Assembly: GCF_009193185.1 (NCBI RefSeq)
Contig: NZ_VUKF01000021.1
Span: 1-64,000 of the forward strand
Direction of reading: 5' to 3'
Origin: Georgenia thermotolerans
GTDB taxonomy: Bacteria; Actinomycetota; Actinomycetes; Actinomycetales; Actinomycetaceae
Length of the DNA stretch: 64,000 bases
In this document: positions 1-64,000 of the stretch, piece by piece
How positions within the stretch are numbered: position 1 is the first letter of the stretch
Layout of the letters: each line of letters begins with the position of its first letter
Translations under genes and position numbers: made by a program
Notes under the pieces: generated by a model
Seen by the model: the letters and a program-made list of their open reading frames with translations, nothing else
Database searches by the model: none
Told to the model about the DNA's origin: nothing

Positions 1-1
1 G

Positions 2-373
2 ACGGGGTCCGCCCCGGCTGCGACCGCACCCGCCGTGACCGCGCCCGCCCCGGCCGCGCCCGCCCCGGCCGCGCCCGCCCCGGCCGCGCCCGCCCCGGCC
101 GGTCTCTCCGCCCATGCGCTTCCCCCGGGGCACGTGATCGTCAAGGCCCCGATGCTCGGGACCTTCTACCGCTCGCCGCGCCCCGGCGAGCCGGCCTTCG
201 CCGAGGTCGGCGACATCGTCGAGGCCGACGCGGTGCTCTGCATCATCGAGGTGATGAAGCTGATGAACTCCGTGCCGGCCGGGGTGCGGGGCGAGGTCGC
301 CGCGGTGTTCGCCCGCGACGGGGACCTGGTGGAGTTCGACCAGCCGCTGTACGCGATCCGGGCCGCGTCATGA
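2..373 (+). CDS. Biotin carboxyl carrier protein, 5'-truncated by window edge
   Basis: Carries biotin between the biotin carboxylase and the carboxyltransferase encoded just downstream. The C-terminal ~80 residues form a biotinyl domain with the motif EVMKLM; the lysine at nt 257-259 is the expected biotinylation site. The N-terminal part is a Pro/Ala linker encoded by a perfect 15-bp tandem repeat. The frame is open to the window edge; the GTG at 35 lies inside the linker and is probably not the start. The TGA overlaps the next ATG (ATGA at 370-373), so translation is coupled. The domain call is firm; the true N-terminus cannot be seen. Confidence 0.9.
   Translation, partial: TGSAPAATAPAVTAPAPAAPAPAAPAPAAPAPAGLSAHALPPGHVIVKAPMLGTFYRSPRPGEPAFAEVGDIVEADAVLCIIEVMKLMNSVPAGVRGEVAAVFARDGDLVEFDQPLYAIRAAS
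41..100 (+). repeat. Four perfect 15-bp tandem repeats in the carrier-protein linker
   Basis: The unit GCGCCCGCCCCGGCC occurs four times in a row without mismatch and encodes the repeated AlaPro-rich pentapeptide of the flexible linker. Such a repeat could expand or contract by slippage in steps of five residues without breaking the frame. Confidence 0.85.
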
Positions 374-1743
374 GCCCGCGGGTCTTCGTGGCCAACCGCG
401 GCGAGATCGCGGTGCGGATCATCGAGGCGTGCCAGCGCCTGGGCCTGGAGACCGTGCTCGGGGTGTCGACGGCGGACCGCGCCACTCTCGGGGCGCGCCG
501 GGCCGACCGGGTGGTCACCCTCGGCGGTCCCCGGCCCACCGACAGCTACCTCAGCATCCCCACGGTCGTGCAGGCGGCCGTCTCCACCGGCTGCGGCCTG
601 CTCCACCCCGGGTACGGGTTCCTCTCCGAACGGGCCGAGCTCGCCGAGGCGTGCGCGGAGAACGGCGTGGTCTTCGTCGGGCCCGGCCCCGAGGCGCTGC
701 GGGCCCTGGGGGACAAGCTGGCCGCCCGGGACCTGGCCGAGTCGGTCGGGGTCCCGGTCTCGCCGGGCGGGCGGGCCCGCGGGCCCGCGGAGGTCGAGCG
801 CCTCGCCGAGCTCATCGGCTACCCCGTCCTGGTCAAGGCCGCCCACGGCGGCGGCGGCCGCGGCATGAAGCGCGTCCACGACCCCGCCGACCTGCACGAG
901 GCCTGGCGGGTCGCCTCCGCCGAGGCGCAGGCGGCCTTCGGCGACGGCACGGTCTTCCTCGAGCGCTTCGTCGAGGACGCCAAGCACGTCGAGGTCCAGG
1001 TCCTCGGCGACCGCCACGGCAACGTGGTGCACCTGGGCGAGCGCGAGTGCTCGGTCCAGTTCCGCTACCAGAAGGTGGTCGAGGAGTCCCCCTGCGCCGC
1101 CCTGCCGGCGCCCACCCGCGCGCTGCTGCACGCCAGCGCGGTGCGGATCGCGCAGGCCCTGGACTACGTGGGCCTGGGCACCGTGGAGTTCCTCTACGAC
1201 GTCGACCGCGACGAGCTGGCCTTCCTCGAGGTCAACCCGCGTATCCAGGTCGAGCACCCGGTCACCGAGGCCGTCACCGGCGTGGACCTCGTGCGCGAGC
1301 AGCTCCTCGTGGCCATGGGCGAGCCGCTGAGCTTCACCCAGTCCGAGGTGCGGGTCACCGGGCACGCCGTGGAGGCCCGCATCACCGCCCAGGACCCGGA
1401 GAACCGGCTCGCCCCCTCGCCCGGCACCGTGCGGCGGTGGCGCCCCTCCGCCGCCGGCGGGCTCCGCCTGGACAGCCACATCTACGAGGGCTACCAGTTC
1501 CCGCCCTTCTACGACGCGCTCATGGCCAAGCAGATCGCCTGGGGCCCCGACCGCGCCGCCGCCGTCGACCGCCTGGCCGAGGGGCTCGCGCGCTTCGAGA
1601 TCGCCGGGCTGACCACCTCCCTGCCGCTGCTGCGCCGCATCGTCGCCGAGCCGGCGTACCGGCAGAACACCGTCACCACCCGCTGGCTGGACCAGCTGCT
1701 CACCGCCGCCGGCGCGGCGCCTCAGCCCCAGGAGGTCCGGTGA
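370..1743 (+). CDS. Biotin carboxylase subunit
   Basis: ATP-dependent carboxylation of carrier-bound biotin with bicarbonate. At 457 aa it has the usual stand-alone AccC length: N-terminal domain (ANRGEIAVRI near residue 10, HPGYGFLSE near 85), ATP-grasp with the glycine loop HGGGGRGMK near 160, the RECSVQFRYQK segment and the EVNPRIQVEHPVTE signature near 290, then the C-terminal domain. All expected active-site motifs look intact. The ATG at 370 overlaps the carrier-protein stop, and its own TGA overlaps the GTG of the carboxyltransferase. With no AccD-type acyl-CoA carboxyltransferase nearby, it most likely serves the 5S-type subunit next door. Confidence 0.95.
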   Translation: MSPRVFVANRGEIAVRIIEACQRLGLETVLGVSTADRATLGARRADRVVTLGGPRPTDSYLSIPTVVQAAVSTGCGLLHPGYGFLSERAELAEACAENGVVFVGPGPEALRALGDKLAARDLAESVGVPVSPGGRARGPAEVERLAELIGYPVLVKAAHGGGGRGMKRVHDPADLHEAWRVASAEAQAAFGDGTVFLERFVEDAKHVEVQVLGDRHGNVVHLGERECSVQFRYQKVVEESPCAALPAPTRALLHASAVRIAQALDYVGLGTVEFLYDVDRDELAFLEVNPRIQVEHPVTEAVTGVDLVREQLLVAMGEPLSFTQSEVRVTGHAVEARITAQDPENRLAPSPGTVRRWRPSAAGGLRLDSHIYEGYQFPPFYDALMAKQIAWGPDRAAAVDRLAEGLARFEIAGLTTSLPLLRRIVAEPAYRQNTVTTRWLDQLLTAAGAAPQPQEVR

Positions 1744-3203
1744 CCGACATCCGCCTCGTCGACGTCTCCCTGCGCGACGGCAACCAGAGCCTGTGGGGTG
1801 CCACCGGCGTGACCACCCGCATGGTCGAGGGCGTCACCCCCGACCTCGACCGGGTCGGCTACCGCGCCGTGGAGCTGCTGACCTCCACGCTCATGGCCAC
1901 CGCGGTGCGCTACCACCGCGAGGACCCCTGGGAGCGCCTGCGCGCCGCCCGCGCCCGGATGCCCCGCACCCCGCTGGGCTTCCTCACCACCGGCAAGCGG
2001 TTCATCACCTTCCACCGCACGCCCGACGCCGTCTTCGAGCTCGCCTTCACCCTGCTCGCCCGCAACGGCATCAGCCGGCTGTGGGTCATCGACCCCATGC
2101 ACGACATGGAGGGCGCCCGGCGCACCGCCGAGATGGCCAAGCGGGTCGGCTTCGAGGAGGTGGTCGGCGGGATCTGCTACACCACCAGCCCGGTCCACAC
2201 CGACGCCTACTTCGCGGAGAAGATCGCCCAGCTCGACGACGCCGCGGCGGTCGACAGCATCTACCTCAAGGACCCCGCCGGGCTGCTCACCCCCGACCGG
2301 GTCCGCACCCTCCTGCCGAGCCTGCACGCGGCCCTGCGCACCAAGAAGCTCGACGAGCTGCACTCCCACAGCACCACCGGGCTGTCGCCGATCACCCTCC
2401 TCGAGGCCGCCGACCTGGGCATCTCGACCCTGCACTGCGCCCTGCCGCCGCTGGCCAACGGCAGCTCGCACCCCGAGGCCCAGCGCCTGGTGGCCAACCT
2501 CCGCGCCCGCGGCCACACCGTCGACGTCGACCTCGAGGCGATGGCCCGCGCCTCGGCCTACCTGCAGCGGCAGGCGAAGATCAAGAACCTCCCGGTGGGC
2601 ACCCCCAACGAGTACGACGAGGCCTACTACCGCCACACCATCCCCGGCGGGGTGCAGTCCACCACCCGCCGCCAGCTCGCCGAGATCCGCCGCCCCGAGC
2701 TCTTCGACGCCGTCATCGAGGAGTCCGTGCAGGTGCGCGAGGACCTCGGCTGGCCGATCGTCATGACGCCCTTCGCGCAGTACATCGTCACCCAGGCCAC
2801 CCTCAACGTCATCACCGGGGAGCGGTACAAGCAGATCTCCGAGGAGGTCATCGACCTCCTGCGCGGCGACTTCGGCCCCCTGCCCGGGAAGGTCGACCAG
2901 GAGCTGCTGGACCGGGCGCTGAGCACCAAGCGGGGGCAGCAGCCGGTCAACGACGGCGGCGACGTCACCATCGCCGACCTGCGCCGGCGCCTCGGCCGCA
3001 CGCTCAGCGACGAGGAGCTCCTGCTGCGCGCGGTGATGCCGGCCGAGCAGGTCGACGCCATGTACGCCGCCGCCGGCTCCCCGGCGAACACCCTCAAGCG
3101 GCTGCTCGCCGGCGTGGACGACACCTCCGTCACGTCCATCTCCCTCAGCGACGCCACCACCACCTTCAGCCTGACCCGTAACCCCGCCGGAGGTTCGCGA
3201 TGA
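1740..3203 (+). CDS. Pyruvate carboxylase/transcarboxylase-5S-type carboxyltransferase subunit
   Basis: A 487-aa TIM-barrel carboxyltransferase of the family that moves CO2 from carboxybiotin to an enolate (PycB, OadA, transcarboxylase 5S). Visible are the N-terminal LRDGNQSLWGATG (metal-ligand Asp13), the carbamylated-lysine motif YLKDPAGLLTP (Lys177) and the metal-binding pair in LHSHSTTG (His208, His210). Compared with the usual LRDAHQSLLATR, the Ala-Thr is followed by Gly instead of Arg, in a segment that touches pyruvate in characterised enzymes, so the substrate may not be an alpha-keto acid. GTG start at 1740 overlaps the upstream TGA. There is no fused biotin domain; the carrier is separate. 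Exact substrate is inference. Confidence 0.9.
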   Translation: MTDIRLVDVSLRDGNQSLWGATGVTTRMVEGVTPDLDRVGYRAVELLTSTLMATAVRYHREDPWERLRAARARMPRTPLGFLTTGKRFITFHRTPDAVFELAFTLLARNGISRLWVIDPMHDMEGARRTAEMAKRVGFEEVVGGICYTTSPVHTDAYFAEKIAQLDDAAAVDSIYLKDPAGLLTPDRVRTLLPSLHAALRTKKLDELHSHSTTGLSPITLLEAADLGISTLHCALPPLANGSSHPEAQRLVANLRARGHTVDVDLEAMARASAYLQRQAKIKNLPVGTPNEYDEAYYRHTIPGGVQSTTRRQLAEIRRPELFDAVIEESVQVREDLGWPIVMTPFAQYIVTQATLNVITGERYKQISEEVIDLLRGDFGPLPGKVDQELLDRALSTKRGQQPVNDGGDVTIADLRRRLGRTLSDEELLLRAVMPAEQVDAMYAAAGSPANTLKRLLAGVDDTSVTSISLSDATTTFSLTRNPAGGSR

Positions 3204-4114
3204 GCACCGACCACGGGTCCACGACGGGCACCGACCACCGATCCCCGGCGGGCACCGACCACACCGCGGCGCTGCGCTCCGTCCGCGCCTGGGTGCTCGA
3301 CGTCGACGGCTGCCTCATGCGCACCGCGCGCCCCGGCGGCGCCGGCGGCACGCCCATGCCCCGCGCCGGCGACCTGGTCGCGGCGCTGCGCCGGGCCGGG
3401 CACGCCGTCGTCATCTGCACCAACGCCTCCCAGCGCCCGCCGGCGGAGTACGCGGCGCACCTGCGCGAGCAGGGGATCGACGTCCCCGACGAGGACTTCG
3501 TCACCGCCGGCAGCGCCGCCGCCGACCACGTCGCCGCCCACCACCCCGGCGCGCGGGTCCTGCCCGTCGGCGACGTCGGCCTCGCCGGGCCGCTCGCCGC
3601 CCGGGGCGTGGAGATCGCCACGCCGGGCGGGCCCCTCGCCGACGTCGTCGTCGTCGGCGCCGCCTCGGAGTACCGCACCGAGGTCATCAACGCGGCCTGC
3701 CTGGCCGTCGACGCCGGCGCCGCGCTCTACACCACGGTGGACACCCCGTGGTTCCACGGCGGCGTGGGCCGGTCGGTGACCGTCTCGGCCACCATCGCCC
3801 ACGCCATCGGCTGGGCCGCCGCCACCTCCCCGCAGGTGCTGGGCAAGCCCTCCGCGTTCCTCGCCGAGACCCTGCTGCGCCGCCTGCCCGGCCCGCCCGG
3901 GCGCGTCGCCGTCGTCGGCGACGCCTCCGCCGAGATCCGCCTGGCCCGCGCCATGGGCGCCGTCAGCACGCTGGTGCTCTCCGGCGCCATCACCCCCGAG
4001 AAGCTGGCCCCCCTCCGGGGCGCCGACCGCCCCGACGTCGTCCTCGACGACGTCGCCGCGCTGTACGACCTGCTGTCCGAATCCCTTCCGATGACGCAAG
4101 GAGCCCCCTCATGA
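3200..4114 (+). CDS. HAD-superfamily IIA (NagD-like) phosphatase
   Basis: Predicted phosphatase, 304 aa. Motif I is VLDVDGCLM (nucleophile region, near residue 35), motif II is ICTNAS near 75, and a C-terminal LGKPSAF...VVGDAS block carries the later motifs, as in NagD/AraL-like C2-cap enzymes. The first ~24 residues contain an imperfect repeat of TDH-S-x-x-G units that is not part of the fold. It overlaps both neighbours by ATGA, so it is built into the carboxylation operon. A role in removing a dead-end phosphate ester, or acting on the phosphorylated intermediate, is a guess from context. Family assignment is secure; substrate unknown. Confidence 0.85.
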   Translation: MSTDHGSTTGTDHRSPAGTDHTAALRSVRAWVLDVDGCLMRTARPGGAGGTPMPRAGDLVAALRRAGHAVVICTNASQRPPAEYAAHLREQGIDVPDEDFVTAGSAAADHVAAHHPGARVLPVGDVGLAGPLAARGVEIATPGGPLADVVVVGAASEYRTEVINAACLAVDAGAALYTTVDTPWFHGGVGRSVTVSATIAHAIGWAAATSPQVLGKPSAFLAETLLRRLPGPPGRVAVVGDASAEIRLARAMGAVSTLVLSGAITPEKLAPLRGADRPDVVLDDVAALYDLLSESLPMTQGAPS

Positions 4115-5988
4115 CCGACACCGCGCGCCGCTTCGCGTTCTTCGACGAGGCCGAACCCCCCGCCGGGGCGGAGGGCTGGGAGTCGATGTACCCCTACTAC
4201 CTCGTCCCCTCCGAGGAGACCCGCGAGCACGAGAACGCCCAGTTCTGGTTCGCCGACACCATGCACTGGTCGCGCGGCTGCCACCCGTTCGACAGCATCG
4301 GCGCCGAGGCGGTCTACCTCGGGGTCGGCACCTTCAGCACCCGGATCTTCGCCCTGCCCGTCTCCCTGGGCCTGGACGTGCGGGTGGTCAACGGCTACGT
4401 CTACATCTCCCCGCTCAACGTCACCGACCCCGCGGAGATCCAGCGCCGCGCCGCCCTCTTCCAGGACCGGGCCGGGTACTACTACGCCAACTGGGACGAG
4501 CTGTACGGCAGGTGGAAGACCAAGATGGAGGGCGCCATCGCGTCCCTGCGCACCATCACCTTCCCCCCGCTGCCCGAGTTCGACCCCGCCGAGGTCGTCA
4601 CCGAGGCCCGCGGGCGGTCCACGGCCCTGGCGATCATCGAGAACTACCACCGCCTCATCGACGAGTTCTTCGCCATCTGGCAGTACCACTTCGAGTTCCT
4701 CAACCTCGGCTACGGCGGCTACATCACCTTCTTCCAGTTCTGCAAGAACGCCTTCCCGCTCATCACCGACCAGACCATCTCCCGCATGGTCGCCGGCGTG
4801 GAGGTCCTGGCGTTCCGGCCCGACGACGAGCTGCGCAGGCTCGCCGCCCTCGCCGTCGACCTGGGCCTGACCGCCGTCGTCACCGCCGGGACGGCCCCCG
4901 AGGAGACCCTCGGCGCCCTGCGCGGCAGCGCCGAGGGCCGGCAGTGGCTCGAGGCCTTCGAGGCCGCCAAGACGCCGTGGTTCAACTACTTCTCCGAGTA
5001 CGGCTTCACCCACGACCAGCAGACCTGGGCCTCGGACCTGTCCATCCCGCTGCAGGGCATCGCCCGCTACGCGGCGAAGATCGCCGCCGGGGAGGACATC
5101 TCCCGCCCGGTCGAGCGGCTGCGCGCCGAGCGCGACGAGATCGTCGCGGAGTACCGGGCGCTGCTGACCGAGGACGAGGCGAAGCAGTTCGACGAGCTCG
5201 TCGGCCTGGCCGGCAAGGTGTTCCCCTACATCGAGGAGCACAACATCTACGTCGAGCACTGGGCGCACGACGTGTTCTGGCAGAAGGCCTGGGAGCTGGC
5301 CGACCTCCTCGTCGCGGCCGGCTTCTTCGAGCAGCGCGACGACCTGTTCTACCTCAACCGGTTCGAGCTCGACACCGCCCTGTTCGACGTCGTCGACTCC
5401 TGGGCCATCGGCGTGCCGGCGCGCGGGAAGCAGCGCTGGCAGAAGGAGATCGCCCGGCGCCGCGGGATCGTCGCCGCACTGCAGGCCGCCCCCGCCCCGC
5501 CCGCCTTCGGCATCCCGCCCGAGCAGGTCACCGACCCCTTCGCCGTCATGAACTACGGCGTGACCACCGAGCGGGTGGCCGACTGGCTCGGCTCGGGCGA
5601 CGGCGGGACGACGACGCTCACCGGCGGGCCCGGCTCGCTCGGCGTCGTCGAGGGCAAGGTCCGGGTGCTCAAGTCCGAGAACGACCTGCCCGAGCTGCAG
5701 CCCGGCGAGATCCTCGTGGCCCCCATCACCGCCCCGTCCTGGGCGCCGGCGTTCGCCGTCGCCGCCGGGGTCATCACCGACATCGGCGGGATGATGTGCC
5801 ACGCCGCCATCGTCTGCCGCGAGTACGGCATCCCCGCCGTCGTCGGCACCGGGTTCGCGACGACGCGGCTCACCACCGGCCAGCGCGTCCGCGTCGACGG
5901 CAAGGCCGGCACCGTCACCGTCCTGGACGAGGCCCCGGCCGCGGAGGCCCCGGAGCCCGCCCGCACCACCGAAGAGATCAGCGGCTAA
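4111..5988 (+). CDS. PEP-synthase-like phosphohistidine subunit
   Basis: A 625-aa protein with the swivelling phosphohistidine domain of PEP synthase / pyruvate phosphate dikinase at its C-terminus: ITDIGGMMCHAAIVCREYGI, with predicted catalytic His564. It lacks the ATP-binding domain, which is the next gene. The long N-terminal part (many aromatic residues) is not the usual PEP-binding barrel and probably binds the acceptor. A ~70-kDa His subunit plus a ~40-kDa ATP subunit is the arrangement known for phenylphosphate synthase, which phosphorylates phenol. Here a ketone or enol acceptor is inferred from the biotin enzymes and acetoacetyl-CoA synthetase in the operon. AAGGAG at 4098-4103 supports the ATG at 4111. 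Confidence 0.85.
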   Translation: MTDTARRFAFFDEAEPPAGAEGWESMYPYYLVPSEETREHENAQFWFADTMHWSRGCHPFDSIGAEAVYLGVGTFSTRIFALPVSLGLDVRVVNGYVYISPLNVTDPAEIQRRAALFQDRAGYYYANWDELYGRWKTKMEGAIASLRTITFPPLPEFDPAEVVTEARGRSTALAIIENYHRLIDEFFAIWQYHFEFLNLGYGGYITFFQFCKNAFPLITDQTISRMVAGVEVLAFRPDDELRRLAALAVDLGLTAVVTAGTAPEETLGALRGSAEGRQWLEAFEAAKTPWFNYFSEYGFTHDQQTWASDLSIPLQGIARYAAKIAAGEDISRPVERLRAERDEIVAEYRALLTEDEAKQFDELVGLAGKVFPYIEEHNIYVEHWAHDVFWQKAWELADLLVAAGFFEQRDDLFYLNRFELDTALFDVVDSWAIGVPARGKQRWQKEIARRRGIVAALQAAPAPPAFGIPPEQVTDPFAVMNYGVTTERVADWLGSGDGGTTTLTGGPGSLGVVEGKVRVLKSENDLPELQPGEILVAPITAPSWAPAFAVAAGVITDIGGMMCHAAIVCREYGIPAVVGTGFATTRLTTGQRVRVDGKAGTVTVLDEAPAAEAPEPARTTEEISG

Positions 5989-6000
5989 GGAGCCTGACCG

Positions 6001-7092
6001 ATGTACACCCTTCCCTTCACCGACGACGCGTGCCGGGACGTCAGGTCCGTGGGCGGCAAGGCCGCCGGGCTGGCCGACATGGTCGCCGCCGGCCTGCCGG
6101 TCGCCCCCGGCTTCGCCCTCGCCGCCGAGGCCTACCGGCACTACCTCGCCCAGCACGGACTGGTCGCCCTGGTCAACGAGGTCCTCGACCGCCTGGGCCG
6201 CAGCCGCGACCAGGGCGCCTTCGAGAAGGCCGCGGCCCAGATCGCCGCCCGCCTGCGCACCGCCGAGCTGCCCGACGACGTCGCCGAGCAGGTGCGCACC
6301 GCCTACCGGCGCCTGTGCGAGGACATCGGCGTGCCGGACGTGGCCGTCGCGGTGCGCTCGAGCGCGACCGCGGAAGACTCCGTCGGGGCGAGCTTCGCCG
6401 GGGAGTTCGAGACCTGGGTCGACGTCGTCGGCGAGGACGCCGTCCTGGCGCACGTGCGCAAGTGCTACGAGAGCGTCTTCTCCGCGCGGGTGATGTCCTA
6501 CCTGGCGGAGAAGGACATCTCGCCCCACGCCATCGAGATGGCCGTCGTGATCCAGAAGACCGTCCGCGCCCGGGCCGCCGGGGTGATGTTCACCCTCAGC
6601 CCCACCAGCGGGGACCGGTCCAAGGTGGCCATCGAGGCCAGCTGGGGCCTCGGGCTCGCCGTCGTCGGCGGGGAGGTCACCCCCGACCGGTTCCTCGTGG
6701 ACAAGGTGGGCCTGGGCATCGTCGAGCGCACCCCCGGGCGCAAGCTCCTCGAGTACCGCCGCGGCGACGCCGCCGTCCCGGTGCCGGCCGAGCGCCAGGA
6801 CCTGCCGTGCCTGAGCGACGACGACATCACCGCCCTGGCCCAGCTCGGCAAGCGGCTGGAGCGCCTGCACGGCGCCCCGCAGGACATCGAGTTCGCCCTG
6901 GACGAGGAGCTGCCCGCCGGGTCCGACGTCATCCTCCTGCAGTGCCGGCCCGAGACCGTGTGGTCCTCCGTGCCCCGCAAGCCCGCCTTCGACGCCTCCG
7001 CCGGGATGATGTCCTGGATCACCGGGAGCATCTCGGGCGCGCCCACCGGCGGCAGCGCCGTGGGACACCAGCACCAGAGCAAGGCGAGCTGA
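6001..7092 (+). CDS. PEP-synthase-like ATP-binding subunit
   Basis: A 363-aa protein matching the N-terminal ATP-grasp domain of PEP synthase/PPDK: VGGKAAGLADM near residue 18, VRSSATAEDS with Arg119, the GVMFTLSP segment near 195, and the C-terminal ILLQCRPETVW. It should bind ATP and load phosphate onto the histidine subunit encoded 12 nt upstream. A stand-alone PPDK-N protein cannot make PEP alone, so the two genes probably form one enzyme. Start ATG 6001 follows an AAGGAG that overlaps the upstream stop. Its TGA overlaps the aacS ATG. Confidence 0.9.
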   Translation: MYTLPFTDDACRDVRSVGGKAAGLADMVAAGLPVAPGFALAAEAYRHYLAQHGLVALVNEVLDRLGRSRDQGAFEKAAAQIAARLRTAELPDDVAEQVRTAYRRLCEDIGVPDVAVAVRSSATAEDSVGASFAGEFETWVDVVGEDAVLAHVRKCYESVFSARVMSYLAEKDISPHAIEMAVVIQKTVRARAAGVMFTLSPTSGDRSKVAIEASWGLGLAVVGGEVTPDRFLVDKVGLGIVERTPGRKLLEYRRGDAAVPVPAERQDLPCLSDDDITALAQLGKRLERLHGAPQDIEFALDEELPAGSDVILLQCRPETVWSSVPRKPAFDASAGMMSWITGSISGAPTGGSAVGHQHQSKAS

Positions 7093-9089
7093 TGGCGGTC
7101 GCGCCCGGGACGCTGCTGCGCCCGGCCCCGGGCCGGGCCGAGTGGGGCCAGAGCGAGCTGGGCCGGTTCCTGCTCGAGGCGGAGCGGCGCACCGGCGCCC
7201 GCTTCGCCGACTACGAGGACGCCTGGCGCTGGTCGGTGGAGGACCTGGAGACCTTCTGGTCCCTGCTGTGGGACCACGTCGGGATCATCGCCCACTCCCC
7301 GCCCGCCGCCGTCCTCGAGCGGGAGACCATGCCCGGGGCGCGGTGGTTCCCGGGGGCCACGCTCAACTACGCCGAGCACGTCCTGCGCGCGCTGCGCGAG
7401 CGGCCCGAGGCCGTCGTCGTCGTGGCCCGCAGCCAGACCACCGGGTCCCGGGAGTGGACCGCCGCCCGGCTCCTGGCCGAGGTCGGCCGGGTCCAGCAGG
7501 GCCTGACCCGGCTCGGCGTCGGCGCGGGGGACCGGATCGCCGCCTACCTGCCCAACGTGCCCGAGACCCTCGCGGTCTACCTCGCCGCGGCGGCGATGGG
7601 CGCGGTGTTCTGCGCGGTGCCCCCGGAGATGGGTCCGCGCGGCGTGCTCGACCGGATCGGTCAGCTCGAGCCGGCCGTGCTCCTCGCCGTCGACGGGTAC
7701 CGGTGGGGGGCGAAGGAGGTCCGGCGGGGCGAGGAGCTCGAGCGCATCCGCGCCGCCCTGCCCGGGGCGACCACCGTGCTGCTGCCCTACCTCGACCCGG
7801 CCGCCGCCCCGCCGCCCGGCGCCCTTGCGTACGCCGACCTCACCGCGGTCGACGGGGAGATCACCGTGCGGCCGGTGCCCTTCGACGAGCCGCTGACCGT
7901 GCTGTTCTCCTCGGGCACCACCGGCCGGCCCAAGGCCATCGTCCACTCCCACGGCGGGCTGCTCCTCGAGCACTACAAGGCCATCGCCCTGCAGTTCGAC
8001 CTGGGCCCGGCGGACCGGGCCTTCTGGTTCACCACCACCGGCTGGATGGTCTGGACGCTGTCGGTCTCCTCCCTGCTCACCGGGTGCGGGCTGGTGCTCG
8101 TCGACGGCGACCCCTCCTGGCCGGCGCTGGACGGGCAGTGGTCGCAGTGGGCCGTCGCCGCCGAGACCGGCGCCACCTTCCTCGCCACCGGCTCGGCCTA
8201 CCTCGCCGCCTGCGCCCACGCCGGCCTGCGCCCGGGCGCCACCTGGGACCTGGGCCGCCTGCGCGAGATCAACTGCTCCGGCTCCCCGCTCGCGGCCGAC
8301 GTCGCCGGGTGGGTCTACGACGCCGTGGGCGACGTGCTGCTCGGCCCGACCTCCGGCGGCACCGACGTGTGCACGGCGTTCGTCGGTGGCAACGCGCTCA
8401 CCGCCGTGCACGCCGGGGAGATGTCCTGCCGGCCCCTGGGGGTCGCCGCCGACGCGTGGGACGCGCAGGGGCGCCCGGTGCGCGGGGAGCCGGGGGAGCT
8501 GGTCGTCACCCGGCCCATGCCCTCGATGCCGGTGTTCTTCTGGGGCGATGACGACCTTGCCCGCTACCGCGCCAGCTACTTCGACGTCTACCCGGGCGTG
8601 TGGTGCCACGGCGACTGGCTGGTGCGCACCGAGCGGAACACCTGGGTGATCACCGGGCGCTCGGACGCCACCCTCAACCGCGGCGGCGTGCGCCTGGGCA
8701 CGGCGGAGTTCTACGCCCTGCTCGACGGCCTGTCCGGCGTGGCGGACAGCATGGTGCTGCACTTCGAGGACGGCACCGGCATGGGCGCGCTCGTGCTGCT
8801 GCTCCAGCCGGCGGCCGGCGCCGACCCCGCCGACCTCGAGCGGCGCGTGCGCGCGGCCATCCGCCGCGAGCTCTCCCCGCGGCACGTCCCCGACGTCGTC
8901 GTGCTGGTGCCCAGCGTGCCGCGCAACCCGGCCGGCAAGCGCCTGGAGGTTCCGCTCAAGCGCATCGTGCAGGGCGCGGCGGTCGAGGACGTCCTCGACC
9001 TGGGGGTGGTGGTCCGCCCCGGCGACGTCGCCGCGGTCGTGGACGCCGTCCGGGACGCCCTCCGGATCTCGGCGGCCGTGCCGGGCTGA
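7092..9089 (+). CDS. aacS: Acetoacetyl-CoA synthetase (acetoacetate-CoA ligase)
   Basis: ANL-superfamily ligase, 665 aa, making acetoacetyl-CoA from acetoacetate, CoA and ATP. The N-terminal WFPGATLNYAEHVLRA is typical of acetoacetyl-CoA synthetases; further core motifs are LFSSGTTGRPKAIVHSHGG (P-loop), WFTTTGWMVW, GPTSGGTDVC, the HGDW hinge aspartate region and NPAGKRLEVPLK with the C-terminal catalytic lysine. The reading frame is open far upstream, but the ATG at 7092 overlapping the previous stop is clearly the start. As the last gene of the operon it names the expected product of the pathway: acetoacetate, passed on to thiolytic cleavage. Substrate call is strong by family, not proven. 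Confidence 0.93.
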   Translation: MAVAPGTLLRPAPGRAEWGQSELGRFLLEAERRTGARFADYEDAWRWSVEDLETFWSLLWDHVGIIAHSPPAAVLERETMPGARWFPGATLNYAEHVLRALRERPEAVVVVARSQTTGSREWTAARLLAEVGRVQQGLTRLGVGAGDRIAAYLPNVPETLAVYLAAAAMGAVFCAVPPEMGPRGVLDRIGQLEPAVLLAVDGYRWGAKEVRRGEELERIRAALPGATTVLLPYLDPAAAPPPGALAYADLTAVDGEITVRPVPFDEPLTVLFSSGTTGRPKAIVHSHGGLLLEHYKAIALQFDLGPADRAFWFTTTGWMVWTLSVSSLLTGCGLVLVDGDPSWPALDGQWSQWAVAAETGATFLATGSAYLAACAHAGLRPGATWDLGRLREINCSGSPLAADVAGWVYDAVGDVLLGPTSGGTDVCTAFVGGNALTAVHAGEMSCRPLGVAADAWDAQGRPVRGEPGELVVTRPMPSMPVFFWGDDDLARYRASYFDVYPGVWCHGDWLVRTERNTWVITGRSDATLNRGGVRLGTAEFYALLDGLSGVADSMVLHFEDGTGMGALVLLLQPAAGADPADLERRVRAAIRRELSPRHVPDVVVLVPSVPRNPAGKRLEVPLKRIVQGAAVEDVLDLGVVVRPGDVAAVVDAVRDALRISAAVPG

Positions 9090-9098
9090 GCCGGTCCG

Positions 9099-9893
9099 TC
9101 AGCCCTGCGTGCGGCGAGCGCGCAGGCGGTCCTCGATCGCCTGCGCGCACTCGCGCAGCGCCGCGACGTACCGGCCCATGTCGTCCTCGTGGTAGTGCGC
9201 CCGGGGCATGGCGATGGTGATGGCGCCGACCGGGCGGGCGCCGTCGGCGTGCACGCACACCCCCAGCCCCACGACGCCGCGCTCGGTCTCCTCGAAGTTC
9301 GTGCCGAACCCCACCCGCCGGGTCTCGGTCAGGTGGCGCTTGAGCTGCGCGAGGGTGGTCAGGGGGCTGGACGGCCACGGCGGCAGCCCGCCCCGGTAGA
9401 GCTCCTCGAGGTCGGTCGGGCTCAGCTCGGCCAGCAGCGCCTTGCCACCCGAGGAGCAGAACGCCGGCATCTGGTCGCCCAGGCGCAGCCCGACGCGCAG
9501 GTTCTCGACCCCCTCGATGCCGTCGACGAACTGGATGTTGCCGCCGCGCAGGATCATCAGCTGCACCGTCTCGCCGACCTGGGCGTGCAGCGCGCCGAGC
9601 GGCTCGCGCGCCGCCTCCCGCAGCCGGCCCAGCGTCAGCGGCTCCTGGGCCGTCTCCCCGAGCGAGGGGCCCGGGCGGTAGCGCCGGTCGCTGCCCTGGG
9701 CGGCGAACCCGCGGCGGCTCAGCGCGGTGAGCAGGCGGTGCGCGGTGGACGGCGCGACGTCCAGCCGCTGGGCCGTCTCCTTCACCGACAGGGGCTGGCC
9801 CCCGCGCAGCAGCAGGATGAGCTGGAGCGCCTTGTCCACCGACCCGAGCGGGGCCGAGGGCCCGAGCGGGGCTGAGGCGCCGTCGTTCCTCAT
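9099..9893 (-). CDS. IclR-family transcriptional regulator
   Basis: 264 aa with an N-terminal winged helix (SVDKALQLILLL...LSVKETAQRLDVAPSTAHRLLTAL as helix-turn-helix, residues ~18-60) and a C-terminal IclR effector domain (MPAFCSSGGKALLAEL, VGFGTNFEETERGVVGLGVCV). It converges on aacS with only 9 nt between the stops, so it is not in the operon but probably regulates it; IclR proteins commonly control catabolic operons for small carboxylates, aromatics and ketone-type substrates. The operon promoter lies outside the window, so no operator can be assigned. Confidence 0.9.
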   Translation of the reverse strand: MRNDGASAPLGPSAPLGSVDKALQLILLLRGGQPLSVKETAQRLDVAPSTAHRLLTALSRRGFAAQGSDRRYRPGPSLGETAQEPLTLGRLREAAREPLGALHAQVGETVQLMILRGGNIQFVDGIEGVENLRVGLRLGDQMPAFCSSGGKALLAELSPTDLEELYRGGLPPWPSSPLTTLAQLKRHLTETRRVGFGTNFEETERGVVGLGVCVHADGARPVGAITIAMPRAHYHEDDMGRYVAALRECAQAIEDRLRARRTQG

Positions 9894-10270
9894 ACGGGAA
9901 TCATGTCACGACGCGTTCCGTCTCGCGGTGCCTCATGGGGATCCCGGCGACCAGCAACGGAGCGGACCGGGGCACGGCCGACGGGTCGGCCGGGCTCACA
10001 TCGCCGGCGAGGGCGGCGGGCCCCGGGGCCGGCGGCACGTTCTGGGCGTCGAAGCTCACGGCGGTCCGCCCCGCGACGGTGGTGGTCGCATGATCACGCA
10101 TCCGTCGGAAGGTCCGGGCCGTCATGCCGACGATCGGGGCCAGATGATCCCCGGCCGGCACGGCCGGCGCGCCCGAATAACCGCCGCCCCGCAACGGGAT
10201 TTACAAAGTAAACGAGGGCGCGTAGCGTTCCCTTCAGGTCTGGGCAGTCTGGGCCGGACGGGGGCAACAC
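9894..10270. other. 377-bp intergenic region, divergent promoters of iclR and STAS gene
   Basis: No convincing gene. It must hold the promoters of the leftward IclR gene and the rightward STAS gene. The one notable feature is a small AT-rich inverted repeat TTTAC-AAA-GTAAA at 10200-10212, about 58 bp before the STAS start, which stands out against the GC-rich background and may be an operator. An antisense frame at 9901-10194 shows no family features. Confidence 0.4.
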
Positions 10271-10660
10271 ATGCAGAACGAGCCGGGAGCGGTCGCTCTC
10301 CTCACGTCCCCCTCGCGCACCCGCCTGGTGCTGAGCGGCGACGCGGACATGACCCTCACCCGCGAGCTGAACGAGGCCATCGCCGAGGCGCTCGAGCTGG
10401 GCCTGCCCGTCGACATCGACGTTCGCAACGTCACCTTCATCGACTCCGCGGTGCTCGGCGCGCTCGGCGCGTTCGCCCGGCGGCTCACCGCCCCGCCCCG
10501 GCTCATCCAGCCCCCCGAGGTCGTCACCTTCGTCCTGGAGATCACCCGGATGGGCGAGGTGCTCGAGATCCTCGACCACGACCCCGGTTTCCCCGCCGCC
10601 CCGCCGGCCGCCCCGGTCGACGCCGCGGTGCCGCCGGTGGATGCCGACACCGCGCGGTAG
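10271..10660 (+). CDS. STAS-domain protein (anti-sigma factor antagonist-like)
   Basis: 129 aa; residues ~8-100 form a STAS domain with the signature VRNVTFIDSAVLGALGAFA, in which the Ser is the position phosphorylated in SpoIIAA/RsbV-type antagonists. The last ~25 residues are a Pro/Ala tail. Such proteins bind anti-sigma kinases in partner-switching; no kinase gene is adjacent, so the partner must be elsewhere. Start ATG 10271 follows a weak GGGGGC. It is transcribed alone, followed by the cysteine leader and cbs. Domain call is good; partner unknown. Confidence 0.8.
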   Translation: MQNEPGAVALLTSPSRTRLVLSGDADMTLTRELNEAIAEALELGLPVDIDVRNVTFIDSAVLGALGAFARRLTAPPRLIQPPEVVTFVLEITRMGEVLEILDHDPGFPAAPPAAPVDAAVPPVDADTAR

Positions 10661-10741
10661 CAGCCGGCACCGCCCGGCTCCTCCCGTATCGGCTGGTGGG
10701 CGTGGGCGAGCAGCTGGGTGCGCCCCCGGCGGCGGGTCGGC

Positions 10742-10747
10742 TACAGT
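10742..10747 (+). promoter_or_regulatory. Predicted -10 box for the leaderless Cys leader peptide
   Basis: TACAGT lies 7 nt before the ATG at 10755, the distance expected if transcription starts at the A of the start codon. No clear -35 is seen, which is common in actinomycetes. Confidence 0.5.
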
Positions 10748-10754
10748 GCCGGGC

Positions 10755-10787
10755 ATGTCCTCGGTCGTCCGCCTGTGTTGTTGTTGA
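10755..10787 (+). CDS. Polycysteine leader peptide (uORF) upstream of cbs
   Basis: A ten-codon ORF, MSSVVRLCCC, ending in three consecutive TGT codons, a rare codon in this genome. The stop lies inside an 8-bp hairpin, and cbs starts 73 nt further on. Polycysteine leaderless uORFs acting as cysteine-responsive attenuators of downstream genes are known from mycobacteria; position, codons, the -10 spacing and the downstream transsulfuration genes all fit. Ribosome stalling at the Cys codons under cysteine shortage would change folding of the leader. Not tested, but chance occurrence in this position is unlikely. Confidence 0.8.
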   Translation: MSSVVRLCCC

Positions 10788-10802
10788 GCGCCCGCGCTCA
10801 AC
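10783..10802 (+). promoter_or_regulatory. Hairpin overlapping the Cys-leader stop codon
   Basis: GTTGAGCG (10783-10790) pairs perfectly with CGCTCAAC (10795-10802) across a 4-nt loop. The left arm includes the last two bases of the final Cys codon and the TGA, so a ribosome held on the Cys codons would keep it open. There is no T-run, so the mechanism (termination or occlusion of a downstream element) is open. Confidence 0.6.
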
Positions 10803-10860
10803 CCTGCCCACCCGCCGACCCGCGCCGCGCCGTCGCCGCGCACCCACCCGAGGACCACAC

Positions 10861-12225
10861 ATGAAGTACGCCGAGACCGTCGTCGACCTCGTCGGGAACA
10901 CCCCGCTCGTCAAGCTCCAGCACGTCACCGGTGACGTGCGCGCCACCGTGCTCGTCAAGCTCGAGTACCTCAACCCCGGCGGGTCCAGCAAGGACCGCAT
11001 CGCCCGGCGGATCATCGAGGCCGCCGAGGCCGAGGGCAAGCTGGGCCCGGGCGGCACGATCGTCGAGCCCACCTCCGGCAACACCGGCGTCGGGCTCGCG
11101 CTCGTCGCCCAGCAGCGCGGCTACCGCTGCGTCTTCGTCGTGCCGGACAAGGTCGGCGAGGACAAGCGCAACGTGCTGCGCGCCTACGGCGCCGAGGTCG
11201 TCGTCACCCCGACCTCCGTGGCGCCGGACAGCCCGGAGTCCTACTACAGCGTCTCCGACCGGCTCGCCGCGGAGATCCCCGGGGCGTTCAAGCCCAACCA
11301 GTACTTCAACCTCAACGGCCCGCAGAGCCACTACGAGACCACCGGCCCGGAGATCTGGCGCGACACCGAGGGCCGCCTCACCCACTTCGTCGCCGGCGTG
11401 GGCACCGGCGGGACCATCAGCGGCACCGGCCGGTACCTCAAGGAGGTCTCCGACGGCGCCGTCCGGGTCGTCGGCGCCGACCCCGTCGGGTCGGTCTACT
11501 CCGGCGGCACGGGGCGGCCCTACCTGGTCGAGGGCGTGGGGGAGGACTTCTGGCCCGGCGCCTACGACCCCTCGGTGGTCGACGAGGTCATCGCCGTCTC
11601 CGACGCCGACTCCTTCGCCATGACCCGCCGCCTGGCCCAGGAGGAGGGCATCCTCGTGGGCGGCTCGAGCGGCATGGCCGTGGTGGCCGCGCTGCGGGCG
11701 GCGCGGGACCTGACGGCGGACGACGTCGTCGTCGTCCTGCTGCCCGACGGCGGCCGCGGCTACATGGCCAAGATCTTCAACGACGACTGGATGCGCTCCT
11801 ACGGCTTCCACCCCGGCGGCGACGAGCGCACCGTGGCCGACGTGCTCAGCGCCAAGACCGGCCGCCTGCCGGACCTCGTGCACGTCCACCCCGGCGACAC
11901 CGTGCGCGACGCGATCGACATCTTCACCGAGTACGGCGTCTCCCAGCTGCCCGTGCTGCTCGCCGAGCCGCCGGTGGTCATCGGCGAGGTGGCCGGGTCG
12001 GTCAGCGAGAGGGCGCTGGTGGACGAGGTCTTCTCCGGCCGCATCCAGCTCGGCGACCCCGTCGGGCAGGTGAGCGGCCCGCCGCTGCCGCTCATCGGCA
12101 TCAACGAACCGGTGGGCGTGGCCCGCACCGCGCTCGGCGCGGCCGACGCCCTGCTCGTCACCGACGCCGGCGTGCCGGTCGGTGTGCTCACCCGCCACGA
12201 CCTGCTGGCCTTCGCCGGCGCCTGA
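10861..12225 (+). CDS. cbs: Cystathionine beta-synthase with C-terminal CBS-domain pair
   Basis: PLP enzyme joining serine and homocysteine to cystathionine, the first step of reverse transsulfuration. 454 aa: a fold-type II catalytic domain with PLP-lysine motif PGGSSKDR (Lys44), TSGNTGVGLALV and GTGGTISG phosphate loop, then two CBS modules from about residue 330 to the end. The C-terminal CBS pair separates it from plain cysteine synthases. The ATG at 10861 is preceded by a Cys-codon leader peptide, consistent with control by cysteine supply. It is followed after 11 nt by metB, forming an operon. Could be annotated as a cysteine synthase by superficial similarity; the CBS pair argues against that. 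Confidence 0.93.
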   Translation: MKYAETVVDLVGNTPLVKLQHVTGDVRATVLVKLEYLNPGGSSKDRIARRIIEAAEAEGKLGPGGTIVEPTSGNTGVGLALVAQQRGYRCVFVVPDKVGEDKRNVLRAYGAEVVVTPTSVAPDSPESYYSVSDRLAAEIPGAFKPNQYFNLNGPQSHYETTGPEIWRDTEGRLTHFVAGVGTGGTISGTGRYLKEVSDGAVRVVGADPVGSVYSGGTGRPYLVEGVGEDFWPGAYDPSVVDEVIAVSDADSFAMTRRLAQEEGILVGGSSGMAVVAALRAARDLTADDVVVVLLPDGGRGYMAKIFNDDWMRSYGFHPGGDERTVADVLSAKTGRLPDLVHVHPGDTVRDAIDIFTEYGVSQLPVLLAEPPVVIGEVAGSVSERALVDEVFSGRIQLGDPVGQVSGPPLPLIGINEPVGVARTALGAADALLVTDAGVPVGVLTRHDLLAFAGA

Positions 12226-12236
12226 GAGGACCCGTC

Positions 12237-13391
12237 ATGACTGGCTTCAGCACCCGTGCCATCCACGCCGGGCAGGAGTTCGACCCCACCACCGGCGCGG
12301 TCATCCCGCCGATCTACCAGACCTCCACGTTCGTCCAGGACGGCATCGGCGGGCTGCGCGGCGGCTACGAGTACAACCGCAGCGCCAACCCCACCCGCGA
12401 CTCCCTGCAGACCCTGCTCGCCGCGCTCGAGGGCGGGGCGCACGCGTACTCCTTCGCCTCGGGCCTGGCCGCCGAGGACACCCTGCTGCGCGCGCTGCTG
12501 GCGCCCGGGGACCACGTCGTGCTCGGCAACGACGTCTACGGCGGCACCTACCGGCTGCTAGACCGGGTGCTGCGCGCCTGGGGCGTGGACCTCACTGCGG
12601 TGGAGATGTCCGACGTCGACGCCGTCCGGGCGGCCGTCCGCCCGGAGACGAAGGTGCTGTGGGTGGAGACCCCCAGCAACCCGCTCATGAAGATCACCGA
12701 CGTCGCCGCCCTGGCCGAGCTCGGCCACGCCGCGGGCCTGACCGTGGTGGTCGACAACACCTTCGCCTCCCCGGCGCTGCAGAACCCGCTGTCCCTCGGC
12801 GCCGACGTCGTCGTGCACTCCACGACGAAGTACATCGGCGGCCACTCCGACGTCCTGGGCGGGGCCGTCATCCTCGACGACGACGCCCTCGCCGAGAAGG
12901 TGGGCTTCCTCCAGTTCGCCGTCGGCGCGGTCTCGGCGCCGATGGACGCCTGGCTGACGGTGCGGGGCATCAAGACCCTGGCGGTGCGCATGCGCCAGCA
13001 CAGCGCCAACGCCCAGGCCATCGCCGAGCACCTGGTGGAGCACCCGGCGGTCGAGCGGGTCTACTACCCCGGCCTGCCCCAGCACCCCGGTCACGAGATC
13101 GCGGCCCGGCAGATGTCCGGCTTCGGCGGGATGATCTCCCTCGCCCTGGCCGGCGGCCCGCAGGCGGCCCGGGCGCTGGCCGAGGGCACCGAGCTGTTCC
13201 AGCTGGCGGAGTCCCTGGGCGGGGTGGAGTCGCTCATCGGCTACCCCGACGCCATGACGCACGCCTCGGTGCGCGGCACGGCGCTGGCGGTGCCGGAGAA
13301 CGTCGTGCGCCTGTCCGTCGGGATCGAGGACGTCGACGACCTCGTCGCCGACCTCGACGCGGCCCTGGCCCGCCTGTCCGTGCGCGTCTGA
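12237..13391 (+). CDS. metB: Cystathionine gamma-synthase/lyase (Cys/Met metabolism PLP enzyme)
   Basis: 384 aa, fold-type I PLP enzyme of the trans-sulfuration family: TRAIHAGQEFDPTTGAVIPPIYQTSTF at the N-terminus, EYNRSANPTRDSL, and the PLP lysine in HSTTKYIGGHSD (Lys198). Paired with cbs it more likely works as cystathionine gamma-lyase to release cysteine, although the sequence alone does not separate synthase from lyase. RBS GAGAGGA precedes ATG 12237; the spacing to cbs is 11 nt, so both should share the cysteine-responsive leader. Symbol follows common actinobacterial annotation. Confidence 0.92.
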   Translation: MTGFSTRAIHAGQEFDPTTGAVIPPIYQTSTFVQDGIGGLRGGYEYNRSANPTRDSLQTLLAALEGGAHAYSFASGLAAEDTLLRALLAPGDHVVLGNDVYGGTYRLLDRVLRAWGVDLTAVEMSDVDAVRAAVRPETKVLWVETPSNPLMKITDVAALAELGHAAGLTVVVDNTFASPALQNPLSLGADVVVHSTTKYIGGHSDVLGGAVILDDDALAEKVGFLQFAVGAVSAPMDAWLTVRGIKTLAVRMRQHSANAQAIAEHLVEHPAVERVYYPGLPQHPGHEIAARQMSGFGGMISLALAGGPQAARALAEGTELFQLAESLGGVESLIGYPDAMTHASVRGTALAVPENVVRLSVGIEDVDDLVADLDAALARLSVRV

Positions 13392-13416
13392 CGCGACGCC
13401 TCTGCACGACCGGACT

Positions 13417-13442
13417 GCCATTCTGGCCGCGACCAGGATGGC
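13417..13442. terminator. Hairpin between convergent metB and amaP
   Basis: GCCATTCTGG and CCAGGATGGC form a 10-bp stem with one G.U pair and a 6-nt loop. It lies between two converging stop codons and could end both transcripts. No T-run. Confidence 0.5.
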
Positions 13443-13456
13443 GGTGTGGCTGTGGG

Positions 13457-14038
13457 TCAGCCCGCCCGGGCCAGCTGCCGGCCCCGCCGGGCGACGGAGA
13501 GCTCGACCCGGCAGCGCGCCGCCGGCAGGCTGAGGACGTGCCCGAGCTCGGCACTGACCCGTTCGGCCGCGGCGGCGACGGCGCCCAGGTCCGCCGTCGG
13601 CTCGATGGTCGCGTCGATGAGGGCGACGAGCTCGCCCCGGTCGTCGCGCATGCTCCCCGAGGCCGACCGCACGCCCGGGGCCTGCGCGAGGACGTCCGCG
13701 GCGGCGGCGACGGCGGCGTCGGGGTCCAGGCGCAGGCCGCCGCGGCCCCCCGCGCCCGGCAGGGCCAGGGTGCCTACGCCGCGGCGGGGGAGGTGGGCGA
13801 TCAGCCACCACAGGCCCAGCACGATGGCGATGACACCCACGACGCCGGACGTGGGCGCCCACCAGCCCGCCTCCACGGCGGCGCGCAGGGCCAGCAGCCG
13901 CAGCACCGGCGGGACCGCCGGCCAGACGAGATAGAGCTTCTGGGCCCACCAGGCGATGGCCGCGAGCCCGCCCAGCAGGAGCGCCAGCCCCAGCAGGAAG
14001 GCGACCACGCGGTCGACGGCGAGCACGCCCCGGCTCAT
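13457..14038 (-). CDS. amaP: Alkaline-shock membrane anchor protein AmaP
   Basis: 193 aa with two hydrophobic segments (about residues 8-32 and 60-82) followed by a cytosolic Gls24-like domain. AmaP-type proteins anchor Asp23/Gls24 proteins at the membrane. It is the last of six leftward genes, each overlapping the next by a few bases (its ATG shares bases with the stop of the preceding gene at 14035-14038). The arrangement with two Asp23/Gls24 proteins upstream supports the call. Precise function in actinomycetes is not established. Confidence 0.8.
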   Translation of the reverse strand: MSRGVLAVDRVVAFLLGLALLLGGLAAIAWWAQKLYLVWPAVPPVLRLLALRAAVEAGWWAPTSGVVGVIAIVLGLWWLIAHLPRRGVGTLALPGAGGRGGLRLDPDAAVAAAADVLAQAPGVRSASGSMRDDRGELVALIDATIEPTADLGAVAAAAERVSAELGHVLSLPAARCRVELSVARRGRQLARAG

Positions 14039-14751
14039 GAGCGGCTCCTTCCGGACGGGCCGCGCGCCACGACGGTGACGCGCGGGGCTGGGTCGAGGAC
14101 GTCGAGCCGCTGGTGCACGGCGTCGAGCACCGCCTGGTCGATGCCGGCGCCGCCGGTGGTGCGCACGGTCGTGCGCACCGTCCGCGTGCGGGCCTTGGAG
14201 GAGGCGGTGATGACCCCGCCGACGTCCTCGGCGGCCGCGCTGGCCAGGCGCGCGATGTCGCCCGGGGCGAGGTAGATGCCGGTGCGGGCGCGCACGACGG
14301 CCCGCGAACGGACCCGGCGGCGCATGGCCACGTACAGCAGCCACAGCCCGATCAGCGCCGCGACGATCCCGCCCACGAGGAACGCCGTCCCGGGCGCCAG
14401 CCCGTCGGCCGCGCCGATGCCCAGCGGGATCCAGGCCGGCCCGCGCACCACGCGGTAGCCGACCAGCGCGTCGCGCAGCACCACCAGCCCGGCGAGGATG
14501 AGCAGGACGGCCAGCACCGGGCCGACGACGCCGATCGGGCCGCTGCGTGTGGGCAGGGTCGCGGCCGGCATGGGCTCCCAGTCCCCGGCCCGGGTCCTCG
14601 CGGTCGCGCCGGAGTCCTGGGCCCCGGCTCCTCCGGCCCCCGAGGGGCCCGCCGCACCGGCGGTGCCGGGCGCGTCCATCGGTGGCGCGCCCGCACCCGT
14701 CCCGTGGCCGGGGTGGGGCGCCGCGGCGTGCTGGGGGCGGTGGGAGGTCAT
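14035..14751 (-). CDS. DUF6286-type membrane protein of the Gls24 cluster
   Basis: 238 aa. The first ~70 residues are Pro/Gly/Ala-rich and probably disordered, followed by two membrane segments (about residues 77-97 and 115-140) and a C-terminal soluble domain of ~90 residues. This architecture and position are typical of the DUF6286 protein found beside Asp23/Gls24 genes in actinobacteria; the family name is from memory. ATG at 14751 overlaps the stop of the upstream gene. The open frame extends further upstream, but the coupled ATG is the better start. Confidence 0.7.
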   Translation of the reverse strand: MTSHRPQHAAAPHPGHGTGAGAPPMDAPGTAGAAGPSGAGGAGAQDSGATARTRAGDWEPMPAATLPTRSGPIGVVGPVLAVLLILAGLVVLRDALVGYRVVRGPAWIPLGIGAADGLAPGTAFLVGGIVAALIGLWLLYVAMRRRVRSRAVVRARTGIYLAPGDIARLASAAAEDVGGVITASSKARTRTVRTTVRTTGGAGIDQAVLDAVHQRLDVLDPAPRVTVVARGPSGRSRS

Positions 14752-15101
14752 TGGACCCTCCTGAGCTCCTGCGCCGCGGGCGCGACCCGGGCCACGAGCA
14801 CGTGGACGACGTCGGCGCGCAGCCCGGCGAACCGTTCGAGCTGGTCGGCGACGGCGTCCTGGACCTCGCCCGCCACCCGGGCGGCGGACGCCGGCCACAG
14901 CGTCTCGATCTCGACCGAGACCCGGACGTGGTCGCCGGCCACGGTGCAGTCCACCCGGGGATAGGTCCGGCCCAGGGCGCTGCCGATCGCGCCGGTGGTG
15001 GACCCCTCCGGCGCGACCCCGTCGACCTGGAGGACCGCCGTGCGCACGATCCGCTCGACGACGCGGTCGGCGACGCGCACCTCCCCGCGCTGCTCAGCCA
15101 C
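14748..15101 (-). CDS. Short Asp23/Gls24-family protein
   Basis: 117 aa, a single Gls24-like domain (VADRVVERIVRTAVLQVDGV near the N-terminus, then RVSVEIETLWPAS). Family members are envelope-stress proteins that collect at the membrane through AmaP. Its ATG overlaps the end of the small membrane-protein gene by 8 nt and its TGA overlaps the next ATG. No catalytic residues are expected in this family. Confidence 0.75.
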   Translation of the reverse strand: MAEQRGEVRVADRVVERIVRTAVLQVDGVAPEGSTTGAIGSALGRTYPRVDCTVAGDHVRVSVEIETLWPASAARVAGEVQDAVADQLERFAGLRADVVHVLVARVAPAAQELRRVQ

Positions 15102-15279
15102 GGCCGCGGCCGGAGCGGAAGCTCTCGAGGTTGAGCTCGCCGGTGAGGGCGGCGCCGATGAGCCAGCCGACCAGCCCCAGCACGAGGGCGAGGAGGAAGC
15201 CGTTGAACCCGCCGACGAGGGCGGCGACGGCGAGCAGCAGGCCCGCGAACAGGCCGGTGACGGAGCCGGACATGGTCAC
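15094..15279 (-). CDS. Small membrane protein of the Gls24 cluster
   Basis: 61 aa, almost entirely two hydrophobic helices (GLFAGLLLAVAALVGGF and FLLALVLGLVGWLIGAAL) and a short basic tail SGRGRG. Resembles the DUF2273-like small proteins that accompany Asp23/Gls24 genes. Start is GTG 15279, overlapping the upstream stop, or ATG 15273 six bases later; I prefer the coupled GTG. Function unknown, presumably a partner of the alkaline-shock membrane complex. Confidence 0.7.
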   Translation of the reverse strand: MTMSGSVTGLFAGLLLAVAALVGGFNGFLLALVLGLVGWLIGAALTGELNLESFRSGRGRG

Positions 15280-15641
15280 TCCAGGGGGATGGGGGCCGCC
15301 AGCGGCACGCCGCCGGCCGGGGGACGTGGCGGTTCGGCGAGGTCGTCGATGAAGACGTGCACGGGCCCGCCGGTGAGGGCGGCGACCGCGCGGTGGATCC
15401 GCTCGGCCACCTGGGGCAGCGGCTCGCGCCGGTCCAGCAGGGCGCGTTCGACCACCACGTGCACCTCGACGCCGTCGGGCCGCACGCGGACCCCGGGCAC
15501 GCGGTGGCCGGGCAGGTAGGTGGCCACCTCGCCGAAGGCCCCGGGGTGCAGGCGGGCCACCCCGGGGACGGCGCGGGTCACCTCGGCGACGGCCACGGCC
15601 ACCCCGGCCGCCGGCGGGGCCGGTGACGGGGCGGTGCTCAC
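15276..15641 (-). CDS. Gls24-like accessory protein
   Basis: 121 aa with an Ala/Pro-rich start and an Asp23/Gls24-like alpha/beta domain (VAVAEVTRAVPGVARLHPG, then RVRPDGVEVHVVVE). The reading frame is longer upstream, but the GTG at 15641 that overlaps the stop of the Asp23/Gls24 gene (GTGA) is the likely start. C-terminal ~25 residues are Pro-rich. Weakly conserved; the call rests on the local repeat of Gls24-type domains and on operon position. Confidence 0.65.
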   Translation of the reverse strand: MSTAPSPAPPAAGVAVAVAEVTRAVPGVARLHPGAFGEVATYLPGHRVPGVRVRPDGVEVHVVVERALLDRREPLPQVAERIHRAVAALTGGPVHVFIDDLAEPPRPPAGGVPLAAPIPLE

Positions 15642-16108
15642 TGGACCCGGGGCTCCTGCTCGGGCTGCTGGCTGTCGTCCTGGGGCAGGTGGATGTCGAC
15701 GACGTCGATGTTGACCTCCACGACCTCCAGGCCGGTCATCCGCTCGACGGCGTTGATGACGTTGCGGCGGATGCCCTCGGCGAGGTCGGTGATCGCCACG
15801 CCGTACTCGGCGACGATGGCCACGTCGATCGCGGCCTGGGTCTCGCCCACCTCGACCTGCACGCCCTGGGACTGGTTGGTGGTGCTGCCCGGGATGCGCT
15901 CGCGGATCGCCCCGAAGGCCCGGGCGGTGCCCGAGCCCATCGCGTGGACCCCGTTGATCTCGTGGGTGGCGATGCCGGCGATCTTGCTGACGACGACGTC
16001 GGCGATCGTGGTCGTGCCACGGCTCGTGCTCAGGGCGGAGCCGCCCCGGGACGTCTCGCGGGTGCTCACGGCGGCGCCGCCGGAGGTGCCCTGCGTCTGT
16101 TCGCTCAC
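15638..16108 (-). CDS. Asp23/Gls24-family envelope stress protein
   Basis: 156 aa, the canonical member of the cluster: GTTTIADVVVSKIAGIATHEINGVHAM, a glycine-poor beta region, VQVEVGETQAAIDVAIVAEYG and a C-terminal MTGLEVVEVNIDVVDIHLP. These proteins are abundant, alkaline- or cell-wall-stress-induced and membrane-associated via AmaP. GTG start at 16108 with AAAGGA upstream. First gene of a six-gene leftward operon; its promoter shares a 145-bp region with the divergent ECF sigma gene and a GlxR-type site. Confidence 0.88.
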   Translation of the reverse strand: MSEQTQGTSGGAAVSTRETSRGGSALSTSRGTTTIADVVVSKIAGIATHEINGVHAMGSGTARAFGAIRERIPGSTTNQSQGVQVEVGETQAAIDVAIVAEYGVAITDLAEGIRRNVINAVERMTGLEVVEVNIDVVDIHLPQDDSQQPEQEPRVQ

Positions 16109-16207
16109 AGGAGGTTCCTTTCGCTGGCCGAGTTGCCGACATCTGTCGTGGATGTCACGGTCATCAGTGAGACGCGCATCCCGGCGCGAACCTCACGGCG
16201 ACGGTGC

Positions 16208-16223
16208 TGTGAGGTACATCACA
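16208..16223. promoter_or_regulatory. GlxR/Crp-type operator between the Gls24 operon and sigma gene
   Basis: TGTGAGGTACATCACA matches the GlxR consensus TGTGANNTANNTCACA at every fixed position. It is 100 bp upstream of the leftward Gls24 start and 31 bp upstream of the rightward sigma-factor start, so a cAMP-responsive regulator could act on both. Confidence 0.75.
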
Positions 16224-16253
16224 TTTAGCCGGTGGGTGCGGACGGGGGCCGAC

Positions 16254-16811
16254 ATGACGGGCGGAGCGCACGAGGACCTGCCCGACGCGACGCTCGCCCG
16301 GCGCGCGGCGCTGCGCGACCGGACGGCGTTCCGGGTGATCGCGGACCGGCACGGCCCGGCGCTGTACCGGTACGCCTACCGCATGCTCGACGACGCCGGG
16401 GACACCGAGGACTGCCTGCAGGAGGTGCTCGTGGCGGCGTGGCGGGGGCTGCCCGCCTTCCGCGGCGACGCCGCGCTGCGCACCTGGCTGTTCGCGCTCA
16501 CCATCAACCAGGTGCGCACCTTCCTGCGTCGCCGGCCCCCGCCCGCCGAGCCGGTGGACGACCTGCCGCTGGCCGCCCCCGAGCGCGCCGGCCCCGAGCA
16601 CCAGGCCCTGGCGGGCGACCTGCTCGGCGCGCTCGACCGGGCCCTGCGCGAGCTCCCCCTCGCCCAGCGCTCCACCTGGTTGCTCGTCGAGGTGGAGGGG
16701 CTGAGCTACGCCGAGGTGGCGGGTGTTCGCGGCACCACCGTGGACGCGGTGCGCGGGCAGCTGCACCGGGCCCGGCGCAGCCTGGAGACAAAGCTGGAGG
16801 GCTGGCGATGA
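16254..16811 (+). CDS. ECF RNA polymerase sigma factor
   Basis: 185 aa. Region 2 (FRVIADRHGPALYRYAYRML...TEDCLQEVLVAAWRGL...LRTWLFALTINQVRTFLRRR) is followed by a short linker and region 4 (LPLAQRSTWLLVEVEGLSYAEVAGVRGTTVDAVRGQLHRARRSL). No zinc-binding anti-sigma gene follows; instead the next gene encodes a Gls24-like protein. Start ATG 16254 is chosen since region 2 begins soon after; earlier GTG codons exist. Divergence from the Gls24 operon suggests it drives that envelope-stress regulon, which is inference. Confidence 0.9.
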   Translation: MTGGAHEDLPDATLARRAALRDRTAFRVIADRHGPALYRYAYRMLDDAGDTEDCLQEVLVAAWRGLPAFRGDAALRTWLFALTINQVRTFLRRRPPPAEPVDDLPLAAPERAGPEHQALAGDLLGALDRALRELPLAQRSTWLLVEVEGLSYAEVAGVRGTTVDAVRGQLHRARRSLETKLEGWR

Positions 16812-17254
16812 CCACCGAGAACGCCCTGGACCGGGCCGCCACCACGCTGCGCCAGCACACCGACCGCGGCTGGGTCGCCATCCGGGAGAACCTCTTCGCC
16901 CGCGCGCTGGCGGTGTTCCGGCCCTCGGCCCCGGTGCGGGGACGCCACCCCGCGGGGGAGTTCTACGTCGCCGCGGACGTGCTGGTGGCCTGCGTGCGCG
17001 ACGCGCTGGACGCCGTCACCCGGGCCGGCGCCGTGCGCGTCCACTGCACCACGGACGACCGGCAGGACCTCGAGGCCGTCACCGCCGAGGTGGTGGCCCT
17101 GTACGGCACGCCGCTGCTCCCGCTGGCCCAGGACGTGCGGGACCAGGTGGCCACGGCGCTGTCCGCGGCGCTGGGGCTGGCGCCCGAGCGGGTGCGGGAG
17201 CTGCCGATCCACGTCGGCATCGCCGACGTCACGGACGATCCGGCGCTGCTGTAA
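16808..17254 (+). CDS. Gls24-like protein partnered with the ECF sigma factor
   Basis: 148 aa. The centre and C-terminus (FYVAADVLVACVRDALDAVTRAGAV...LEAVTAEVVALYGTPL...LPIHVGIADVTDD) look like a divergent Asp23/Gls24 domain. The ATG overlaps the sigma TGA, so the two are co-translated. A stress-domain protein in the position normally held by an anti-sigma factor is unusual; it may control sigma activity or simply be a regulon member. Family similarity is moderate. Confidence 0.6.
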   Translation: MTTENALDRAATTLRQHTDRGWVAIRENLFARALAVFRPSAPVRGRHPAGEFYVAADVLVACVRDALDAVTRAGAVRVHCTTDDRQDLEAVTAEVVALYGTPLLPLAQDVRDQVATALSAALGLAPERVRELPIHVGIADVTDDPALL

Positions 17255-17535
17255 CCCCCGCTCCGGTCCCGCCGCTGCTGGAGCCGACACGGCCCGGTCC
17301 CGGCGTGCCGTCACCCGGCTCGCTTCCGCCGTGGCCGTGTACCGCGTCATCGCGCGCACCCGCAAGAGGTTCGGGCAAATCGCCGCGAACTGATCGCGTG
17401 GCGAGATGCCCCGCCACCCATGTCTCGGCCAGGCGACGCGCCGTGAGGTTCCGGACGCGCCGCCGTACCTTCTTCACTGCCGGGCCAGGTGGCCCGCCGC
17501 CGCCGAGGCGCCGCCGAGAGACGAAGGGGGATGTC

Positions 17536-17655
17536 GTGCACGACGCGCACCGCGCTGACCGTCACCGCGACGTCACCGCCGCCCCGTCCCCGCTCCTGCC
17601 CCTCGTGCCGGTCTGTTGTCGAATGCGCCGGCGCGCGGAGTCCCCGGCGGCCTGA
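17536..17655 (+). CDS. Cys-containing leader peptide upstream of the sulfur-type operon
   Basis: 39-codon ORF from GTG 17536 behind a GAAGGGGG Shine-Dalgarno sequence; a shorter in-frame start is GTG 17605. It contains VPVCCRMRRR, with the two adjacent Cys codons (17614-17619) both being TGT. Small ORFs with Cys-Cys near basic residues occur as leader peptides before sulfur-assimilation genes in actinobacteria. Together with the alternative hairpins after its stop it suggests cysteine-responsive attenuation of the flavin monooxygenase operon. Exact start is uncertain. Confidence 0.6.
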   Translation: MHDAHRADRHRDVTAAPSPLLPLVPVCCRMRRRAESPAA

Positions 17656-17704
17656 GCCGCCCCGGCCATCTCGGCCTGGCCTCCGCGCGGACCGCACCCC
17701 GTGC

Positions 17705-17759
17705 GGGCACCGTCCGACCTGTCGGCCGGTGCCCCCTTGTCCCGCTTTCGACGGGCACC
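17705..17759 (+). promoter_or_regulatory. Mutually exclusive hairpins in the leader
   Basis: Segment GGGCACCG (17705-17712) can pair with CGGTGCCC (17727-17734), enclosing a second 4-bp stem. The same central segment, as GGTGCCC (17728-17734), can instead pair with GGGCACC (17753-17759). Only one form can exist at a time, the logic of an attenuator. It starts 50 nt after the leader-peptide stop and ends 67 nt before the OsmC start. Confidence 0.55.
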
Positions 17760-17826
17760 TTCGACGACCGCCCGGCCCAGCCGCGCCGGTGCCCTGGCCA
17801 CGGGCGATTTCTGCAGGGAGCATCCC

Positions 17827-18309
17827 ATGACCGCCACCCTCACCCACCTTCACGACGAGACGTCCCGGCGGCGGCCCGTGGCCGTGGACGGCGTCTGGCA
17901 GGGCGGGCTGCACACCCGCGTCACAGCGCGCCGGTTCGCCCTCCAGATCGACGAGCCGACCACCGCCGGCGGCCAGGACAACGGCGCCGACCCCGTCGAG
18001 CACCTCCTCGCCGCCCTGACCGGCGGCGTCACGGTCGACATCCACACCGTCGCCCGCGAGCTGGGCATCCGGATCGGTGCCGTGGACATCCACGCCGACG
18101 GCGCCGTGGACGTACGTGGCCCCGGCGTCGCCACCGACGCCGGCAGTCGCCTCGAGCGGGTGAGCCTGCACGTCCTGCTCACCACGCCCGCGCCGGCCGC
18201 GACCGTCAAGGAGCTGCGCGCGGCCGTCGGCGCCCGGTCCCTCGTCCTCAACCTCCTCCGGGACGCCGGCGTCAGGGTCGCCGAGACCTGGGAGGCCGTC
18301 CCCGCCTGA
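17827..18309 (+). CDS. OsmC-family protein
   Basis: 160 aa. OsmC/Ohr-like fold: VDGVWQGGLHTRVTARRFALQIDEP as the first beta-meander and a central helix with DPVEHLLAALTGGVTVDIHTVA. Family members reduce organic peroxides with paired cysteines; here no cysteine is present at all, so a peroxidase role is unlikely and this belongs to the Cys-less subgroup often found in sulfur-acquisition operons. ATG 17827 follows GCAGGGAG; a GTG at 17701 in the same frame lies inside the leader and is rejected. Confidence 0.8.
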   Translation: MTATLTHLHDETSRRRPVAVDGVWQGGLHTRVTARRFALQIDEPTTAGGQDNGADPVEHLLAALTGGVTVDIHTVARELGIRIGAVDIHADGAVDVRGPGVATDAGSRLERVSLHVLLTTPAPAATVKELRAAVGARSLVLNLLRDAGVRVAETWEAVPA

Positions 18310-18361
18310 GCGCCCGCGCCGCCCCGCCCGCTGCCCGAGCCGTCTTCCCCAGGAGCTCACC

Positions 18362-18907
18362 ATGACCACCACCACTCACCCGCCCACCGCGACCGGGGCG
18401 CCGACCGTCATCACGCTGTCCGGCAACCCCCGGCCCGGCTCGCGCACCCAGCAGCTCGGCGAGCGGGTGGCGGCCGCCGTCGCCGCCCGCCTGGGCGCCC
18501 GCACCGAGCTCGTCGACCTCTCGGCGCTCGCCGGCGACGTGTTCGCGCCCGCGACGCCCGGTCTCGAGCGGGCGCTGGAGACCGCCGCCTCGGCGGCCGT
18601 CCTCGTCGTCGCCACCCCTACCTACAAGGCCACCTACACCGGGCTGCTCAAGGCCTTCCTCGACCGGTACGGCGCCGGCGGCCTCGCCGGCGTGGCGGCG
18701 GTGCCCGTGCAGGTGGCCGGCAACCCGGTGCACCTCGCCGCCGCGGATCTCCACCTGCGCCCCGTGCTCACCGAGCTGGGTGCCCGGGTGCCCACCCGCC
18801 CGGTCCTGGCCACCGAGGCCCAGCTGCCGGACGCCGAGTCGCTCGTGGGGGAGTGGGTCGCGACCGAGGTCGAGGCCCTCGCGACGCTGGCGGAGGTGGC
18901 CGCATGA
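18362..18907 (+). CDS. NADPH-dependent FMN reductase (SsuE-like)
   Basis: 181 aa flavodoxin-like reductase: ITLSGNPRPGSRTQQLGERVA is the FMN phosphate loop and VVATPTYKATYTGLLKAFLDRYG the flavin-binding segment typical of SsuE/MsuE. It would supply reduced FMN to the monooxygenase at 19575. ATG 18362 is preceded by AGGAGCTCACC. The TGA overlaps the next ATG. Placement in a sulfur-scavenging operon is inferred from the neighbouring LLM enzyme and Cys leader. Confidence 0.88.
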   Translation: MTTTTHPPTATGAPTVITLSGNPRPGSRTQQLGERVAAAVAARLGARTELVDLSALAGDVFAPATPGLERALETAASAAVLVVATPTYKATYTGLLKAFLDRYGAGGLAGVAAVPVQVAGNPVHLAAADLHLRPVLTELGARVPTRPVLATEAQLPDAESLVGEWVATEVEALATLAEVAA

Positions 18908-19446
18908 GCGCCGCGAGCGAGAGCTACGCCCTCGACCTCCCCGGCGTCGCCCCGGCGGAGATCAGCGCCGAGCGCTTCAAGACCGTTTTCCGCAACCACC
19001 CCGCCGGCGTCGCCGTCATCACCCTGCGCGGCCCCGACGGCCCCGTCGGCTTTACCGCCACCTCGGTGTTCTCCATCTCCGCCGAGCCGCCGCTCCTCGG
19101 CTTCTCGGTCGCCGGGACGTCGTCGTCGCTGCCGGCGGTGCGCACCGCCTCCTCCCTGGTCATCAACTTCCTCGCCGCGGACCAGGCCGACCTCGCCACC
19201 CGGTTCGCCCGCAAGAACGTCGACCGTTTCGCCGGCGTGGACTGGCTGCCGCTGCCCACGGGCGAGCCGGTGCTGCGCGGCGGCACCGCCTGGGTGCGCG
19301 GGCACATCGAGCAGCGCACCCCCGCGGGGGAGAGCCTCCTCGTCGTCGTGCGCGCCGTCCTCGCCGACCACGACGCCGGCCAGGACCCGCTGGTCTACGT
19401 CGACCGGGCCTACCACCAGCTCGGGCAGCACAGCCGGCTCGGCTGA
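18904..19446 (+). CDS. Flavin reductase-like FMN-binding split-barrel protein
   Basis: 180 aa, flavin_reduct domain: FKTVFRNHPAGVAVITL at the start, VGFTATSVFSISAEPPLLGFSV, and VYVDRAYHQLG at the end. Proteins of this type deliver FMNH2 to two-component monooxygenases. A second flavin reductase beside the SsuE-like one is redundant unless the two serve different oxygenases or one acts as an oxygenase subunit. Coupled by ATGA to the upstream gene. Confidence 0.85.
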   Translation: MSAASESYALDLPGVAPAEISAERFKTVFRNHPAGVAVITLRGPDGPVGFTATSVFSISAEPPLLGFSVAGTSSSLPAVRTASSLVINFLAADQADLATRFARKNVDRFAGVDWLPLPTGEPVLRGGTAWVRGHIEQRTPAGESLLVVVRAVLADHDAGQDPLVYVDRAYHQLGQHSRLG

Positions 19447-19574
19447 GCCCTCCCGCCTTCCGCCTCGGACGCCCGACCACGGCGCCCGAGGCGGTGCCCC
19501 ACGTCCGATCTCGGAGTCCGCCCCACCACTCGCACCACAGAACCGCACCGCCGACGCACGACTGGAGACCCACG

Positions 19575-21005
19575 ATGAGCAACCCCGACCGGCCGCCACT
19601 GATCTTCTCGGCCTTCGTCATGAACACGACGTCGCACATCTACCAGGGCACCTGGCGCCATCCGGACGCCCGCAACCTCGAGCACAACTCCCTGGAGTAC
19701 TGGGTCGAGCTCGCCAAGCTCCTCGAGGCCGGCACGTTCGACCTGATCTTCTTCGCCGACGTCGTCGGCCTGTACGGCGACTACCGGGGCGACTACCGCA
19801 AGTACGTCGAGACGGGCCTGCAGATCCCCGCCAACGACCCCGCGGTCATCGCCTCGGCGCTGGCCTACGCCACCGAGCACCTGGGCATCGCCTTCACCTC
19901 GGCGGTGGTGCAGGAGCACCCCTTCAGCTTCGCGCGGAAGATCTCCACGCTCGACCACGCGTCCGGCGGGCGCATCGCCTGGAACGTCGTGACGAGCTAC
20001 CTCAAGAACGCCTTCGCCAACTTCGGCTACGACGACATCGTCGCCCACGACGCCCGCTACGACTGGGCCGACGAGTACCTCGACGTCGCCTACAAGCTGT
20101 GGGAGGGGTCCTGGGACGAGGGGGCGCTCGTCCAGGACAAGGCCGGCCTCCACGCCGACTTCGACAAGGTCCACAAGATCCACCACCTCGGCCGGAACTA
20201 CAAGGTCGAGGGCCCTCACCTCGTCGCGCCGTCGCCACAGCGCACCCCCCTGATCTTCCAGGCCGGCTCATCGCCCCGGGGGCAGCAGTTCGCCGCCCGG
20301 CACGCAGAGGGCATCTTCGTCTCCTCGCCCACGCCCGAGGTGGCACGCCAGCAGATCGAGGCCACCCGACAGCTGGCGGCCGCCCACGGCCGTAGCCCCG
20401 AGGACCTGAAGTTCCTGGCCGGGCTGTCCTTCGTCGTCGGATCGACCGAGGAGGAGGCCCGCCGCAGGGCGGCGGACCTGGACGAGAACTGGATCGACTG
20501 GGACGGCCACCTCGCCCACTTCGCCGGGAGCCTGGGCATCGACCTCGGCCATCACGACCTGGACGCACCCGTCGGGGAGATCAACGTCGAGACCGTCCAG
20601 GGCATCATTCGAGGCCTCGAGCGGGCCCACCCCGGCCGCCCGCTCGTCGTGCGCGACCTCGCCCGGTTCATGGCCAGCGCCAACCGCATCGTCGGCACCC
20701 CGGAGCAGATCGCCGACCGGCTCGCGGAGTGGCGCGACGCCGGCGTCGACGGCGTCAACGTCATGAACGTCGTGCGTCCCGGGGACTACGAGGAGTTCAT
20801 CGAGCACGTGACGCCGGTGCTCCAACGCCGGGGCCTCCAGCGGACCGAGTACGCCGAGGGCACCCTGCGCCGCAAGCTCTTCGGCACCGACCGGCTCAAC
20901 GACCGTCACCCGGCGGCCCGGTACCGCGGCGCGTTCAACGGGCCGCGCTCGTGGCCGGAGGCGGCGGACCCGCGCGCGGTGGAGGCGGCGCCGGTGGGGC
21001 GGTGA
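19575..21005 (+). CDS. LLM-class FMN-dependent monooxygenase (NtaA/SnaA/DszA type)
   Basis: 476 aa luciferase-like monooxygenase: FSAFVMNTTSHIYQGTWRHP at the N-terminus, LASALAYAT region, GRIAWNVVTSYLKNAFANFGYDD (typical of NtaA/DszA), TPLIFQAGSSPRGQQFAARHAEGIF and a C-terminal VGTPEQIADRLAEW. Oxidises a sulfur- or nitrogen-containing organic substrate using FMNH2 and O2. With two flavin reductases, an OsmC protein and a Cys-codon leader, I expect release of sulfur from organosulfur compounds. Substrate is not determinable. ATG 19575 follows GGAGACCCACG. Confidence 0.88.
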   Translation: MSNPDRPPLIFSAFVMNTTSHIYQGTWRHPDARNLEHNSLEYWVELAKLLEAGTFDLIFFADVVGLYGDYRGDYRKYVETGLQIPANDPAVIASALAYATEHLGIAFTSAVVQEHPFSFARKISTLDHASGGRIAWNVVTSYLKNAFANFGYDDIVAHDARYDWADEYLDVAYKLWEGSWDEGALVQDKAGLHADFDKVHKIHHLGRNYKVEGPHLVAPSPQRTPLIFQAGSSPRGQQFAARHAEGIFVSSPTPEVARQQIEATRQLAAAHGRSPEDLKFLAGLSFVVGSTEEEARRRAADLDENWIDWDGHLAHFAGSLGIDLGHHDLDAPVGEINVETVQGIIRGLERAHPGRPLVVRDLARFMASANRIVGTPEQIADRLAEWRDAGVDGVNVMNVVRPGDYEEFIEHVTPVLQRRGLQRTEYAEGTLRRKLFGTDRLNDRHPAARYRGAFNGPRSWPEAADPRAVEAAPVGR

Positions 21006-21015
21006 GCCGGCGCGG

Positions 21016-21039
21016 GCCGGAGGGCCTCAGCCCTCCGGC
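21016..21039. terminator. Bidirectional hairpin between LLM and DoxX genes
   Basis: GCCGGAGGGC and GCCCTCCGGC form a perfect 10-bp stem with loop CTCA. The right arm overlaps the last codons of the leftward DoxX gene. Suitable to end the rightward operon. Confidence 0.55.
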
Positions 21040-21935
21040 TCGCCCTCCACGGGCGGCGCGCCGGGCGCCGTCGCGGCGAGGTGCTGGGCCCGGCGCTGCA
21101 GCACCGCGGTGGCGGCGACGGCCGAGGCCACCAGGCCCACGACGGACAGCCACGGCTTGTTCAGCCGGTAACCGAGCAGCGCGTCCAGCGACCAGCCGCC
21201 CGGGCCGGTCAGCGCGAGGGCGGCGGTGGACACGCCGAGCAGCGCGGCGTACTCGTACCCGCCCTCCTGGGCGAAGAACGCCGGGAAGTGGACCGCGGAC
21301 GCGGCCATCATCGTGCCGGCCGCGGCGGCCCCGGCGACCGGGGTCGCCAGACCGAGGAGCATGAGCGCCCCGCCGCCGGCCTCGCCGAGCCCGGCCGCGA
21401 CGGCGCTGGGGCCGCCCGGGGTGAAGCCCATCTGCTCGAACGCCGCCCCGGTACCCTGCACGCCCCCGCCGCCGAACCAGCCGAAGAGCTTCTGGGAACC
21501 GTGGGCGAGGAGCACCGAGCCGACGCCCGCGCGCAGCACGAACAGCCCGGCGTCCCGCAGGACGGCGGGGGTGGCCTCGGCCGTCGGCGGGGCCTGCGTG
21601 GCCCCTCGCGACGCCGCCGCCCGCGCCAGCTCCGCCAGCACCGCGGCCTTCGCCATCGCGGCGAGGTCGGCCCGCCCCCGGCCGCCACGGTGCAGGGCCC
21701 TCTTGACCAGGGCCGCCTTGACGATCGTCGCCGGGGGCCCCTTGGCCATCAGGCCCGTCGGCCCCCACCCCAGGGGAGCCGACGGCCGCCCCCTGTAGCC
21801 CATCCCCGTGGCGGCGCGTCGCTTCCCTCTGGCCGGTCCCGTCCCGCCGGTCATCCGCTCGCGGGCCATGTGGTGGCGCCCGTCCAGGGCACCCTTGGCC
21901 ATCGCGGCCATCGGCCACCCGCGCATGTGAGTCAT
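21027..21935 (-). CDS. DoxX-family membrane protein with long basic N-terminal extension
   Basis: 302 aa. The C-terminal ~165 residues are a DoxX domain with four membrane helices, starting at VLRDAGLFVLRAGVGSVLLAHGSQKLFGWFGG. The first ~130 residues are unusual: basic, Met/Ala/Gly-rich with repeated MAKGA-like words and no recognised domain. ATG 21935 chosen, with AAGGGA upstream; a start nearer the DoxX domain is possible and would remove the extension. DoxX proteins are quinone-linked or redox membrane subunits of poorly known function. Confidence 0.75.
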   Translation of the reverse strand: MTHMRGWPMAAMAKGALDGRHHMARERMTGGTGPARGKRRAATGMGYRGRPSAPLGWGPTGLMAKGPPATIVKAALVKRALHRGGRGRADLAAMAKAAVLAELARAAASRGATQAPPTAEATPAVLRDAGLFVLRAGVGSVLLAHGSQKLFGWFGGGGVQGTGAAFEQMGFTPGGPSAVAAGLGEAGGGALMLLGLATPVAGAAAAGTMMAASAVHFPAFFAQEGGYEYAALLGVSTAALALTGPGGWSLDALLGYRLNKPWLSVVGLVASAVAATAVLQRRAQHLAATAPGAPPVEGEPEG

Positions 21936-22278
21936 GAGCCGTCGTCCCTTCGTCGTCGAGGGAACCGGCCGCCCAGGCCGCCGGCCGGACACGTCCAGGC
22001 TCGCACCAGGCGCGGGGGGCGGGCAAGGCCGCTGTCCGACGCGCGGCTACCGCGCCGTCGTCGTCCGGAAAGCGGGCCCCGGGGACGGTGGCGGATGCGA
22101 GCGGGGGCGGCCTCGCTCTCCCGTAGCTGGCCCCGCTCTCCGGTAGCCGGATGGGACAAATCGCACGATCCTGGGTGCCAGCGAGGGGAGGTCCGGCCAC
22201 CGCCGGGCAGTCAGGGCCGCACACAAGGGCGGGGGAAGCGACGAGGCGCCGCCGTCTCCCGCGGGAAGAGGGAGCACC
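21936..22278. other. 343-bp intergenic region before the symporter
   Basis: Divergent promoter region for DoxX (left) and the symporter (right). It holds two near-identical 17-bp direct repeats (annotated) and a GGAAGAGGGAGC ribosome-binding site just before the symporter. No gene or known riboswitch could be matched by eye. Confidence 0.5.
22114..22150 (+). repeat. Two 17-bp direct repeats upstream of the symporter
   Basis: CGCTCTCCCGTAGCTGG (22114-22130) and CGCTCTCCGGTAGCCGG (22134-22150) differ at two positions and are 20 bp apart, nearly two helical turns. This spacing fits a pair of regulator half-sites on one DNA face. Confidence 0.5.
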
Positions 22279-23985
22279 ATGTCCTTCGCCGCACAGCTGG
22301 GATCACCCGCGCTGCGCATCGACGCGCGATGGGTCGACCTCGTCATCATCGTCGTCTACTTCGTGTTCGTCATCGGCATCGGCCTGGCGGCCCGGCGGCG
22401 GGTGTCCTCCTCGATCGACTTCTTCCTCTCGGGCCGCGCGCTGCCGGCCTGGGTGACGGGGCTGGCGTTCATCTCCGCCAACCTCGGCGCCGTCGAGATC
22501 ATGGGCATGTCCGCCAACGGCGCCCAGTACGGCATGCCGACGGTGCACTACTTCTGGATCGGCGCGGTCCCGGCCATGCTGTTCCTCGGCATCGTCATGA
22601 TGCCCTTCTACTACGGCTCCAAGGTGCGCTCGGTGCCGGAGTTCATGCTCCGCCGCTTCGGGATCGGCGCGCACCTGGTGAACTCGCTGAGCTTCGCCCT
22701 CGCCCAGCTGCTCATCGCCGGGGTCAACCTGTTCCTCCTCGGCAAGATCCTCAACGCCCTGCTCGGCGTGCCGCTGATCCTGTCCCTGGTGATCGCGGCC
22801 GCGATCGTGCTCAGCTACATCACCCTCGGCGGGCTCTCCGCCGCCATCTACAACGAGGTGCTGCAGTTCTTCGTCATCGTCGCCGGGCTGCTGCCGCTCA
22901 CGCTCGTCGGCCTGCACCGGGTGGGCGGCGTCAACGGCCTGGTCGCCGCGGTGACGGCGGGCCCGGGGGACGGGCAGCAGCTGCACTCCTGGCCGGCCAC
23001 CGAGCTGACCGGCTTCAGCTCGGACGTGATGTCGGTCATCGGCATCGTCTTCGGCCTCGGCTTCGTCCTCTCCTTCGGCTACTGGACGACGAACTTCGTC
23101 GAGGTGCAGCGGGCGATGGCGTCGGACTCGATCACCTCGGCCCGCAAGACGCCCATCATCGGCACCTTCCCGAAGATGTTCGTCCCGTTCATCGTCGTCA
23201 TCCCCGGCATGATCGCCGCGGTCCTCGTGCCGGCGCTGTCGGAGTACAAGGCCGCCCAGTACGCCGGCACCCCCTCGACCAGCGGGGTGACCTACAACGA
23301 CTCGATCCTGCTGCTCATGAAGGAGGTCCTGCCCAACGGGCTGCTGGGCCTGGCCATCGCGGGCCTGCTCGCGGCTTTCATGGCCGGCATGGCCGCCAAC
23401 GTCTCGGCCTTCAACACCGTCTTCACCCAGGACCTGTGGCAGGAGTACGTCGTCAAGGACCGCAGCGACGCCTACTACGTGCGCGCCGGCCGCATCGCCA
23501 CGATCCTCGCGTGCATCGTCGCGATCTTCACCGCCCTGATCGCGTCGAACTACCAGAACCTCATGGACTACCTGCAGACCCTCTTCGGGTTCTTCAACGC
23601 GCCGCTCTTCGCGACGTTCATCCTGGGCATGTTCTGGAAGCGCATGACGCCCGCCGCCGGCTGGTCCGGGCTGGTGCTCGGCACGCTCGCCGCCCTGACG
23701 GTCTTCATCCTCCACCAGGCGAACGTCATCACCCTGCCGGGGCAGGGCTCCGCGTTCGTCGCCGCCGGCGCGGCCTTCGTCGTCGACATCATCGTCAGCC
23801 TGGTCGTCTCCTCCTTCACCCGGCCCAAGCCGGAGGCGCAGCTCGTCGGGTTCGTCTACTCCCTGACGCCGAAGGAGAACCTGCGCGACGTCGTGTCCGT
23901 CCGGCTGCCGTGGTGGCGGCGCCCGGTGCCGCTCGCGGGCGTCTCGCTCGCGATGGTCATCATCCTCAACATCATCTTCGCCTGA
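22279..23985 (+). CDS. Sodium:solute symporter (SSS family)
   Basis: 568 aa with about 13-14 membrane helices; SSS-family features include the first-helix block DLVIIVVYFVFVIGIGLAARR, SSIDFFLSGRALPAW and the sodium-site region ISANLGAVEIMGMSANG, with GFGLGFVLSFGYWTTNFVEVQRAMA later. Similar proteins import sugars, carboxylates or vitamins; substrate cannot be told. Encoded 14 nt upstream of a small membrane protein with which it presumably works. RBS GAGGGAGC precedes ATG 22279. Confidence 0.88.
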   Translation: MSFAAQLGSPALRIDARWVDLVIIVVYFVFVIGIGLAARRRVSSSIDFFLSGRALPAWVTGLAFISANLGAVEIMGMSANGAQYGMPTVHYFWIGAVPAMLFLGIVMMPFYYGSKVRSVPEFMLRRFGIGAHLVNSLSFALAQLLIAGVNLFLLGKILNALLGVPLILSLVIAAAIVLSYITLGGLSAAIYNEVLQFFVIVAGLLPLTLVGLHRVGGVNGLVAAVTAGPGDGQQLHSWPATELTGFSSDVMSVIGIVFGLGFVLSFGYWTTNFVEVQRAMASDSITSARKTPIIGTFPKMFVPFIVVIPGMIAAVLVPALSEYKAAQYAGTPSTSGVTYNDSILLLMKEVLPNGLLGLAIAGLLAAFMAGMAANVSAFNTVFTQDLWQEYVVKDRSDAYYVRAGRIATILACIVAIFTALIASNYQNLMDYLQTLFGFFNAPLFATFILGMFWKRMTPAAGWSGLVLGTLAALTVFILHQANVITLPGQGSAFVAAGAAFVVDIIVSLVVSSFTRPKPEAQLVGFVYSLTPKENLRDVVSVRLPWWRRPVPLAGVSLAMVIILNIIFA

Positions 23986-23999
23986 CGGAGGAGCCGAGC

Positions 24000-24251
24000 A
24001 TGCAGAAGGAGAAGCGGAAGATCGGCGCGTTCGACATCCGCAACGTCATCGGGATCCTGCTGGGCTTCTACGGGGTCGTCCTCGTCGTCATGGGGCTCGT
24101 CGCCGACCCCGAGTACGCCAAGACCGGCGGCATCAACGCCAACCTCATCGCCGGCATCGCGCTGATCGTCGTCGCGGCGGTCTTCCTCCTGTGGGCCTGG
24201 CTGCGCCCGCTGGTGGTGCAGCGGGCGCCGGGCGAGGAGCCGCGCGCGTAG
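24000..24251 (+). CDS. Small two-helix membrane partner of the symporter
   Basis: 83 aa: basic N-terminus MQKEKRKIGAFDIRN, a helix GILLGFYGVVLVVMGLV, a short periplasmic loop, a second helix LIAGIALIVVAAVFLLWAWL and a short tail. Small hydrophobic partners commonly follow SSS or TRAP-like transporter genes in actinobacteria. ATG 24000 lies 6 nt after GGAGGAGCC... and 14 nt after the symporter stop, so co-expression is expected. Function beyond this is unknown. Confidence 0.8.
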   Translation: MQKEKRKIGAFDIRNVIGILLGFYGVVLVVMGLVADPEYAKTGGINANLIAGIALIVVAAVFLLWAWLRPLVVQRAPGEEPRA

Positions 24252-24281
24252 CGCCTCGTCGGCCGCCCTCGGCGCGGCGCC

Positions 24282-24287
24282 TATGCT
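24282..24287 (+). promoter_or_regulatory. Predicted -10 box of leaderless cofD
   Basis: TATGCT ends 6 nt before the GTG at 24294, and no Shine-Dalgarno sequence is visible, so the cofD mRNA probably begins at its start codon. Confidence 0.5.
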
Positions 24288-24293
24288 TCCTTC

Positions 24294-25220
24294 GTGCCCC
24301 CAGGTCCCACCGTCACCCTGCTCTCCGGCGGCGGCGGCGGCGCCAAGCTCGCCGAGGGGCTCGCGCGGGCGGTCGAGGACCTCACCGTCGTCGCCAACAC
24401 CGGCGACGACGCCGTCATCTACGGGCTGTCCATCAGCCCCGACCTCGACACCGTCATGTACACCCTCGCGGGGATGATCGATACCGAGAAGGGCTGGGGC
24501 GTCGACGGCGACACCTTCGCCACCCTCGGCGCGCTGGGCCGGCTGGGCATGGACACCTGGTTCACCCTGGGCGACCAGGACCTGGCCACCCACGTCCGGC
24601 GCACCGCGCTGCTGCGGGCCGGCGCGCGGCTCTCCGAGGTGACGGCGGAGCTCACCGCGGCCCTCGGCGTGCGGGCCCGGCTGCTGCCCATGACCGACGA
24701 CCGCGTCGCCACCCTGGTCGAGACCGACGCCGGGCTGCTGCCGTTCCAGGAGTACTTCGTCGCCCGCCGCCACCGCGACGCGGTGCGCTCGGTGGTGCTC
24801 GACGGCGTCGAGGCGGCGCGCCCCGCCCCCGGCGTGCTCGAGGCGCTGACGGCCGACGTCGTCGTGCTCGGCCCGTCCAACCCCTTCCTCAGCATCGGCC
24901 CGATCCTCGCCGTGCCCGGGGTGCGCGAGGCACTCGCCGCCACCCCCGCGCGCCGGGTCGCGGTCAGCCCCATCGTCGCCGGCCAGGCGCTCAAGGGCCC
25001 GGCCGCCGCCATGCTCGCCGCGCTGGGCCACGAGGTGTCCGCCCTGGGCGTGGCCCGGCTGTACGAGGGCCTGCTCGACGTCCTCGTCGTCGACGAGGCC
25101 GACGCCGCGCTCGCCCCGGCCATCCGCACCCTGGGCATGGACGTCGTGGTCACCCGGACCGTGCTGGGCGGCGCCGAGGACCGCGAGCGGCTCGCGCGCG
25201 AGCTGCTCGCCGCGGCGTGA
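24294..25220 (+). CDS. cofD: 2-phospho-L-lactate transferase (F420 biosynthesis)
   Basis: Transfers the activated phospholactyl/phosphoenolpyruvyl group to Fo, forming (dehydro-)F420-0. 308 aa, starting with LLSGGGGGAKLAEGL, then VVANTGDDAVIYGLSISPDLDTVMYTLAG and GPSNPFLSIGPILAVPG, all CofD hallmarks. GTG start 24294 appears leaderless. Its TGA overlaps the GTG of cofC. Presence of cofD and cofC shows the organism makes F420; cofE and cofGH are not in the window. Confidence 0.95.
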   Translation: MPPGPTVTLLSGGGGGAKLAEGLARAVEDLTVVANTGDDAVIYGLSISPDLDTVMYTLAGMIDTEKGWGVDGDTFATLGALGRLGMDTWFTLGDQDLATHVRRTALLRAGARLSEVTAELTAALGVRARLLPMTDDRVATLVETDAGLLPFQEYFVARRHRDAVRSVVLDGVEAARPAPGVLEALTADVVVLGPSNPFLSIGPILAVPGVREALAATPARRVAVSPIVAGQALKGPAAAMLAALGHEVSALGVARLYEGLLDVLVVDEADAALAPAIRTLGMDVVVTRTVLGGAEDRERLARELLAAA

Positions 25221-25894
25221 CCCCGGACGCCGTGACCGACCGGCCGGGGACCGAGGCCCTGCGCCCGCGGGCGGGCGCCGTCGCCGTCGTCCCGCTGCGC
25301 GCGGGCGGGAAGACCCGCCTGGCGGGCGTGCTCGGCGCCGCCGAGCGGGAACGGCTCGTCACCGTGCTGGCCCGGCACGTCGTCACCGCGCTGCTGGCCG
25401 AGGTGCCGGTGCTCGTGGTCACCGGCGACCCCGGCTTCGCCGCCCGGGCGCTCGGGCCGGACCCGCGGCTGCGCCTCGTGCCCCAGCCGGCGGACCGGCC
25501 CGGCCTCAACGCCGCCGTCGCCCTGGGCCGGGAGGCCGCGGTCGCGGCCGGCGCCGGCCGGGTCCTCGTGGCCCACGCGGACCTGCCGCTGCTGACGCCC
25601 GCCGACGTCCGGGCGCTGCTCGCCCCCGCCGCGCCGGTGGTCCTGGCCCCCGACCGCGCCGGGGAGGGCACCAACGCGCTGGTGCTGGACGCCGGCGCGC
25701 GCGGCTTCGCGTTCCGCTTCGGCCCGGGCAGCCGCGCCGCGCACGCCGCCGAGGCGGCCCGCCTGGGCCTGGGTGTGCAGCTCGTGCGCCGGCCGGGCAC
25801 GGCGGCCGACCTCGACACCCCCGAGGACTGGGCCGCGCTGCCCGGCGACGTGCGGGACCGGCTGCGCTCCGCCGTCGTGAGCCTGCGCCGCTAG
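25217..25894 (+). CDS. cofC: 2-phospholactate/PEP guanylyltransferase (F420 biosynthesis)
   Basis: 225 aa nucleotidyltransferase making the GDP-activated phospholactate or PEP used by CofD. Visible: VVPLRAGGKTRLAGVLG near residue 20 (GTP loop), VLVAHADLPLLTPADV with the metal Asp near 120, and DLDTPEDW at the end. The frame is open upstream through cofD, but the GTG at 25217 overlapping the cofD stop is clearly the start. It converges with the nitroreductase gene with one base between the stops. Confidence 0.93.
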   Translation: MTPDAVTDRPGTEALRPRAGAVAVVPLRAGGKTRLAGVLGAAERERLVTVLARHVVTALLAEVPVLVVTGDPGFAARALGPDPRLRLVPQPADRPGLNAAVALGREAAVAAGAGRVLVAHADLPLLTPADVRALLAPAAPVVLAPDRAGEGTNALVLDAGARGFAFRFGPGSRAAHAAEAARLGLGVQLVRRPGTAADLDTPEDWAALPGDVRDRLRSAVVSLRR

Positions 25895-25895
25895 C

Positions 25896-26513
25896 TCACC
25901 ACCGGCCGCGGTGGACGACCTCCGCGGCCGGGCGCCGCGGGCGCGAGGCGGCCGAGCCACGGGCGGGGGCCGGCGCGGGGTGGCCGACCGTGACGGCGCC
26001 GACCGGGGCGTGGTCGCCGGGCACGCCGAACTCCGCGCGCAGGGCGTCCACCCGCCCGGGCGGGACGCCGAAGAAGCAGGCGCCCAGCCCCTCGTCGACG
26101 GCGGTCTGCAGGAGGAGCAGGGACGCCATGCCGGCGTCCACCCACCAGTAGGGCGCCGCCCAGCGCGCCTCGTCCCGGTCGGTCCAGCCCTTGTCCGGCT
26201 CGGCGTAGCGGTCCAAGTAGGCGTTCCTGGAGGTCAGCACGACGACGACCACCGGCGCGGTCCGCATGCCGGTGAGCCAGGCGTCCGGCCGGGCCAGGCG
26301 CTCCGGCGGGGTGGCGGCGGCCCAGAAGCGCTCGACGTCGGCGGGCCGGTCGAGCACGAGGAAGGCCCACCCCTGGCTGAAACCGGCGCTGGGGGCGCGG
26401 ACGGCGTTGCGCAGCAGCCGGTCCACCGCCTCCGGGGCGACGGGGTCGGGGGAGTAGCGGCGCACCATGCGGCGCCGGCGGACGACCTCCTGGAACTCCA
26501 TGAGGCCGATCAT
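25896..26513 (-). CDS. Nitroreductase-family protein next to cofCD
   Basis: 205 aa: FQEVVRRRRMVRRYSPDPV at the N-terminus, APSAGFSQGWAFLVL (flavin-binding) and DAGMASLLLLQTAVDEGLGACFFGVP, typical of nitroreductase flavoproteins. In actinobacterial FbiB a domain of this family reduces dehydro-F420-0, so this separate protein beside cofC could do that job; it is on the opposite strand, which weakens the link. Start ATG 26513 (or 26501). The last ~25 residues are Arg/Pro/Ala-rich and not part of the fold. Confidence 0.8.
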   Translation of the reverse strand: MIGLMEFQEVVRRRRMVRRYSPDPVAPEAVDRLLRNAVRAPSAGFSQGWAFLVLDRPADVERFWAAATPPERLARPDAWLTGMRTAPVVVVVLTSRNAYLDRYAEPDKGWTDRDEARWAAPYWWVDAGMASLLLLQTAVDEGLGACFFGVPPGRVDALRAEFGVPGDHAPVGAVTVGHPAPAPARGSAASRPRRPAAEVVHRGRW

Positions 26514-26634
26514 CCCCGCCGCCCCGCACCCGCGGGCCGCACCGCGCCGGGCTCCGGGAAGGGAGGCCCGGGGCGGGAAGGACGGGGTGAGGCGGGAAGG
26601 GAAGCCCTGGGCGGGGCTCCGGGGGCCGGCGGCC

Positions 26635-27216
26635 TCAGGCCACGAGCACCGGGCGCAGCGGCTCGGGCAGCAGGTCGACCATGGCGTCGACGGTCTCGCG
26701 GATGTCGAGCGTGTCGTCGGCCAGGGCGGCCTCGACGAGGCCGTAGCAGCCGTACCCGAGGGCGCCGGCGAGGGCGTCGGGGGCCATCGCGAGGTGCTCG
26801 CCCCGTGCCGCCGCGGCGAGGAGGGCGGCGTGCGCGGCGGCCGTGAGCCGCTCGCACAGCAGCCGCTGCACCGCCGGGTCGCCGCGCTCGGTGAGGATGT
26901 GGCGGTAGACGTGCCGGTTGCCGGCCGCCTGCTCGAGCACGGCGGTGAGCCAGCCGGCGAATCCGCCCTCCGCCGTGATCGCCGGGTCGTCGATGCGCGC
27001 GAGCAGCCCGGTCACCAGGCAGCGGCCGAGGTCCGAGACCGTCGCGAAGTGCTTGTAGAACGTGGTGCGGTGCACCCCGGCGGTGCGGCACAGGGTGGAG
27101 ATGTCGATCTCGGCGACCGGCGTGCTCCCCGCCAGCTCCAGGAGGGCGTGGCGCAGCGCGAGGACGGTGCGGCGGGTGCGGGGGTCGACGTGCTCGGCGT
27201 GCATGCCCCCCATCAT
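26635..27216 (-). CDS. TetR-family transcriptional regulator
   Basis: 193 aa with an N-terminal TetR DNA-binding domain (RRTVLALRHALLELAG...EIDISTLCRTAGVHRTTFYKHFATVSDLGRC, residues ~13-60) and an all-helical C-terminal ligand domain. Divergent from sppA across ~115 bp. Near its start the intergenic DNA contains imperfect dyads such as GCGG-TGT-CCGC, a possible self-operator. Effector unknown. Start could be any of the ATG codons at 27216, 27213 or 27204. Confidence 0.85.
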   Translation of the reverse strand: MMGGMHAEHVDPRTRRTVLALRHALLELAGSTPVAEIDISTLCRTAGVHRTTFYKHFATVSDLGRCLVTGLLARIDDPAITAEGGFAGWLTAVLEQAAGNRHVYRHILTERGDPAVQRLLCERLTAAAHAALLAAAARGEHLAMAPDALAGALGYGCYGLVEAALADDTLDIRETVDAMVDLLPEPLRPVLVA

Positions 27217-27319
27217 GGCGTAAACCGAAGGCGGTGTCCGCTAAAGGTGTGATTTGTTTAGACGAATGTCGTCCGGTACCCCGGGGACCGGATCCCTCCA
27301 GGGGGCGCCGGGGCCCGGC

Positions 27320-27325
27320 TACCCT
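27320..27325 (+). promoter_or_regulatory. Predicted -10 box of leaderless sppA
   Basis: TACCCT ends 7 nt before the ATG at 27333 with no Shine-Dalgarno sequence between, fitting a leaderless transcript. Confidence 0.45.
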
Positions 27326-27332
27326 GTTCGCC

Positions 27333-28961
27333 ATGCCGCGCCTGCCGGAGCTGCCGCGCCTGCCCGAGCTCGTCCGCGTCGCCCTCGGGCGCGACTCGGC
27401 AGGCGACGGCCCGGACTGGGTGGTCCTCGACCTGCACGGCAGCTATCCCACCCACCGCGCCGCGGGCGGCGTGCAGGCGCTGCTGCAGCGCACCGAGACC
27501 TTCGAGGCGCTCGCCGCCCGGCTCGAGCGCCTCGGCGACGCCGGCTGGGTGCGCGGGGTCCTCGTGCGTGTCTCCGGCCTGACGGCGGGGCTGGCGACGT
27601 CGTCCGCGATCGGCGGCCTGCTCGGTCGCCTCGTCGGGAAGACCCGGGTGGTCGGGTACCTGCCGCAAGTCTCGATGCGCAGCCTGCTGGTCACCGCGCG
27701 CCTCACCGAGGTGGTCGCGCCGGAGTCGGCCGAGGTCGCCGTCCCCGGGTTCGCCGCCGAGCAGACGTTCTTCGGCTCGTTCCTCAGCCGCAAGGGCATC
27801 GCGTTCGAGAACCTGCGCATCCGGGAGTACAAGTCGGCGCTGACGCCGTACTCCCAGGACCGCATGGACGAGTACAACCGCGAGCAGCTCACCGCCTACA
27901 TCGCCTCCGCCGAGGAGAGCTGGCTCGCGGCGGTCGCCGACGCCCGCGGCGCGGACCGGACGACGGCGGGCGGCTGGTTCGACGCCGACTTCACCAGCGC
28001 CCGGCAGCTCCTCGACGCGGGGCTGATCACCCGCATCGCCTACGACGACGAGATCGCCACCCCGGTGGAGCAGCACTGGGTGCGCGCCCTCGAGCTCATG
28101 CGGCCGCAGCTGTCCGCGCGCAGGCTGACCCGCAAGGCCACCGGGGTCGCCGTCGTGCCGGTCGTGGGGATCATCGTCACGGGGCGGAGCCGCGGCGGCC
28201 CGCCGGTGCCGATCCTCGGCGGCCCGCAGGCGGGCGCGGACACCGTCGTCGCCGCGCTGCGACGGGCCCAGCGCGACGACAAGGTCGGCGCGATCGTGCT
28301 CTTCGTCGACTCCGGCGGCGGCTCCGCCCTCGCCTCGGACCTCATCGCCCGGGCCGTGGCGACCAGCCCCAAGCCCGTCGTCGCCGTCATGGGCGAGGTC
28401 GCCGGCTCGGGCGGGTACTACGTGCTCGCCCCGGCCGCCCACGTCGTCGCCAGCCCGTTCACCCTCACCGGCAGCATCGGCGTGGTGGTCGGCAAGCCGG
28501 TGCTCGCCCAGTTCAACGAGCGCCACGGGCTCAACCCCGAGGCGGTGGGCCGGGAGCGGGCGCTGTTCGCCAGCCCCGCCCGCGCCTTCAGCGACGACCA
28601 GCGCGCCTGGGCCGAACGCATGATGCGGGAGGTCTACGACCGGTTCGTGGCGCGGGTGGCGGCCGGCCGCGGCCTGAGCCCCGAGCGGGTCGACGAGATC
28701 GGCCGGGGCCGCATCTGGAGCGGCCGCGACGCCCTCGAGGTCGGCCTGGTCGACGAGCTCGGGGACCTCGAGGCCGGCCTCGCCGCGGCCCGGCGCCTGG
28801 CCGGGCTGCCCGACGACGCGCCGGTGCACACCGTGCGCGCGCCGCTCGCCCTGCCCGGGACGCCGACGTTCGCCGAGCCGGCCGCCCCGCTGGCCGGGCT
28901 GTGGCCCTTCGGCCAGGAGCAGGTGCTGACCTGGCTGGACCGGTCGGTCACCATCCGCTGA
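27333..28961 (+). CDS. sppA: Signal peptide peptidase SppA-like serine protease (S49)
   Basis: 542 aa with two tandem S49 domains as in long E. coli-type SppA. The predicted nucleophile is Ser359 in GEVAGSGGYYVLAP, and the general base is Lys167 in REYKSALTPYSQD; the N-terminal domain carries the lysine and the C-terminal one the serine, as expected. Degrades leftover signal peptides in or at the membrane. No clear N-terminal membrane anchor is visible, which is unusual for the long form. ATG 27333 is chosen because of the -10 spacing; the frame extends 99 nt upstream. Confidence 0.88.
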   Translation: MPRLPELPRLPELVRVALGRDSAGDGPDWVVLDLHGSYPTHRAAGGVQALLQRTETFEALAARLERLGDAGWVRGVLVRVSGLTAGLATSSAIGGLLGRLVGKTRVVGYLPQVSMRSLLVTARLTEVVAPESAEVAVPGFAAEQTFFGSFLSRKGIAFENLRIREYKSALTPYSQDRMDEYNREQLTAYIASAEESWLAAVADARGADRTTAGGWFDADFTSARQLLDAGLITRIAYDDEIATPVEQHWVRALELMRPQLSARRLTRKATGVAVVPVVGIIVTGRSRGGPPVPILGGPQAGADTVVAALRRAQRDDKVGAIVLFVDSGGGSALASDLIARAVATSPKPVVAVMGEVAGSGGYYVLAPAAHVVASPFTLTGSIGVVVGKPVLAQFNERHGLNPEAVGRERALFASPARAFSDDQRAWAERMMREVYDRFVARVAAGRGLSPERVDEIGRGRIWSGRDALEVGLVDELGDLEAGLAAARRLAGLPDDAPVHTVRAPLALPGTPTFAEPAAPLAGLWPFGQEQVLTWLDRSVTIR

Positions 28962-29012
28962 ACGCGGCCCCGCGGGACCGCGCCGACGCCGGGCCGCTCC
29001 GCTCCCCGGCCG

Positions 29013-29444
29013 CTACTCGAAGACGACCGTGCCGTCGGGCTCCAGGCGCCAGCCGGGGTTGTGCGCGATCTCCCAGATCACCCCGTTGGGGTCCTGGACG
29101 TGGCCGTGGAAGATGCCGCCGAAGTCGCTCTGCGTCGGCTGCTTGAGCACCGTCCCGCCCGCGGCGACCATCTTCTCCACCGTGGCCCGCACCCGCTCGG
29201 GGCTGTCGACGTTGTGGGAGAGCATGAGGCCCGAGACGTCGGTGCCGAGCACGGCGCCGCCGAGGTCCTGGACGAACTTGTCCGCCTGGAACAGCCCGAG
29301 CACCAGGCCGGGCGCCACCTGGAAGAAGATGATCTCCTCCGGCACGTCCATGAGCGGCTCCCAGCCCAGCCCGTCCTGGTAGAAGCGGCGCCCGGCGTCG
29401 AGATCCTTGGTGGCGACCGTGATGAAGTGGATCCGCTGGCTCAT
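29013..29444 (-). CDS. VOC-family (glyoxalase-like) protein
   Basis: 143 aa single vicinal-oxygen-chelate unit: RIHFITVATKDLDAGRRFYQDGLGWEP and FHGHVQDPNGVIWEIAHNPGW at the C-terminus, the usual DPxGxxWE signature. Family members bind metals or hydrophobic ligands and include lyases, dioxygenases and resistance proteins; no specific substrate is suggested by the neighbours. ATG 29444 follows GAGGAGCACACC. Monocistronic and convergent with sppA. Confidence 0.85.
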   Translation of the reverse strand: MSQRIHFITVATKDLDAGRRFYQDGLGWEPLMDVPEEIIFFQVAPGLVLGLFQADKFVQDLGGAVLGTDVSGLMLSHNVDSPERVRATVEKMVAAGGTVLKQPTQSDFGGIFHGHVQDPNGVIWEIAHNPGWRLEPDGTVVFE

Positions 29445-29624
29445 GGTGTGCTCCTCGGCGCGGGTCGGGTCCTTCCATCATCGCCGAGGCGGCCGGGTCG
29501 GGGGCGGCTTGCGGCGTCGTCGTTCCCGACGGCGGGAGCGACGGTCCCGTGCGCGGGTGTCCCGGCGGCGGGCGCGCCCGCCCGGTGGCAGACTGCTCGC
29601 GCCACGCACCACCGGGAGGGCGTC

Positions 29625-30470
29625 ATGTCGAACGTCGACCGCCGCCAGCTCGGACACACCGGCGGCCCCATGGAGGACGAGCTCGAGGAGGCCTTCGACC
29701 GGCAGCTGGGCGAGGGGGTGCAGCGGCTGCACCGCCCGTGGCGGGAGATCCTGGTGACGGGATTCTTCGGCGGCACCGAGGTCGCCATCGGGATCCTGGC
29801 GTTCCTGCTCGTGCTCGAGCAGACCGACAGCCACCTGCTCGCCGGGCTGGCGTTCTCGATCGGCTTCCTCGCCCTGCTCCTCGGCCACAGCGAGCTGTTC
29901 ACCGAGGGCTTTCTCATCCCGGTGCTCACGGTGGCCGCCCGCCGGGCGAGCTGGGCGCAGATGCTCAAGCTGTGGGGCGGGACCCTGGCGGCCAACCTCG
30001 TGGGCGGCTGGCTCATGATGTGGCTGATCGTCGCCGGTTTCCCCAGCCTGGCGGCGCCCCTGGTGGGGTCGGGCAGCCACTTCGCCATGGCCCCGCTGTC
30101 GGTCCAGTCGCTCAGCCTCGCCGTCCTCGCGGGTGCGGTCATCACGCTCATGACGCGGATGCAGCACGGCACCGACTCCATGCCGGCGAAGATCGCCGCG
30201 GCCGTCGCGGCGGCCTTCCTGCTCGCCGGCGGGCAGCTCTTCCACTCCGTCCTCGACTCGCTGCTCATCTTCGGTGCCCTGCACACCGGCGAGGCGGGGT
30301 TCGGCTACGGCCAGTGGGCCCAGTGGTTCGCCTACACGGTGGTCGGCAACGTCGTCGGCGGGCTGGGGCTGGTCACCCTGCTGCGGCTGGTGCGCAGCAA
30401 GGAAAGGCTGCAGATGGAGTGGTCCAGCGTGCGTGGCGAGCAGGAGCAGCGGGGCGAGCCGGGCAGCTGA
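29625..30470 (+). CDS. Formate/nitrite transporter (FNT)-family channel
   Basis: 281 aa. A cytosolic N-terminus of ~45 residues is followed by six membrane helices (TEVAIGILAFLLVL, FSIGFLALLLGHSELFTEGFLIPVL, LWGGTLAANLVGGWLMMWL, and three more), matching FocA/NirC-type pentameric channels and their YfdC-like relatives with the LFTEGF motif. Likely a conduit for a small monovalent acid. ATG 29625 is preceded by GGGAGGG; the frame is open upstream without family similarity. No formate or nitrite enzyme is adjacent. Confidence 0.85.
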   Translation: MSNVDRRQLGHTGGPMEDELEEAFDRQLGEGVQRLHRPWREILVTGFFGGTEVAIGILAFLLVLEQTDSHLLAGLAFSIGFLALLLGHSELFTEGFLIPVLTVAARRASWAQMLKLWGGTLAANLVGGWLMMWLIVAGFPSLAAPLVGSGSHFAMAPLSVQSLSLAVLAGAVITLMTRMQHGTDSMPAKIAAAVAAAFLLAGGQLFHSVLDSLLIFGALHTGEAGFGYGQWAQWFAYTVVGNVVGGLGLVTLLRLVRSKERLQMEWSSVRGEQEQRGEPGS

Positions 30471-30530
30471 TGCAGGAACGGCGGGGCGAGCCGGCGAGCT
30501 GGCGCCGTCGGCCGACCGGCCCCGCCGGCG

Positions 30531-31355
30531 TCAGGCCAGCTGGTCGAGGTAGACCCCGCCGCTGACCGTGGTGGCCCGGACCGCGACGAAGTCCTGACCC
30601 TCGGCGGGCCGGCCGGCGCCCTCGAGGGTGGAGACCACCTTGCCGCTGACGCTGCTGACGTCGGTCCACACCGGGATGCCGCGCGGGACGCCGACCCGGA
30701 CGTCGCCGGAGACGGCCTTGGCCCGGACCTCGCCGCGGCGCACGGCAGCGACGGTGATGTCGCCGGACGCGGTCGTCAGCCGGGCGTCGGAGCGGGCGTC
30801 GCGCAGCTGGATCTCGCCGGAGGCGGTGCGCGCGACGACGTCGCCGTCCGTCTGGCCCAGGACGACGTCGCCCGAGGCGGTACTGATGCTGACGCTGCCG
30901 CCGGCGTGCTCGACCCGGACGTCGCCCGAGCCCGACCGCACCCGCAGGTCGCCGAGCGCCGCGCCGATGGCCACCTCCCCGGAGCCGCTCTCGACGACGG
31001 CGGCGCCGCGCAGCTCGGCGAGGCGGACGTCCCCGGAGCCCGTGCGCACCCGGGTCTGGCCGAGCGAGCCGGTCGTGAGCAGGTCGCCGGAGCCGAGCTT
31101 GCTGGCCAGCGTGCTGCCCGCGGGCAGGTCCACGGTCACCGCGAGGTCGCGGAACGTGCCGAGGAAGTCCATCCAGCGCCGGGGCGCGAGGATGGTGACC
31201 TGGTCGCCGTGGTGGTCCACGCTCACCTGGTCGGCGTCGCGGCCCTCGACGGTCACCGTGGTCTCGGTGACCTCGCCGGCGCGGACGGTGAGGCGGCCGG
31301 CGCCGAGCTCGACGTAGAGCTCGACGGGGCGGGGGGTGGGGAACGCCTGGTGCAT
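30531..31355 (-). CDS. DUF4097-family beta-repeat protein
   Basis: 274 aa built from repeating short strands of the type G-S-G-D-V-x-x (TGSLGQTRVRTGSGDVRLAELRG and following), the DUF4097 beta-helix pattern. No signal peptide or membrane helix is visible, so it is probably cytosolic. Downstream of an RHH-regulator gene with 40 nt between them, so likely one operon under the 20-bp palindrome at 31893-31912. This gene pair is common in actinobacteria; function is unknown. Confidence 0.8.
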   Translation of the reverse strand: MHQAFPTPRPVELYVELGAGRLTVRAGEVTETTVTVEGRDADQVSVDHHGDQVTILAPRRWMDFLGTFRDLAVTVDLPAGSTLASKLGSGDLLTTGSLGQTRVRTGSGDVRLAELRGAAVVESGSGEVAIGAALGDLRVRSGSGDVRVEHAGGSVSISTASGDVVLGQTDGDVVARTASGEIQLRDARSDARLTTASGDITVAAVRRGEVRAKAVSGDVRVGVPRGIPVWTDVSSVSGKVVSTLEGAGRPAEGQDFVAVRATTVSGGVYLDQLA

Positions 31356-31395
31356 GGTGTCTCCTTCTCGCCGGCCGGTCGGCCGGGTGGTGGGG

Positions 31396-31887
31396 TCAGA
31401 CCCAGCCGGTCATGCGGCGCCCGCGCTGGCGGGGCCCCGTGCCGGAGAGGTCGATGTCGATGACGCGCTCGCGGGTGGCGGCGCGCAGCGCGCCGACGAT
31501 CCAGCTGTTGAGGGAGCGGCCGCTGCGCGCGGCGAGCTCCTCGGCGCGCGCCTTGACCGACTCGGGGATGCGCACGGTGATCCGGGCGAGGGTCTCGCCG
31601 CCGTCGTCCTCGTCCTCCGGCGGCAGCGGCGCGGCGGCCGGTGCCGCCGGGACGTCGACGACGAGCTCGGGCTCCCGGCCGCGCAGCCGGACCTCCACGG
31701 CGCCGGCCGGCAGCTCGCTGGTGATCTCCGCGGCGGCCTGGGAGAGGGCGTCCATGAGCGCGAGGCGCACCGCCGGCTCCAGCGCGGGCAGGAGCCGCTC
31801 GGCGGCGGCGCGGGTCTCCGCGCCGCCGGCCTCGGCCGTGGTGAGCAGGTCCTGACGGAGGCTCTCGACGTACGGCGTGATGTCCAT
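31396..31887 (-). CDS. HicB-like ribbon-helix-helix regulator
   Basis: 163 aa. The N-terminal ~85 residues are helical with no clear family; a short acidic linker (PPEDEDDGG) leads to a C-terminal ribbon-helix-helix: ARITVRIPESVKARAEELAARSGRSLNSWIVGAL. RHH proteins bind palindromic operators as dimers, and a perfect 20-bp palindrome sits at this gene's promoter, pointing to autoregulation. ATG 31887 is 7 nt after a CATAGT -10-like box within the palindrome, suggesting a leaderless mRNA. No HicA toxin gene is adjacent. Confidence 0.78.
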   Translation of the reverse strand: MDITPYVESLRQDLLTTAEAGGAETRAAAERLLPALEPAVRLALMDALSQAAAEITSELPAGAVEVRLRGREPELVVDVPAAPAAAPLPPEDEDDGGETLARITVRIPESVKARAEELAARSGRSLNSWIVGALRAATRERVIDIDLSGTGPRQRGRRMTGWV

Positions 31888-31892
31888 GGGCA

Positions 31893-31912
31893 TCACTATG
31901 ACGTCATAGTGA
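31893..31912. promoter_or_regulatory. Perfect 20-bp palindrome, probable RHH operator
   Basis: TCACTATGACGTCATAGTGA is fully self-complementary and AT-richer than its surroundings. It covers the predicted -10 (CATAGT on the minus strand) of the leftward RHH-DUF4097 operon, ideal for autorepression. A further copy of the half-motif GATGTCA lies just to the right. Confidence 0.75.
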
Positions 31913-32062
31913 CATCACGTCAAGCGGGAGCGGTGGGCAGGTCGGCGACACGCCTGGCGGCGTCGTGGGTGCGGCGGCGCGGACGGCGGGCGGTGCCAGG
32001 GTGTTACGCCGGCGCCGGTGCCGGACATCTCCAGGGCGTGAGGCCGATACCGGACGAAGGAT

Positions 32063-32662
32063 GTGACACGGGTGCCGAACGACAGACAGCTGCGGTTCCG
32101 AGATCTCTACGCGCGGACCCGTGACGACGTCCTGCGGTTCGCCAAGCGGCGGGTCCACCCCTCCCACGCCGAGGACGTCGTGGCGGAGGTCTACCTCGTC
32201 GCCTGGCGCAGGCTCGAGGACGCCCCGCGCCTCGCGGGCCCGCAGCGCGCGTGGCTGTTCGGCATCGCCCGCCGGTGCCTCCTCAACGCCTACCGCGCCG
32301 ACGGACGCCGCGCGGCCCTCGCCGTCCGGCTGGCCGCCGCCGGCGAGGTCGCGCACGCGGTGGCCGCGGATCACGACGGGGTGCACCAGCGGATCGACCT
32401 GGCCCGGGCCTGGCGCCGGCTCGGCGCCGAGGACCAGGAGGTCCTCGCGCTGACCGTCTTCGACGACCTGACCTCGACCGAGGCCGCCCAGGTGCTCGGC
32501 ATCACCCCGCCCGCCTACCGGGTGCGGCTCATGCGGGCGCGCCGCCGGCTGCGCCAGCACCTCGACCACCCCGCCCAGCCCACCGACGACATCGCCGACC
32601 CGGCCCCGACGGCCCGCGCCGGCGGGGCGATCGCGCCCCGAGCGAAGGAGACCACGCCATGA
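32063..32662 (+). CDS. ECF RNA polymerase sigma factor
   Basis: 199 aa with region 2 (RDLYARTRDDVLRFAKRRVHPSHAEDVVAEVYLVAWRRL...PQRAWLFGIARRCLLNAYR) and region 4 (EDQEVLALTVFDDLTSTEAAQVLGITPPAYRVRLMRARRRL). A ~35-residue tail follows. GTG 32063, or the in-frame GTG 32072. Its TGA overlaps the start of the next gene, a membrane protein that is probably its cognate regulator. Signal unknown. Confidence 0.9.
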   Translation: MTRVPNDRQLRFRDLYARTRDDVLRFAKRRVHPSHAEDVVAEVYLVAWRRLEDAPRLAGPQRAWLFGIARRCLLNAYRADGRRAALAVRLAAAGEVAHAVAADHDGVHQRIDLARAWRRLGAEDQEVLALTVFDDLTSTEAAQVLGITPPAYRVRLMRARRRLRQHLDHPAQPTDDIADPAPTARAGGAIAPRAKETTP

Positions 32663-33492
32663 CCGCCACCGACGCCGCGCTGCGCACCCTCGACGCCGGC
32701 GGGCCGACCAGCCCGGCCGAGCGTGCCCGGCTCGACGCCCGGATCGAGCGCATGCTCGCCGCCGAGCCCGTCCCCGTCCTCGCCGCACCGGCGCCCGCCC
32801 GGCCGGGCCGGCGTCCCCGACGCGTCCTGGCGCTCGTCGGCGCGGCCGCCGCGATCGCCGTCGGCTTCGTCCTCGTGCCGGGGCCGGGTGACCGCCACGC
32901 CGCCTGGGCGACGTGGACGCCGACGCCGTCCGCGGCCGCGGCCTCCGAGGTCGCCGCGGTGGTCGAGGAGTGCCGCGCCCGGGTGGACCGCCACGGCCCG
33001 GCCACCTTCGACGCCGCCGCGGCGACGGTGGTGCTGTCCGAGCGGCGCGGGGACGTTCTCGCCGTCATCCTGCGGGACCCCGCCCGCGACCTGTCGGCCC
33101 AGTGCCTGGCGGACGCGCCGGCGGGCACGGGAGCCGCCGACCTGCTCGAGTGGGGCGTGGCGGGCAGCGAGGGCCCGCCCGCCCTCGCCCCGGCGCGGGG
33201 GTTCCTGGAGGGGTCGATGGCCCAGTTCGGCGGCGACGAGCCGGTCTCCCTCACCGACGGCGCCGTCGGGCAGGACGTGGTCGGGCTGACCATCCACGCC
33301 GGAGGCCGCCGCGTGGAGGCCACCGTCCAGGACGGGCGGTACACCGCGTGGTGGCCGGGCCGCATCTTCGCGGACGAGGACGCCGGTCCCAGCGGCGCGG
33401 GCGGCCCCCGGCCGGACTTCACCGTCGATGTGACGCTCCGCGACGGCACCGTCATCCGCGACGCCCCGCCCTCGCGCCCGATCTGGCGGTAG
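32659..33492 (+). CDS. Single-pass membrane protein, putative anti-sigma factor
   Basis: 277 aa: ~55 cytosolic residues, one membrane helix (RVLALVGAAAAIAVGFVLV, about residues 56-76) and a ~200-residue external domain with no family I recognise. Overlap with the sigma gene (ATGA) and inside-helix-outside topology suggest an anti-sigma factor, but the zinc-binding HxxxCxxC motif of ZAS proteins is missing. Alternatively it is a sigma-dependent surface protein. Confidence 0.6.
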   Translation: MTATDAALRTLDAGGPTSPAERARLDARIERMLAAEPVPVLAAPAPARPGRRPRRVLALVGAAAAIAVGFVLVPGPGDRHAAWATWTPTPSAAAASEVAAVVEECRARVDRHGPATFDAAAATVVLSERRGDVLAVILRDPARDLSAQCLADAPAGTGAADLLEWGVAGSEGPPALAPARGFLEGSMAQFGGDEPVSLTDGAVGQDVVGLTIHAGGRRVEATVQDGRYTAWWPGRIFADEDAGPSGAGGPRPDFTVDVTLRDGTVIRDAPPSRPIWR

Positions 33493-33601
33493 GGGCGACG
33501 GCTGCGGCCCGCCGGCAGCGGTGTCGTCCGGATGCCCCCACGACCGCCGCCCGGCGGTGTCGGGGCTCGACCCGGGTCCGCCGCCGGCCGTACTTTGCCC
33601 G

Positions 33602-33633
33602 CAGCTCGGCAGGCCTCGCGCGCTGCCGAGCTG
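33602..33633 (+). terminator. Hairpin after the sigma/membrane-protein operon
   Basis: CAGCTCGGCAG and CTGCCGAGCTG form an 11-bp perfect stem with a 10-nt loop, 110 bp after the operon stop and before the lysE promoter. Probable terminator. Confidence 0.5.
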
Positions 33634-33689
33634 TGCGCTCCGCGGGCGTAACGGGGCGGCCGTGGGGCGCACCCTGCTATACCTGCCGC

Positions 33690-33743
33690 GTGCCCGCCGC
33701 GTCCCCGCAACTGCCACCCGGCCCGGCCCGCCCGCCGGCATGA
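33690..33743 (+). CDS. Proline-rich uORF overlapping the lysE start
   Basis: GTG ORF of 17 codons, VPAASPQLPPGPARPPA, whose TGA overlaps the ATG of the LysE gene (ATGA at 33740-33743). TATACC at 33678-33683 lies 6 nt before the GTG, so transcription may start at it. It would couple exporter translation to its own; the Pro-Pro pairs could slow ribosomes. Coding by chance is possible in such a short frame. Confidence 0.45.
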   Translation: MPAASPQLPPGPARPPA

Positions 33744-34351
33744 CCGCCGCCCTGCTCGCCGGCGTCGCCGCCGGGTACGCCATCGCGATCCCGGTCGGCG
33801 CCATCGCGGCCTACCTGCTCACCCTCGGCGCTCAGCAGGGCTGGCGCACCGCGGCCGGGGGCGGACTGGGCGCGGCACTCGTCGACGGGCTCTACGCGGC
33901 GGTCGCCGTCTTCGTGGGCGCCCTCGTCGCGCCGGCCATCGCCACCGTCGCCGAGCCGCTGCGCTGGGGCTCCGCCGTGGTGCTCGTGGGGCTCGCACTC
34001 TGGCTGCTGCGGCCGGCGAGGCCCGACGGCCCGGCCGCGGCCGTCACACGGACGTCGCCGGGCCGGGCGTTCGCCACGGTCTTCGCGCTCACGCTGGTCA
34101 ACCCCGCCACGGTGATCTACTTCGCCGCGCTCGTGGCGGGCTCGACGATCAGCGCCACGGCGGGGGCGGCCGAGCGGGCGGTCTTCGTGCTCGGCGCGCT
34201 GGCGGCCTCCGCGAGCTGGCAGCTGCTGCTGGCCGGCGCCGGCGCGACGCTCGGGCGGTTCCTCTCCGGGCCCCGCGGCCGGCGCTGGACGGCGGTGCTC
34301 GGCGGCACCGCCGTCCTGCTGCTGGCCCTCCGCACCGCGCTCGGAGCCTAG
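33740..34351 (+). CDS. LysE/RhtB-family exporter
   Basis: 203 aa with six hydrophobic segments beginning GVAAGYAIAIPVGAIAAYLLTLGAQQGW, the LysE-family N-terminal signature, and NPATVIYFAALVAG in the middle. Family members export amino acids or small metabolites. No Shine-Dalgarno precedes ATG 33740; translation is probably coupled to the upstream uORF. Convergent with the DASS symporter gene. Confidence 0.85.
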   Translation: MTAALLAGVAAGYAIAIPVGAIAAYLLTLGAQQGWRTAAGGGLGAALVDGLYAAVAVFVGALVAPAIATVAEPLRWGSAVVLVGLALWLLRPARPDGPAAAVTRTSPGRAFATVFALTLVNPATVIYFAALVAGSTISATAGAAERAVFVLGALAASASWQLLLAGAGATLGRFLSGPRGRRWTAVLGGTAVLLLALRTALGA

Positions 34352-34457
34352 GAAGGCATCGCCGCCGGTGAGCGAGTGCTGCAACGGAGGCAGGAAGACC
34401 CGGGGGCTTCGAGTGCCGGCAGTACCCCCGACGTGTGCCGACGCGGGCTTGAGCTCG

Positions 34458-36038
34458 TCACAGCCCGACGCCGAACACCAGCGGCACGATCGTGTAGAGC
34501 GCCACGATGATGACCGCGAGCGAGATGACGTTGAGCCACACGCCGGCTCGAACCATCTGCTTGATGGTCACCTCCCCGGAGCCGAAGGCCACCGCGTTCG
34601 ACGGCGTCGCGACGGGGAGCATGTAGGCCGAGCACACGGCCAGGGTGACCGTGATGGTCATCAGCAGCGGATCCAGGCCGATCCCGACCGCGATGGCGCC
34701 GAAGATGGGGAAGAAGGCGGCGGCGGTGGCGGTGTTGGAGGTCAGTTCCGTCAGGGCCAGGCCGACGACGGCCACGGCCAGGATGATGACGACGGGCGGC
34801 AGCCCGGCCAGGCCGCCGACCTCGTTCCCGATCCACTGGGAGAAACCGGTCGCAGAGAACATGGCCGAGAGGGACAGGCCGCCGCCGAAGAGCAGCAGCA
34901 GGCCCCAGGGGATCTCCTTGGCCGCGGACCAGCGCAGCAGCGGGGTGCCGGCCGGGTCCACCGAACGCTTCTCGGCGGGGACGAGGAAGCAGGCGATGGC
35001 GGCGGCCATGGCCACCTGGGTGTCCGAGATGGTGCCGAGGAACGGCAACGCGGAGGCGACCGCCGGGATATCGGCGATGAAGGGCACGAAGACCCAGAAG
35101 AAGATGGCCAGCAGGAAGATGGTGGCCACGCGGCGTTCGGGGGTCGTCATCCGGCCGAGGTTGGCCAGCTCCTGACGGATCATCTCCGCTCCGCCCGGGA
35201 TCCGATCCACCTCGGGCCGAAAGACCAGGCGGGTCAGCACGAGCCAGGCGATGATGAGCATGACCACGGCCCACGGCACGCCCACCAGCATCCAGCGGCC
35301 GAACTCCATGTCGAAGCCGTGGGCCTCGCCCAGATAGGCCTTCATCAACGCCATGGGCGGCTGGCCGATGAGCGTGGCGGTCGAACCGATGGTCACGCCG
35401 TAGGCGACGCCGAGCAGCATCGACGCGGCGAACTTCGCACCGCCGGCCCGGCTGTCCACCCGGCGCACCAGGCGCAGGATGGACACCGCGATCGGCACCA
35501 TGATGACGGCGGTAGCCGTGTTGGACACCCACGCCGAGATGAAGGCCGAAGCGGCCATGAGCCCGAGCACGATCTGCGTCGGGCGGGTGCCCACGGCGCG
35601 GATGGTCACCATGGCCACGCGAAGGTGCAGGTTGGACTTCTCCGTGGCGAGGCCCAGGATCACGCCGCCCATCACGAGGAAGACGACGGAGTCGGCGTAG
35701 GGGGCGGCGACCTCACCCATCGTGCCCATGCCGAACAGCGGGAACAGCACCAGCGGCAGCAGGGAGGTGACCGGGATCGGGGCAGCCTCCGTCATCCACC
35801 AGATCGCCATCCACAACGCGCAGCCCGCGACGGCCCTACCTTCGAAAGGCAGCGAGTCCGGCAGGACGAGGCCCAGGATCAGGCCGGCCGCCGGCCCGAG
35901 GGCGAGCAGCGCCCAGTTGCGCTTCGTGCCGCCGTCGAACGAGTCGGTACCCGTCTGTGGGGCGGGGGAGGCGTCGGGAGCCGGAAGCGTGGCCGCGGCG
36001 GACAGGCCTTTGTCCGGGGCAGGCGACTGGGGTGACAT
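34458..36038 (-). CDS. DASS-family sodium-coupled dicarboxylate symporter
   Basis: 526 aa, about 12 membrane helices. The ~35 N-terminal residues are Pro/Ser-rich, followed by TM segments; family motifs are MTEAAPIPVTSLLPLVLFP, AWVSNTATAVIMVPIAVS and the second SNT-type motif ELTSNTATAAAFFPI. DASS proteins import C4-C6 dicarboxylates, sulfate or citrate. Divergent from lysR-catB-catC, whose substrate muconate is a dicarboxylate, so muconate uptake is a reasonable inference. ATG 36038 follows GAGGGATATCC. Confidence 0.88.
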   Translation of the reverse strand: MSPQSPAPDKGLSAAATLPAPDASPAPQTGTDSFDGGTKRNWALLALGPAAGLILGLVLPDSLPFEGRAVAGCALWMAIWWMTEAAPIPVTSLLPLVLFPLFGMGTMGEVAAPYADSVVFLVMGGVILGLATEKSNLHLRVAMVTIRAVGTRPTQIVLGLMAASAFISAWVSNTATAVIMVPIAVSILRLVRRVDSRAGGAKFAASMLLGVAYGVTIGSTATLIGQPPMALMKAYLGEAHGFDMEFGRWMLVGVPWAVVMLIIAWLVLTRLVFRPEVDRIPGGAEMIRQELANLGRMTTPERRVATIFLLAIFFWVFVPFIADIPAVASALPFLGTISDTQVAMAAAIACFLVPAEKRSVDPAGTPLLRWSAAKEIPWGLLLLFGGGLSLSAMFSATGFSQWIGNEVGGLAGLPPVVIILAVAVVGLALTELTSNTATAAAFFPIFGAIAVGIGLDPLLMTITVTLAVCSAYMLPVATPSNAVAFGSGEVTIKQMVRAGVWLNVISLAVIIVALYTIVPLVFGVGL

Positions 36039-36171
36039 GGATATCCCTCGGAATGGTTGGTGGGGTCTCGGCAGTCCGGCGCGCTGGCCGACCTGCCGGT
36101 CGGCGCGGGGCCCGCGCCGTTGCTTCAGTGGCGCGCTCCACACTAGGGCGCGCGACCTAGAGGTTGAAGTA

Positions 36172-36196
36172 CATATTGGACGCCGATTGATATGTT
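36172..36196. promoter_or_regulatory. Candidate LysR operator
   Basis: ACATAT (36172-36177) and ATATGT (36191-36196) form an interrupted palindrome with a 13-nt centre in an AT-rich patch between the divergent symporter and lysR genes, the usual place for a LysR-type activator site. Confidence 0.5.
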
Positions 36197-36279
36197 CATC
36201 GTCTTATTGGGGCTCGAACTGGTCTTTCCCTCGCGACCGAGAGGCTCCCTAGGGTGACCTGCGACGAAAGGGAGGCGGC

Positions 36280-37263
36280 GTGGACATCCGACAGCTGCGG
36301 TACTTCGTGGCCGTGGCCGAGGAGCGCCATTTCGGTCGTGCCGCCGAGCGCCTGCACATGGCGCAGCCGCCCCTGTCCCAGCAGATCAAGCAGCTGGAGG
36401 CCTCGCTCGACACCACCTTGCTCGAGCGCACCACCCGCAAGGTCGAGCTGACCGAGGCGGGCCGGCTGATGCTCGAGCGCGCCCGGCGGGTCCTGGCCGA
36501 CCTGGACGCGTTGGCCCACGACGTGCGCGAGGTCGGCCGTGGCGCGGCCGGCGTGCTGCGCGTGGGCTTCGCCGGCTCGGCCACCTACCGGCTCATGCCC
36601 TCCCTCGTCCAGGTGGCCCGCGCCGAGCTTCCCGGTGTGCAGCTGCAGGTCCAGGGGGAGCTGCTGACCCCGGACATGGAACGGGCCCTGCTGGACAACC
36701 GTTTGGACGTGGCCGTGCTGCGTCCTCCGGTCCAGTCCCGCCAGGTCCACATGGAGGTCTTGGAGGAGGAGCGCCTGTTGGCCGCCGTGCCTCCCGGGCA
36801 CCGATTGGCTCCGGCCACCGGCGACGTGTCCCTGTCCGAGCTGGCTGAGGAGGACTTCATCTTCTACCCGCCCACCTCGGCCATCGCCACCATCACGCGC
36901 GAGGCTTGTCGCCAGGCCGGTTTCCGGCCGCGCATCGTGCAGGAGGCCGGCGAGACGTCCACGCTGCTGGCCTTCGTCGGAGCCGGGATGGGCGTCGCGC
37001 TCGTGCCGGAGGGTGCCCGGTGGGCCGGCCCGCACGGGGTGGCCTACCGCCCGGTGACCGCCACGCCCGCCGTGGAGCTCGCCGTGGCCTGGTCGGCCGA
37101 CCGGCGGACCGCCTTCGTGCCGGCCTTCCTGGAGCTGGCCCGCCGCGCGTCGGCCACTCTCGCCAGTCCGGAGCCGAAACAGAGCGTCGAACCCGGTTCT
37201 TGCCGTTCGGCCAGCACCACCAGCCCCACCGACACGACCACCCCTGCTGAGGAACGCCCGTGA
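36280..37263 (+). CDS. LysR-family regulator of the muconate genes (CatR/BenM-like)
   Basis: 327 aa. Winged helix at the N-terminus (DIRQLRYFVAVAEERHFGRAAERLHMAQPPLSQQIKQLE) and a LysR effector domain typical of CatR/CatM/BenM. GTG 36280 follows GGGAGGC. The TGA overlaps the catB GTG, so regulator and enzymes are co-translated, which is unusual as LysR genes are mostly divergent from their targets. Probably activated by cis,cis-muconate. The last ~35 residues (Ser/Thr/Pro) go beyond the usual length. Codons such as TTG are more frequent than in neighbours. Confidence 0.88.
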   Translation: MDIRQLRYFVAVAEERHFGRAAERLHMAQPPLSQQIKQLEASLDTTLLERTTRKVELTEAGRLMLERARRVLADLDALAHDVREVGRGAAGVLRVGFAGSATYRLMPSLVQVARAELPGVQLQVQGELLTPDMERALLDNRLDVAVLRPPVQSRQVHMEVLEEERLLAAVPPGHRLAPATGDVSLSELAEEDFIFYPPTSAIATITREACRQAGFRPRIVQEAGETSTLLAFVGAGMGVALVPEGARWAGPHGVAYRPVTATPAVELAVAWSADRRTAFVPAFLELARRASATLASPEPKQSVEPGSCRSASTTSPTDTTTPAEERP

Positions 37264-38363
37264 AGATCGAGCGGATCGAGACGATCCCCTACGCCATCCC
37301 GTACTCCCATCCGTTGGCGTTCGCCTCCGGTGCCGTGCACACGGCCAGCCATGTCCTGGTGCGCATCCACACCGACGAGGGGGTCACCGGTGTCGCCGAC
37401 GCCCCGCCACGGCCGTACACCTACGGGGAGACCCAGGCCTCGATCAAAACCGTGATCGACGAGGTGTTCGCCCCGCAGGTGGTGGGCCTCGACCCGTTCG
37501 ACAGGGAGAAGATCCACGGGGTGATGCGCCGCACCATCCACAACCAGGTGGCCAAGGGCGCCATGGACATCGCCCTGTGGGATCTCGCCGGCAAGGCCTT
37601 GGGGATGCCCGTGCACAAGCTGCTCGGCGGCTGGACGGACTCGATGCGCGTCAGTCACATGCTCGGTTTCCGGCCCGCCCCGGAGCTGCTGGAGGAGGCG
37701 CGCCGCTTCGGCGAGGAGTACGGCATCACCACCTTCAAGCTCAAGGTCGGCCGCAGACCGCTGGACCTGGACGTCGAGGCGTGCCATGTGCTCCGCGAGG
37801 GCCTGGGCGACGGGGTGGAGATCTACCTGGACGCCAACCGCGGATGGACCGCCAACGAGGCGCTGGAGGTGTTGCGCCGCACCGAGGGCTTGGGCTTGAC
37901 CCTTCTCGAGGAGCCCTGCGACGCCAAGGAGGCGATGAGCCGCCGCCGGCTGGTGGAGAAGTCGCCGATCCCGGTGGTCGGGGATGAGTCCGTGCCGACC
38001 GCCGGCGACGTCTCACGAGAACTGCTCTCGGGTGGCTGCAACGCCGTGTGCATCAAGACCGCTCGCTCCGGCTTCACCGAGGCCACCGAGATCCTGGGCT
38101 TGTGCACCGGTCTGGGAGTGGACGTGACCATGGGCAACCAGATCGACACCCAGGTCGGCTCACTGGCCACCGTCACCTTCGGTGCCGCGCATCAAGCCAG
38201 CTCGCGGCGGGCCGGCGAGCTGTCCAACTTCCTGGACATGGCCGATGACCTGATCGCCGAACCGATCCGGATCCAGGACGGGCGGATCACCGTCCGCGAC
38301 CTGCCGGGCGTCGGCGCGGACATCGACGAGGAGAAGCTCGAGAAGTACCGCGGCGACCGCTGA
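37260..38363 (+). CDS. catB: Muconate cycloisomerase (enolase superfamily)
   Basis: Converts cis,cis-muconate to muconolactone in the beta-ketoadipate pathway. 367 aa; catalytic lysine motif FKLKVGR near residue 160, metal ligands in YLDANRGW, LLEEPCD and VVGDES, and the second lysine in CIKTARSG. This matches the MLE subgroup, and the adjacent catC confirms it. GTG 37260 overlaps the lysR stop. The usual partner catechol 1,2-dioxygenase (catA) is not here, so either it lies elsewhere or the cell takes up muconate itself. Confidence 0.92.
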   Translation: MKIERIETIPYAIPYSHPLAFASGAVHTASHVLVRIHTDEGVTGVADAPPRPYTYGETQASIKTVIDEVFAPQVVGLDPFDREKIHGVMRRTIHNQVAKGAMDIALWDLAGKALGMPVHKLLGGWTDSMRVSHMLGFRPAPELLEEARRFGEEYGITTFKLKVGRRPLDLDVEACHVLREGLGDGVEIYLDANRGWTANEALEVLRRTEGLGLTLLEEPCDAKEAMSRRRLVEKSPIPVVGDESVPTAGDVSRELLSGGCNAVCIKTARSGFTEATEILGLCTGLGVDVTMGNQIDTQVGSLATVTFGAAHQASSRRAGELSNFLDMADDLIAEPIRIQDGRITVRDLPGVGADIDEEKLEKYRGDR

Positions 38364-38453
38364 ACGGGAACTCCCGCAGTGCGCCGGGCCGGACGGCACG
38401 GGTTCCCGTCCTGCGGCCAGTCACCAGAAGCACAACCTTGAGGACGGAGAAGA

Positions 38454-38735
38454 ATGCTCTACCTGGTCCGGATGGACGTCAACATCCCCGCCGACATGCC
38501 CGCCGAGGAGCTCGCCCGGCTCCAGGCCGCCGAGAGGGAGTACTCCCAGTCCCTGCAGCTCGACGGCCGCTTCAAGCACCTCTGGCGGGTGGCCGGGGAG
38601 TACGCGAACTACTCCGTCTTCGAGGTCTCCGGCAACGACGAGCTGCATGAGCTGCTCTCCGGACTTCCGATGTTCAGGTACATCACCGCCCACGTCACGC
38701 CCCTGGCGACGCATCCCAACGCCGTCCAGCGCTGA
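38454..38735 (+). CDS. catC: Muconolactone delta-isomerase
   Basis: 93 aa, full length for CatC: MLYLVRMDVNIPADMPAEE at the start, then FKHLWRVAGEYANYSVFEV and LPMFRYITAHVTPLATHP. Isomerises muconolactone to beta-ketoadipate enol-lactone as a decamer. Glu in the N-terminal helix segment (LQAAEREYSQ) is the region of the catalytic acid/base. Follows catB by 90 nt with GAGGACGGAGAA as ribosome-binding site. catD (enol-lactonase) is not in the window. Confidence 0.93.
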   Translation: MLYLVRMDVNIPADMPAEELARLQAAEREYSQSLQLDGRFKHLWRVAGEYANYSVFEVSGNDELHELLSGLPMFRYITAHVTPLATHPNAVQR

Positions 38736-38799
38736 CCTGACCGCGGCCCGGATCGGCCACAGCCCGGGCAGGGCCTCTCACGAGCCGGGTGCGTGCGGA

Positions 38800-39981
38800 C
38801 TACCGCGTCCGCTGCGCGTGCCGGCGGTCCGCGGCCTCGCGGCGTTCCGCGCCCTCCTCGCGGGCGGCGCCCTCGCGCCGCTCCAGCTCCTCCTGGGCGA
38901 TCCGCTCGTTGCGGCGGGCCACCAGCAGCTCGGGCAGCTCGCGGGCCAGCTCGTACCCGTCGCGGCCCTTGACCGTGGGCACGCCGTGCTCGGCGTTGGC
39001 GCTGCGGCGCGGGTTCGGCTCCTCGATCGCCTCGGGCGTGCCGTGGGAGAGTACCTGCTCAGCGGGGGAGAGCTCACGGATGGCGATGGCCGACACGTGC
39101 CGCGGGTGCTCGCGAGCGACGTCGTCATAGATCATCGGGTCGTGCTGGCCGTCGTCGCCCACGAGCAGCCACCGGATCTGCGGGAACGTGATCATGAGGT
39201 TGCGCAGCTGGGTGCGCTTGTGCTCGATGCCGGAGCGGAACCACCCGGTGTTGGTCGGCCCCCAGTCGGTCATGAGCATGGGTCCGTCGGGGTAGCCGTG
39301 CTGGCGCATGAACCCGCGCAGCGTGGGCACCACGTTCCACGCGCCGGTGGACAGGTAGAACACCGGCGCGGTGGGCGCATCCTGCAGCACCGTGCGGTAG
39401 AGCTCGGCCATGCCGGGCACCGCCTTGCGTGCGTTGGTGTGCCGCACGAACGTGTTCCACGCCGCCAGCAGGGCGCGCGGAAGCATGGTCACCATGATCG
39501 TGTCGTCCACGTCCGAGACGATCCCGGCGCGCACGTCCGGGTCGACGACGAGCACCCGCGCCGTGGCCGGCTCGGCCGCGCGGGCCTCGATGGTCACGTC
39601 GTGCCAGCCCGGGGAGAGCCCGTGGTCGCGGACGATGACGTCGATGTACCCGCCGCGGTCGGTCGTGGTGTGCACCTCCTGGTCCCCGGCGCGCACGACG
39701 ACGGGCAGGTAGCCGACCTGGGCGGTGAAGAACGCCCGCCAGCCGCGCTTCGCCTCGCCGGCGACGTTGATCGGCCCGACCGGGGTGATCTCGTCGTCGG
39801 GCGGGGTGCTGGGGTCGGCCATGAGGACCCGGCCGAGCACGTGGACGCTGTGGACCGAGCCGTACCCGGTCAGCCCGATGGTGCGCGGCCGCCAGCCCTT
39901 CTTGCGCAGGTAGCGCACGCTGCGGCGGTTGATCGCGTCGTCGAGCGCGAGGCCGATCCGAGACAGTGCCACGGCTGACAC
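38800..39981 (-). CDS. App1/DUF2183-family phosphatidate phosphatase-like protein
   Basis: 393 aa. HAD-type catalytic motif GIVSDVDDTIMVT (DxDxT) near residue 155 and VFYLSTGAWNVVPTLRGFM later, characteristic of App1/DUF2183. Fungal App1 dephosphorylates phosphatidic acid; bacterial roles are not well known. The N-terminal half has a beta domain; the last ~60 residues are a charged Glu/Arg helix. GTG 39981 or 39972. Monocistronic. Confidence 0.82.
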   Translation of the reverse strand: MSAVALSRIGLALDDAINRRSVRYLRKKGWRPRTIGLTGYGSVHSVHVLGRVLMADPSTPPDDEITPVGPINVAGEAKRGWRAFFTAQVGYLPVVVRAGDQEVHTTTDRGGYIDVIVRDHGLSPGWHDVTIEARAAEPATARVLVVDPDVRAGIVSDVDDTIMVTMLPRALLAAWNTFVRHTNARKAVPGMAELYRTVLQDAPTAPVFYLSTGAWNVVPTLRGFMRQHGYPDGPMLMTDWGPTNTGWFRSGIEHKRTQLRNLMITFPQIRWLLVGDDGQHDPMIYDDVAREHPRHVSAIAIRELSPAEQVLSHGTPEAIEEPNPRRSANAEHGVPTVKGRDGYELARELPELLVARRNERIAQEELERREGAAREEGAERREAADRRHAQRTR

Positions 39982-40062
39982 CCTAGACGGCGCCGTGGCG
40001 GCGGGCTCGGGCGGCCGCCCGCGCCGCCGGTCGGCGCGTCGCGGTCGCGGCCGGGCACGGCA

Positions 40063-40096
40063 GGGGCCGGGCGCCCGTCACGGATCGCCCGGCCCC
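40063..40096. terminator. Hairpin after the DUF6458 gene
   Basis: GGGGCCGGGCG and CGCCCGGCCCC form an 11-bp stem with a 12-nt loop, just downstream of the leftward DUF6458 stop. Confidence 0.5.
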
Positions 40097-40107
40097 GTCG
40101 TCGCGCC

Positions 40108-40344
40108 TCAGAGCGTGCCCTCGCGGCCGTGGATGCGGCGGTCGTCGTGCCGCTCGACGTACTCGGTGTGCGTGGTGTTGGTGCGCTGCCGGTTCATGAT
40201 CAGCGCGACGACCAGGGCGATGAGGCCCGCCGCCATGCAGATGTAGCCGACCATCGTCAGGTCGACGCCGCCGATGCCGTCGGACACCGCGAACGCCAGG
40301 ATCGCCCCGACGACGATCAGGAAGATGCCGCCTCCGATTCCCAT
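40108..40344 (-). CDS. DUF6458-family small membrane protein
   Basis: 78 aa: MGIGGGIFLIVVGAILAFAV as first helix, a short loop with VDLTMVGYI, a second helix MAAGLIALVVALIMNR, then a charged tail with His/Arg/Glu. This is the layout of actinobacterial DUF6458. Function unknown. ATG 40344 has GGGAAGGAAC upstream; an in-frame GTG-type extension to 40419 shows no conservation. Confidence 0.8.
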   Translation of the reverse strand: MGIGGGIFLIVVGAILAFAVSDGIGGVDLTMVGYICMAAGLIALVVALIMNRQRTNTTHTEYVERHDDRRIHGREGTL

Positions 40345-40486
40345 GCGCCGTTCCTTCCCTCGGGACCCGCGCGTGCAGGTCGGTGCGGTCAGTGTGGTGG
40401 CGGACGGAGCCCTCCGCATCCGGAGGGGCCGGAGGCGGTCCGCAACCTCAGGGGCGGTCGGGGCCTCTACCGCTCGCCGTGGTCCG

Positions 40487-41353
40487 CTACTTCTCGCCGT
40501 GGTCGTAGAACCCCTTGCCGCTCTTGACGCCCAGCTCGCCGCGCTCGAGGTAGGAGTCGAGCACCTTGATGGTCTTGTCCGACAGGGCCGGGTTCTCCGC
40601 GATGTAGTGCAGCTCGATGTCCTTGACGACGTCCAGGCCGACGCGGTCCATGAGCTCGAAGGGGCCGAAGGCGGTGCCCCAGTTGATCTTCCACATCGCG
40701 TCGATGTCCTGCGGGGTGGAGACCCCGTCGGCCACGACGGACAGGCACTCGCGCTTGATGGCCGCCCAGATGCGGTTGAAGATGAAGCCCGTCGACTTCT
40801 CGTGCGCGACGAACGGGTGGATGCCGTGCGGCGGCAGCACCTGCTGGAGCAGGTCGAGCACCGCCGGGTCGGTGCGGCCCGAGCTCATGAGGTCGGCCGC
40901 GTTCATCACCGGCGGCTGGTAGAAGTGCAGGTTGACCACCCGCTCGGGGTGGGCGACGTCGTCGATGAAGTCCCCGCTCGCGTAGGACGAGGAGTTCGAG
41001 GCCAGGATCGCGTCCGGCGCGGCGACGCGGTCCAGCTCGGCGAAGATCTCGCGCTTGAGGTCGAGCTTCTCCGGCACCGCCTCGACCACCAGCCACGCGT
41101 CCGCGACGGCGGCCGCGAGGTCGTCGGTGAGCTCGACCGTCCCCGGCCTGCCGCCGTCGACGGTCTCGACCACCCGCGGCAGCTGCTCCTCGACGAAGGC
41201 CTTGGCCGCGTCCCGCGCGTCGGCGGAGAGGTCGTAGATGCGGACCAGGCCCCCGCGGTCGGCCAGCATGAGGGCGATGCGCCGACCGAGCGTCCCGGCG
41301 CCGATCACCGCCGCAGGGCGGTTCTCGATGTTCGTCGGCAGGGTGAACGTCAT
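40487..41353 (-). CDS. 3-hydroxyacyl-CoA dehydrogenase (3-hydroxybutyryl-CoA type)
   Basis: 288 aa, NAD(P)-dependent oxidation of 3-hydroxyacyl-CoA. N-terminal Rossmann fold (AAVIGAGTLGRRIALMLADRG), VEAVPEKLDLKREIFAEL, ASNSSSYA (catalytic Ser region) and VNLHFYQPPVM with the catalytic His, then GFIFNRIWAAIKRE and the C-terminal SGKGFYDHGEK. Stand-alone with a very strong AGGAGGAG ribosome-binding site. Could take part in acetoacetyl-CoA or fatty-acid turnover; no partner gene is adjacent. Confidence 0.9.
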   Translation of the reverse strand: MTFTLPTNIENRPAAVIGAGTLGRRIALMLADRGGLVRIYDLSADARDAAKAFVEEQLPRVVETVDGGRPGTVELTDDLAAAVADAWLVVEAVPEKLDLKREIFAELDRVAAPDAILASNSSSYASGDFIDDVAHPERVVNLHFYQPPVMNAADLMSSGRTDPAVLDLLQQVLPPHGIHPFVAHEKSTGFIFNRIWAAIKRECLSVVADGVSTPQDIDAMWKINWGTAFGPFELMDRVGLDVVKDIELHYIAENPALSDKTIKVLDSYLERGELGVKSGKGFYDHGEK

Positions 41354-41491
41354 GACTCCTCCTCTTCCCGGGGCGACCCGCCCCGTCCTTGGCACCGTAG
41401 GTCCGATTTCCGGGGAGCGCCGCACGAGGCCCCGACCCGCCCGGTGAGGTCGGCGCCGCCGCACCGCCGCGGCCGTGCCGGCGGCGCCGCT

Positions 41492-41497
41492 TACACT
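41492..41497 (+). promoter_or_regulatory. Predicted -10 box of the sugar-porter gene
   Basis: TACACT would start transcription near 41504, giving a ~60-nt leader to the GTG at 41567. This argues against the upstream ATG at 41501 as start codon. Confidence 0.45.
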
Positions 41498-41566
41498 CGA
41501 ATGCCTTCTGTGGCGGTCCGGAACCGTGGCGGGGGCGCGGCAGCGGCGGACGACGAAAGGCACATC

Positions 41567-43054
41567 GTGGGAGCGGCGGCACCCGACCGGACGACGACAC
41601 GGACGGTCACCCGTGACCGCCTCGAGGCCCTGCCGGAGGCCGGCGCCCCGGTCACCCCGCTGCGAACCCGGCTCGCCGCCGTCGTCATCACCCTCGGCGG
41701 GCTCCTCTTCGGCTACGACACCGGCGTCATCGCCGGCGCGCTGCCGTACATGGCCCGGCCGGAGGGGGCCGGCGGGCTCGCGCTGACGCCGGCCACCGAG
41801 GGCCTGGTGACGTCCTCGCTGCTGGTCGGCGCCGCCGTCGGCGCCATGGCCAGCGGCCGCCTCTCCGACCGGCACGGCCGACGGCGCACCCTCCTGGTCC
41901 TGGCCGTCATCTTCACCCTCGGTGCGGTGGGGACGGCGCTCGCGCCTGGGCTGGGCGCGATGGTCGCCGCCCGGGTGGTCCTCGGCCTCGCCGTCGGCGG
42001 GGCGTCGGCGACCGTGCCGGTCTTCCTCGCCGAGCTCGCGCCCCAGGAGTCCCGGGGCAGCTACGTGGCCGCCGACCAGCTGATGATCGTCACCGGTCAG
42101 CTGCTCGCCTACACGCTCAATGCGGTCCTGGCGCACACCGTGGAGGGCCCGCACACCTGGCGGTACATGCTCGCGCTGGCGTCGGTGCCGGCCGTGGCGC
42201 TGTGGGTGCTCGTGCGCCGGGTGCCCGAGACGTCCCGGTGGTTCGCCGCCCGCGGACGCTACGGCGACGCCCTGACCACCCTGCGGCGCACCCGGCCCGC
42301 CGGCCACGACGCCGTGGGCGAGCTGCTCGAGATCGTCCAGGTGGCCGACGCCGAGACCGCCACCCGCCGGCTCGGCTGGCGCGACCTGCGCGCACCGTGG
42401 ATCCGGCGGCTGATGCTGGTGGGGATCGGCGTGGCCGTCATCCAGCAGGTCAGCGGCGTGAACACGATCATGTACTACGCGCCCACCCTGCTCGAGCGCA
42501 CCGGGCTGGCCACGGACGCGGCCCTGACCGCGACCATCGCCAACGGGGTCGTGTCCGTGCTGGCGGCCGTCCTCGGCCTGCGGATCGTGCGACGGGTGCG
42601 CCGCCGGACGATGCTGCTGGCCGGGCAGGCCGGCATCCTGCTCGCGCTGCTGGCCCTCAGCGCGGTGTTCGCCGCCGCGGTGGAGCCGGCGCTCCGCGCC
42701 GGCGGGGTGCCCCCGCTCGGCGCGAGCTACCTGGTCCTGGCGTTCATGCTGGTGTTCCTGCTCTTCCAGCAGGCCGCCCTCTCGCCGGTGACGTGGGTGA
42801 TGCTCTCGGAGGTCTTCCCCCTCCGCATGCGCGGGCTCGGCATGGGCATCGCCGTCTTCCTGCACTGGTGCGTCAACGCGGTCATCTCCTTCACGTTCCC
42901 GGTCCTGGTCGACGGCGTCGGCGGGGCGGCGACGTTCCTGCTCTTCGCCGTCGTCAACGCCGGGGCGATCCTCTTCGCCTGGCGGCTCATCCCCGAGACC
43001 TCGGAGCGCTCGCTGGAGGAGCTCGAGGAGGACTTCCGCCGCCGCTACGCCTGA
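41567..43054 (+). CDS. MFS sugar porter
   Basis: 495 aa with 12 membrane helices. Sugar-porter signatures: GLLFGYDTGVIAGALPYM, SDRHGRRRTLL, the PETSRWF sequence after helix 6, QQVSGVNTIMYYAPTLL in helix 7 and the C-terminal PETSERSLEELE. Proton symport of a hexose, pentose or inositol. GTG 41567 chosen: GAAAGG six nt upstream and a -10 box that excludes the earlier ATG. Divergent from the hydroxyacyl-CoA dehydrogenase gene. Confidence 0.9.
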   Translation: MGAAAPDRTTTRTVTRDRLEALPEAGAPVTPLRTRLAAVVITLGGLLFGYDTGVIAGALPYMARPEGAGGLALTPATEGLVTSSLLVGAAVGAMASGRLSDRHGRRRTLLVLAVIFTLGAVGTALAPGLGAMVAARVVLGLAVGGASATVPVFLAELAPQESRGSYVAADQLMIVTGQLLAYTLNAVLAHTVEGPHTWRYMLALASVPAVALWVLVRRVPETSRWFAARGRYGDALTTLRRTRPAGHDAVGELLEIVQVADAETATRRLGWRDLRAPWIRRLMLVGIGVAVIQQVSGVNTIMYYAPTLLERTGLATDAALTATIANGVVSVLAAVLGLRIVRRVRRRTMLLAGQAGILLALLALSAVFAAAVEPALRAGGVPPLGASYLVLAFMLVFLLFQQAALSPVTWVMLSEVFPLRMRGLGMGIAVFLHWCVNAVISFTFPVLVDGVGGAATFLLFAVVNAGAILFAWRLIPETSERSLEELEEDFRRRYA

Positions 43055-43118
43055 CCGGGCGGGACCGCGCCGGGTTGCGGACCGTCCCGAGGCCCTTACG
43101 TTGGAAAGCAGCCCAGCA

Positions 43119-43177
43119 GGGCCGCCCGCCAGGCGGGTCGGCCCCGCACGTGGGCCGACCCGGCGGCGGCCGGGTCG
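43119..43177 (+). promoter_or_regulatory. Alternating-hairpin 5' leader of the 80-aa protein gene
   Basis: Four segments can pair in exclusive ways: A (43119-43130) with B (12 bp, one bulge), B (43134-43144) with C (43152-43162; 11 bp, perfect), and C (43156-43164) with D (43169-43177; 9 bp, perfect). This is the layout of an attenuator or riboswitch-type switch, 30 nt before the start codon. No known riboswitch motif is recognised. Confidence 0.55.
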
Positions 43178-43207
43178 TCGACCAGCACGAGAACAGAGGA
43201 GGACAGC

Positions 43208-43450
43208 ATGGCCACCGGCGAGACCGGCTTCGACGACGTCACCTACGACCTGATCTCCGTGCAGTACCACTCCCTCAAGGCCGGGCACGACTACGGGCAG
43301 TACGTGCGCGACGCCCGCAACGCCGGCAAGGAGGACATCGCCTCCTTCTTCGAGGAGGTCATGGCCCAGGACGCCGAGCGCGCCAAGAAGTGCCACGAGT
43401 TCCTCAAGGCCCTCGGCGGCATCGACAAGACCCAGCCGCAGCAGGCCTGA
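43208..43450 (+). CDS. Small helical protein of unknown function
   Basis: 80 aa, predicted two long helices: FDDVTYDLISVQYHSLKAGH and KEDIASFFEEVMAQDAERAKKCHEFLKAL. The His/Glu/Asp-rich pattern recalls half a ferritin-like bundle, but I do not recognise the family. ATG 43208 has a strong GAGGAGG ribosome-binding site and a long structured leader, and a strong terminator follows, so it is an independent and probably abundant transcript. Confidence 0.7.
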   Translation: MATGETGFDDVTYDLISVQYHSLKAGHDYGQYVRDARNAGKEDIASFFEEVMAQDAERAKKCHEFLKALGGIDKTQPQQA

Positions 43451-43519
43451 GGCGGTCGCCGCTCCACCGGCGGCCCGTGCTGTCGGTTCGCCGGTGAGCA
43501 CGGCGCCTCACCACGGCCC

Positions 43520-43575
43520 ACGGCCCCTTCCGCAGCCGGGACCACCCACCAGGTCCCGGCCGCGGGAGGGGCCGT
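43520..43575. terminator. Strong bidirectional terminator hairpin
   Basis: A 24-bp stem (43520-43543 with 43552-43575, one G.U and one mismatch) with an 8-nt loop lies between the rightward 80-aa gene and the leftward stress-protein gene. Confidence 0.75.
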
Positions 43576-43590
43576 TCTCCGCCCCCGCGG

Positions 43591-44070
43591 TCACACGGCG
43601 TCGATGCGCGCCAGGCGGCGGGCCTCGGCAAGGTGCTCGGCGGTCACCTGCACCTCGTAGCCGCTGGCCTCGAGGGCCTTGACGCTGGCGAAGTCGCGCT
43701 TGCCGCGGGTGCTCCAGTGGGCGAGGAAGCCGAAGAGCGCGCCCCACAGCGCGGTGAAGATCACGGCGGCGACGATCATGCCGAACCAGGCCTGGCCGGG
43801 CACGAACAGCGAGAGCAGCAGGCCCAGCAGGAGGCCGAACCACGCCCCGCTGGCGGCGCCCTCGAGCGCGGCACGGCCGTTGGTCTTGCGGCGGGTGACC
43901 TGCTCGACGGTGTGCAGGTCGGTGCCGATGATCCGCACGTTGCTCACCGGGAAGCCGCTGTCCGAGAGGAAGTCCACCAGGTCCTGCGCGTCGGCGTAGC
44001 CCTTGAGCTCGATGAGCGGGCGGTAGTCGGCCGCGTTGCTCATCGCCTGGGGAAGGTTCGGCAAGGTCAT
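43591..44070 (-). CDS. General stress protein-like membrane protein
   Basis: 159 aa. N-terminal alpha/beta half (LIELKGYADAQDLVDFLSDSGFPVSNVRIIGTDLHTVEQV) of the general-stress (YflT/heat-induced) type, then a glycine-zipper-like pair of hydrophobic helices (GAASGAWFGLLLGLLLSLFV and FGMIVAAVIFTALWGALFGFL) and a short C-terminal domain. Common in actinobacteria; function unknown. ATG 44070 or 44043. Confidence 0.78.
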   Translation of the reverse strand: MTLPNLPQAMSNAADYRPLIELKGYADAQDLVDFLSDSGFPVSNVRIIGTDLHTVEQVTRRKTNGRAALEGAASGAWFGLLLGLLLSLFVPGQAWFGMIVAAVIFTALWGALFGFLAHWSTRGKRDFASVKALEASGYEVQVTAEHLAEARRLARIDAV

Positions 44071-44241
44071 GGCGTCGCTCCCGTCGGTCGAACTGGTTCG
44101 GGCTCTCCAACCAAACTACGACCGGCCGATCCGCCATGCACCTTCGGATCGGCCGTGGCCGGGCGGGCGGCGCTGACTATCCTGGAGGCGGTGGCCGGCA
44201 CGTCACCGCTGCCGGCCCTGTCGCACGGAGAGGTGCGCAAC

Positions 44242-45606
44242 GTGTCCGAGGCCGCCGGTTCACCGTCCCCCGAGGATCCCCTGGCCGCCGTCGCCGGCGC
44301 CGACGACTCGGCCGCGCCCCCTGCGCCCGCCGAGGTGCGTGGCGCCGCGGCCGCGCTGCTCGAGCAGGCCGGGGCGGGCCATCACACCGCCCGCGCCCGC
44401 GGCGCCCATCCCGACCAGTGGGGCTGGGACTCCTGCCTGGTCGCCATCGGCCTGCGCCACGTCGCGCCCGACCGGGCCCAGACCGAGCTGGAGGCGCTGC
44501 TGACCGGGCAGTGGGAGGACGGCCGCCTGCCCCAGCTCATCTTCGAGCTCGGCCACGAGGCGGAGGTGGCACCCGGGGACGCCTTCTGGCGCTCCCGCGG
44601 CGTCCCCGGCTCGGCCGCGCTGCCCACCTCGGGGCTCGTGTCTCCGCCCGTCCACGCCGCCGCGGCGCTCCTCGTCCACCTCGCCGACCCCGGCCGCTCC
44701 CGCGAGCGCGGCTTCCTCCCGCGCCTGTACCCGCGCCTGCTGGCCTGGCACCGCTACCTCGCGACCCGGCGGGACCACCGGGGAGCCGGGCTGGCGAGCA
44801 TCGTCCACCCGTGGGAGTCCGCCACCGTCGGCTCGCCGCTGTGGGACGAGGCGATGGCCGACGTGCCGGCCGCCGGCCCCGACCTCTCCGCCCAGGACGC
44901 CGTCCGCATCGGGGCGCCGGAGCCGGGCGCCCCGACCGAGCTCGCCCGCGAGCTCTGGCTCGCCGGCCGCTACCGGGACGCCGGGTACGACGACGAGGCC
45001 GCGGCGGCCCACCCGTTCGCCATGGAGGACCCGGCGTTCAACGCCCTGTGGGCGGTCTCGGAGCTCGCGCTGGCCGAGATGGCGGTCGAGCTCGGCCGGG
45101 ACCCCGCCCCGCACCGCGCCCGCGCCACCCGCATCACCACCGCCCTGGAGGGCCTCTACGTCCCCGAGCTCGGCGTCTACGGCGCCCACGACGTCGTGCG
45201 GGAACGGCTCGTGCGCCGTCCGACCGTCACCGGCCTGGTGCCGCTGCTGCTGCCCGAGCTCGGGCACGCCGACGACCTCGTCGCCACCCTGCGCGGGCCG
45301 GGGTTCCTCGGCGGCGGGGCGCTGGTCGTGCCCAGCTACGACCTGCGCGCCCCGGACGTCGACCTCACCCGCTCCGGGCGCGGGCCGGGGTGGTTCACCA
45401 CGAACTGGTTCGTCGTCACCGGGCTGCACGAGCACCTCGAGGGCCCCCTGGCCGACGGCGTCGCCGAGCAGCTCCTCGCGCTCGCGGTCCGTCACGACTT
45501 CCCTGAGCACGTCGACCCCATGACCGGCGACCCGCACCCGGTCCGCGGCGTCAGCGCCACGGCCGCCGTCGTCCTCGACCTCGCGGCCGCCCCGCACCGG
45601 CGCTGA
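44242..45606 (+). CDS. MGH1-like (GH63/GH37-clan) glycoside hydrolase
   Basis: 454 aa (alpha/alpha)6-barrel protein: GAHPDQWGWDSCLVAIGLRHV near the N-terminus, GRLPQLIFE, HPWESATVGSPLWDE with a likely catalytic acid, and FTTNWFVVTGL near the end. Related enzymes cleave glucosylglycerate or alpha-glucosides. GTG 44242 has GGAGAGG 8 nt upstream. An alternative GTG at 44191 in frame lies 7 nt after a TATCCT -10 box and would give a leaderless 471-aa form. Substrate inferred only from family. Confidence 0.8.
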   Translation: MSEAAGSPSPEDPLAAVAGADDSAAPPAPAEVRGAAAALLEQAGAGHHTARARGAHPDQWGWDSCLVAIGLRHVAPDRAQTELEALLTGQWEDGRLPQLIFELGHEAEVAPGDAFWRSRGVPGSAALPTSGLVSPPVHAAAALLVHLADPGRSRERGFLPRLYPRLLAWHRYLATRRDHRGAGLASIVHPWESATVGSPLWDEAMADVPAAGPDLSAQDAVRIGAPEPGAPTELARELWLAGRYRDAGYDDEAAAAHPFAMEDPAFNALWAVSELALAEMAVELGRDPAPHRARATRITTALEGLYVPELGVYGAHDVVRERLVRRPTVTGLVPLLLPELGHADDLVATLRGPGFLGGGALVVPSYDLRAPDVDLTRSGRGPGWFTTNWFVVTGLHEHLEGPLADGVAEQLLALAVRHDFPEHVDPMTGDPHPVRGVSATAAVVLDLAAAPHRR

Positions 45607-45612
45607 CACCGG

Positions 45613-45635
45613 GCGGCGCGTCAGCGGCGCGCCGC
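45613..45635. terminator. Short hairpin between convergent hydrolase and CDF genes
   Basis: GCGGCGCG and CGCGCCGC pair over a 7-nt loop. Weak evidence in such GC-rich DNA. Confidence 0.35.
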
Positions 45636-45646
45636 GGTCCCGCGCG

Positions 45647-46294
45647 TCAGTCGATCTCCTCCCCGGCGAGCGCCCTGGCGGCGAGCCCCTCGGAGCTGGC
45701 CACCTCCCAGACCTCCTTGGCGGCCGCGACGTTGACGACGACGATGATCAGCCCCAGGACGATGTCCGGCCAGCCGCTGCCCAGCCAGAGCGTGAGCAGC
45801 CCCATGGCGATGATCGCCAGGTTGATCACCACGTCGTTGCGCGCGGCGAGCCACGCGGCCGTGGTCATCGACCCGCCGTGATGGCGCAGCCGGGCGAGGA
45901 TCAGCGTGCAGGCGAGGTTGACGACGACGGCGCCACCGGCCGTGAGCAGCAGGGCCAGCGGGTCGGGCGGCGCGGGGTGGGAGACCTTGGCGAAGGCCTG
46001 CCACGCCGCCGCCAGCGCGGGGACCAGGATGATGCCCGCCATCACCTTGCCCATCCGGGCCCGCCAGGCCAGGGACCAGCCCAGGGCCAGGAAGATGAGC
46101 AGGTTGACGGCGGTGTCCTCGAGGAAGTCGACGCTGTCGGCGAACAACGAGACCGAGCCGATCGCGAGCGCGATGCCGGACTCCACGAAGAAGTAGGCGA
46201 GGTTGAGCGCGGCCACCAGGAGCACGGTGCGGCGCAGCCGCCGTGGCGTGATGGTGGTCGCCCCGTCGCTGCCGCCCGTCTCGCGCACGCCCAC
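45647..46294 (-). CDS. CDF-type cation transporter
   Basis: 215 aa with about six hydrophobic segments: LLVAALNLAYFFVESGIALAIG, then GSVSLFADSVDFLEDTAVNLLIF carrying the Asp-x3-Asp metal-site pattern typical of cation diffusion facilitators, and AWLAARNDVVINLAIIAMG with the partner Asp. Short form without the usual C-terminal cytosolic domain. Exports a divalent metal ion by proton antiport. GTG 46294 or 46288. Confidence 0.82.
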   Translation of the reverse strand: MGVRETGGSDGATTITPRRLRRTVLLVAALNLAYFFVESGIALAIGSVSLFADSVDFLEDTAVNLLIFLALGWSLAWRARMGKVMAGIILVPALAAAWQAFAKVSHPAPPDPLALLLTAGGAVVVNLACTLILARLRHHGGSMTTAAWLAARNDVVINLAIIAMGLLTLWLGSGWPDIVLGLIIVVVNVAAAKEVWEVASSEGLAARALAGEEID

Positions 46295-46474
46295 ATCCCC
46301 GCCTTGCCCGTCGTCGTCGAGGTCACGGTACGCGGCCGGTCCGGGCGGTCGCCGGTGGCCGGAGGTGGACGGACCAGGTGATCGGCCGGTGGCCGCGCGC
46401 GGGAGGTCGCGCTGTGCGCAGCGCCACGCCCGCCCGACCTCCCGGCCGCCGTCGGGCAGGAGGATCCTTGCCCG

Positions 46475-47236
46475 GTGCTGTCTCTTCCCGTCCTCGGCTG
46501 GGTGGCGCTCGGCCTCGGCGCGCTGGTCGTCGGCCTGAGCAAGACCGCGATGCCCGGGGCCAACACCGTCGCCGTCGGACTGTTCGCCGCCGTCCTGCCC
46601 GCCCGGGCGTCCACCGGCGTCCTGCTCGTCCTGCTCATGGTGGGCGACCTGTTCGCCGTGTGGTCCTACCGCCGTCACGCGGACTGGCAGGTGCTGCGGC
46701 GGCTGGCGCCGCCGGTCCTGGCGGGCCTGGCCGCGGGGACGGCGTTCCTCGCCGTCGCCGGCGACGCCGCGGTGCGCCGGGCGATCGGTGCGATCCTGCT
46801 GGCGCTGCTCGTCGTCACGGTGGTGCGGCGTGCCCGGGCCGGGCGCCCCGGGCCGGGGGAGGTCCGCGCCGGGCGGGTGCGCCGCCGGGTGACGTCCGGG
46901 GCGTACGGCACGCTCGGCGGGTTCACCACGATGGTGGCCAACGCCGGCGGACCGGTGATGTCGCTGTACTTCCTCGCGACCCGGCTGCCGGTCATGACCT
47001 TCCTCGGCACCGCGGCGTGGTTCTTCTTCGTCGTGAACCTCACCAAGGTCCCGTTCATGATCGGCCTCGGGCTCGTCTCGCCCGGCTCGCTGCTGCTGGA
47101 CCTGGTCCTGGTGCCCGGCGTCGTCGTGGGCGCGCTCGCGGGCCGACGCCTGGCCCCGCGCATCCCGCAGGTGCTGTTCGACCGGCTCATCCTCGCGCTG
47201 ACGGTCGTGGCCGCGGGGTACCTGCTCCTCGGCTGA
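46475..47236 (+). CDS. TSUP-family (TauE/SafE) permease
   Basis: 253 aa with about eight hydrophobic segments; TauE/SafE repeats seen as VVGLSKTAMPGANTVAVGLFAAVLPARASTG and the matching second-half GGFTTMVANAGGPVMSLYFL. TSUP proteins move sulfite, sulfonates or small organic acids. It lies before a sugar-acid locus but there is a separate promoter after it, so it is probably independent. GTG 46475. Confidence 0.88.
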   Translation: MLSLPVLGWVALGLGALVVGLSKTAMPGANTVAVGLFAAVLPARASTGVLLVLLMVGDLFAVWSYRRHADWQVLRRLAPPVLAGLAAGTAFLAVAGDAAVRRAIGAILLALLVVTVVRRARAGRPGPGEVRAGRVRRRVTSGAYGTLGGFTTMVANAGGPVMSLYFLATRLPVMTFLGTAAWFFFVVNLTKVPFMIGLGLVSPGSLLLDLVLVPGVVVGALAGRRLAPRIPQVLFDRLILALTVVAAGYLLLG

Positions 47237-47283
47237 GCGCCGGTCACGGCCGCGCCGCGTCCGCCCCCGGGCGTTTGTTGCAC

Positions 47284-47306
47284 GTCACACCTGAAAAGTC
47301 ATACCT
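47284..47306. promoter_or_regulatory. Direct-repeat operator in the uxuB promoter
   Basis: GTCACACCT (47284-47292) and GTCATACCT (47298-47306) lie between -35 and -10. A related GTCACACTT is in the gntP-gntR intergenic region (51889-51897), so one FadR-type regulator may control both. Confidence 0.45.
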
Positions 47307-47396
47307 TTGGGCTCGATGGTGGACGGACGGCCCCGAGGACGGAGGACGACGCCGCCGGGACCCGAGCCGACCGAGCCCGAGAGCCGTGGTGATGAC

Positions 47397-47603
47397 ATGA
47401 CCTCCCGCATCCGCTCCGCGGAGGTCCTCATGGCGCGCCCGAGCCGGAACGCCACGCCCCTCGGCGCCATCACCGACGACGGCCACCTCCGGCCCACCGA
47501 TCACCCCGGCGCCGCCGCCGGCCTCGGGGGCGACGTCGACGAGTCCGCCGCGGCCCCCGCCCCCGCCCACCTCCCCGTCGCCCGGACCCGCGACGGGGCC
47601 TGA
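47397..47603 (+). pseudogene. Possible remnant of mannonate dehydratase (ManD/RspA) N-terminus
   Basis: A 68-codon frame starting MTSRIRSAEVLMARPSRN...ITDDG. Its first ~30 residues resemble the start of enolase-superfamily mannonate dehydratases (IRSAEVIVTSPGRNFVTLKITTDDG is the kind of sequence expected, from memory), after which the similarity stops and the rest is Pro/Ala-rich. Its place just before uxuB, where a uronate operon would carry uxuA/manD, supports a decayed gene. It could also be a small unrelated ORF. Confidence 0.35.
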
Positions 47604-47619
47604 CCGATTGGTGAACCAC

Positions 47620-49107
47620 ATGAGACTGACCCACGCGACCCTGCCCGCCGGCCGCCTCATCGGGGCGGCCGCCCCCGACCGCACCGGGATCGTCCACCTG
47701 GGCCTGGGCAACTTCCACCGCGCGCACGCCGCGGTCTACACCGCCCGGGCGCTCGCGGCCGAGCCCGGCGACTGGGGCATCGTCGGCGTGGCCAACCGCT
47801 CGCGCCGCGTCGTCGACGCCCTGCGCGCGCAGGAGAACCTCTACAGCGTGCTCGAGCTCAGCCCGGCGGGGGAGCGCGCGGACGTGGTCGACGTGCACCG
47901 GCGCACCCTCGTGGCGGCCGACGACGCCGCGGAGGTGGTCGCCACGCTCGCCGACCCGGCGCACAAGGTCGTCACGCTCACCGTCTCGGAGAACGCCTAC
48001 CACCGCTCCGCGCGCACCGGCGACCTCGACCTGGACGCCGCGGAGATCCGCGCCGACCTGGCCGACCCCACCGATCCCCGGACCACCATCGGCCTGCTCG
48101 CCCGCGGGCTCGAGCGGCGGGCGGCCACCGGGGGCGCCCCGCTGACCATCCTGTCCTGCGACAACCTCCAGTCGGCCGGGACCACCACGCGCCGCATGGT
48201 CGAGCAGTTCCTCGCCGCCGCGGGCGCGTCGCAGGAGGTGCTCGACTGGGTGGCCGCATCGGTGACCTTCCCCAACGCCATGGTCGACCGCATCGTGCCC
48301 GGCAGCACCGAGGAGACGCGCGACGGCGTGCGTCGCCTCCTCGGCGTCGACGACGCCGCCCCGGTGGCCGCCGAGGCCTTCACCATGTGGGTGATCGAGG
48401 ACCACTTCGCCGCCGGCCGGCCCCGCTGGGAGGCCGCCGGGGCGATCTTCAGCGACGAGGTCGAGGCCTACGAGCTCGTCAAGCTCCGGCTGCTCAACGG
48501 CTCGCACTCCCTCATCGCCTACCTCGGCGCCCTCGACGGGCGCGAGACCATCCCGGCCTCGCGCGACCAGGGCTTCGTCGAGGAGGCGGTGCGCGCCGCC
48601 ATCGCCGACGAGTACCTGCCCAGCATCGCCCTGCCCACCGGCTTCGACGCCGACGACTACGTCGCGAGCCTGTTCACCCGCTGGTCCAACCACTCCCTGG
48701 GTGACCGCACCTCCCGGGTGGGGTCGGACGGCTCGGCCAAGCTGCTCCAGCGCGTGCCCGAGCCCGCCCTGCGCCTGCTGCGCCAGGGCGAGACGCCGCA
48801 GCAGATGGCCCTGACCGTCGCGGCGTGGATCTGCTGCGTGGTGCCGCCGGCGGGCTTCGCGCCCGGCCCGATCGCCGACGCCATGCAGGAGCCCGCGCGG
48901 GCCCGCCTGGCCCAAGTCACGGCCGGCGCGCCGGACGTGCGCGGGCACGTCGGCGCCGTGCTGCACGGCGGCTTCTTCCCCGACGAGCTCACCGCCCACC
49001 CCGAGTTCGTCTCCCGCGTGGCCGACCTCGTCGAGGTGATCGTCACCCACGGCGTGCGCGCGGCCACCCGCGAGGCGCTCGCGGCCCGGCCCACGGTGCG
49101 GTCCTGA
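47620..49107 (+). CDS. uxuB: Mannitol dehydrogenase family protein, probable fructuronate reductase
   Basis: 495 aa NAD-dependent polyol/uronate dehydrogenase: IVHLGLGNFHRAHAAVYTARAL (nucleotide site), SCDNLQSAGTT, PNAMVDRIVP and KLRLLNGSHSLIAYLGAL with the catalytic lysine, all typical of UxuB/MtlD. UxuB reduces D-fructuronate to D-mannonate, which fits the surrounding idonate/gluconate genes; a mannitol or tagaturonate role is possible. ATG 47620 preferred to the TTG/GTG just upstream. Confidence 0.88.
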   Translation: MRLTHATLPAGRLIGAAAPDRTGIVHLGLGNFHRAHAAVYTARALAAEPGDWGIVGVANRSRRVVDALRAQENLYSVLELSPAGERADVVDVHRRTLVAADDAAEVVATLADPAHKVVTLTVSENAYHRSARTGDLDLDAAEIRADLADPTDPRTTIGLLARGLERRAATGGAPLTILSCDNLQSAGTTTRRMVEQFLAAAGASQEVLDWVAASVTFPNAMVDRIVPGSTEETRDGVRRLLGVDDAAPVAAEAFTMWVIEDHFAAGRPRWEAAGAIFSDEVEAYELVKLRLLNGSHSLIAYLGALDGRETIPASRDQGFVEEAVRAAIADEYLPSIALPTGFDADDYVASLFTRWSNHSLGDRTSRVGSDGSAKLLQRVPEPALRLLRQGETPQQMALTVAAWICCVVPPAGFAPGPIADAMQEPARARLAQVTAGAPDVRGHVGAVLHGGFFPDELTAHPEFVSRVADLVEVIVTHGVRAATREALAARPTVRS

Positions 49108-49131
49108 CGGACCCGCAGCCCCCGAACCACC

Positions 49132-49161
49132 GGGGCCCCGCCGTCACGACGGCGGGGCCCC
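49132..49161 (+). terminator. GC-rich terminator-like hairpin after uxuB
   Basis: A perfect 13-bp stem (49132-49144 with 49149-49161) and loop CACG, 25 nt after the uxuB stop. No T-run; it may attenuate rather than stop transcription into idnD. Confidence 0.6.
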
Positions 49162-49193
49162 GGCATCCCCGGAACGACCACGAAGGAATGTTG

Positions 49194-50207
49194 ATGAAGG
49201 CACTGACCATCCACGGCAAGACCGACATCCGCGAGGAGGAGGTGCCCACCCCGGAGCCGGGGGAGGGGCAGGTGCGCCTGCGCATGGCCTACGCCGGGAT
49301 CTGCGGCTCGGACCTGCACTACTACTTCGAGGGGGCGAACGGGGAGTACGTGGTGCGCGAGCCGCTCGTGCCCGGCCACGAGGTCTCCGGCACCGTCGAC
49401 CTCGACCCCTCCGGCGAGCTCGCCCCCGGCACCCCGGTGACCGTGCACCCGGCCACCTTCGGCACGCCGGAGGACGGGATCGAGGACCGCCGCCACCTCT
49501 GGCCCGGCGGGTCCTACCTGGGCAGCGCCTCGACCTGGCCGCACACCCAGGGCGGGATGAGCGAGTACCTCCTGGTCGGCAAGGACATGGTGCGGGTGCT
49601 GCCCGCCGGCCTCCCGCTGCGCCGCGCCGCCCTCGCCGAGCCCCTGGCGGTGGCGCTGCACGCGATCAACGTCGCCGGCGGCGTGGAGGGCAAGCGGGTG
49701 CTCGTCTCCGGCTCCGGCCCGATCGGGCTGCTGGCGGCGGCCGCGGCGCTCGCCAAGGGCGCCACCGAGGTGGTCGCCACCGACGTCCTGGCCGGCCCGC
49801 TCGAGCGCGCCCGCGCGCTGGGCGTGCACGGCACCGTCCAGGTCGGCATCGAGGAGATCCCCGCCCTGGCCTTCGACGTCGTGCTCGAGTGCTCCGGCGT
49901 GCCGGCGGCGATCAGCCCCGCCCTGGTCGGCGCCCGCCGCGCCGGCATCGTCGTGCAGGTCGGGATGGTCCCCAACGAGGCCCGCCCGGTCAACCTCGCC
50001 CCGCTCGTCTCCAAGGAGCTGCAGCTGCGCGGGACCTTCCGCTTCAACGACGAGATCGACGAGGCCGTCGAGCTGCTCGACGCCAACCCCTCCTTCGAGC
50101 GGGTCATCACCCACGACCTGCCCGCGGGCCAGGCCGTCGAGGCCTTCGCGGCGGCGCGCGACTCCGCCGCCTCGGGCAAGGTCGTCGTCTCCCTCTGGCA
50201 GGACTGA
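49194..50207 (+). CDS. idnD: L-idonate 5-dehydrogenase-like medium-chain dehydrogenase
   Basis: 337 aa MDR enzyme oxidising L-idonate to 5-ketogluconate. Catalytic-zinc motifs GICGSDLHYYFEG and PGHEVSGTVD near residues 37-70, and GSGPIGLLAAAAALAKGA for NAD. The four-cysteine structural zinc lobe expected after residue 85 is absent and replaced by ATFGTPEDGIEDRRHLWPGG, so only the catalytic zinc is likely bound. GAAGGA at 49182-49187 fits ATG 49194; an in-frame ATG at 49188 is too close to it. Confidence 0.85.
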   Translation: MKALTIHGKTDIREEEVPTPEPGEGQVRLRMAYAGICGSDLHYYFEGANGEYVVREPLVPGHEVSGTVDLDPSGELAPGTPVTVHPATFGTPEDGIEDRRHLWPGGSYLGSASTWPHTQGGMSEYLLVGKDMVRVLPAGLPLRRAALAEPLAVALHAINVAGGVEGKRVLVSGSGPIGLLAAAAALAKGATEVVATDVLAGPLERARALGVHGTVQVGIEEIPALAFDVVLECSGVPAAISPALVGARRAGIVVQVGMVPNEARPVNLAPLVSKELQLRGTFRFNDEIDEAVELLDANPSFERVITHDLPAGQAVEAFAAARDSAASGKVVVSLWQD

Positions 50208-50263
50208 CGGCGGGCGGGCCGTCCTCGGCGGGCGGCCCGCCTCGCCGGTCCGAGAAGCCCGCA

Positions 50264-50312
50264 CAACAACACGGAAGCCCCCGGGTGAGACCCGGGGGCT
50301 TCCGCGTTGTTG
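50264..50312. terminator. Bidirectional terminator between idnD and gntP
   Basis: A 23-bp stem with one mismatch (50264-50286 with 50290-50312) and loop GAG between two convergent genes. The flanking A- and T-rich arm ends (CAACAAC and GTTGTTG) make it functional in either direction. Confidence 0.8.
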
Positions 50313-50345
50313 CCTGACGCGGGCGACGTCCGCCGCCCGCGACGG

Positions 50346-51731
50346 TCAGGCGATGACGAAGACGATGGCGACGAGGACGAAGCCGACCACCGACTCCAGC
50401 GCCTGCTGGACCGTCCAGGTCTTCAGCGTGGTCTTGACGTCCATGCCCATGAGCCGGCCGACCAGCCAGAACCCGGAGTCGTTGACGTGCCCGGCGAAGA
50501 CCGACCCGGCCGCGGTGGCCAGGGTGATGGCCACGATCTGCAGGGCGCTGTAGTCCCCGGCGGCGACGGCCGGCGCCATGAGCCCGGCGGCGGTCACGAG
50601 CGCGACCGTGGCCGAGCCCTGCGCGACACGCAGGATCACGGCGACGACGTAGGCCGCGATGATCACGGGCAGGCCGAGGTTGTCCAGGGAGTCCGCCAGC
50701 GCGTCGCCGATGCCGGAGGCGCGCAGGATCCCGCCGAACATGCCACCGGCGCCGGTGATCAGCGTGACCGAGCAGATGGGCCCGAGGGCCGAGTCGAGCA
50801 CCTTCTCCAGCGCCGTGCCGTTCTCGCCGCGGCGCAGGCCGAGCACCCAGGTGGCCACGAGGACGGAGATGAGGAGCGCCACCGGGGACTTGCCGATGGC
50901 CGAGAGCACCTGGAACCAGGTGGCGTCGGCCGAGACCGTGCCGGCGGCGCGCAGGAAGTCCAGGCCGGTGTTCATGAAGATCAGCACCAGCGGCAGGAGC
51001 AGCACCGCGATGATCGTGCCGACCTTCGGGGGGTTGCGGGGCAGCTCGCTGTCGTCGGCGACGGAGCCGAAGAGCGCCGGCACCGGGAAGATGTGCTTGC
51101 GGCCCACGCGCTTACCCCAGAGGTAACCGGTGAGGTACCAGACCGGGAAGACGATGATGAGGCCGACGAGCAGGACCAGGCCGAGATTCGCGCCGTAGAG
51201 CTCGGTGGCGCTGACCGGGCCGGGGTGCGGGGGCGTGAAGACGTGCATCACCGAGAAGGCCGCGGCGGCCGGGATGCCGTAGAGCAGCACGTTGTCGCCG
51301 CCCATGCGGCGGGCCACGGCGAAGATGATCGGCAGCATGACGATGAGGCCGGCGTCGAAGAAGATGGGGAAGCCCATGATCAGCGACGCGAGGCCGAGCG
51401 CGAACGGCGCACGCTGCTCGCCGAAGACGTCGACCATCTTGTCGGCGAGCACCTTGGCACCGCCGCTGTACTCGACCATCTTGCCGAGCATGGCGCCGAG
51501 GCCGATGAGCAGGGCCACCGAGCCGAGGGTGCCGCCGAAGCTGCTGACCGCGGTGTCGACGATGAGGTTCGCGGGGATCCCCGTGGCGAACGCTGTGAGC
51601 AGCGAGACGAGGATGAGCGTGAGGAACGCGTGCATCTTGAACCTGATGACCAGGATCAGGAGCAACGCGATGGCGCCGGCCGCGATCCCCAGGAGCGGTC
51701 CCGCTCCCAGGGTCTGGGTCCAGTCTTCCAT
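50346..51731 (-). CDS. gntP: GntP-family gluconate permease
   Basis: 461 aa with 12-14 membrane helices. GntP signatures include SSFGGTLGSVALLIGLGAMLGKMVEYSGGA, LIMGFPIFFDAGLIVMLPI, HVFTPPHPGP and AGHVNDSGFWLVGRL. Proton symport of gluconate or a related sugar acid such as idonate. ATG 51731 with GGAGACC upstream. Divergent from the FadR-type regulator across a 263-bp region containing two short inverted repeats. Confidence 0.95.
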   Translation of the reverse strand: MEDWTQTLGAGPLLGIAAGAIALLLILVIRFKMHAFLTLILVSLLTAFATGIPANLIVDTAVSSFGGTLGSVALLIGLGAMLGKMVEYSGGAKVLADKMVDVFGEQRAPFALGLASLIMGFPIFFDAGLIVMLPIIFAVARRMGGDNVLLYGIPAAAAFSVMHVFTPPHPGPVSATELYGANLGLVLLVGLIIVFPVWYLTGYLWGKRVGRKHIFPVPALFGSVADDSELPRNPPKVGTIIAVLLLPLVLIFMNTGLDFLRAAGTVSADATWFQVLSAIGKSPVALLISVLVATWVLGLRRGENGTALEKVLDSALGPICSVTLITGAGGMFGGILRASGIGDALADSLDNLGLPVIIAAYVVAVILRVAQGSATVALVTAAGLMAPAVAAGDYSALQIVAITLATAAGSVFAGHVNDSGFWLVGRLMGMDVKTTLKTWTVQQALESVVGFVLVAIVFVIA

Positions 51732-51877
51732 GGAGAGGTCTCCGTTGAGTCTCGGGCGGCCCGGAAGGAGCCGCGTGAGGGACAGGGTGGGGCAGCGGGC
51801 GATCACAGGTCCGGGCGCGGCGCATCGGCCGCTCGACTTTTCCGGACACTCTTGGTCGCGAGATGCTGGCCCACACA

Positions 51878-51925
51878 GTGACACAAAGGTCACACTTATG
51901 GCAAAGGTGCTGTCATCATGTGATG
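51878..51925. promoter_or_regulatory. Inverted repeats in the gntP-gntR intergenic region
   Basis: GTGAC-N6-GTCAC (51878-51893) sits by a CATAAG -10-like box for gntP on the minus strand, and CATCA-TG-TGATG lies at 51914-51925. Both are candidate operators for the adjacent regulator; the GTCACAC part recurs in the uxuB promoter. Confidence 0.5.
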
Positions 51926-51994
51926 GCCGCGGGACGTCGACGCCCGGGCACGACGCCGCCGGCGCCGTCGTTGCGTGGGTCAGGAGGAGAGCAC

Positions 51995-52846
51995 ATGGTG
52001 GTCCGCGGGGCGCAGGAGAAGGCCCCGGTCCTGCACACCGACGTGCTCGACCGGCTCGGCAGCGACATCGCCCACGGCCACTGCCCGCCCGGCAGCGTCC
52101 TCACGCTCGCCCAGCTGGCCGAGCGGTTCGAGGTCTCGCGCACGGTGATCCGCGAGGCGGTCCGGGTGCTGGAGTCCCTGGGCATGGTGGAGTCCCGGCG
52201 GCGCGTCGGCGTGACGGTGCGCCCGGTGCACGACTGGAGCGTGCTCGAGCCCCGCGTCATCCGGTGGCGCCTGACGGGCCCGCAGCGCGACGCCCAGCTC
52301 CACCGGCTCACCGAGCTGCGCCTGGCGCTCGAGCCGACGGCGGCCCGCCTCGCCGCCCTCAAGGCGCCCGCGCCGGTCGGGGCGCGGCTGCTCGAGCTGG
52401 CGGCGACGCTGCGCCGGCTCGGTGAGGCGGGCGAGGGCGCGGGGGAGGACTACCTCGAGGCGGACATCGAGTTCCACACGCTCCTGATCGCGGCGAGCGA
52501 CAACGACATGCTCGCCGCACTCCGGGGCGCCGTCACCGAGGTGCTCGCCGGGCGCACCCACCTGCACCTGACGCCGAAGGACCCGGTGCCGGTGTCGCTG
52601 GACCACCACGAGGCGGTGGCCCGGGCGGTTGCCGAGCATGACGAGGACGGCGCCGAGCGGCACGCGCGCGCCGTCGTCATGGAGGTCTGGAACGAGCTCC
52701 GCGACGTGCGGTTCACCCCGCCGCTGGACGGCGCCGGCGCGGCCGAGGCTGGTGCGCTGCCGGGCGGCCTCGGCGCCTCGGCGGGTGCTGACGCGGGCGA
52801 GCTCGGCGCGACCGTCAGCCCTGGCGCAGGCCCAGGCGGTCGATGA
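51995..52846 (+). CDS. FadR-type GntR-family regulator of gluconate genes
   Basis: 283 aa. N-terminal GntR winged helix (LDRLGSDIAHGHCPPGSVLTLAQLAERFEVSRTVIREAVRVLESLGMV) and a helical FCD effector domain with metal-type His residues (EADIEFHTLLI, SLDHHEAVARA). Probably a repressor of gntP/gntK/idnD/uxuB released by gluconate or a phosphorylated sugar acid. Strong AGGAGGAG before ATG 51995. The last ~45 residues are Ala/Gly-rich, and the gene end overlaps the convergent gntK by 32 nt. Confidence 0.88.
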   Translation: MVVRGAQEKAPVLHTDVLDRLGSDIAHGHCPPGSVLTLAQLAERFEVSRTVIREAVRVLESLGMVESRRRVGVTVRPVHDWSVLEPRVIRWRLTGPQRDAQLHRLTELRLALEPTAARLAALKAPAPVGARLLELAATLRRLGEAGEGAGEDYLEADIEFHTLLIAASDNDMLAALRGAVTEVLAGRTHLHLTPKDPVPVSLDHHEAVARAVAEHDEDGAERHARAVVMEVWNELRDVRFTPPLDGAGAAEAGALPGGLGASAGADAGELGATVSPGAGPGGR

Positions 52847-53336
52847 CCTCGTCGGCGATCTCCTCGGGGGTGCCGGAGATGTCCACGGCGATGCCGTCCT
52901 CGTCGGCCCCCAGGGCCTCGAGGGTCTGGAACTGCGACGGCAGCAGCGAGGGCGGCATGAAGTGGCCCGTGCGGTGCTCCATCCGCGCCGCGATGAGCTC
53001 CGCGGAGCCGGTGAGGTGGACGAAGGTCACGTCGCGCTTCGGGCCGGCGAGGATGTCGCGGTAGGCCCGCTTGAGGGCCGAGCAGGTGACGACGGCGCGT
53101 CGGCCGGCGGCCTCCTGCTCGTCGAGCCAGCTGCGGATGGCACGCAGCCACGGCCAGCGGTCCTCGTCGGTCAGCGGGGTGCCGGCGGCCATCTTCGCGA
53201 TGTTGGCCGCGCTGTGGAACTCGTCGGCCTCGGCGCTGACCCAGCCCAGCCTGCCGGCGAGGAGCCGCGCGACGGTGGTCTTCCCGGAGCCGGCCACGCC
53301 CATGACCACCAGGTGTCTCGCGCCGTCCGCGCTCAT
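52815..53336 (-). CDS. gntK: Gluconokinase
   Basis: 173 aa P-loop kinase forming 6-phosphogluconate. Walker A VVMGVAGSGKTTVARLLA near residue 12, the substrate segment AEADEFHSAANIAKMAAGTPLTDEDRWPWL and VTCSALKRAYRD, all GntK hallmarks. ATG 53336. Its 3' end overlaps the regulator gene by 32 nt on the opposite strand, so the two transcripts are partly antisense to each other. Confidence 0.94.
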   Translation of the reverse strand: MSADGARHLVVMGVAGSGKTTVARLLAGRLGWVSAEADEFHSAANIAKMAAGTPLTDEDRWPWLRAIRSWLDEQEAAGRRAVVTCSALKRAYRDILAGPKRDVTFVHLTGSAELIAARMEHRTGHFMPPSLLPSQFQTLEALGADEDGIAVDISGTPEEIADEVIDRLGLRQG

Positions 53337-53447
53337 CGCTCCTCCTCCGTGTCGCCGCCGGACCGCGTTCTCACCGCGCCCCGACGGCAGCCAATCGTCG
53401 AAGGTCGCTCGTGATGTGCGTCTCGGCGGCCGGCGCGGGGGAGTCCC

Positions 53448-54260
53448 TCAGAGCACCTTGGAGAAGAACGCCTGGGTACGCGGGTGGCGCGGGTGGGCCA
53501 GGACCTCCCGGGGGTCGCCCTCCTCGACGATGACGCCGCCGTCCATGAAGATCAGACGGCTGCCGACCTCCCGGGCGAAGCCCATCTCGTGGGTGACGAC
53601 CATCATCGTCATGCCCTCCGCCGCCAGGTCCCGCATCACCGCGAGGACCTCGCCGACCAGCTCGGGGTCCAGCGCCGAGGTGGGCTCGTCGAAGAGCATC
53701 ATGTCGGGGTTCATCGCCAGCGAGCGGGCGATCGCCACGCGCTGCTGCTGGCCGCCGGACAGGTGCGCGGGGTGCGCCGTCGCCTTGTCCGAGAGCCCCA
53801 CCCGCTCGAGCATCGCCAGCGCCACCCGCCGGGCCTCGTCCCGGCTGCGGCCGAGCACCCGCTCCTGGGCGATGGTGAGGTTGCGCAGCACGTCCATGTG
53901 CGGGAAGAGGTTGAACTGCTGGAAGACCATGCCGATGCGGGTGCGGATGCGGTCGACGTCGACCTCGGGGTCGAGGATGTCCACCCCCTCGATGCGGATC
54001 TGCCCGCTGGTGGGCTGCTCGAGGAGGTTGACCGAGCGCAACAGCGTCGACTTGCCCGAGCCGGAGGGGCCGACGACGCACACCACCTCGCCGGCCTCGA
54101 TGGTGAGGTTGAGCCCCTTGAGGACCTCGTTGGTGCCGAAGCTCTTGCGCAGGTCGCGGATCTCGATGGCGGGGACGCCGGGCGGCAGGGCCTTGATGCG
54201 GCGGGCCCCGGCGGGCGCCGCGGACACGCCGGCCTCCTCCGAGCCGAGGGGTGCGGTCAT
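53448..54260 (-). CDS. Polar amino-acid ABC transporter ATP-binding protein
   Basis: 270 aa: Walker [15 protein letters not shown]-loop, signature [17 protein letters not shown], Walker [15 protein letters not shown] and switch His in [11 protein letters not shown]. Typical GlnQ/GluA-type subunit with a ~25-residue N-terminal extension. ATG overlaps the permease stop (ATGA at 54257-54260). Works with the permease and lipoprotein upstream. Confidence 0.94.
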
Positions 54261-55048
54261 CGCTGCCTCGCCATCTTCCGCTCGAGCACCGCCACCAGGC
54301 GGGTGAGCGGGATCGTCACGATGAGATAGAGCATGGCGGCCATGATCAGCGGCGTGCCGTTGGCGGTGGTGGTCAGCGCGTCGCGGGAGAACGTGGTCAG
54401 CTCCTTGGTGAAGACCGTCGACCCGGCGATGAACAGCAGCGAGGTGTCCTTGAGGAGCAGGACGAACTCGTTGGTCATCGGCGGGATGATGATCCGGAAC
54501 CCCTGGGGCAGGATCACCCAGAACATCGTGCGCGCCGGGGACATCCCCAGGGACCGGGCGGCCTCGGACTGGCCCTTCGGCACCGCCTGGATGCCCGCCC
54601 GGATGACCTCGGCCATGTAGGCCGAGGCGACGAGGATGAGCCCGACGAGCCCGGCGCCCACCTGCCCGCCCGGCACCTGGATGCCCAGGGCGATGGGCAG
54701 CATGTAGGCCATCGCGAAGATCGTCAGCAGCGCCGGGACGCCGCGGAAGAACTCCACGTACGCCGTCGCGAACCAGCGGTAGGGCGCGACGGAGGACAGC
54801 TTCATCAGCGCCATGAGGACGCCGAGGACGACGCCGCCGACGAACGAGATCACCGTGAACAAGATCGTGTTCTTCAGCGCGATCGTGATGATCTGCGGCA
54901 GCTGCTCCCGGGCGATGTCGATCCGGAAGAACTGGTTGGCGACCCGCTCCCAGTCGGCGGCCAGCACGACGAGGAGCACGGCGGCGGCGAACACCGCGTA
55001 GAGCACCCCGCGGGTGAGGCGGCGCTTGGTGGTTCGGCGCATGCTCAT
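54257..55048 (-). CDS. Polar amino-acid ABC transporter permease
   Basis: 263 aa HisMQ-type permease with one extra N-terminal helix and about five core helices; [24 protein letters not shown] starts the domain and the EAA loop is [33 protein letters not shown] single permease gene suggests a homodimer. ATG 55048 or 55042. Confidence 0.93.
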
Positions 55049-55065
55049 GACGGACCCCCGGTGGG

Positions 55066-55899
55066 TCAGGAGGAGGCTCCGGCGGTCGAGAAGTACGAGT
55101 CGTAGATCTTCTGGTACGTGCCGTCGTCGCGCAGGGTCTTGAGCTCGGTGTCGATCGCCTCGAGGAGCTTGGGGTTCTTGCCCTTGGCGAGGGCGAAGCC
55201 GTACTGCTCGTCGGTCTTGTACTGCTCGACCACCGTGTAGCTCGGGTCGGCCTTCTCGTGCTCGAGGTTGACCGGGTAGTCCTGGAGGATCGCGTCGATC
55301 TGCCCCGCCTGCAGGGCCGGCCACAGCTCGCCGTCGGAGGGGTAGTCGACGATGTTCGCGTCCGGGGCGTTCTTCTCGGCGTAGCTCTTGCCCGTGGTGC
55401 CCTGCTGGACGCCGACCTTCTTGCCCGCGAGGTCCTTGATCGAGGAGATGCCGGAGTCCTTCTTCACGAGCAGGGACTGCAGGGAGTCGTAGTACGGGTC
55501 CGTGAAGTCGAGGTTCTGCTTGCGGGCGTCGGTGATGGTGATGGCGGAGGCGCCGACGTCGCACTGGCCGGCGGCCAGCGTGGTGCCCGACTGCAGCGCG
55601 TCGAAGCTGACGTCCTGGACCGACAGGGTGACGCCGAGCTTGTCGGCGATCTGCTGGAGCAGGTCGATGTCGAAGCCGCCGTAGCCGCTGGGCTTGGAGG
55701 AGTCCTCCACCTCGAAGGGCGGGTAGGGCACGTCGGAGCAGACCGTCAGCGTGCCCTGCTTGACCAGCCCGAGGTCCGCGCCGCCCGCGGTGGCGCCGCC
55801 GGTGGTGCTGCCGCCGCCCTGCCCTCCCCCGCCGCAGGCGGCCAGCACGAGGGCGGCGCCAGCCACCAGGGCGCCGGCGCGGAAGTGACGAGCGGTCAT
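55066..55899 (-). CDS. Amino-acid ABC transporter substrate-binding lipoprotein
   Basis: 277 aa. Lipoprotein signal peptide with lipobox LAAC near residue 20, a Gly/Ser/Thr linker, then a type-II periplasmic-binding fold ([40 protein letters not shown]...[14 protein letters not shown]). First gene of the operon with 17 nt to the permease. Binds a polar amino acid such as glutamate, glutamine, arginine or cystine. ATG 55899 follows GGGAGG. Confidence 0.93.
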
Positions 55900-56077
55900 G
55901 AGGGCCTCCCGAGGGTTGGCAGTCAACATAGTGCGGCTTGTCGGCGCATGGTGCCCGTCATGGCATCACGTCGATGTGACGACGAGGCGGCGCCGATGTT
56001 GCGAGTGTTGCAGATCACAGCGCACCCGGTCCAAGCAGTGGGCCACCGTCTCGGTGCGTGGGCGGCCGACGGCGCCG

Positions 56078-57820
56078 TCACGGCCGCGGGACGTTCCGCA
56101 GGTTCGACCGGGCCATCGCCATGACCTCGCCCATGCCGCCGCCGAGCACCTGCTTGGTCACCGCCGTGGCGAAGCCCCGGATCTGCCCGGAGGTGATCGA
56201 CGGCGGGATGGACAGCGCGTTGGGGTCGGTGACGATGTCGATGAGCGCCGGGCCCTCGCGGCGCAGGCCGTCCTTGAGCGCCCTGCGCAGGTCGCGCGGG
56301 TCCTCCACGCGCACCGCGGGGATGCCCAGCGACATCGCCAGCCGCCGGTAGTCGACGGCGGGGGAGTCGGTGCCGTGGGAGGGCAGCCCCTCGACGATCA
56401 TCTCGAGCTTGACCATGCCCAGGGTGGCGTTGTTGAACACGACGACCTTGATGGGCAGGTTGTACGTGCGCATGGTGATGAGCTCGCCCAGCAGCATCGA
56501 CAGGCCGCCGTCGCCGGCGAGCGCCACGACCTGGCGGCTGGGCTCGGCGAACGCCGCCCCGATGGCGTGCGGCAGCGCGTTCGCCATGGACCCGTGGAGG
56601 AACGAGCCGATGACCCGGCGCCGGCCGTTGGGCGTGAGGTAGCGGGCCGCCCACACGTTGCACATGCCGGTGTCCACGGTGAAGACGGCGTCCTCGCTGG
56701 CCGCCTCGTCGAGCAGGACGGCGGCGTACTCGGGGTGGATGGGCCGCATCTTCTCGACGTTGCGGGTGTACGCGCCGACGACCTTGGTCATCATGTCGCG
56801 CTGCTTCTTGAGCATCCGCTCGAGGAACTTCCGGTCCGTCTTGCGCCGGATCTGCGGGATGAGCAGCCGCATCGTCTCCTTGACGTCGCCGTGCACCGGC
56901 AGGTCCAGCCGGGTGCGCCGGCCCAGGTGGCTGGCGTCGACGTCGATCTGCGCGGTGGTGACGTCCTGGGGCAGGAAGGCCTTGTAGGGGAAGTCCGTGC
57001 CGACCAGGACGAGGAGGTCGGCGCCCTCCATGGCGTCGACGCAGGCGCCGTAGCCGAGCAGGCCCGACATGCCGACGTCGAAGGGGTTGTCGTACTGGAT
57101 GACCTCCTTGCCGCGCAGGGAGTGGCCGATCGGCGCGGCGGCCAGGTCGGCGAGCTCGAGGACCTCGGCGTGGGCGCCGCGGGCCCCCGCGCCGACGAAC
57201 AGCGTCACCTTGTCGGCGTTGTTGATCGCCTCCGCCAGGGCGGTGACGTCGGCGGCGTCGGGCACGAGGCGGGCATGGCGCGGGGTGGGCACGACCGCCT
57301 GCTGCCCGGCGTCGTCGACGGGCTGGTCGGCGACGTCACCCGGCAGGGTGATCACCGCGACGCCCGGCTCGGCGATCGCGTGCTGGATGGCGGTGCGGGT
57401 CACCCGGGGCACCTGGTCCGGGCTCGAGACCATCTCCGAGAACACCGAGCACTCGGTGAAGATGCGGTCCGGGTGGGTCTCCTGGAAGAAGTCGGTGCCG
57501 ATCTGGTCGCTGGGGATGTGCGAGGCGATGGCCACGACGGGCACCTTGTTGCGGTTGGCGTCGTACAGGCCGTTGATGAGGTGCAGGTTGCCCGGCCCGC
57601 AGGAGCCGGCGCACGCGGTCAGCTTGCCGGTGACCTCCGCCTCGGCCCCGGCGGCGAAGGCCGCGGCCTCCTCGTGGCGCACGTGCACCCAGTCGATGCC
57701 CGGGGTGCGGCGCACGGCGTCGACGACCGGGTTGAGGGAGTCGCCGACGATGCCGTAGATGCGTTCGACCCCGGCGGCGACCAGCTGGTTGACGAGGTGC
57801 TCGGCGACGCTGCGTGCCAC
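56078..57820 (-). CDS. poxB: Pyruvate:quinone oxidoreductase (pyruvate dehydrogenase, quinone)
   Basis: 580 aa ThDP/FAD enzyme converting pyruvate to acetate and CO2 with electrons to quinone. N-terminal ThDP pyrimidine domain (YGIVGDSLNPVVDAV, HVRHEEAAAFAAGAEAEVTG with catalytic Glu), central FAD domain, and C-terminal ALAGDGGLSMLLGELIT...VFNNATLGMVKLEM (ThDP pyrophosphate motif GDG-NN). A C-terminal membrane-binding tail is present as in E. coli PoxB. GTG 57820 follows GAAGGAG. Confidence 0.93.
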   Translation of the reverse strand: MARSVAEHLVNQLVAAGVERIYGIVGDSLNPVVDAVRRTPGIDWVHVRHEEAAAFAAGAEAEVTGKLTACAGSCGPGNLHLINGLYDANRNKVPVVAIASHIPSDQIGTDFFQETHPDRIFTECSVFSEMVSSPDQVPRVTRTAIQHAIAEPGVAVITLPGDVADQPVDDAGQQAVVPTPRHARLVPDAADVTALAEAINNADKVTLFVGAGARGAHAEVLELADLAAAPIGHSLRGKEVIQYDNPFDVGMSGLLGYGACVDAMEGADLLVLVGTDFPYKAFLPQDVTTAQIDVDASHLGRRTRLDLPVHGDVKETMRLLIPQIRRKTDRKFLERMLKKQRDMMTKVVGAYTRNVEKMRPIHPEYAAVLLDEAASEDAVFTVDTGMCNVWAARYLTPNGRRRVIGSFLHGSMANALPHAIGAAFAEPSRQVVALAGDGGLSMLLGELITMRTYNLPIKVVVFNNATLGMVKLEMIVEGLPSHGTDSPAVDYRRLAMSLGIPAVRVEDPRDLRRALKDGLRREGPALIDIVTDPNALSIPPSITSGQIRGFATAVTKQVLGGGMGEVMAMARSNLRNVPRP

Positions 57821-57893
57821 AGTGTGCTCCTTCGGCTCGGGTTCGCCCCGATCCTGCCCCGGCCGGTGCGGTGCCGCAGGTCGAGCCCGGGCG

Positions 57894-59105
57894 TCAGGGC
57901 ACGTGGGGGAGGTCGCGCCCCGCGCGGCGGCGCAGCACCGGCGCGGTGAACAGCGCGGCAAGCACGGCGAGCAGGCCCGAGACCGCGACGGTGCCGAAGC
58001 CCCCGACCGAGCCGGCGCGGTCGATCATCGCCCCGGCCACGGACGCCCCGACCGAGACGCCCAGGTTGATCCCGGTGCTCAGCCAGGTCAGCCCCTCCGT
58101 GAGCCGGCCGGGCGCGACGATGTGCTGGATGATCGCGTTGCCGTTGATGATCGTCGGGGAGATGGCGAACCCGGTCACGAACATCACCGCGGCCATGACG
58201 GGGAGCGAGCCGACGAGGAGGAACAGCGCGCTGCCCACGGCGAGCACGACGACGCCGAGCAGGAACCGCCGCCACGCCGGCCCCTCCCACACCTTGGCGC
58301 CGTAGAGCAGCCCGGCGATCATCGACCCCGTGGCGAAGATGCCCAGCAGGACGCCCGCCGCGCCCGGGCTGCCCTGCTCGGCGGTGAAGGCGACGGTCGC
58401 GACGTCGCTGGCGCCGAAGATGCTGCCCACGAAGACGAACACACCCACCAGGCCGGCCATGGCGGCCGAGCGCATGACCGAGCCGCGGGCGGCGCGGCCC
58501 TCGACGACGACGAGCGGGGGCTCCGTGGCCCGCTGCGCGAGGAAGGTGTAGCCGCCCACGACCACGAGGACGAGCGCGAGCGACACGCCCGCCCAGGGGG
58601 CGACGCCCGTCGCCAGCACGGTCGCGACGACCGGCCCGACGACGAACGTGACCTCGTCGAGCGCGGACTCGAGGGAGAAGGCGCTGTGGAGCTCACCGGG
58701 GGTGCGCACCACCTGGGTCCACCGGGCCCGGACGAGGGCGCCCATGGAGCCGACGGTGGCGCCGGCCACGGCGGCGGCGGCGTACAGCGTCCAGGTGGGG
58801 GCGCCGGTGACGGCGGCGAGGACCAGGGCGAGCAGGCCCGCGGCGCTCAGGGCCAGGGAGGGCGCCATGACCCGGGCCTGGCCGTGCCGGTCGACGAGCC
58901 GGGCCAGCTGCGGCGCGCAGACGGCCTGCGCGACGACGAACGTGGCCGCCACCGACCCGGCCGTGGCGTAGGAGCCGGTCAGGGCCGAGAGCATGAGGAT
59001 GATGCCGAGGCTGATCATCCCGCCGGGGAACCGGGCGAGCAGCCCGGCGGCGGAGAAGGCCAGGGCGCCGGGGAGGGACAGGATCTGGCGGTAGGGCCCT
59101 AGCAC
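57894..59105 (-). CDS. MFS transporter
   Basis: 403 aa with 12 hydrophobic helices and the loop 2-3 motif LARLVDRHGQARVMAP. No substrate signature seen; similar proteins are drug or metabolite effluxers. GTG 59105 preferred since the first helix begins soon after; an ATG at 59177 in frame would add a basic stretch. Located 73 nt upstream of poxB and possibly co-transcribed with it. Confidence 0.85.
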   Translation of the reverse strand: MLGPYRQILSLPGALAFSAAGLLARFPGGMISLGIILMLSALTGSYATAGSVAATFVVAQAVCAPQLARLVDRHGQARVMAPSLALSAAGLLALVLAAVTGAPTWTLYAAAAVAGATVGSMGALVRARWTQVVRTPGELHSAFSLESALDEVTFVVGPVVATVLATGVAPWAGVSLALVLVVVGGYTFLAQRATEPPLVVVEGRAARGSVMRSAAMAGLVGVFVFVGSIFGASDVATVAFTAEQGSPGAAGVLLGIFATGSMIAGLLYGAKVWEGPAWRRFLLGVVVLAVGSALFLLVGSLPVMAAVMFVTGFAISPTIINGNAIIQHIVAPGRLTEGLTWLSTGINLGVSVGASVAGAMIDRAGSVGGFGTVAVSGLLAVLAALFTAPVLRRRAGRDLPHVP

Positions 59106-59185
59106 GAGGACGATTCTGGCGCACCGCGTCCGCCGCCGAGACACGGTGCGCCGCCTGCTACCGGTGAGGTTGCCCACCCGCCAAG

Positions 59186-59656
59186 ATGGCCCTCGTGCAG
59201 ACCCCCGCCATCACCGACATCGACGCCCTCGCCGTCGCCCGCGCCGAGGCCCGGGCCGGCCGTGCCGAGGGTGGGGTGCCCATCGGGGCGGCCCTGGTCG
59301 TGGACGGAGCCGTGCTCGCCGTCGGGCGCAACCGGCGGGTGCAGGACGGCAGCGCCATCCGGCACGGCGAGACCGACTGCCTGGAGAATGCCGGCCGGCT
59401 GCCGGCGTCGGTGTACGCCCGGGCCACGATGGTCACCACGCTCTCGCCGTGCGACATGTGCACGGGCGCGATCCTGCTCTACAAGATCCCGCGGGTGGTC
59501 ATCGGCGAGAACCGGACCTTCCGCGGCGGGGAGGACCTGCTGCGCGAACGGGGCGTCGAGGTGGTCGTGCTCGACGACGCCGAGTGCGTGAGCCTCATGC
59601 GCGACTTCGTCGCCGCCGAGCCGGGGCTGTGGAACGAGGACATCGGCCAGGAGTGA
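59186..59656 (+). CDS. Cytosine deaminase, yeast Fcy1-like
   Basis: 156 aa cytidine-deaminase-fold enzyme. Zinc motif HGETDCLENAG (His and catalytic Glu near residue 62-64) and SPCDMCTGAILLYKIP (two Cys near 91-94). The C-terminal run up to EDIGQE matches what I recall of yeast cytosine deaminase closely, rather than bacterial CodA (an amidohydrolase) or TadA. Probably converts cytosine to uracil. ATG 59186. Confidence 0.88.
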   Translation: MALVQTPAITDIDALAVARAEARAGRAEGGVPIGAALVVDGAVLAVGRNRRVQDGSAIRHGETDCLENAGRLPASVYARATMVTTLSPCDMCTGAILLYKIPRVVIGENRTFRGGEDLLRERGVEVVVLDDAECVSLMRDFVAAEPGLWNEDIGQE

Positions 59657-59662
59657 GCGGCC

Positions 59663-59694
59663 GTCGCCGGGGGGCGTGACGCCCGCCCGGCGAC
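59663..59694. terminator. Hairpin between deaminase and pgm
   Basis: A 14-bp stem with a single bulged G (59663-59676 with 59680-59694) and loop TGA lies between two convergent genes. Confidence 0.6.
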
Positions 59695-59713
59695 CGGCGC
59701 CCCGGCCTGGGCG

Positions 59714-61393
59714 TTACTCGCCCAGCGCCGCGTCGACCACCTTCTTCGCCTCCGCCTGCACCGCGGTGAGGTGCTGCTCGCCCTTGAAGGACTCGGCGTA
59801 GATCTTGTACACGTCCTCGGTCCCCGAGGGCCGCGCGGCGAACCAGGCGTCCGCGGTGGTGACCTTGAGCCCGCCGATGGCCTCGCCGTTGCCGGGCGCG
59901 TCCACCAGCCGGTCGGTGATCGGCGCCCCGGCCAGCTCGGTGGCGGCGACGTCCTCGGGGCGCAGCTTGGCGAGCTTGGCCTTCTGCGCCTTGCTGGCGG
60001 GGGCGTCGATGCGGGCGTAGGCGCTGGCGCCGTACCGTTCGACGAGGTCGGCGTGGAGCTCGCTGGGGGACCGGCCGGTCACCGCGAGGATCTCCGAGGC
60101 GAGCAGCGCGAGGAGGATGCCGTCCTTGTCGGTGGTCCACACCGTGCCGTCCTTGCGCAGGAACGACGCCCCGGCCGACTCCTCGCCGCCGAAGCCGACC
60201 GAGCCGTCGAGCAGCCCGGGCACGAAGTACTTGAAGCCCACCGGCACCTCGATGAGGGTGCGGCCCAGCCCGGCCGCGACCCGGTCGATGAGGGCGGAGG
60301 AGACCAGCGTCTTGCCCACGGCCGCGTCCGCGCGCCAGCCCGGGCGGTGGGTGAAGAGGTACTCGATGGCGACGGCGAGGTAGTGGTTGGGGTTCATCAG
60401 CCCGCCGTCGGGGGTGACGATGCCGTGCCGGTCGGAGTCGGCGTCGTTGCCCGTGGCGATGTCGTAGGGCGTCTGCCCGTCGGTGGGGCGCATCTTGTCC
60501 CGCAGCGACGCCATCGCAAAGGGGGAGGAGCAGTCCATGCGGATCTTGCCGTCCCAGTCCAGCGTCATGAACCGCCAGGTCGGGTCCACGGCCGGGTTGA
60601 CCACGGTGAGGTCGAGGTGGTGGCGCTCGCCGATCGCGGCCCAGTACTCCACCGACGCCCCGCCCAGCGGGTCCGCGCCGATGCGCACGCCGGCCTCGCG
60701 GATGGCGTCGAGGTCGAGGACGTTGACGAGGTCGTCGACGTAGGCGCTGAGGTAGTCGTTCTTGCGGGTGCTCTCCGCGGCGATGGCCCGCTCGAACGGG
60801 GTCCGGGACACCTCCTGCCAGCCGCTGCGCAGGATCTCGTTGGCGCGGGCGGCGATGACGGAGGTGGCGTCCGAGCCGGCCGGGCCGCCGTGCGGGGGGT
60901 TGTACTTGAAGCCGCCGTCGCGCGGGGGGTTGTGCGAGGGGGTGACGACGATGCCGTCGGCGCGGCCCGGGCCCTCCACCCGCACCCCGCCGGTGGTGCC
61001 GGCGCCGTTCGCGCGCAGGATGGCGTGCGAGACGGCCGGGGTGGGCGTCCAGGAGTCGCGGGCGTCGACGCGGACCTCCACCCCGGCGGCGCTGAGCACC
61101 TCGATGGCGGTGCGCCAGGCCGGCTCGCTCAGGGCGTGGGTGTCCCGGCCGATGAACAGCGGGCCGTCGATGCCCTGGGAGCGGCGGTACTCGACGATCG
61201 CGGCGGTGGTGGCCACGATGTGCGCCTCGTTGAAGGCGCTGTCGAGGCTGGAGCCGCGGTGCCCGGAGGTGCCGAAGACGACCTGCTGGGCCGGGTCGTC
61301 GGGGTCCGGGGTGAGGTCGTAGTAGGCGGAGACGACCTTGTCGACGTCGATGAGGTCCTCGGGCTGGGCGGGAGTGCCGGCGCGCTCATGCAT
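59714..61393 (-). CDS. pgm: Phosphoglucomutase (alpha-D-glucose)
   Basis: 559 aa, interconverts glucose-1-phosphate and glucose-6-phosphate. [10 protein letters not shown] at residue ~40, phosphoserine loop [11 protein letters not shown] near 152, metal loop [10 protein letters not shown], sugar loop GFGGEESAG and phosphate-binding loop [12 protein letters not shown]. Full length for the Pgm-type (versus phosphomannomutase). ATG 61393. Needed for glycogen/trehalose and cell-wall precursors. Monocistronic. Confidence 0.95.
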
Positions 61394-61575
61394 GGAGCCG
61401 ATCCTGCCACCGGAGCCCCGGGGAACGCCCGAGATAGCGCGGTCGCCGCCGCCGGCTCGCCCCCTGTTCGTGCGTCCTCCACCTGGGGGTTCCTCGCCGT
61501 TGAGCCCGCGCGCCGCCCGCAGCCGCCACCCGCGACCGCCGCGGCCGACCGCCTGCCCGGCCGCCCGCGGCTGCC

Positions 61576-61581
61576 TACGCT
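61576..61581 (+). promoter_or_regulatory. Predicted -10 box of the leaderless rhodanese gene
   Basis: TACGCT ends 6 nt before the ATG at 61588, and no Shine-Dalgarno sequence is present. Confidence 0.5.
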
Positions 61582-61587
61582 GGGGCC

Positions 61588-61941
61588 ATGACACTTCCCG
61601 ACGTCCCCGGCACCCCGGTGACCATCGCCGACCTCGACCCCCAGCAGCCCGTCCCGGAGGGCTTCGTCCTGCTCGACGTGCGCGAGCAGGACGAGTGGGA
61701 CGCCGGTCACGCGCCCGGCGCCGTGCACATCCCCATGGGCGAGCTGCCGGCCCGGGTGGACGAGCTGCCGGACGGCGAGCTGCTGGTGGTGTGCCGCTCC
61801 GGCGGCCGCTCGGCCCGCTCGGCCGCCTGGCTCAACCACTCCGGCTACGACGCCTACAACGTCGAGGGCGGCATGAAGCAGTGGCAGGCCGCGGGGCTGC
61901 CCCTCACCGCCGAGGACGGCCGCACAGCGACCGTCCTCTGA
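61588..61941 (+). CDS. Rhodanese-like sulfurtransferase domain protein
   Basis: 117 aa single rhodanese domain: [28 protein letters not shown] and active-site loop [16 protein letters not shown] with the catalytic Cys. Transfers sulfane sulfur, or acts as a redox or regulatory sulfur carrier. Apparently leaderless. Monocistronic and divergent from pgm. Confidence 0.92.
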
Positions 61942-61948
61942 CGTCCCG

Positions 61949-62030
61949 CCCGGCGCCGCGGCGAGCAGCGGGGGAGACGGCCCGGCGCCGTGGCGAGCAG
62001 CGGGGGACGGCGCGGCGCCGCGGCGAGCGG
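61949..62030 (+). repeat. Three imperfect ~30-bp tandem repeats
   Basis: Units beginning CCCGGCGCCGCGGCGAGCAG at 61949, its near-copy at 61981, and a shorter diverged third copy from 62011, lie in the 142-bp gap between the rhodanese and DUF5926 genes. Probably a slippage-derived array. Confidence 0.7.
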
Positions 62031-62069
62031 CCCGCCGGTGCCCTCGTCGGGGCTCGCCGTCGTGACCCG

Positions 62070-62075
62070 TACGCT
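62070..62075 (+). promoter_or_regulatory. Predicted -10 box of the DUF5926 gene
   Basis: TACGCT ends 8 nt before the ATG at 62084, without a Shine-Dalgarno sequence; probably leaderless. Confidence 0.4.
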
Positions 62076-62083
62076 TGGGCCCC

Positions 62084-62953
62084 ATGGGTAAGAAGAGCCG
62101 CAAGAAGTCCGAGGGCACGCCGAAGCCGAAGCGCCAGGAAGTCCCCTACGTCGAGCGGCCCTTCGAGGGCCTGCCCGGCGAGACCGACCTGGTCGCGCTG
62201 CGCGAGGTCGTCCCCGCCGCGTCGGTGACGGTCCGCACCACCGAGGAGCACGGCGCTCGCGAGGTCCAGCTCGTCACCCTCCTGCCCGACACGCTGCCCG
62301 CGCTGCACCGCGAGGACGGCACCGTGCTCGTCGCCCTGCAGACGCCCCAGCACTCCGGCGACGCCTCGCGCGACGTCGCCGCCGCCCTGCTCGACGCCCT
62401 CGCCCTCGAGCCGGGCACCCCGCTGACCAACGCCGGCCTGCCCGAGCCGGGCCCGCGCCTGCAGGACGTCCTGGACACCTCGGTGCCCTTCGAGGTCACC
62501 GTCCACGACACCTTCGACTACTGGCTCGCCCCCGGCGCCGCGGAGGACCCGGAGGTCGCGCACGCGCTCGAGCACGCCAGCGAGGAGATCGTCCCCACCG
62601 TCAAGATCGACGGCGTCGACTCGGCCTACTGGGTGCGCATGGGCGCCCGCGAGTTCCTCCGCTGGGCCCGCCCGGAGGACCAGGAGCGCGTCCTCGACGC
62701 GATCGCCCGCCTGCACGCTGCCCGCGAGTCGGCCATCGACGAGGGCTCGAAGTTCATCGGTGCCTTCCGCGCCTGCGGCATCCTCATCCCCGTCTGGGAG
62801 CTGGCGCCGGGCACCGAGGCCGAGGAGATCGCCGAGCCGCTGCGGGCCTTCGAGAAGAAGCTGGAGGAGGCCCTGGCGTCCGACGCGGCGCTCACCGCCG
62901 ACGAGCGCCGCGCTCGCGCCGGCATCGTCTCCCGCCAGGTGAGCCTCCGCTGA
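62084..62953 (+). CDS. DUF5926-family protein
   Basis: 289 aa. A very basic N-terminus (MGKKSRKKSEGTPKPKRQE) is followed by PYVERPFEGLPGETDLVALREVVPAAS, the start of the actinobacterial DUF5926 domain, and a charged helical C-terminus. Soluble, no catalytic motif recognised; the basic head suggests nucleic-acid or ribosome contact, which is speculation. ATG 62084. Confidence 0.82.
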   Translation: MGKKSRKKSEGTPKPKRQEVPYVERPFEGLPGETDLVALREVVPAASVTVRTTEEHGAREVQLVTLLPDTLPALHREDGTVLVALQTPQHSGDASRDVAAALLDALALEPGTPLTNAGLPEPGPRLQDVLDTSVPFEVTVHDTFDYWLAPGAAEDPEVAHALEHASEEIVPTVKIDGVDSAYWVRMGAREFLRWARPEDQERVLDAIARLHAARESAIDEGSKFIGAFRACGILIPVWELAPGTEAEEIAEPLRAFEKKLEEALASDAALTADERRARAGIVSRQVSLR

Positions 62954-63005
62954 CCCGCTGACCTTCCGGGGCGCGGGCGCCTCGTGCGCTGACGCGCCCC
63001 ACCAA

Positions 63006-63042
63006 CCGTCGGGGTGCGGACCGGTGGTCCGCACCCCGACGG
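63006..63042. terminator. Bidirectional terminator, 17-bp perfect stem
   Basis: Perfect inverted repeat 63006-63022 / 63026-63042 with a GGT loop between the convergent DUF5926 and sugar-dehydrogenase genes. Confidence 0.8.
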
Positions 63043-63058
63043 GCTGTGTTCCTGCTGC

Positions 63059-64000
63059 TTACTTGCCGGTGTAGGTGAAGGTGAGCAGGGAGCCGGGGTT
63101 CTCGAGCTCGGTGGTGGAGTCGCCGTCGGCGCCGCGGGCCAGGCCGCCGGAGTCGGTGGCCACGATGATGGTGGCGCCGTCGGGGCTGATGGCGGTGTCG
63201 CGGTAGCGGTTGACGGAGCGGAACAGCCGCTGGGAGTCGCCGACCTTCTCGCCGTCGTCGGCCAGGTCGACGCGGAAGAGCTCGCCGCTCTTGAGGGTGG
63301 GCATGAGCAGGGAGTTCTCCCAGCCCGGGATGGCCGTCGCGTCGTAGTGCTCGAGGCTGGAGGGGGCGATCGTCGGGTAGCAGATGAAGTACATCCCGGA
63401 GGTGTCGCAGTCGTCGCCCTTGAAGTCGTGGTTGTCGGCGACGGTGAAGTACGTGCGCAGCGGCTCGACGAAGTTCGCGGCCGTGAAGTCGTGCTCGAAG
63501 TACTGCGGGACCTCGTCGGGGATGGTGAACCCGTCGTAGGGCAGCGTGGTGCCGGCGGACCAGTCACCGAAGACGTAGGCCTGGTCGTCCTTGTAGCCCG
63601 AGACGTAGGGCCAGCCGTAGTTGCCGCCGGCCTTGAGGAGGTTGAGCTCGTCGTCGCTCTTGGGGCCCTGCTCGGAGGAGTAGAGCTTGCCGTTGGCGAA
63701 GGTCAGCCCCTGGGGGTTGCGGTGGCCGTAGGTCAGGACGTGGCTCGTGACGCCGTCGAGCTTGGGGTTGTCCTTGGGGATGGAGCCGTCGAGGTTCAGG
63801 CGCAGGGTCTTGCCCTGGTAGGCGGTCCAGTCCTGGGCGTCGACCTCGTCCTGGGTGGGCAGGCGCTGGGCCTCGTTGGGCTTGTAGGCGTTGAGGTCCT
63901 GGTTGTTCCCGCGGTCGCCGATCGTGTAGTAGAGCTTGCTGTCGGGGCCGAAGACGAGGCGCCCGGAGTTGTGGTCGTCGCTGGCGGGCATGCCCTCGAT
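63059..64000 (-). CDS. Glucose/sorbosone dehydrogenase-family protein, truncated by window edge
   Basis: The last ~313 residues of a PQQ-dependent sugar dehydrogenase (Asd/GdhB-like) beta-propeller: HNSGRLVFGPDSKLYYTIGDRGN (the catalytic-His/ligand area), KTLRLNLDGSIPKDNP, TYGHRNPQGLTF, SSEQGPKSDDELNLLKAGGNYGWPYVSGY. Two cysteines (DDCDTSGMYFIC) may form a disulfide, suiting an exported enzyme. The frame remains open at 64000, so the start and any signal peptide are outside the window. Confidence 0.88.
   Translation of the reverse strand: MEGMPASDDHNSGRLVFGPDSKLYYTIGDRGNNQDLNAYKPNEAQRLPTQDEVDAQDWTAYQGKTLRLNLDGSIPKDNPKLDGVTSHVLTYGHRNPQGLTFANGKLYSSEQGPKSDDELNLLKAGGNYGWPYVSGYKDDQAYVFGDWSAGTTLPYDGFTIPDEVPQYFEHDFTAANFVEPLRTYFTVADNHDFKGDDCDTSGMYFICYPTIAPSSLEHYDATAIPGWENSLLMPTLKSGELFRVDLADDGEKVGDSQRLFRSVNRYRDTAISPDGATIIVATDSGGLARGADGDSTTELENPGSLLTFTYTGK

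Follow-up and report, generated by a model that had tools for sequence, protein, structure and literature searches.

The cbs-metB locus and its leader

The window, i.e. the whole stretch of 64,000 nucleotides of Georgenia thermotolerans DNA that was analysed, carries on its forward strand a gene for cystathionine beta-synthase (cbs, 10861-12225; NCBIfam TIGR01137, 604 bits, over cut-off), directly followed by metB for a member of the cystathionine gamma-synthase/lyase family (12237-13391; NF005871, 661 bits, over cut-off). Of the 80 best-scoring among at least 585 relatives, the named one most similar to the cbs product came from Occultella (85 % identity). A short upstream open reading frame (uORF) precedes cbs on the same strand, with the ATG at 10755 and a TGA ending at 10787. 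Direct reading of its ten codons before the stop (ATG TCC TCG GTC GTC CGC CTG TGT TGT TGT TGA) gave the peptide MSSVVRLCCC, all three cysteine codons (10776-10784) being TGT. The -10 element TACAGT (10742-10747) is located 7 nt ahead of the uORF ATG; inspection by eye revealed no consensus -35 element upstream of it. The last cysteine codon and the stop codon are spanned by a hairpin of 8 bp with a 4-nt loop, GTTGAGCG-CCCG-CGCTCAAC (10783-10802; arms 10783-10790 and 10795-10802). The spacer towards cbs (10788-10860) contains 58 % C and 25 % G, a possible loading region for Rho, and includes the Shine-Dalgarno (SD) region CCGAGGAC (10848-10855) with the cbs SD motif GAGGA at 10850-10854. The complementary anti-SD segment GUCCUCGG (10757-10764) lies within codons 1-4 of the uORF. 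The initial annotation of this DNA had reported the three terminal TGT codons, the -10 box 7 nt before the ATG and the stop codon inside an 8-bp hairpin, and each was found in place; the family searches bore out its naming of both downstream enzymes. Rfam yielded no match in the window at the gathering score, and at E values up to 1 the loci L001, L121, L126 and L131 gave two chance-like matches far below the cut-offs. Just 5' of the uORF promoter, the small protein encoded at 10271-10660 (forward strand) showed a weak match to anti-sigma-factor antagonists (TIGR00377, 24.7 bits, below cut-off).

Among nine genomes of the genus, counting the window's own, a full-length cbs of this type was found in only three, each of them with the uORF. 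The peptides of the two relatives are MSSVVRLCCC (G003) and MSSVVLLCC (G008), and TACAGT is invariant in both. The cysteine tail, on whose conservation in close relatives the initial annotation had staked its reading, is kept in both genomes. In G008, a perfect 24-bp palindrome, ACGGTTCCCGGATCCGGGAACCGT, is located directly 5' of the -10 box of the cbs uORF; it is not present in the window and is perhaps a repressor site.

Cysteine-tailed uORFs upstream of cbs

The 400 nt upstream of cbs were scanned for ORFs of 5-25 codons starting with ATG or GTG, with at least two cysteines in the last six residues and with TAnnnT 5-8 nt before the start. The 104 loci comprised 24 of 30 close loci (L025-L030, about 45-48 % identical and cysK-like rather than cbs, were left out) and the 80 best-ranking of at least 585 relatives, so that frequencies in this sample do not represent the class as a whole. 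A leaderless-spaced, cysteine-tailed uORF was present in 18 of these loci, at a -10 spacing of 6-7 nt, and on the opposite strand in none of the 104. A Markov-1 control gave a mean of 0.035 uORF calls and a maximum of one in 200 rounds, against the 18 observed. Applied to 3410 stretches of 400 nt from both strands of 116 loci, the test was positive in 17, all of them cbs uORFs; some uORFs straddle the borders of these stretches and L032 duplicates the window's own uORF. A further set of 42 loci, consisting of 22 new ones among 30 listed (8 repeats) and 20 picked to spread over families, contained three uORFs (VPVYSSCCCCR, VILELCCR, VSAPLLLCCRR), in three of eight loci from the window's order and in none of 34 from the rest of the class. 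This amounts to 21 of 146 loci with a uORF before cbs; over the last 250 nt, each of the 146 upstream stretches differs from all others. The peptides include MVLC[IT]RLCCC in G072, Occultella aeris and O. gossypii, VLAPLSCCC[HR] in two Promicromonospora, MQIFSCCCR in L023, and tails of CCRR or CRCRR in Herbiconiux, Humibacter, Agromyces, Cryobacterium and others. Two cbs loci had irregular records: under the title Vibrio cholerae 35D, L069 presents a contig whose cbs is of actinobacterial type and 72 % identical to the window's, probably a contamination; in L024 (G095) the match to cbs is split into one segment over residues 2-181 and another over 179-282, which may reflect a frameshift or a misassembly.

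The pattern TGYTGYTGYTRA occurs once in the window, with 0.02 occurrences expected. Bare matches in the whole genome were not enriched (6 versus 11 for the backward control), therefore the case rests on -10 box, short ORF and cysteine tail occurring together, and on conservation. As a genome-wide finder the pattern was rejected for this lack of enrichment; besides the window site, only L031 presented a plausible cysteine-ending short ORF, and this ORF fails the -10 test. The CCRR pattern had four matches in the own genome, and no in-frame start codon lay within 120 nt of any of them. When 396 genomes of the order were scanned directly for the pattern, four matches were obtained (control: two), all four before cbs; two of them appear to repeat known Occultella contigs and are thus not independent. 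The cysteine codons of the 21 uORFs are 47 TGT and 8 TGC, compared with 8 TGT and 75 TGC in 37 high-GC3 ORFs of the window, a filter that must slightly lower the TGT share of the latter. Judging from sequence, the TGT bias may keep these codons out of GC-rich structure or slow their decoding. That the uORF is a chance ORF without function is hardly credible: the missing enrichment of the bare pattern would agree with it, but the position, the -10 spacing, the TGT bias and the presence of such uORFs before cbs in 21 of 146 loci, and nowhere else in 3410 stretches, speak against it.

Two architectures were observed before cbs. Loci with the uORF have an SD before cbs in 17 of 18 cases and a TAnnnT directly before cbs in none. 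The 86 loci without the uORF comprised 37 with TAnnnT 5-9 nt before cbs and 37 with neither TAnnnT nor SD; the remaining 12 score as SD, but 10 of these are GAGGAT hexamers at -10 spacing when read by eye. The cbs mRNA itself thus looks leaderless in at least 47 of the 86, so that the uORF seems to replace leaderless expression of cbs. An apparently true SD together with no cysteine uORF was found in Cryobacterium breve and one Frigoribacterium. A metB directly after cbs on the same strand was present in 16 of 18 uORF loci versus 43 of 86 others, and no metB was found within the covered flank in 33 of the 86.

Leader folding and the candidate switch

The minimum free energy (MFE) fold of the window leader has a value of -43.8 (z -3.84) and pairs nucleotides 3-10 of the uORF with the SD region: GUCCUCGG forms a duplex of -15.8 kcal/mol with 10848-10855, and the stop-codon hairpin is nested inside this long-range helix. 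With a ribosome footprint assumed to span 18 nt on the 5' side and 12 nt on the 3' side of the first base of the A-site codon, the energy for opening the SD was 9.7 kcal/mol without a ribosome, 2.4 with the ribosome at Cys8, 2.8 at Cys9, 9.9 at Cys10 and 10.3 at the stop codon; any position from codon 2 to Cys9 gave 2.0-3.0 kcal/mol. The modelled stall acted alike in G003, strongly in the two Promicromonospora and more weakly in G008 and most others; no change was seen in Occultella aeris and O. gossypii. The ribosome-free opening energy of the window was matched by two of 100 shuffled leaders. At this level (at most 2 of 100 shuffles) it stood out in seven of 18 leaders, namely the window, G003, G008, Humibacter, both Promicromonospora and L088, the latter counted although no SD could be recognised in the sequence that was scored; the opening energy was unremarkable in the remaining 11, where 7 to 94 of 100 shuffles reached it.

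The predicted binding between uORF and SD region was stronger for cognate than for swapped pairs. Duplexes averaged -13.98 for cognate and -11.51 for swapped partners in 18 representatives of the 21 leaders, a difference reached in none of 50,000 permutations. The near-duplicates L002, L038 and L071 had been dropped for this set, and two Occultella, two Herbiconiux and two Agromyces were kept; with 14 representatives, P was 0.00015. Omission of the four strongest leaders gave P 0.0085, an SD side of 16 nt P 0.0003, and omission of the window's genus P 0.0002. Counts of expected uORF-SD base pairs gave no signal for the window (reached by 53 of 60 shuffles) and a mild rise in the sum over 21 leaders (183.7 versus a control mean of 153.4 and maximum of 191.5). 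Such counts barely exceed the shuffles because base composition by itself lets GU-rich cysteine codons pair with AC-rich SD regions. A self-locking switch with the start codon inside the SD helix was rejected as not consistent. Masking of the SD by the 5' part of the uORF itself appears a better candidate switch than the stop-codon hairpin.

The uORF is very probably a cysteine sensor. We propose that it acts in a cysteine-responsive translational attenuator with SD masking as the mode, and put the probability of this reading at about two in three. Leaderless initiation, stalling and the cysteine response with its sign are predictions from sequence. Transcription probably starts at or beside the uORF ATG, and the -10 spacing suggests that ribosomes would load on the 5' AUG without a Shine-Dalgarno sequence. 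With ample Cys-tRNA, the ribosome would pass the three UGU codons and depart; GUCCUCGG at the 5' end of the uORF would then pair with CCGAGGAC and hide the cbs ribosome-binding site, the 8-bp hairpin being folded inside. Under cysteine shortage, the ribosome would wait with the first or second cysteine codon in the A site, its footprint would cover the anti-SD segment and block the helix, and cbs-metB would be translated, restoring cysteine via reverse transsulfuration. It speaks against the attenuator reading that the enzyme annotated as MetB could work forwards and consume cysteine. If the position of the ribosome on the ten-codon uORF decides the access to the cbs SD, codon number and the choice of TGT or TGC become measurable variables.

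Other mechanisms were weighed against SD masking. Rho-dependent attenuation, in which the C-rich untranslated spacer recruits Rho once the uORF ribosome has left and a stalled ribosome blocks the loading, agrees with the composition of the spacers (C exceeds G in 17 of 18 measured and equals it in L023) and with the absence of an intrinsic terminator. The latter was rejected for the window since the hairpin at 10783-10802 is followed by CCTGCCC and has no U-tract. Rho was also proposed for cys and cbs leaders in the accessible text of Seliverstov et al. 2005 (PMC1262725). The region has a GC content of 74 % anyway, however, and the cognate complementarity between uORF and SD is not expected from Rho alone; we regard a switch based on Rho as unlikely, though Rho attenuation and SD masking could coexist. 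Still less probable is that the stop-codon hairpin is the switch, or brakes the ribosome over the cysteine codons, with the SD pairing incidental. The hairpin has 8 bp in the window and in G003, and local-fold z values are -2.2 in these two, -3.5 in Herbiconiux moechotypicola and -3.0 in L023, but it is absent in G008, and the remaining 14 of 18 leaders have z values from -1.7 to +1.3. As it is not kept in G008, falls below a z of -2 in only 4 of 18 leaders and lacks a U-tract, the hairpin is probably not the main switch; with this qualification, the reading of the initial annotation, which had set uORF and hairpin together before cbs-metB, was supported. Least probable among these mechanisms, and quite improbable, is an arrest by the nascent peptide, or a small redox- or metal-binding peptide acting in trans, instead of a response to the Cys-tRNA supply. 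The short cysteine-rich C-termini, several of which close with Arg-Arg in Microbacteriaceae (CCRR, CRCRR), would suit it, but the lineages have only the cysteine run in common and the preceding residues vary. The uORF peptides also comprise only 8-11 residues, and peptides of this length are too short to fill the ribosome exit tunnel.

Cysteine attenuators are known from mycobacteria, and the preferred reading, SD masking by the uORF, has its closest precedent there: Canestrari and colleagues (2020, Mol Microbiol 114:93) reportedly showed the cysteine response and SD masking that is relieved by the stalled ribosome. In the accessible text of papers citing Canestrari et al. 2020 (PMC9031893, PMC9094748, PMC13236596), the mycobacterial polycysteine leaderless short ORFs are described as cysteine-responsive attenuators, and PMC13236596 states the relief of SD masking by a stalled ribosome for translation attenuation in general. 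Conserved cysteine-rich leaderless uORFs in mycobacteria are likewise described in the accessible part of Shell et al. 2015 (PMC4633059). The likeness drawn by the initial annotation to this group was apt: in each, an operon for cysteine metabolism opens with a short ORF that holds contiguous cysteine codons, and leaderless initiation, a translational attenuation that responds to cysteine and an SD unmasked by the stalled ribosome are predicted for the window as well. The window's uORF differs in that it precedes cbs-metB, belongs to another order and has the candidate anti-SD in the first four codons. As far as its accessible text goes, Seliverstov et al. 2005 (PMC1262725) presented candidate cysteine leader peptides upstream of cys operons in Mycobacterium and P. 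acnes and of the cbs gene in Bifidobacterium longum, leaving the mode open and suggesting Rho. These candidates share with the window a short ORF with a cysteine run near the stop upstream of cbs in an actinobacterium, and no terminator; the leaderless -10 spacing, the SD complementarity and other families are added here. The B. longum candidate was the only other cbs leader found in the literature surveyed, mostly open-access papers, and the window uORF is a further example. Attenuators of the trp type also use a codon run for the amino acid of the pathway and a stalled ribosome that selects the RNA fold; the window differs from them by the lack of an intrinsic terminator and of an SD for the leader ORF and by a probable control of translation initiation.

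Sulfur metabolism and the cysK leader

The genome, 99.5 % complete, had no match to PF01507 (PAPS/APS reductase, CysH/CysD) or PF01077 (sulfite reductase); control genomes were positive in 14 of 14 and 11 of 14 cases, respectively. Assimilatory sulfate reduction is thus probably absent, and reverse transsulfuration would therefore matter. Cysteine would then likely come from reverse transsulfuration and, through cysK, from sulfide or a different sulfur donor. A missing PF01507 was not linked to the uORF (11 of 18 genomes with versus 20 of 47 without it, Fisher P 0.27) among 65 genomes, 24 of the close set and 41 of the best 80 relatives.

The cysK gene (G000:C22; TIGR01139, 447 bits, over cut-off) is preceded in L121 (G000:C22:32600-35600, minus strand) by an SD-led, cysteine-rich leader peptide, VSFALVARPAVVAPCRCCSCL. 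Its stop codon is followed at once by a hairpin, GAGCGCCCGG...CCGGGCGCTC (TAGAGCGCCCGGCTC...GGCGCTC). The motif TAGAGCGCC[CT]GGCT...GGCGCTC was present in all nine cysK leaders of the genus examined and not in G072; the short ORF before the hairpin has three cysteines in the last ten residues in six of the nine and two near the end in the other three. No relevant Rfam match was obtained in the three cysK-leader loci searched.

Reading both leaders jointly, we tentatively suggest, at somewhat less than even odds, a ribosome-sensed cysteine regulon outside the mycobacteria in a genome without detectable sulfate assimilation. In this regulon, a leaderless uORF carrying the anti-SD in its own first codons would switch cbs-metB, which only a ribosome held before the third cysteine codon would open; cysK would be switched by an unrelated SD-led, cysteine-rich leader with a conserved stop-codon hairpin; and the cbs uORF would have replaced leaderless cbs expression in scattered lineages of one order. 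With the cbs leaders, the range of leaderless cysteine attenuators would come to include reverse transsulfuration, in several families within a single actinobacterial order. Earlier studies of cbs leaders left the mode open; here the comparison of leaders lends support to SD masking.

Another short ORF, MAATALVVRSRIWLCCC with its stop codon, was observed in L031 at 1459-1512 (G000:C24, near 82974). Conservation of this leader in the genus was rejected, as its gene has no close homologue in eight other genomes of the genus (best identity 41 %). The ORF is followed by tandem TACTGCTGTAG repeats (Tyr-Cys-Cys-stop), and both precede a gene whose product reads as a sugar-type ABC substrate-binding protein.
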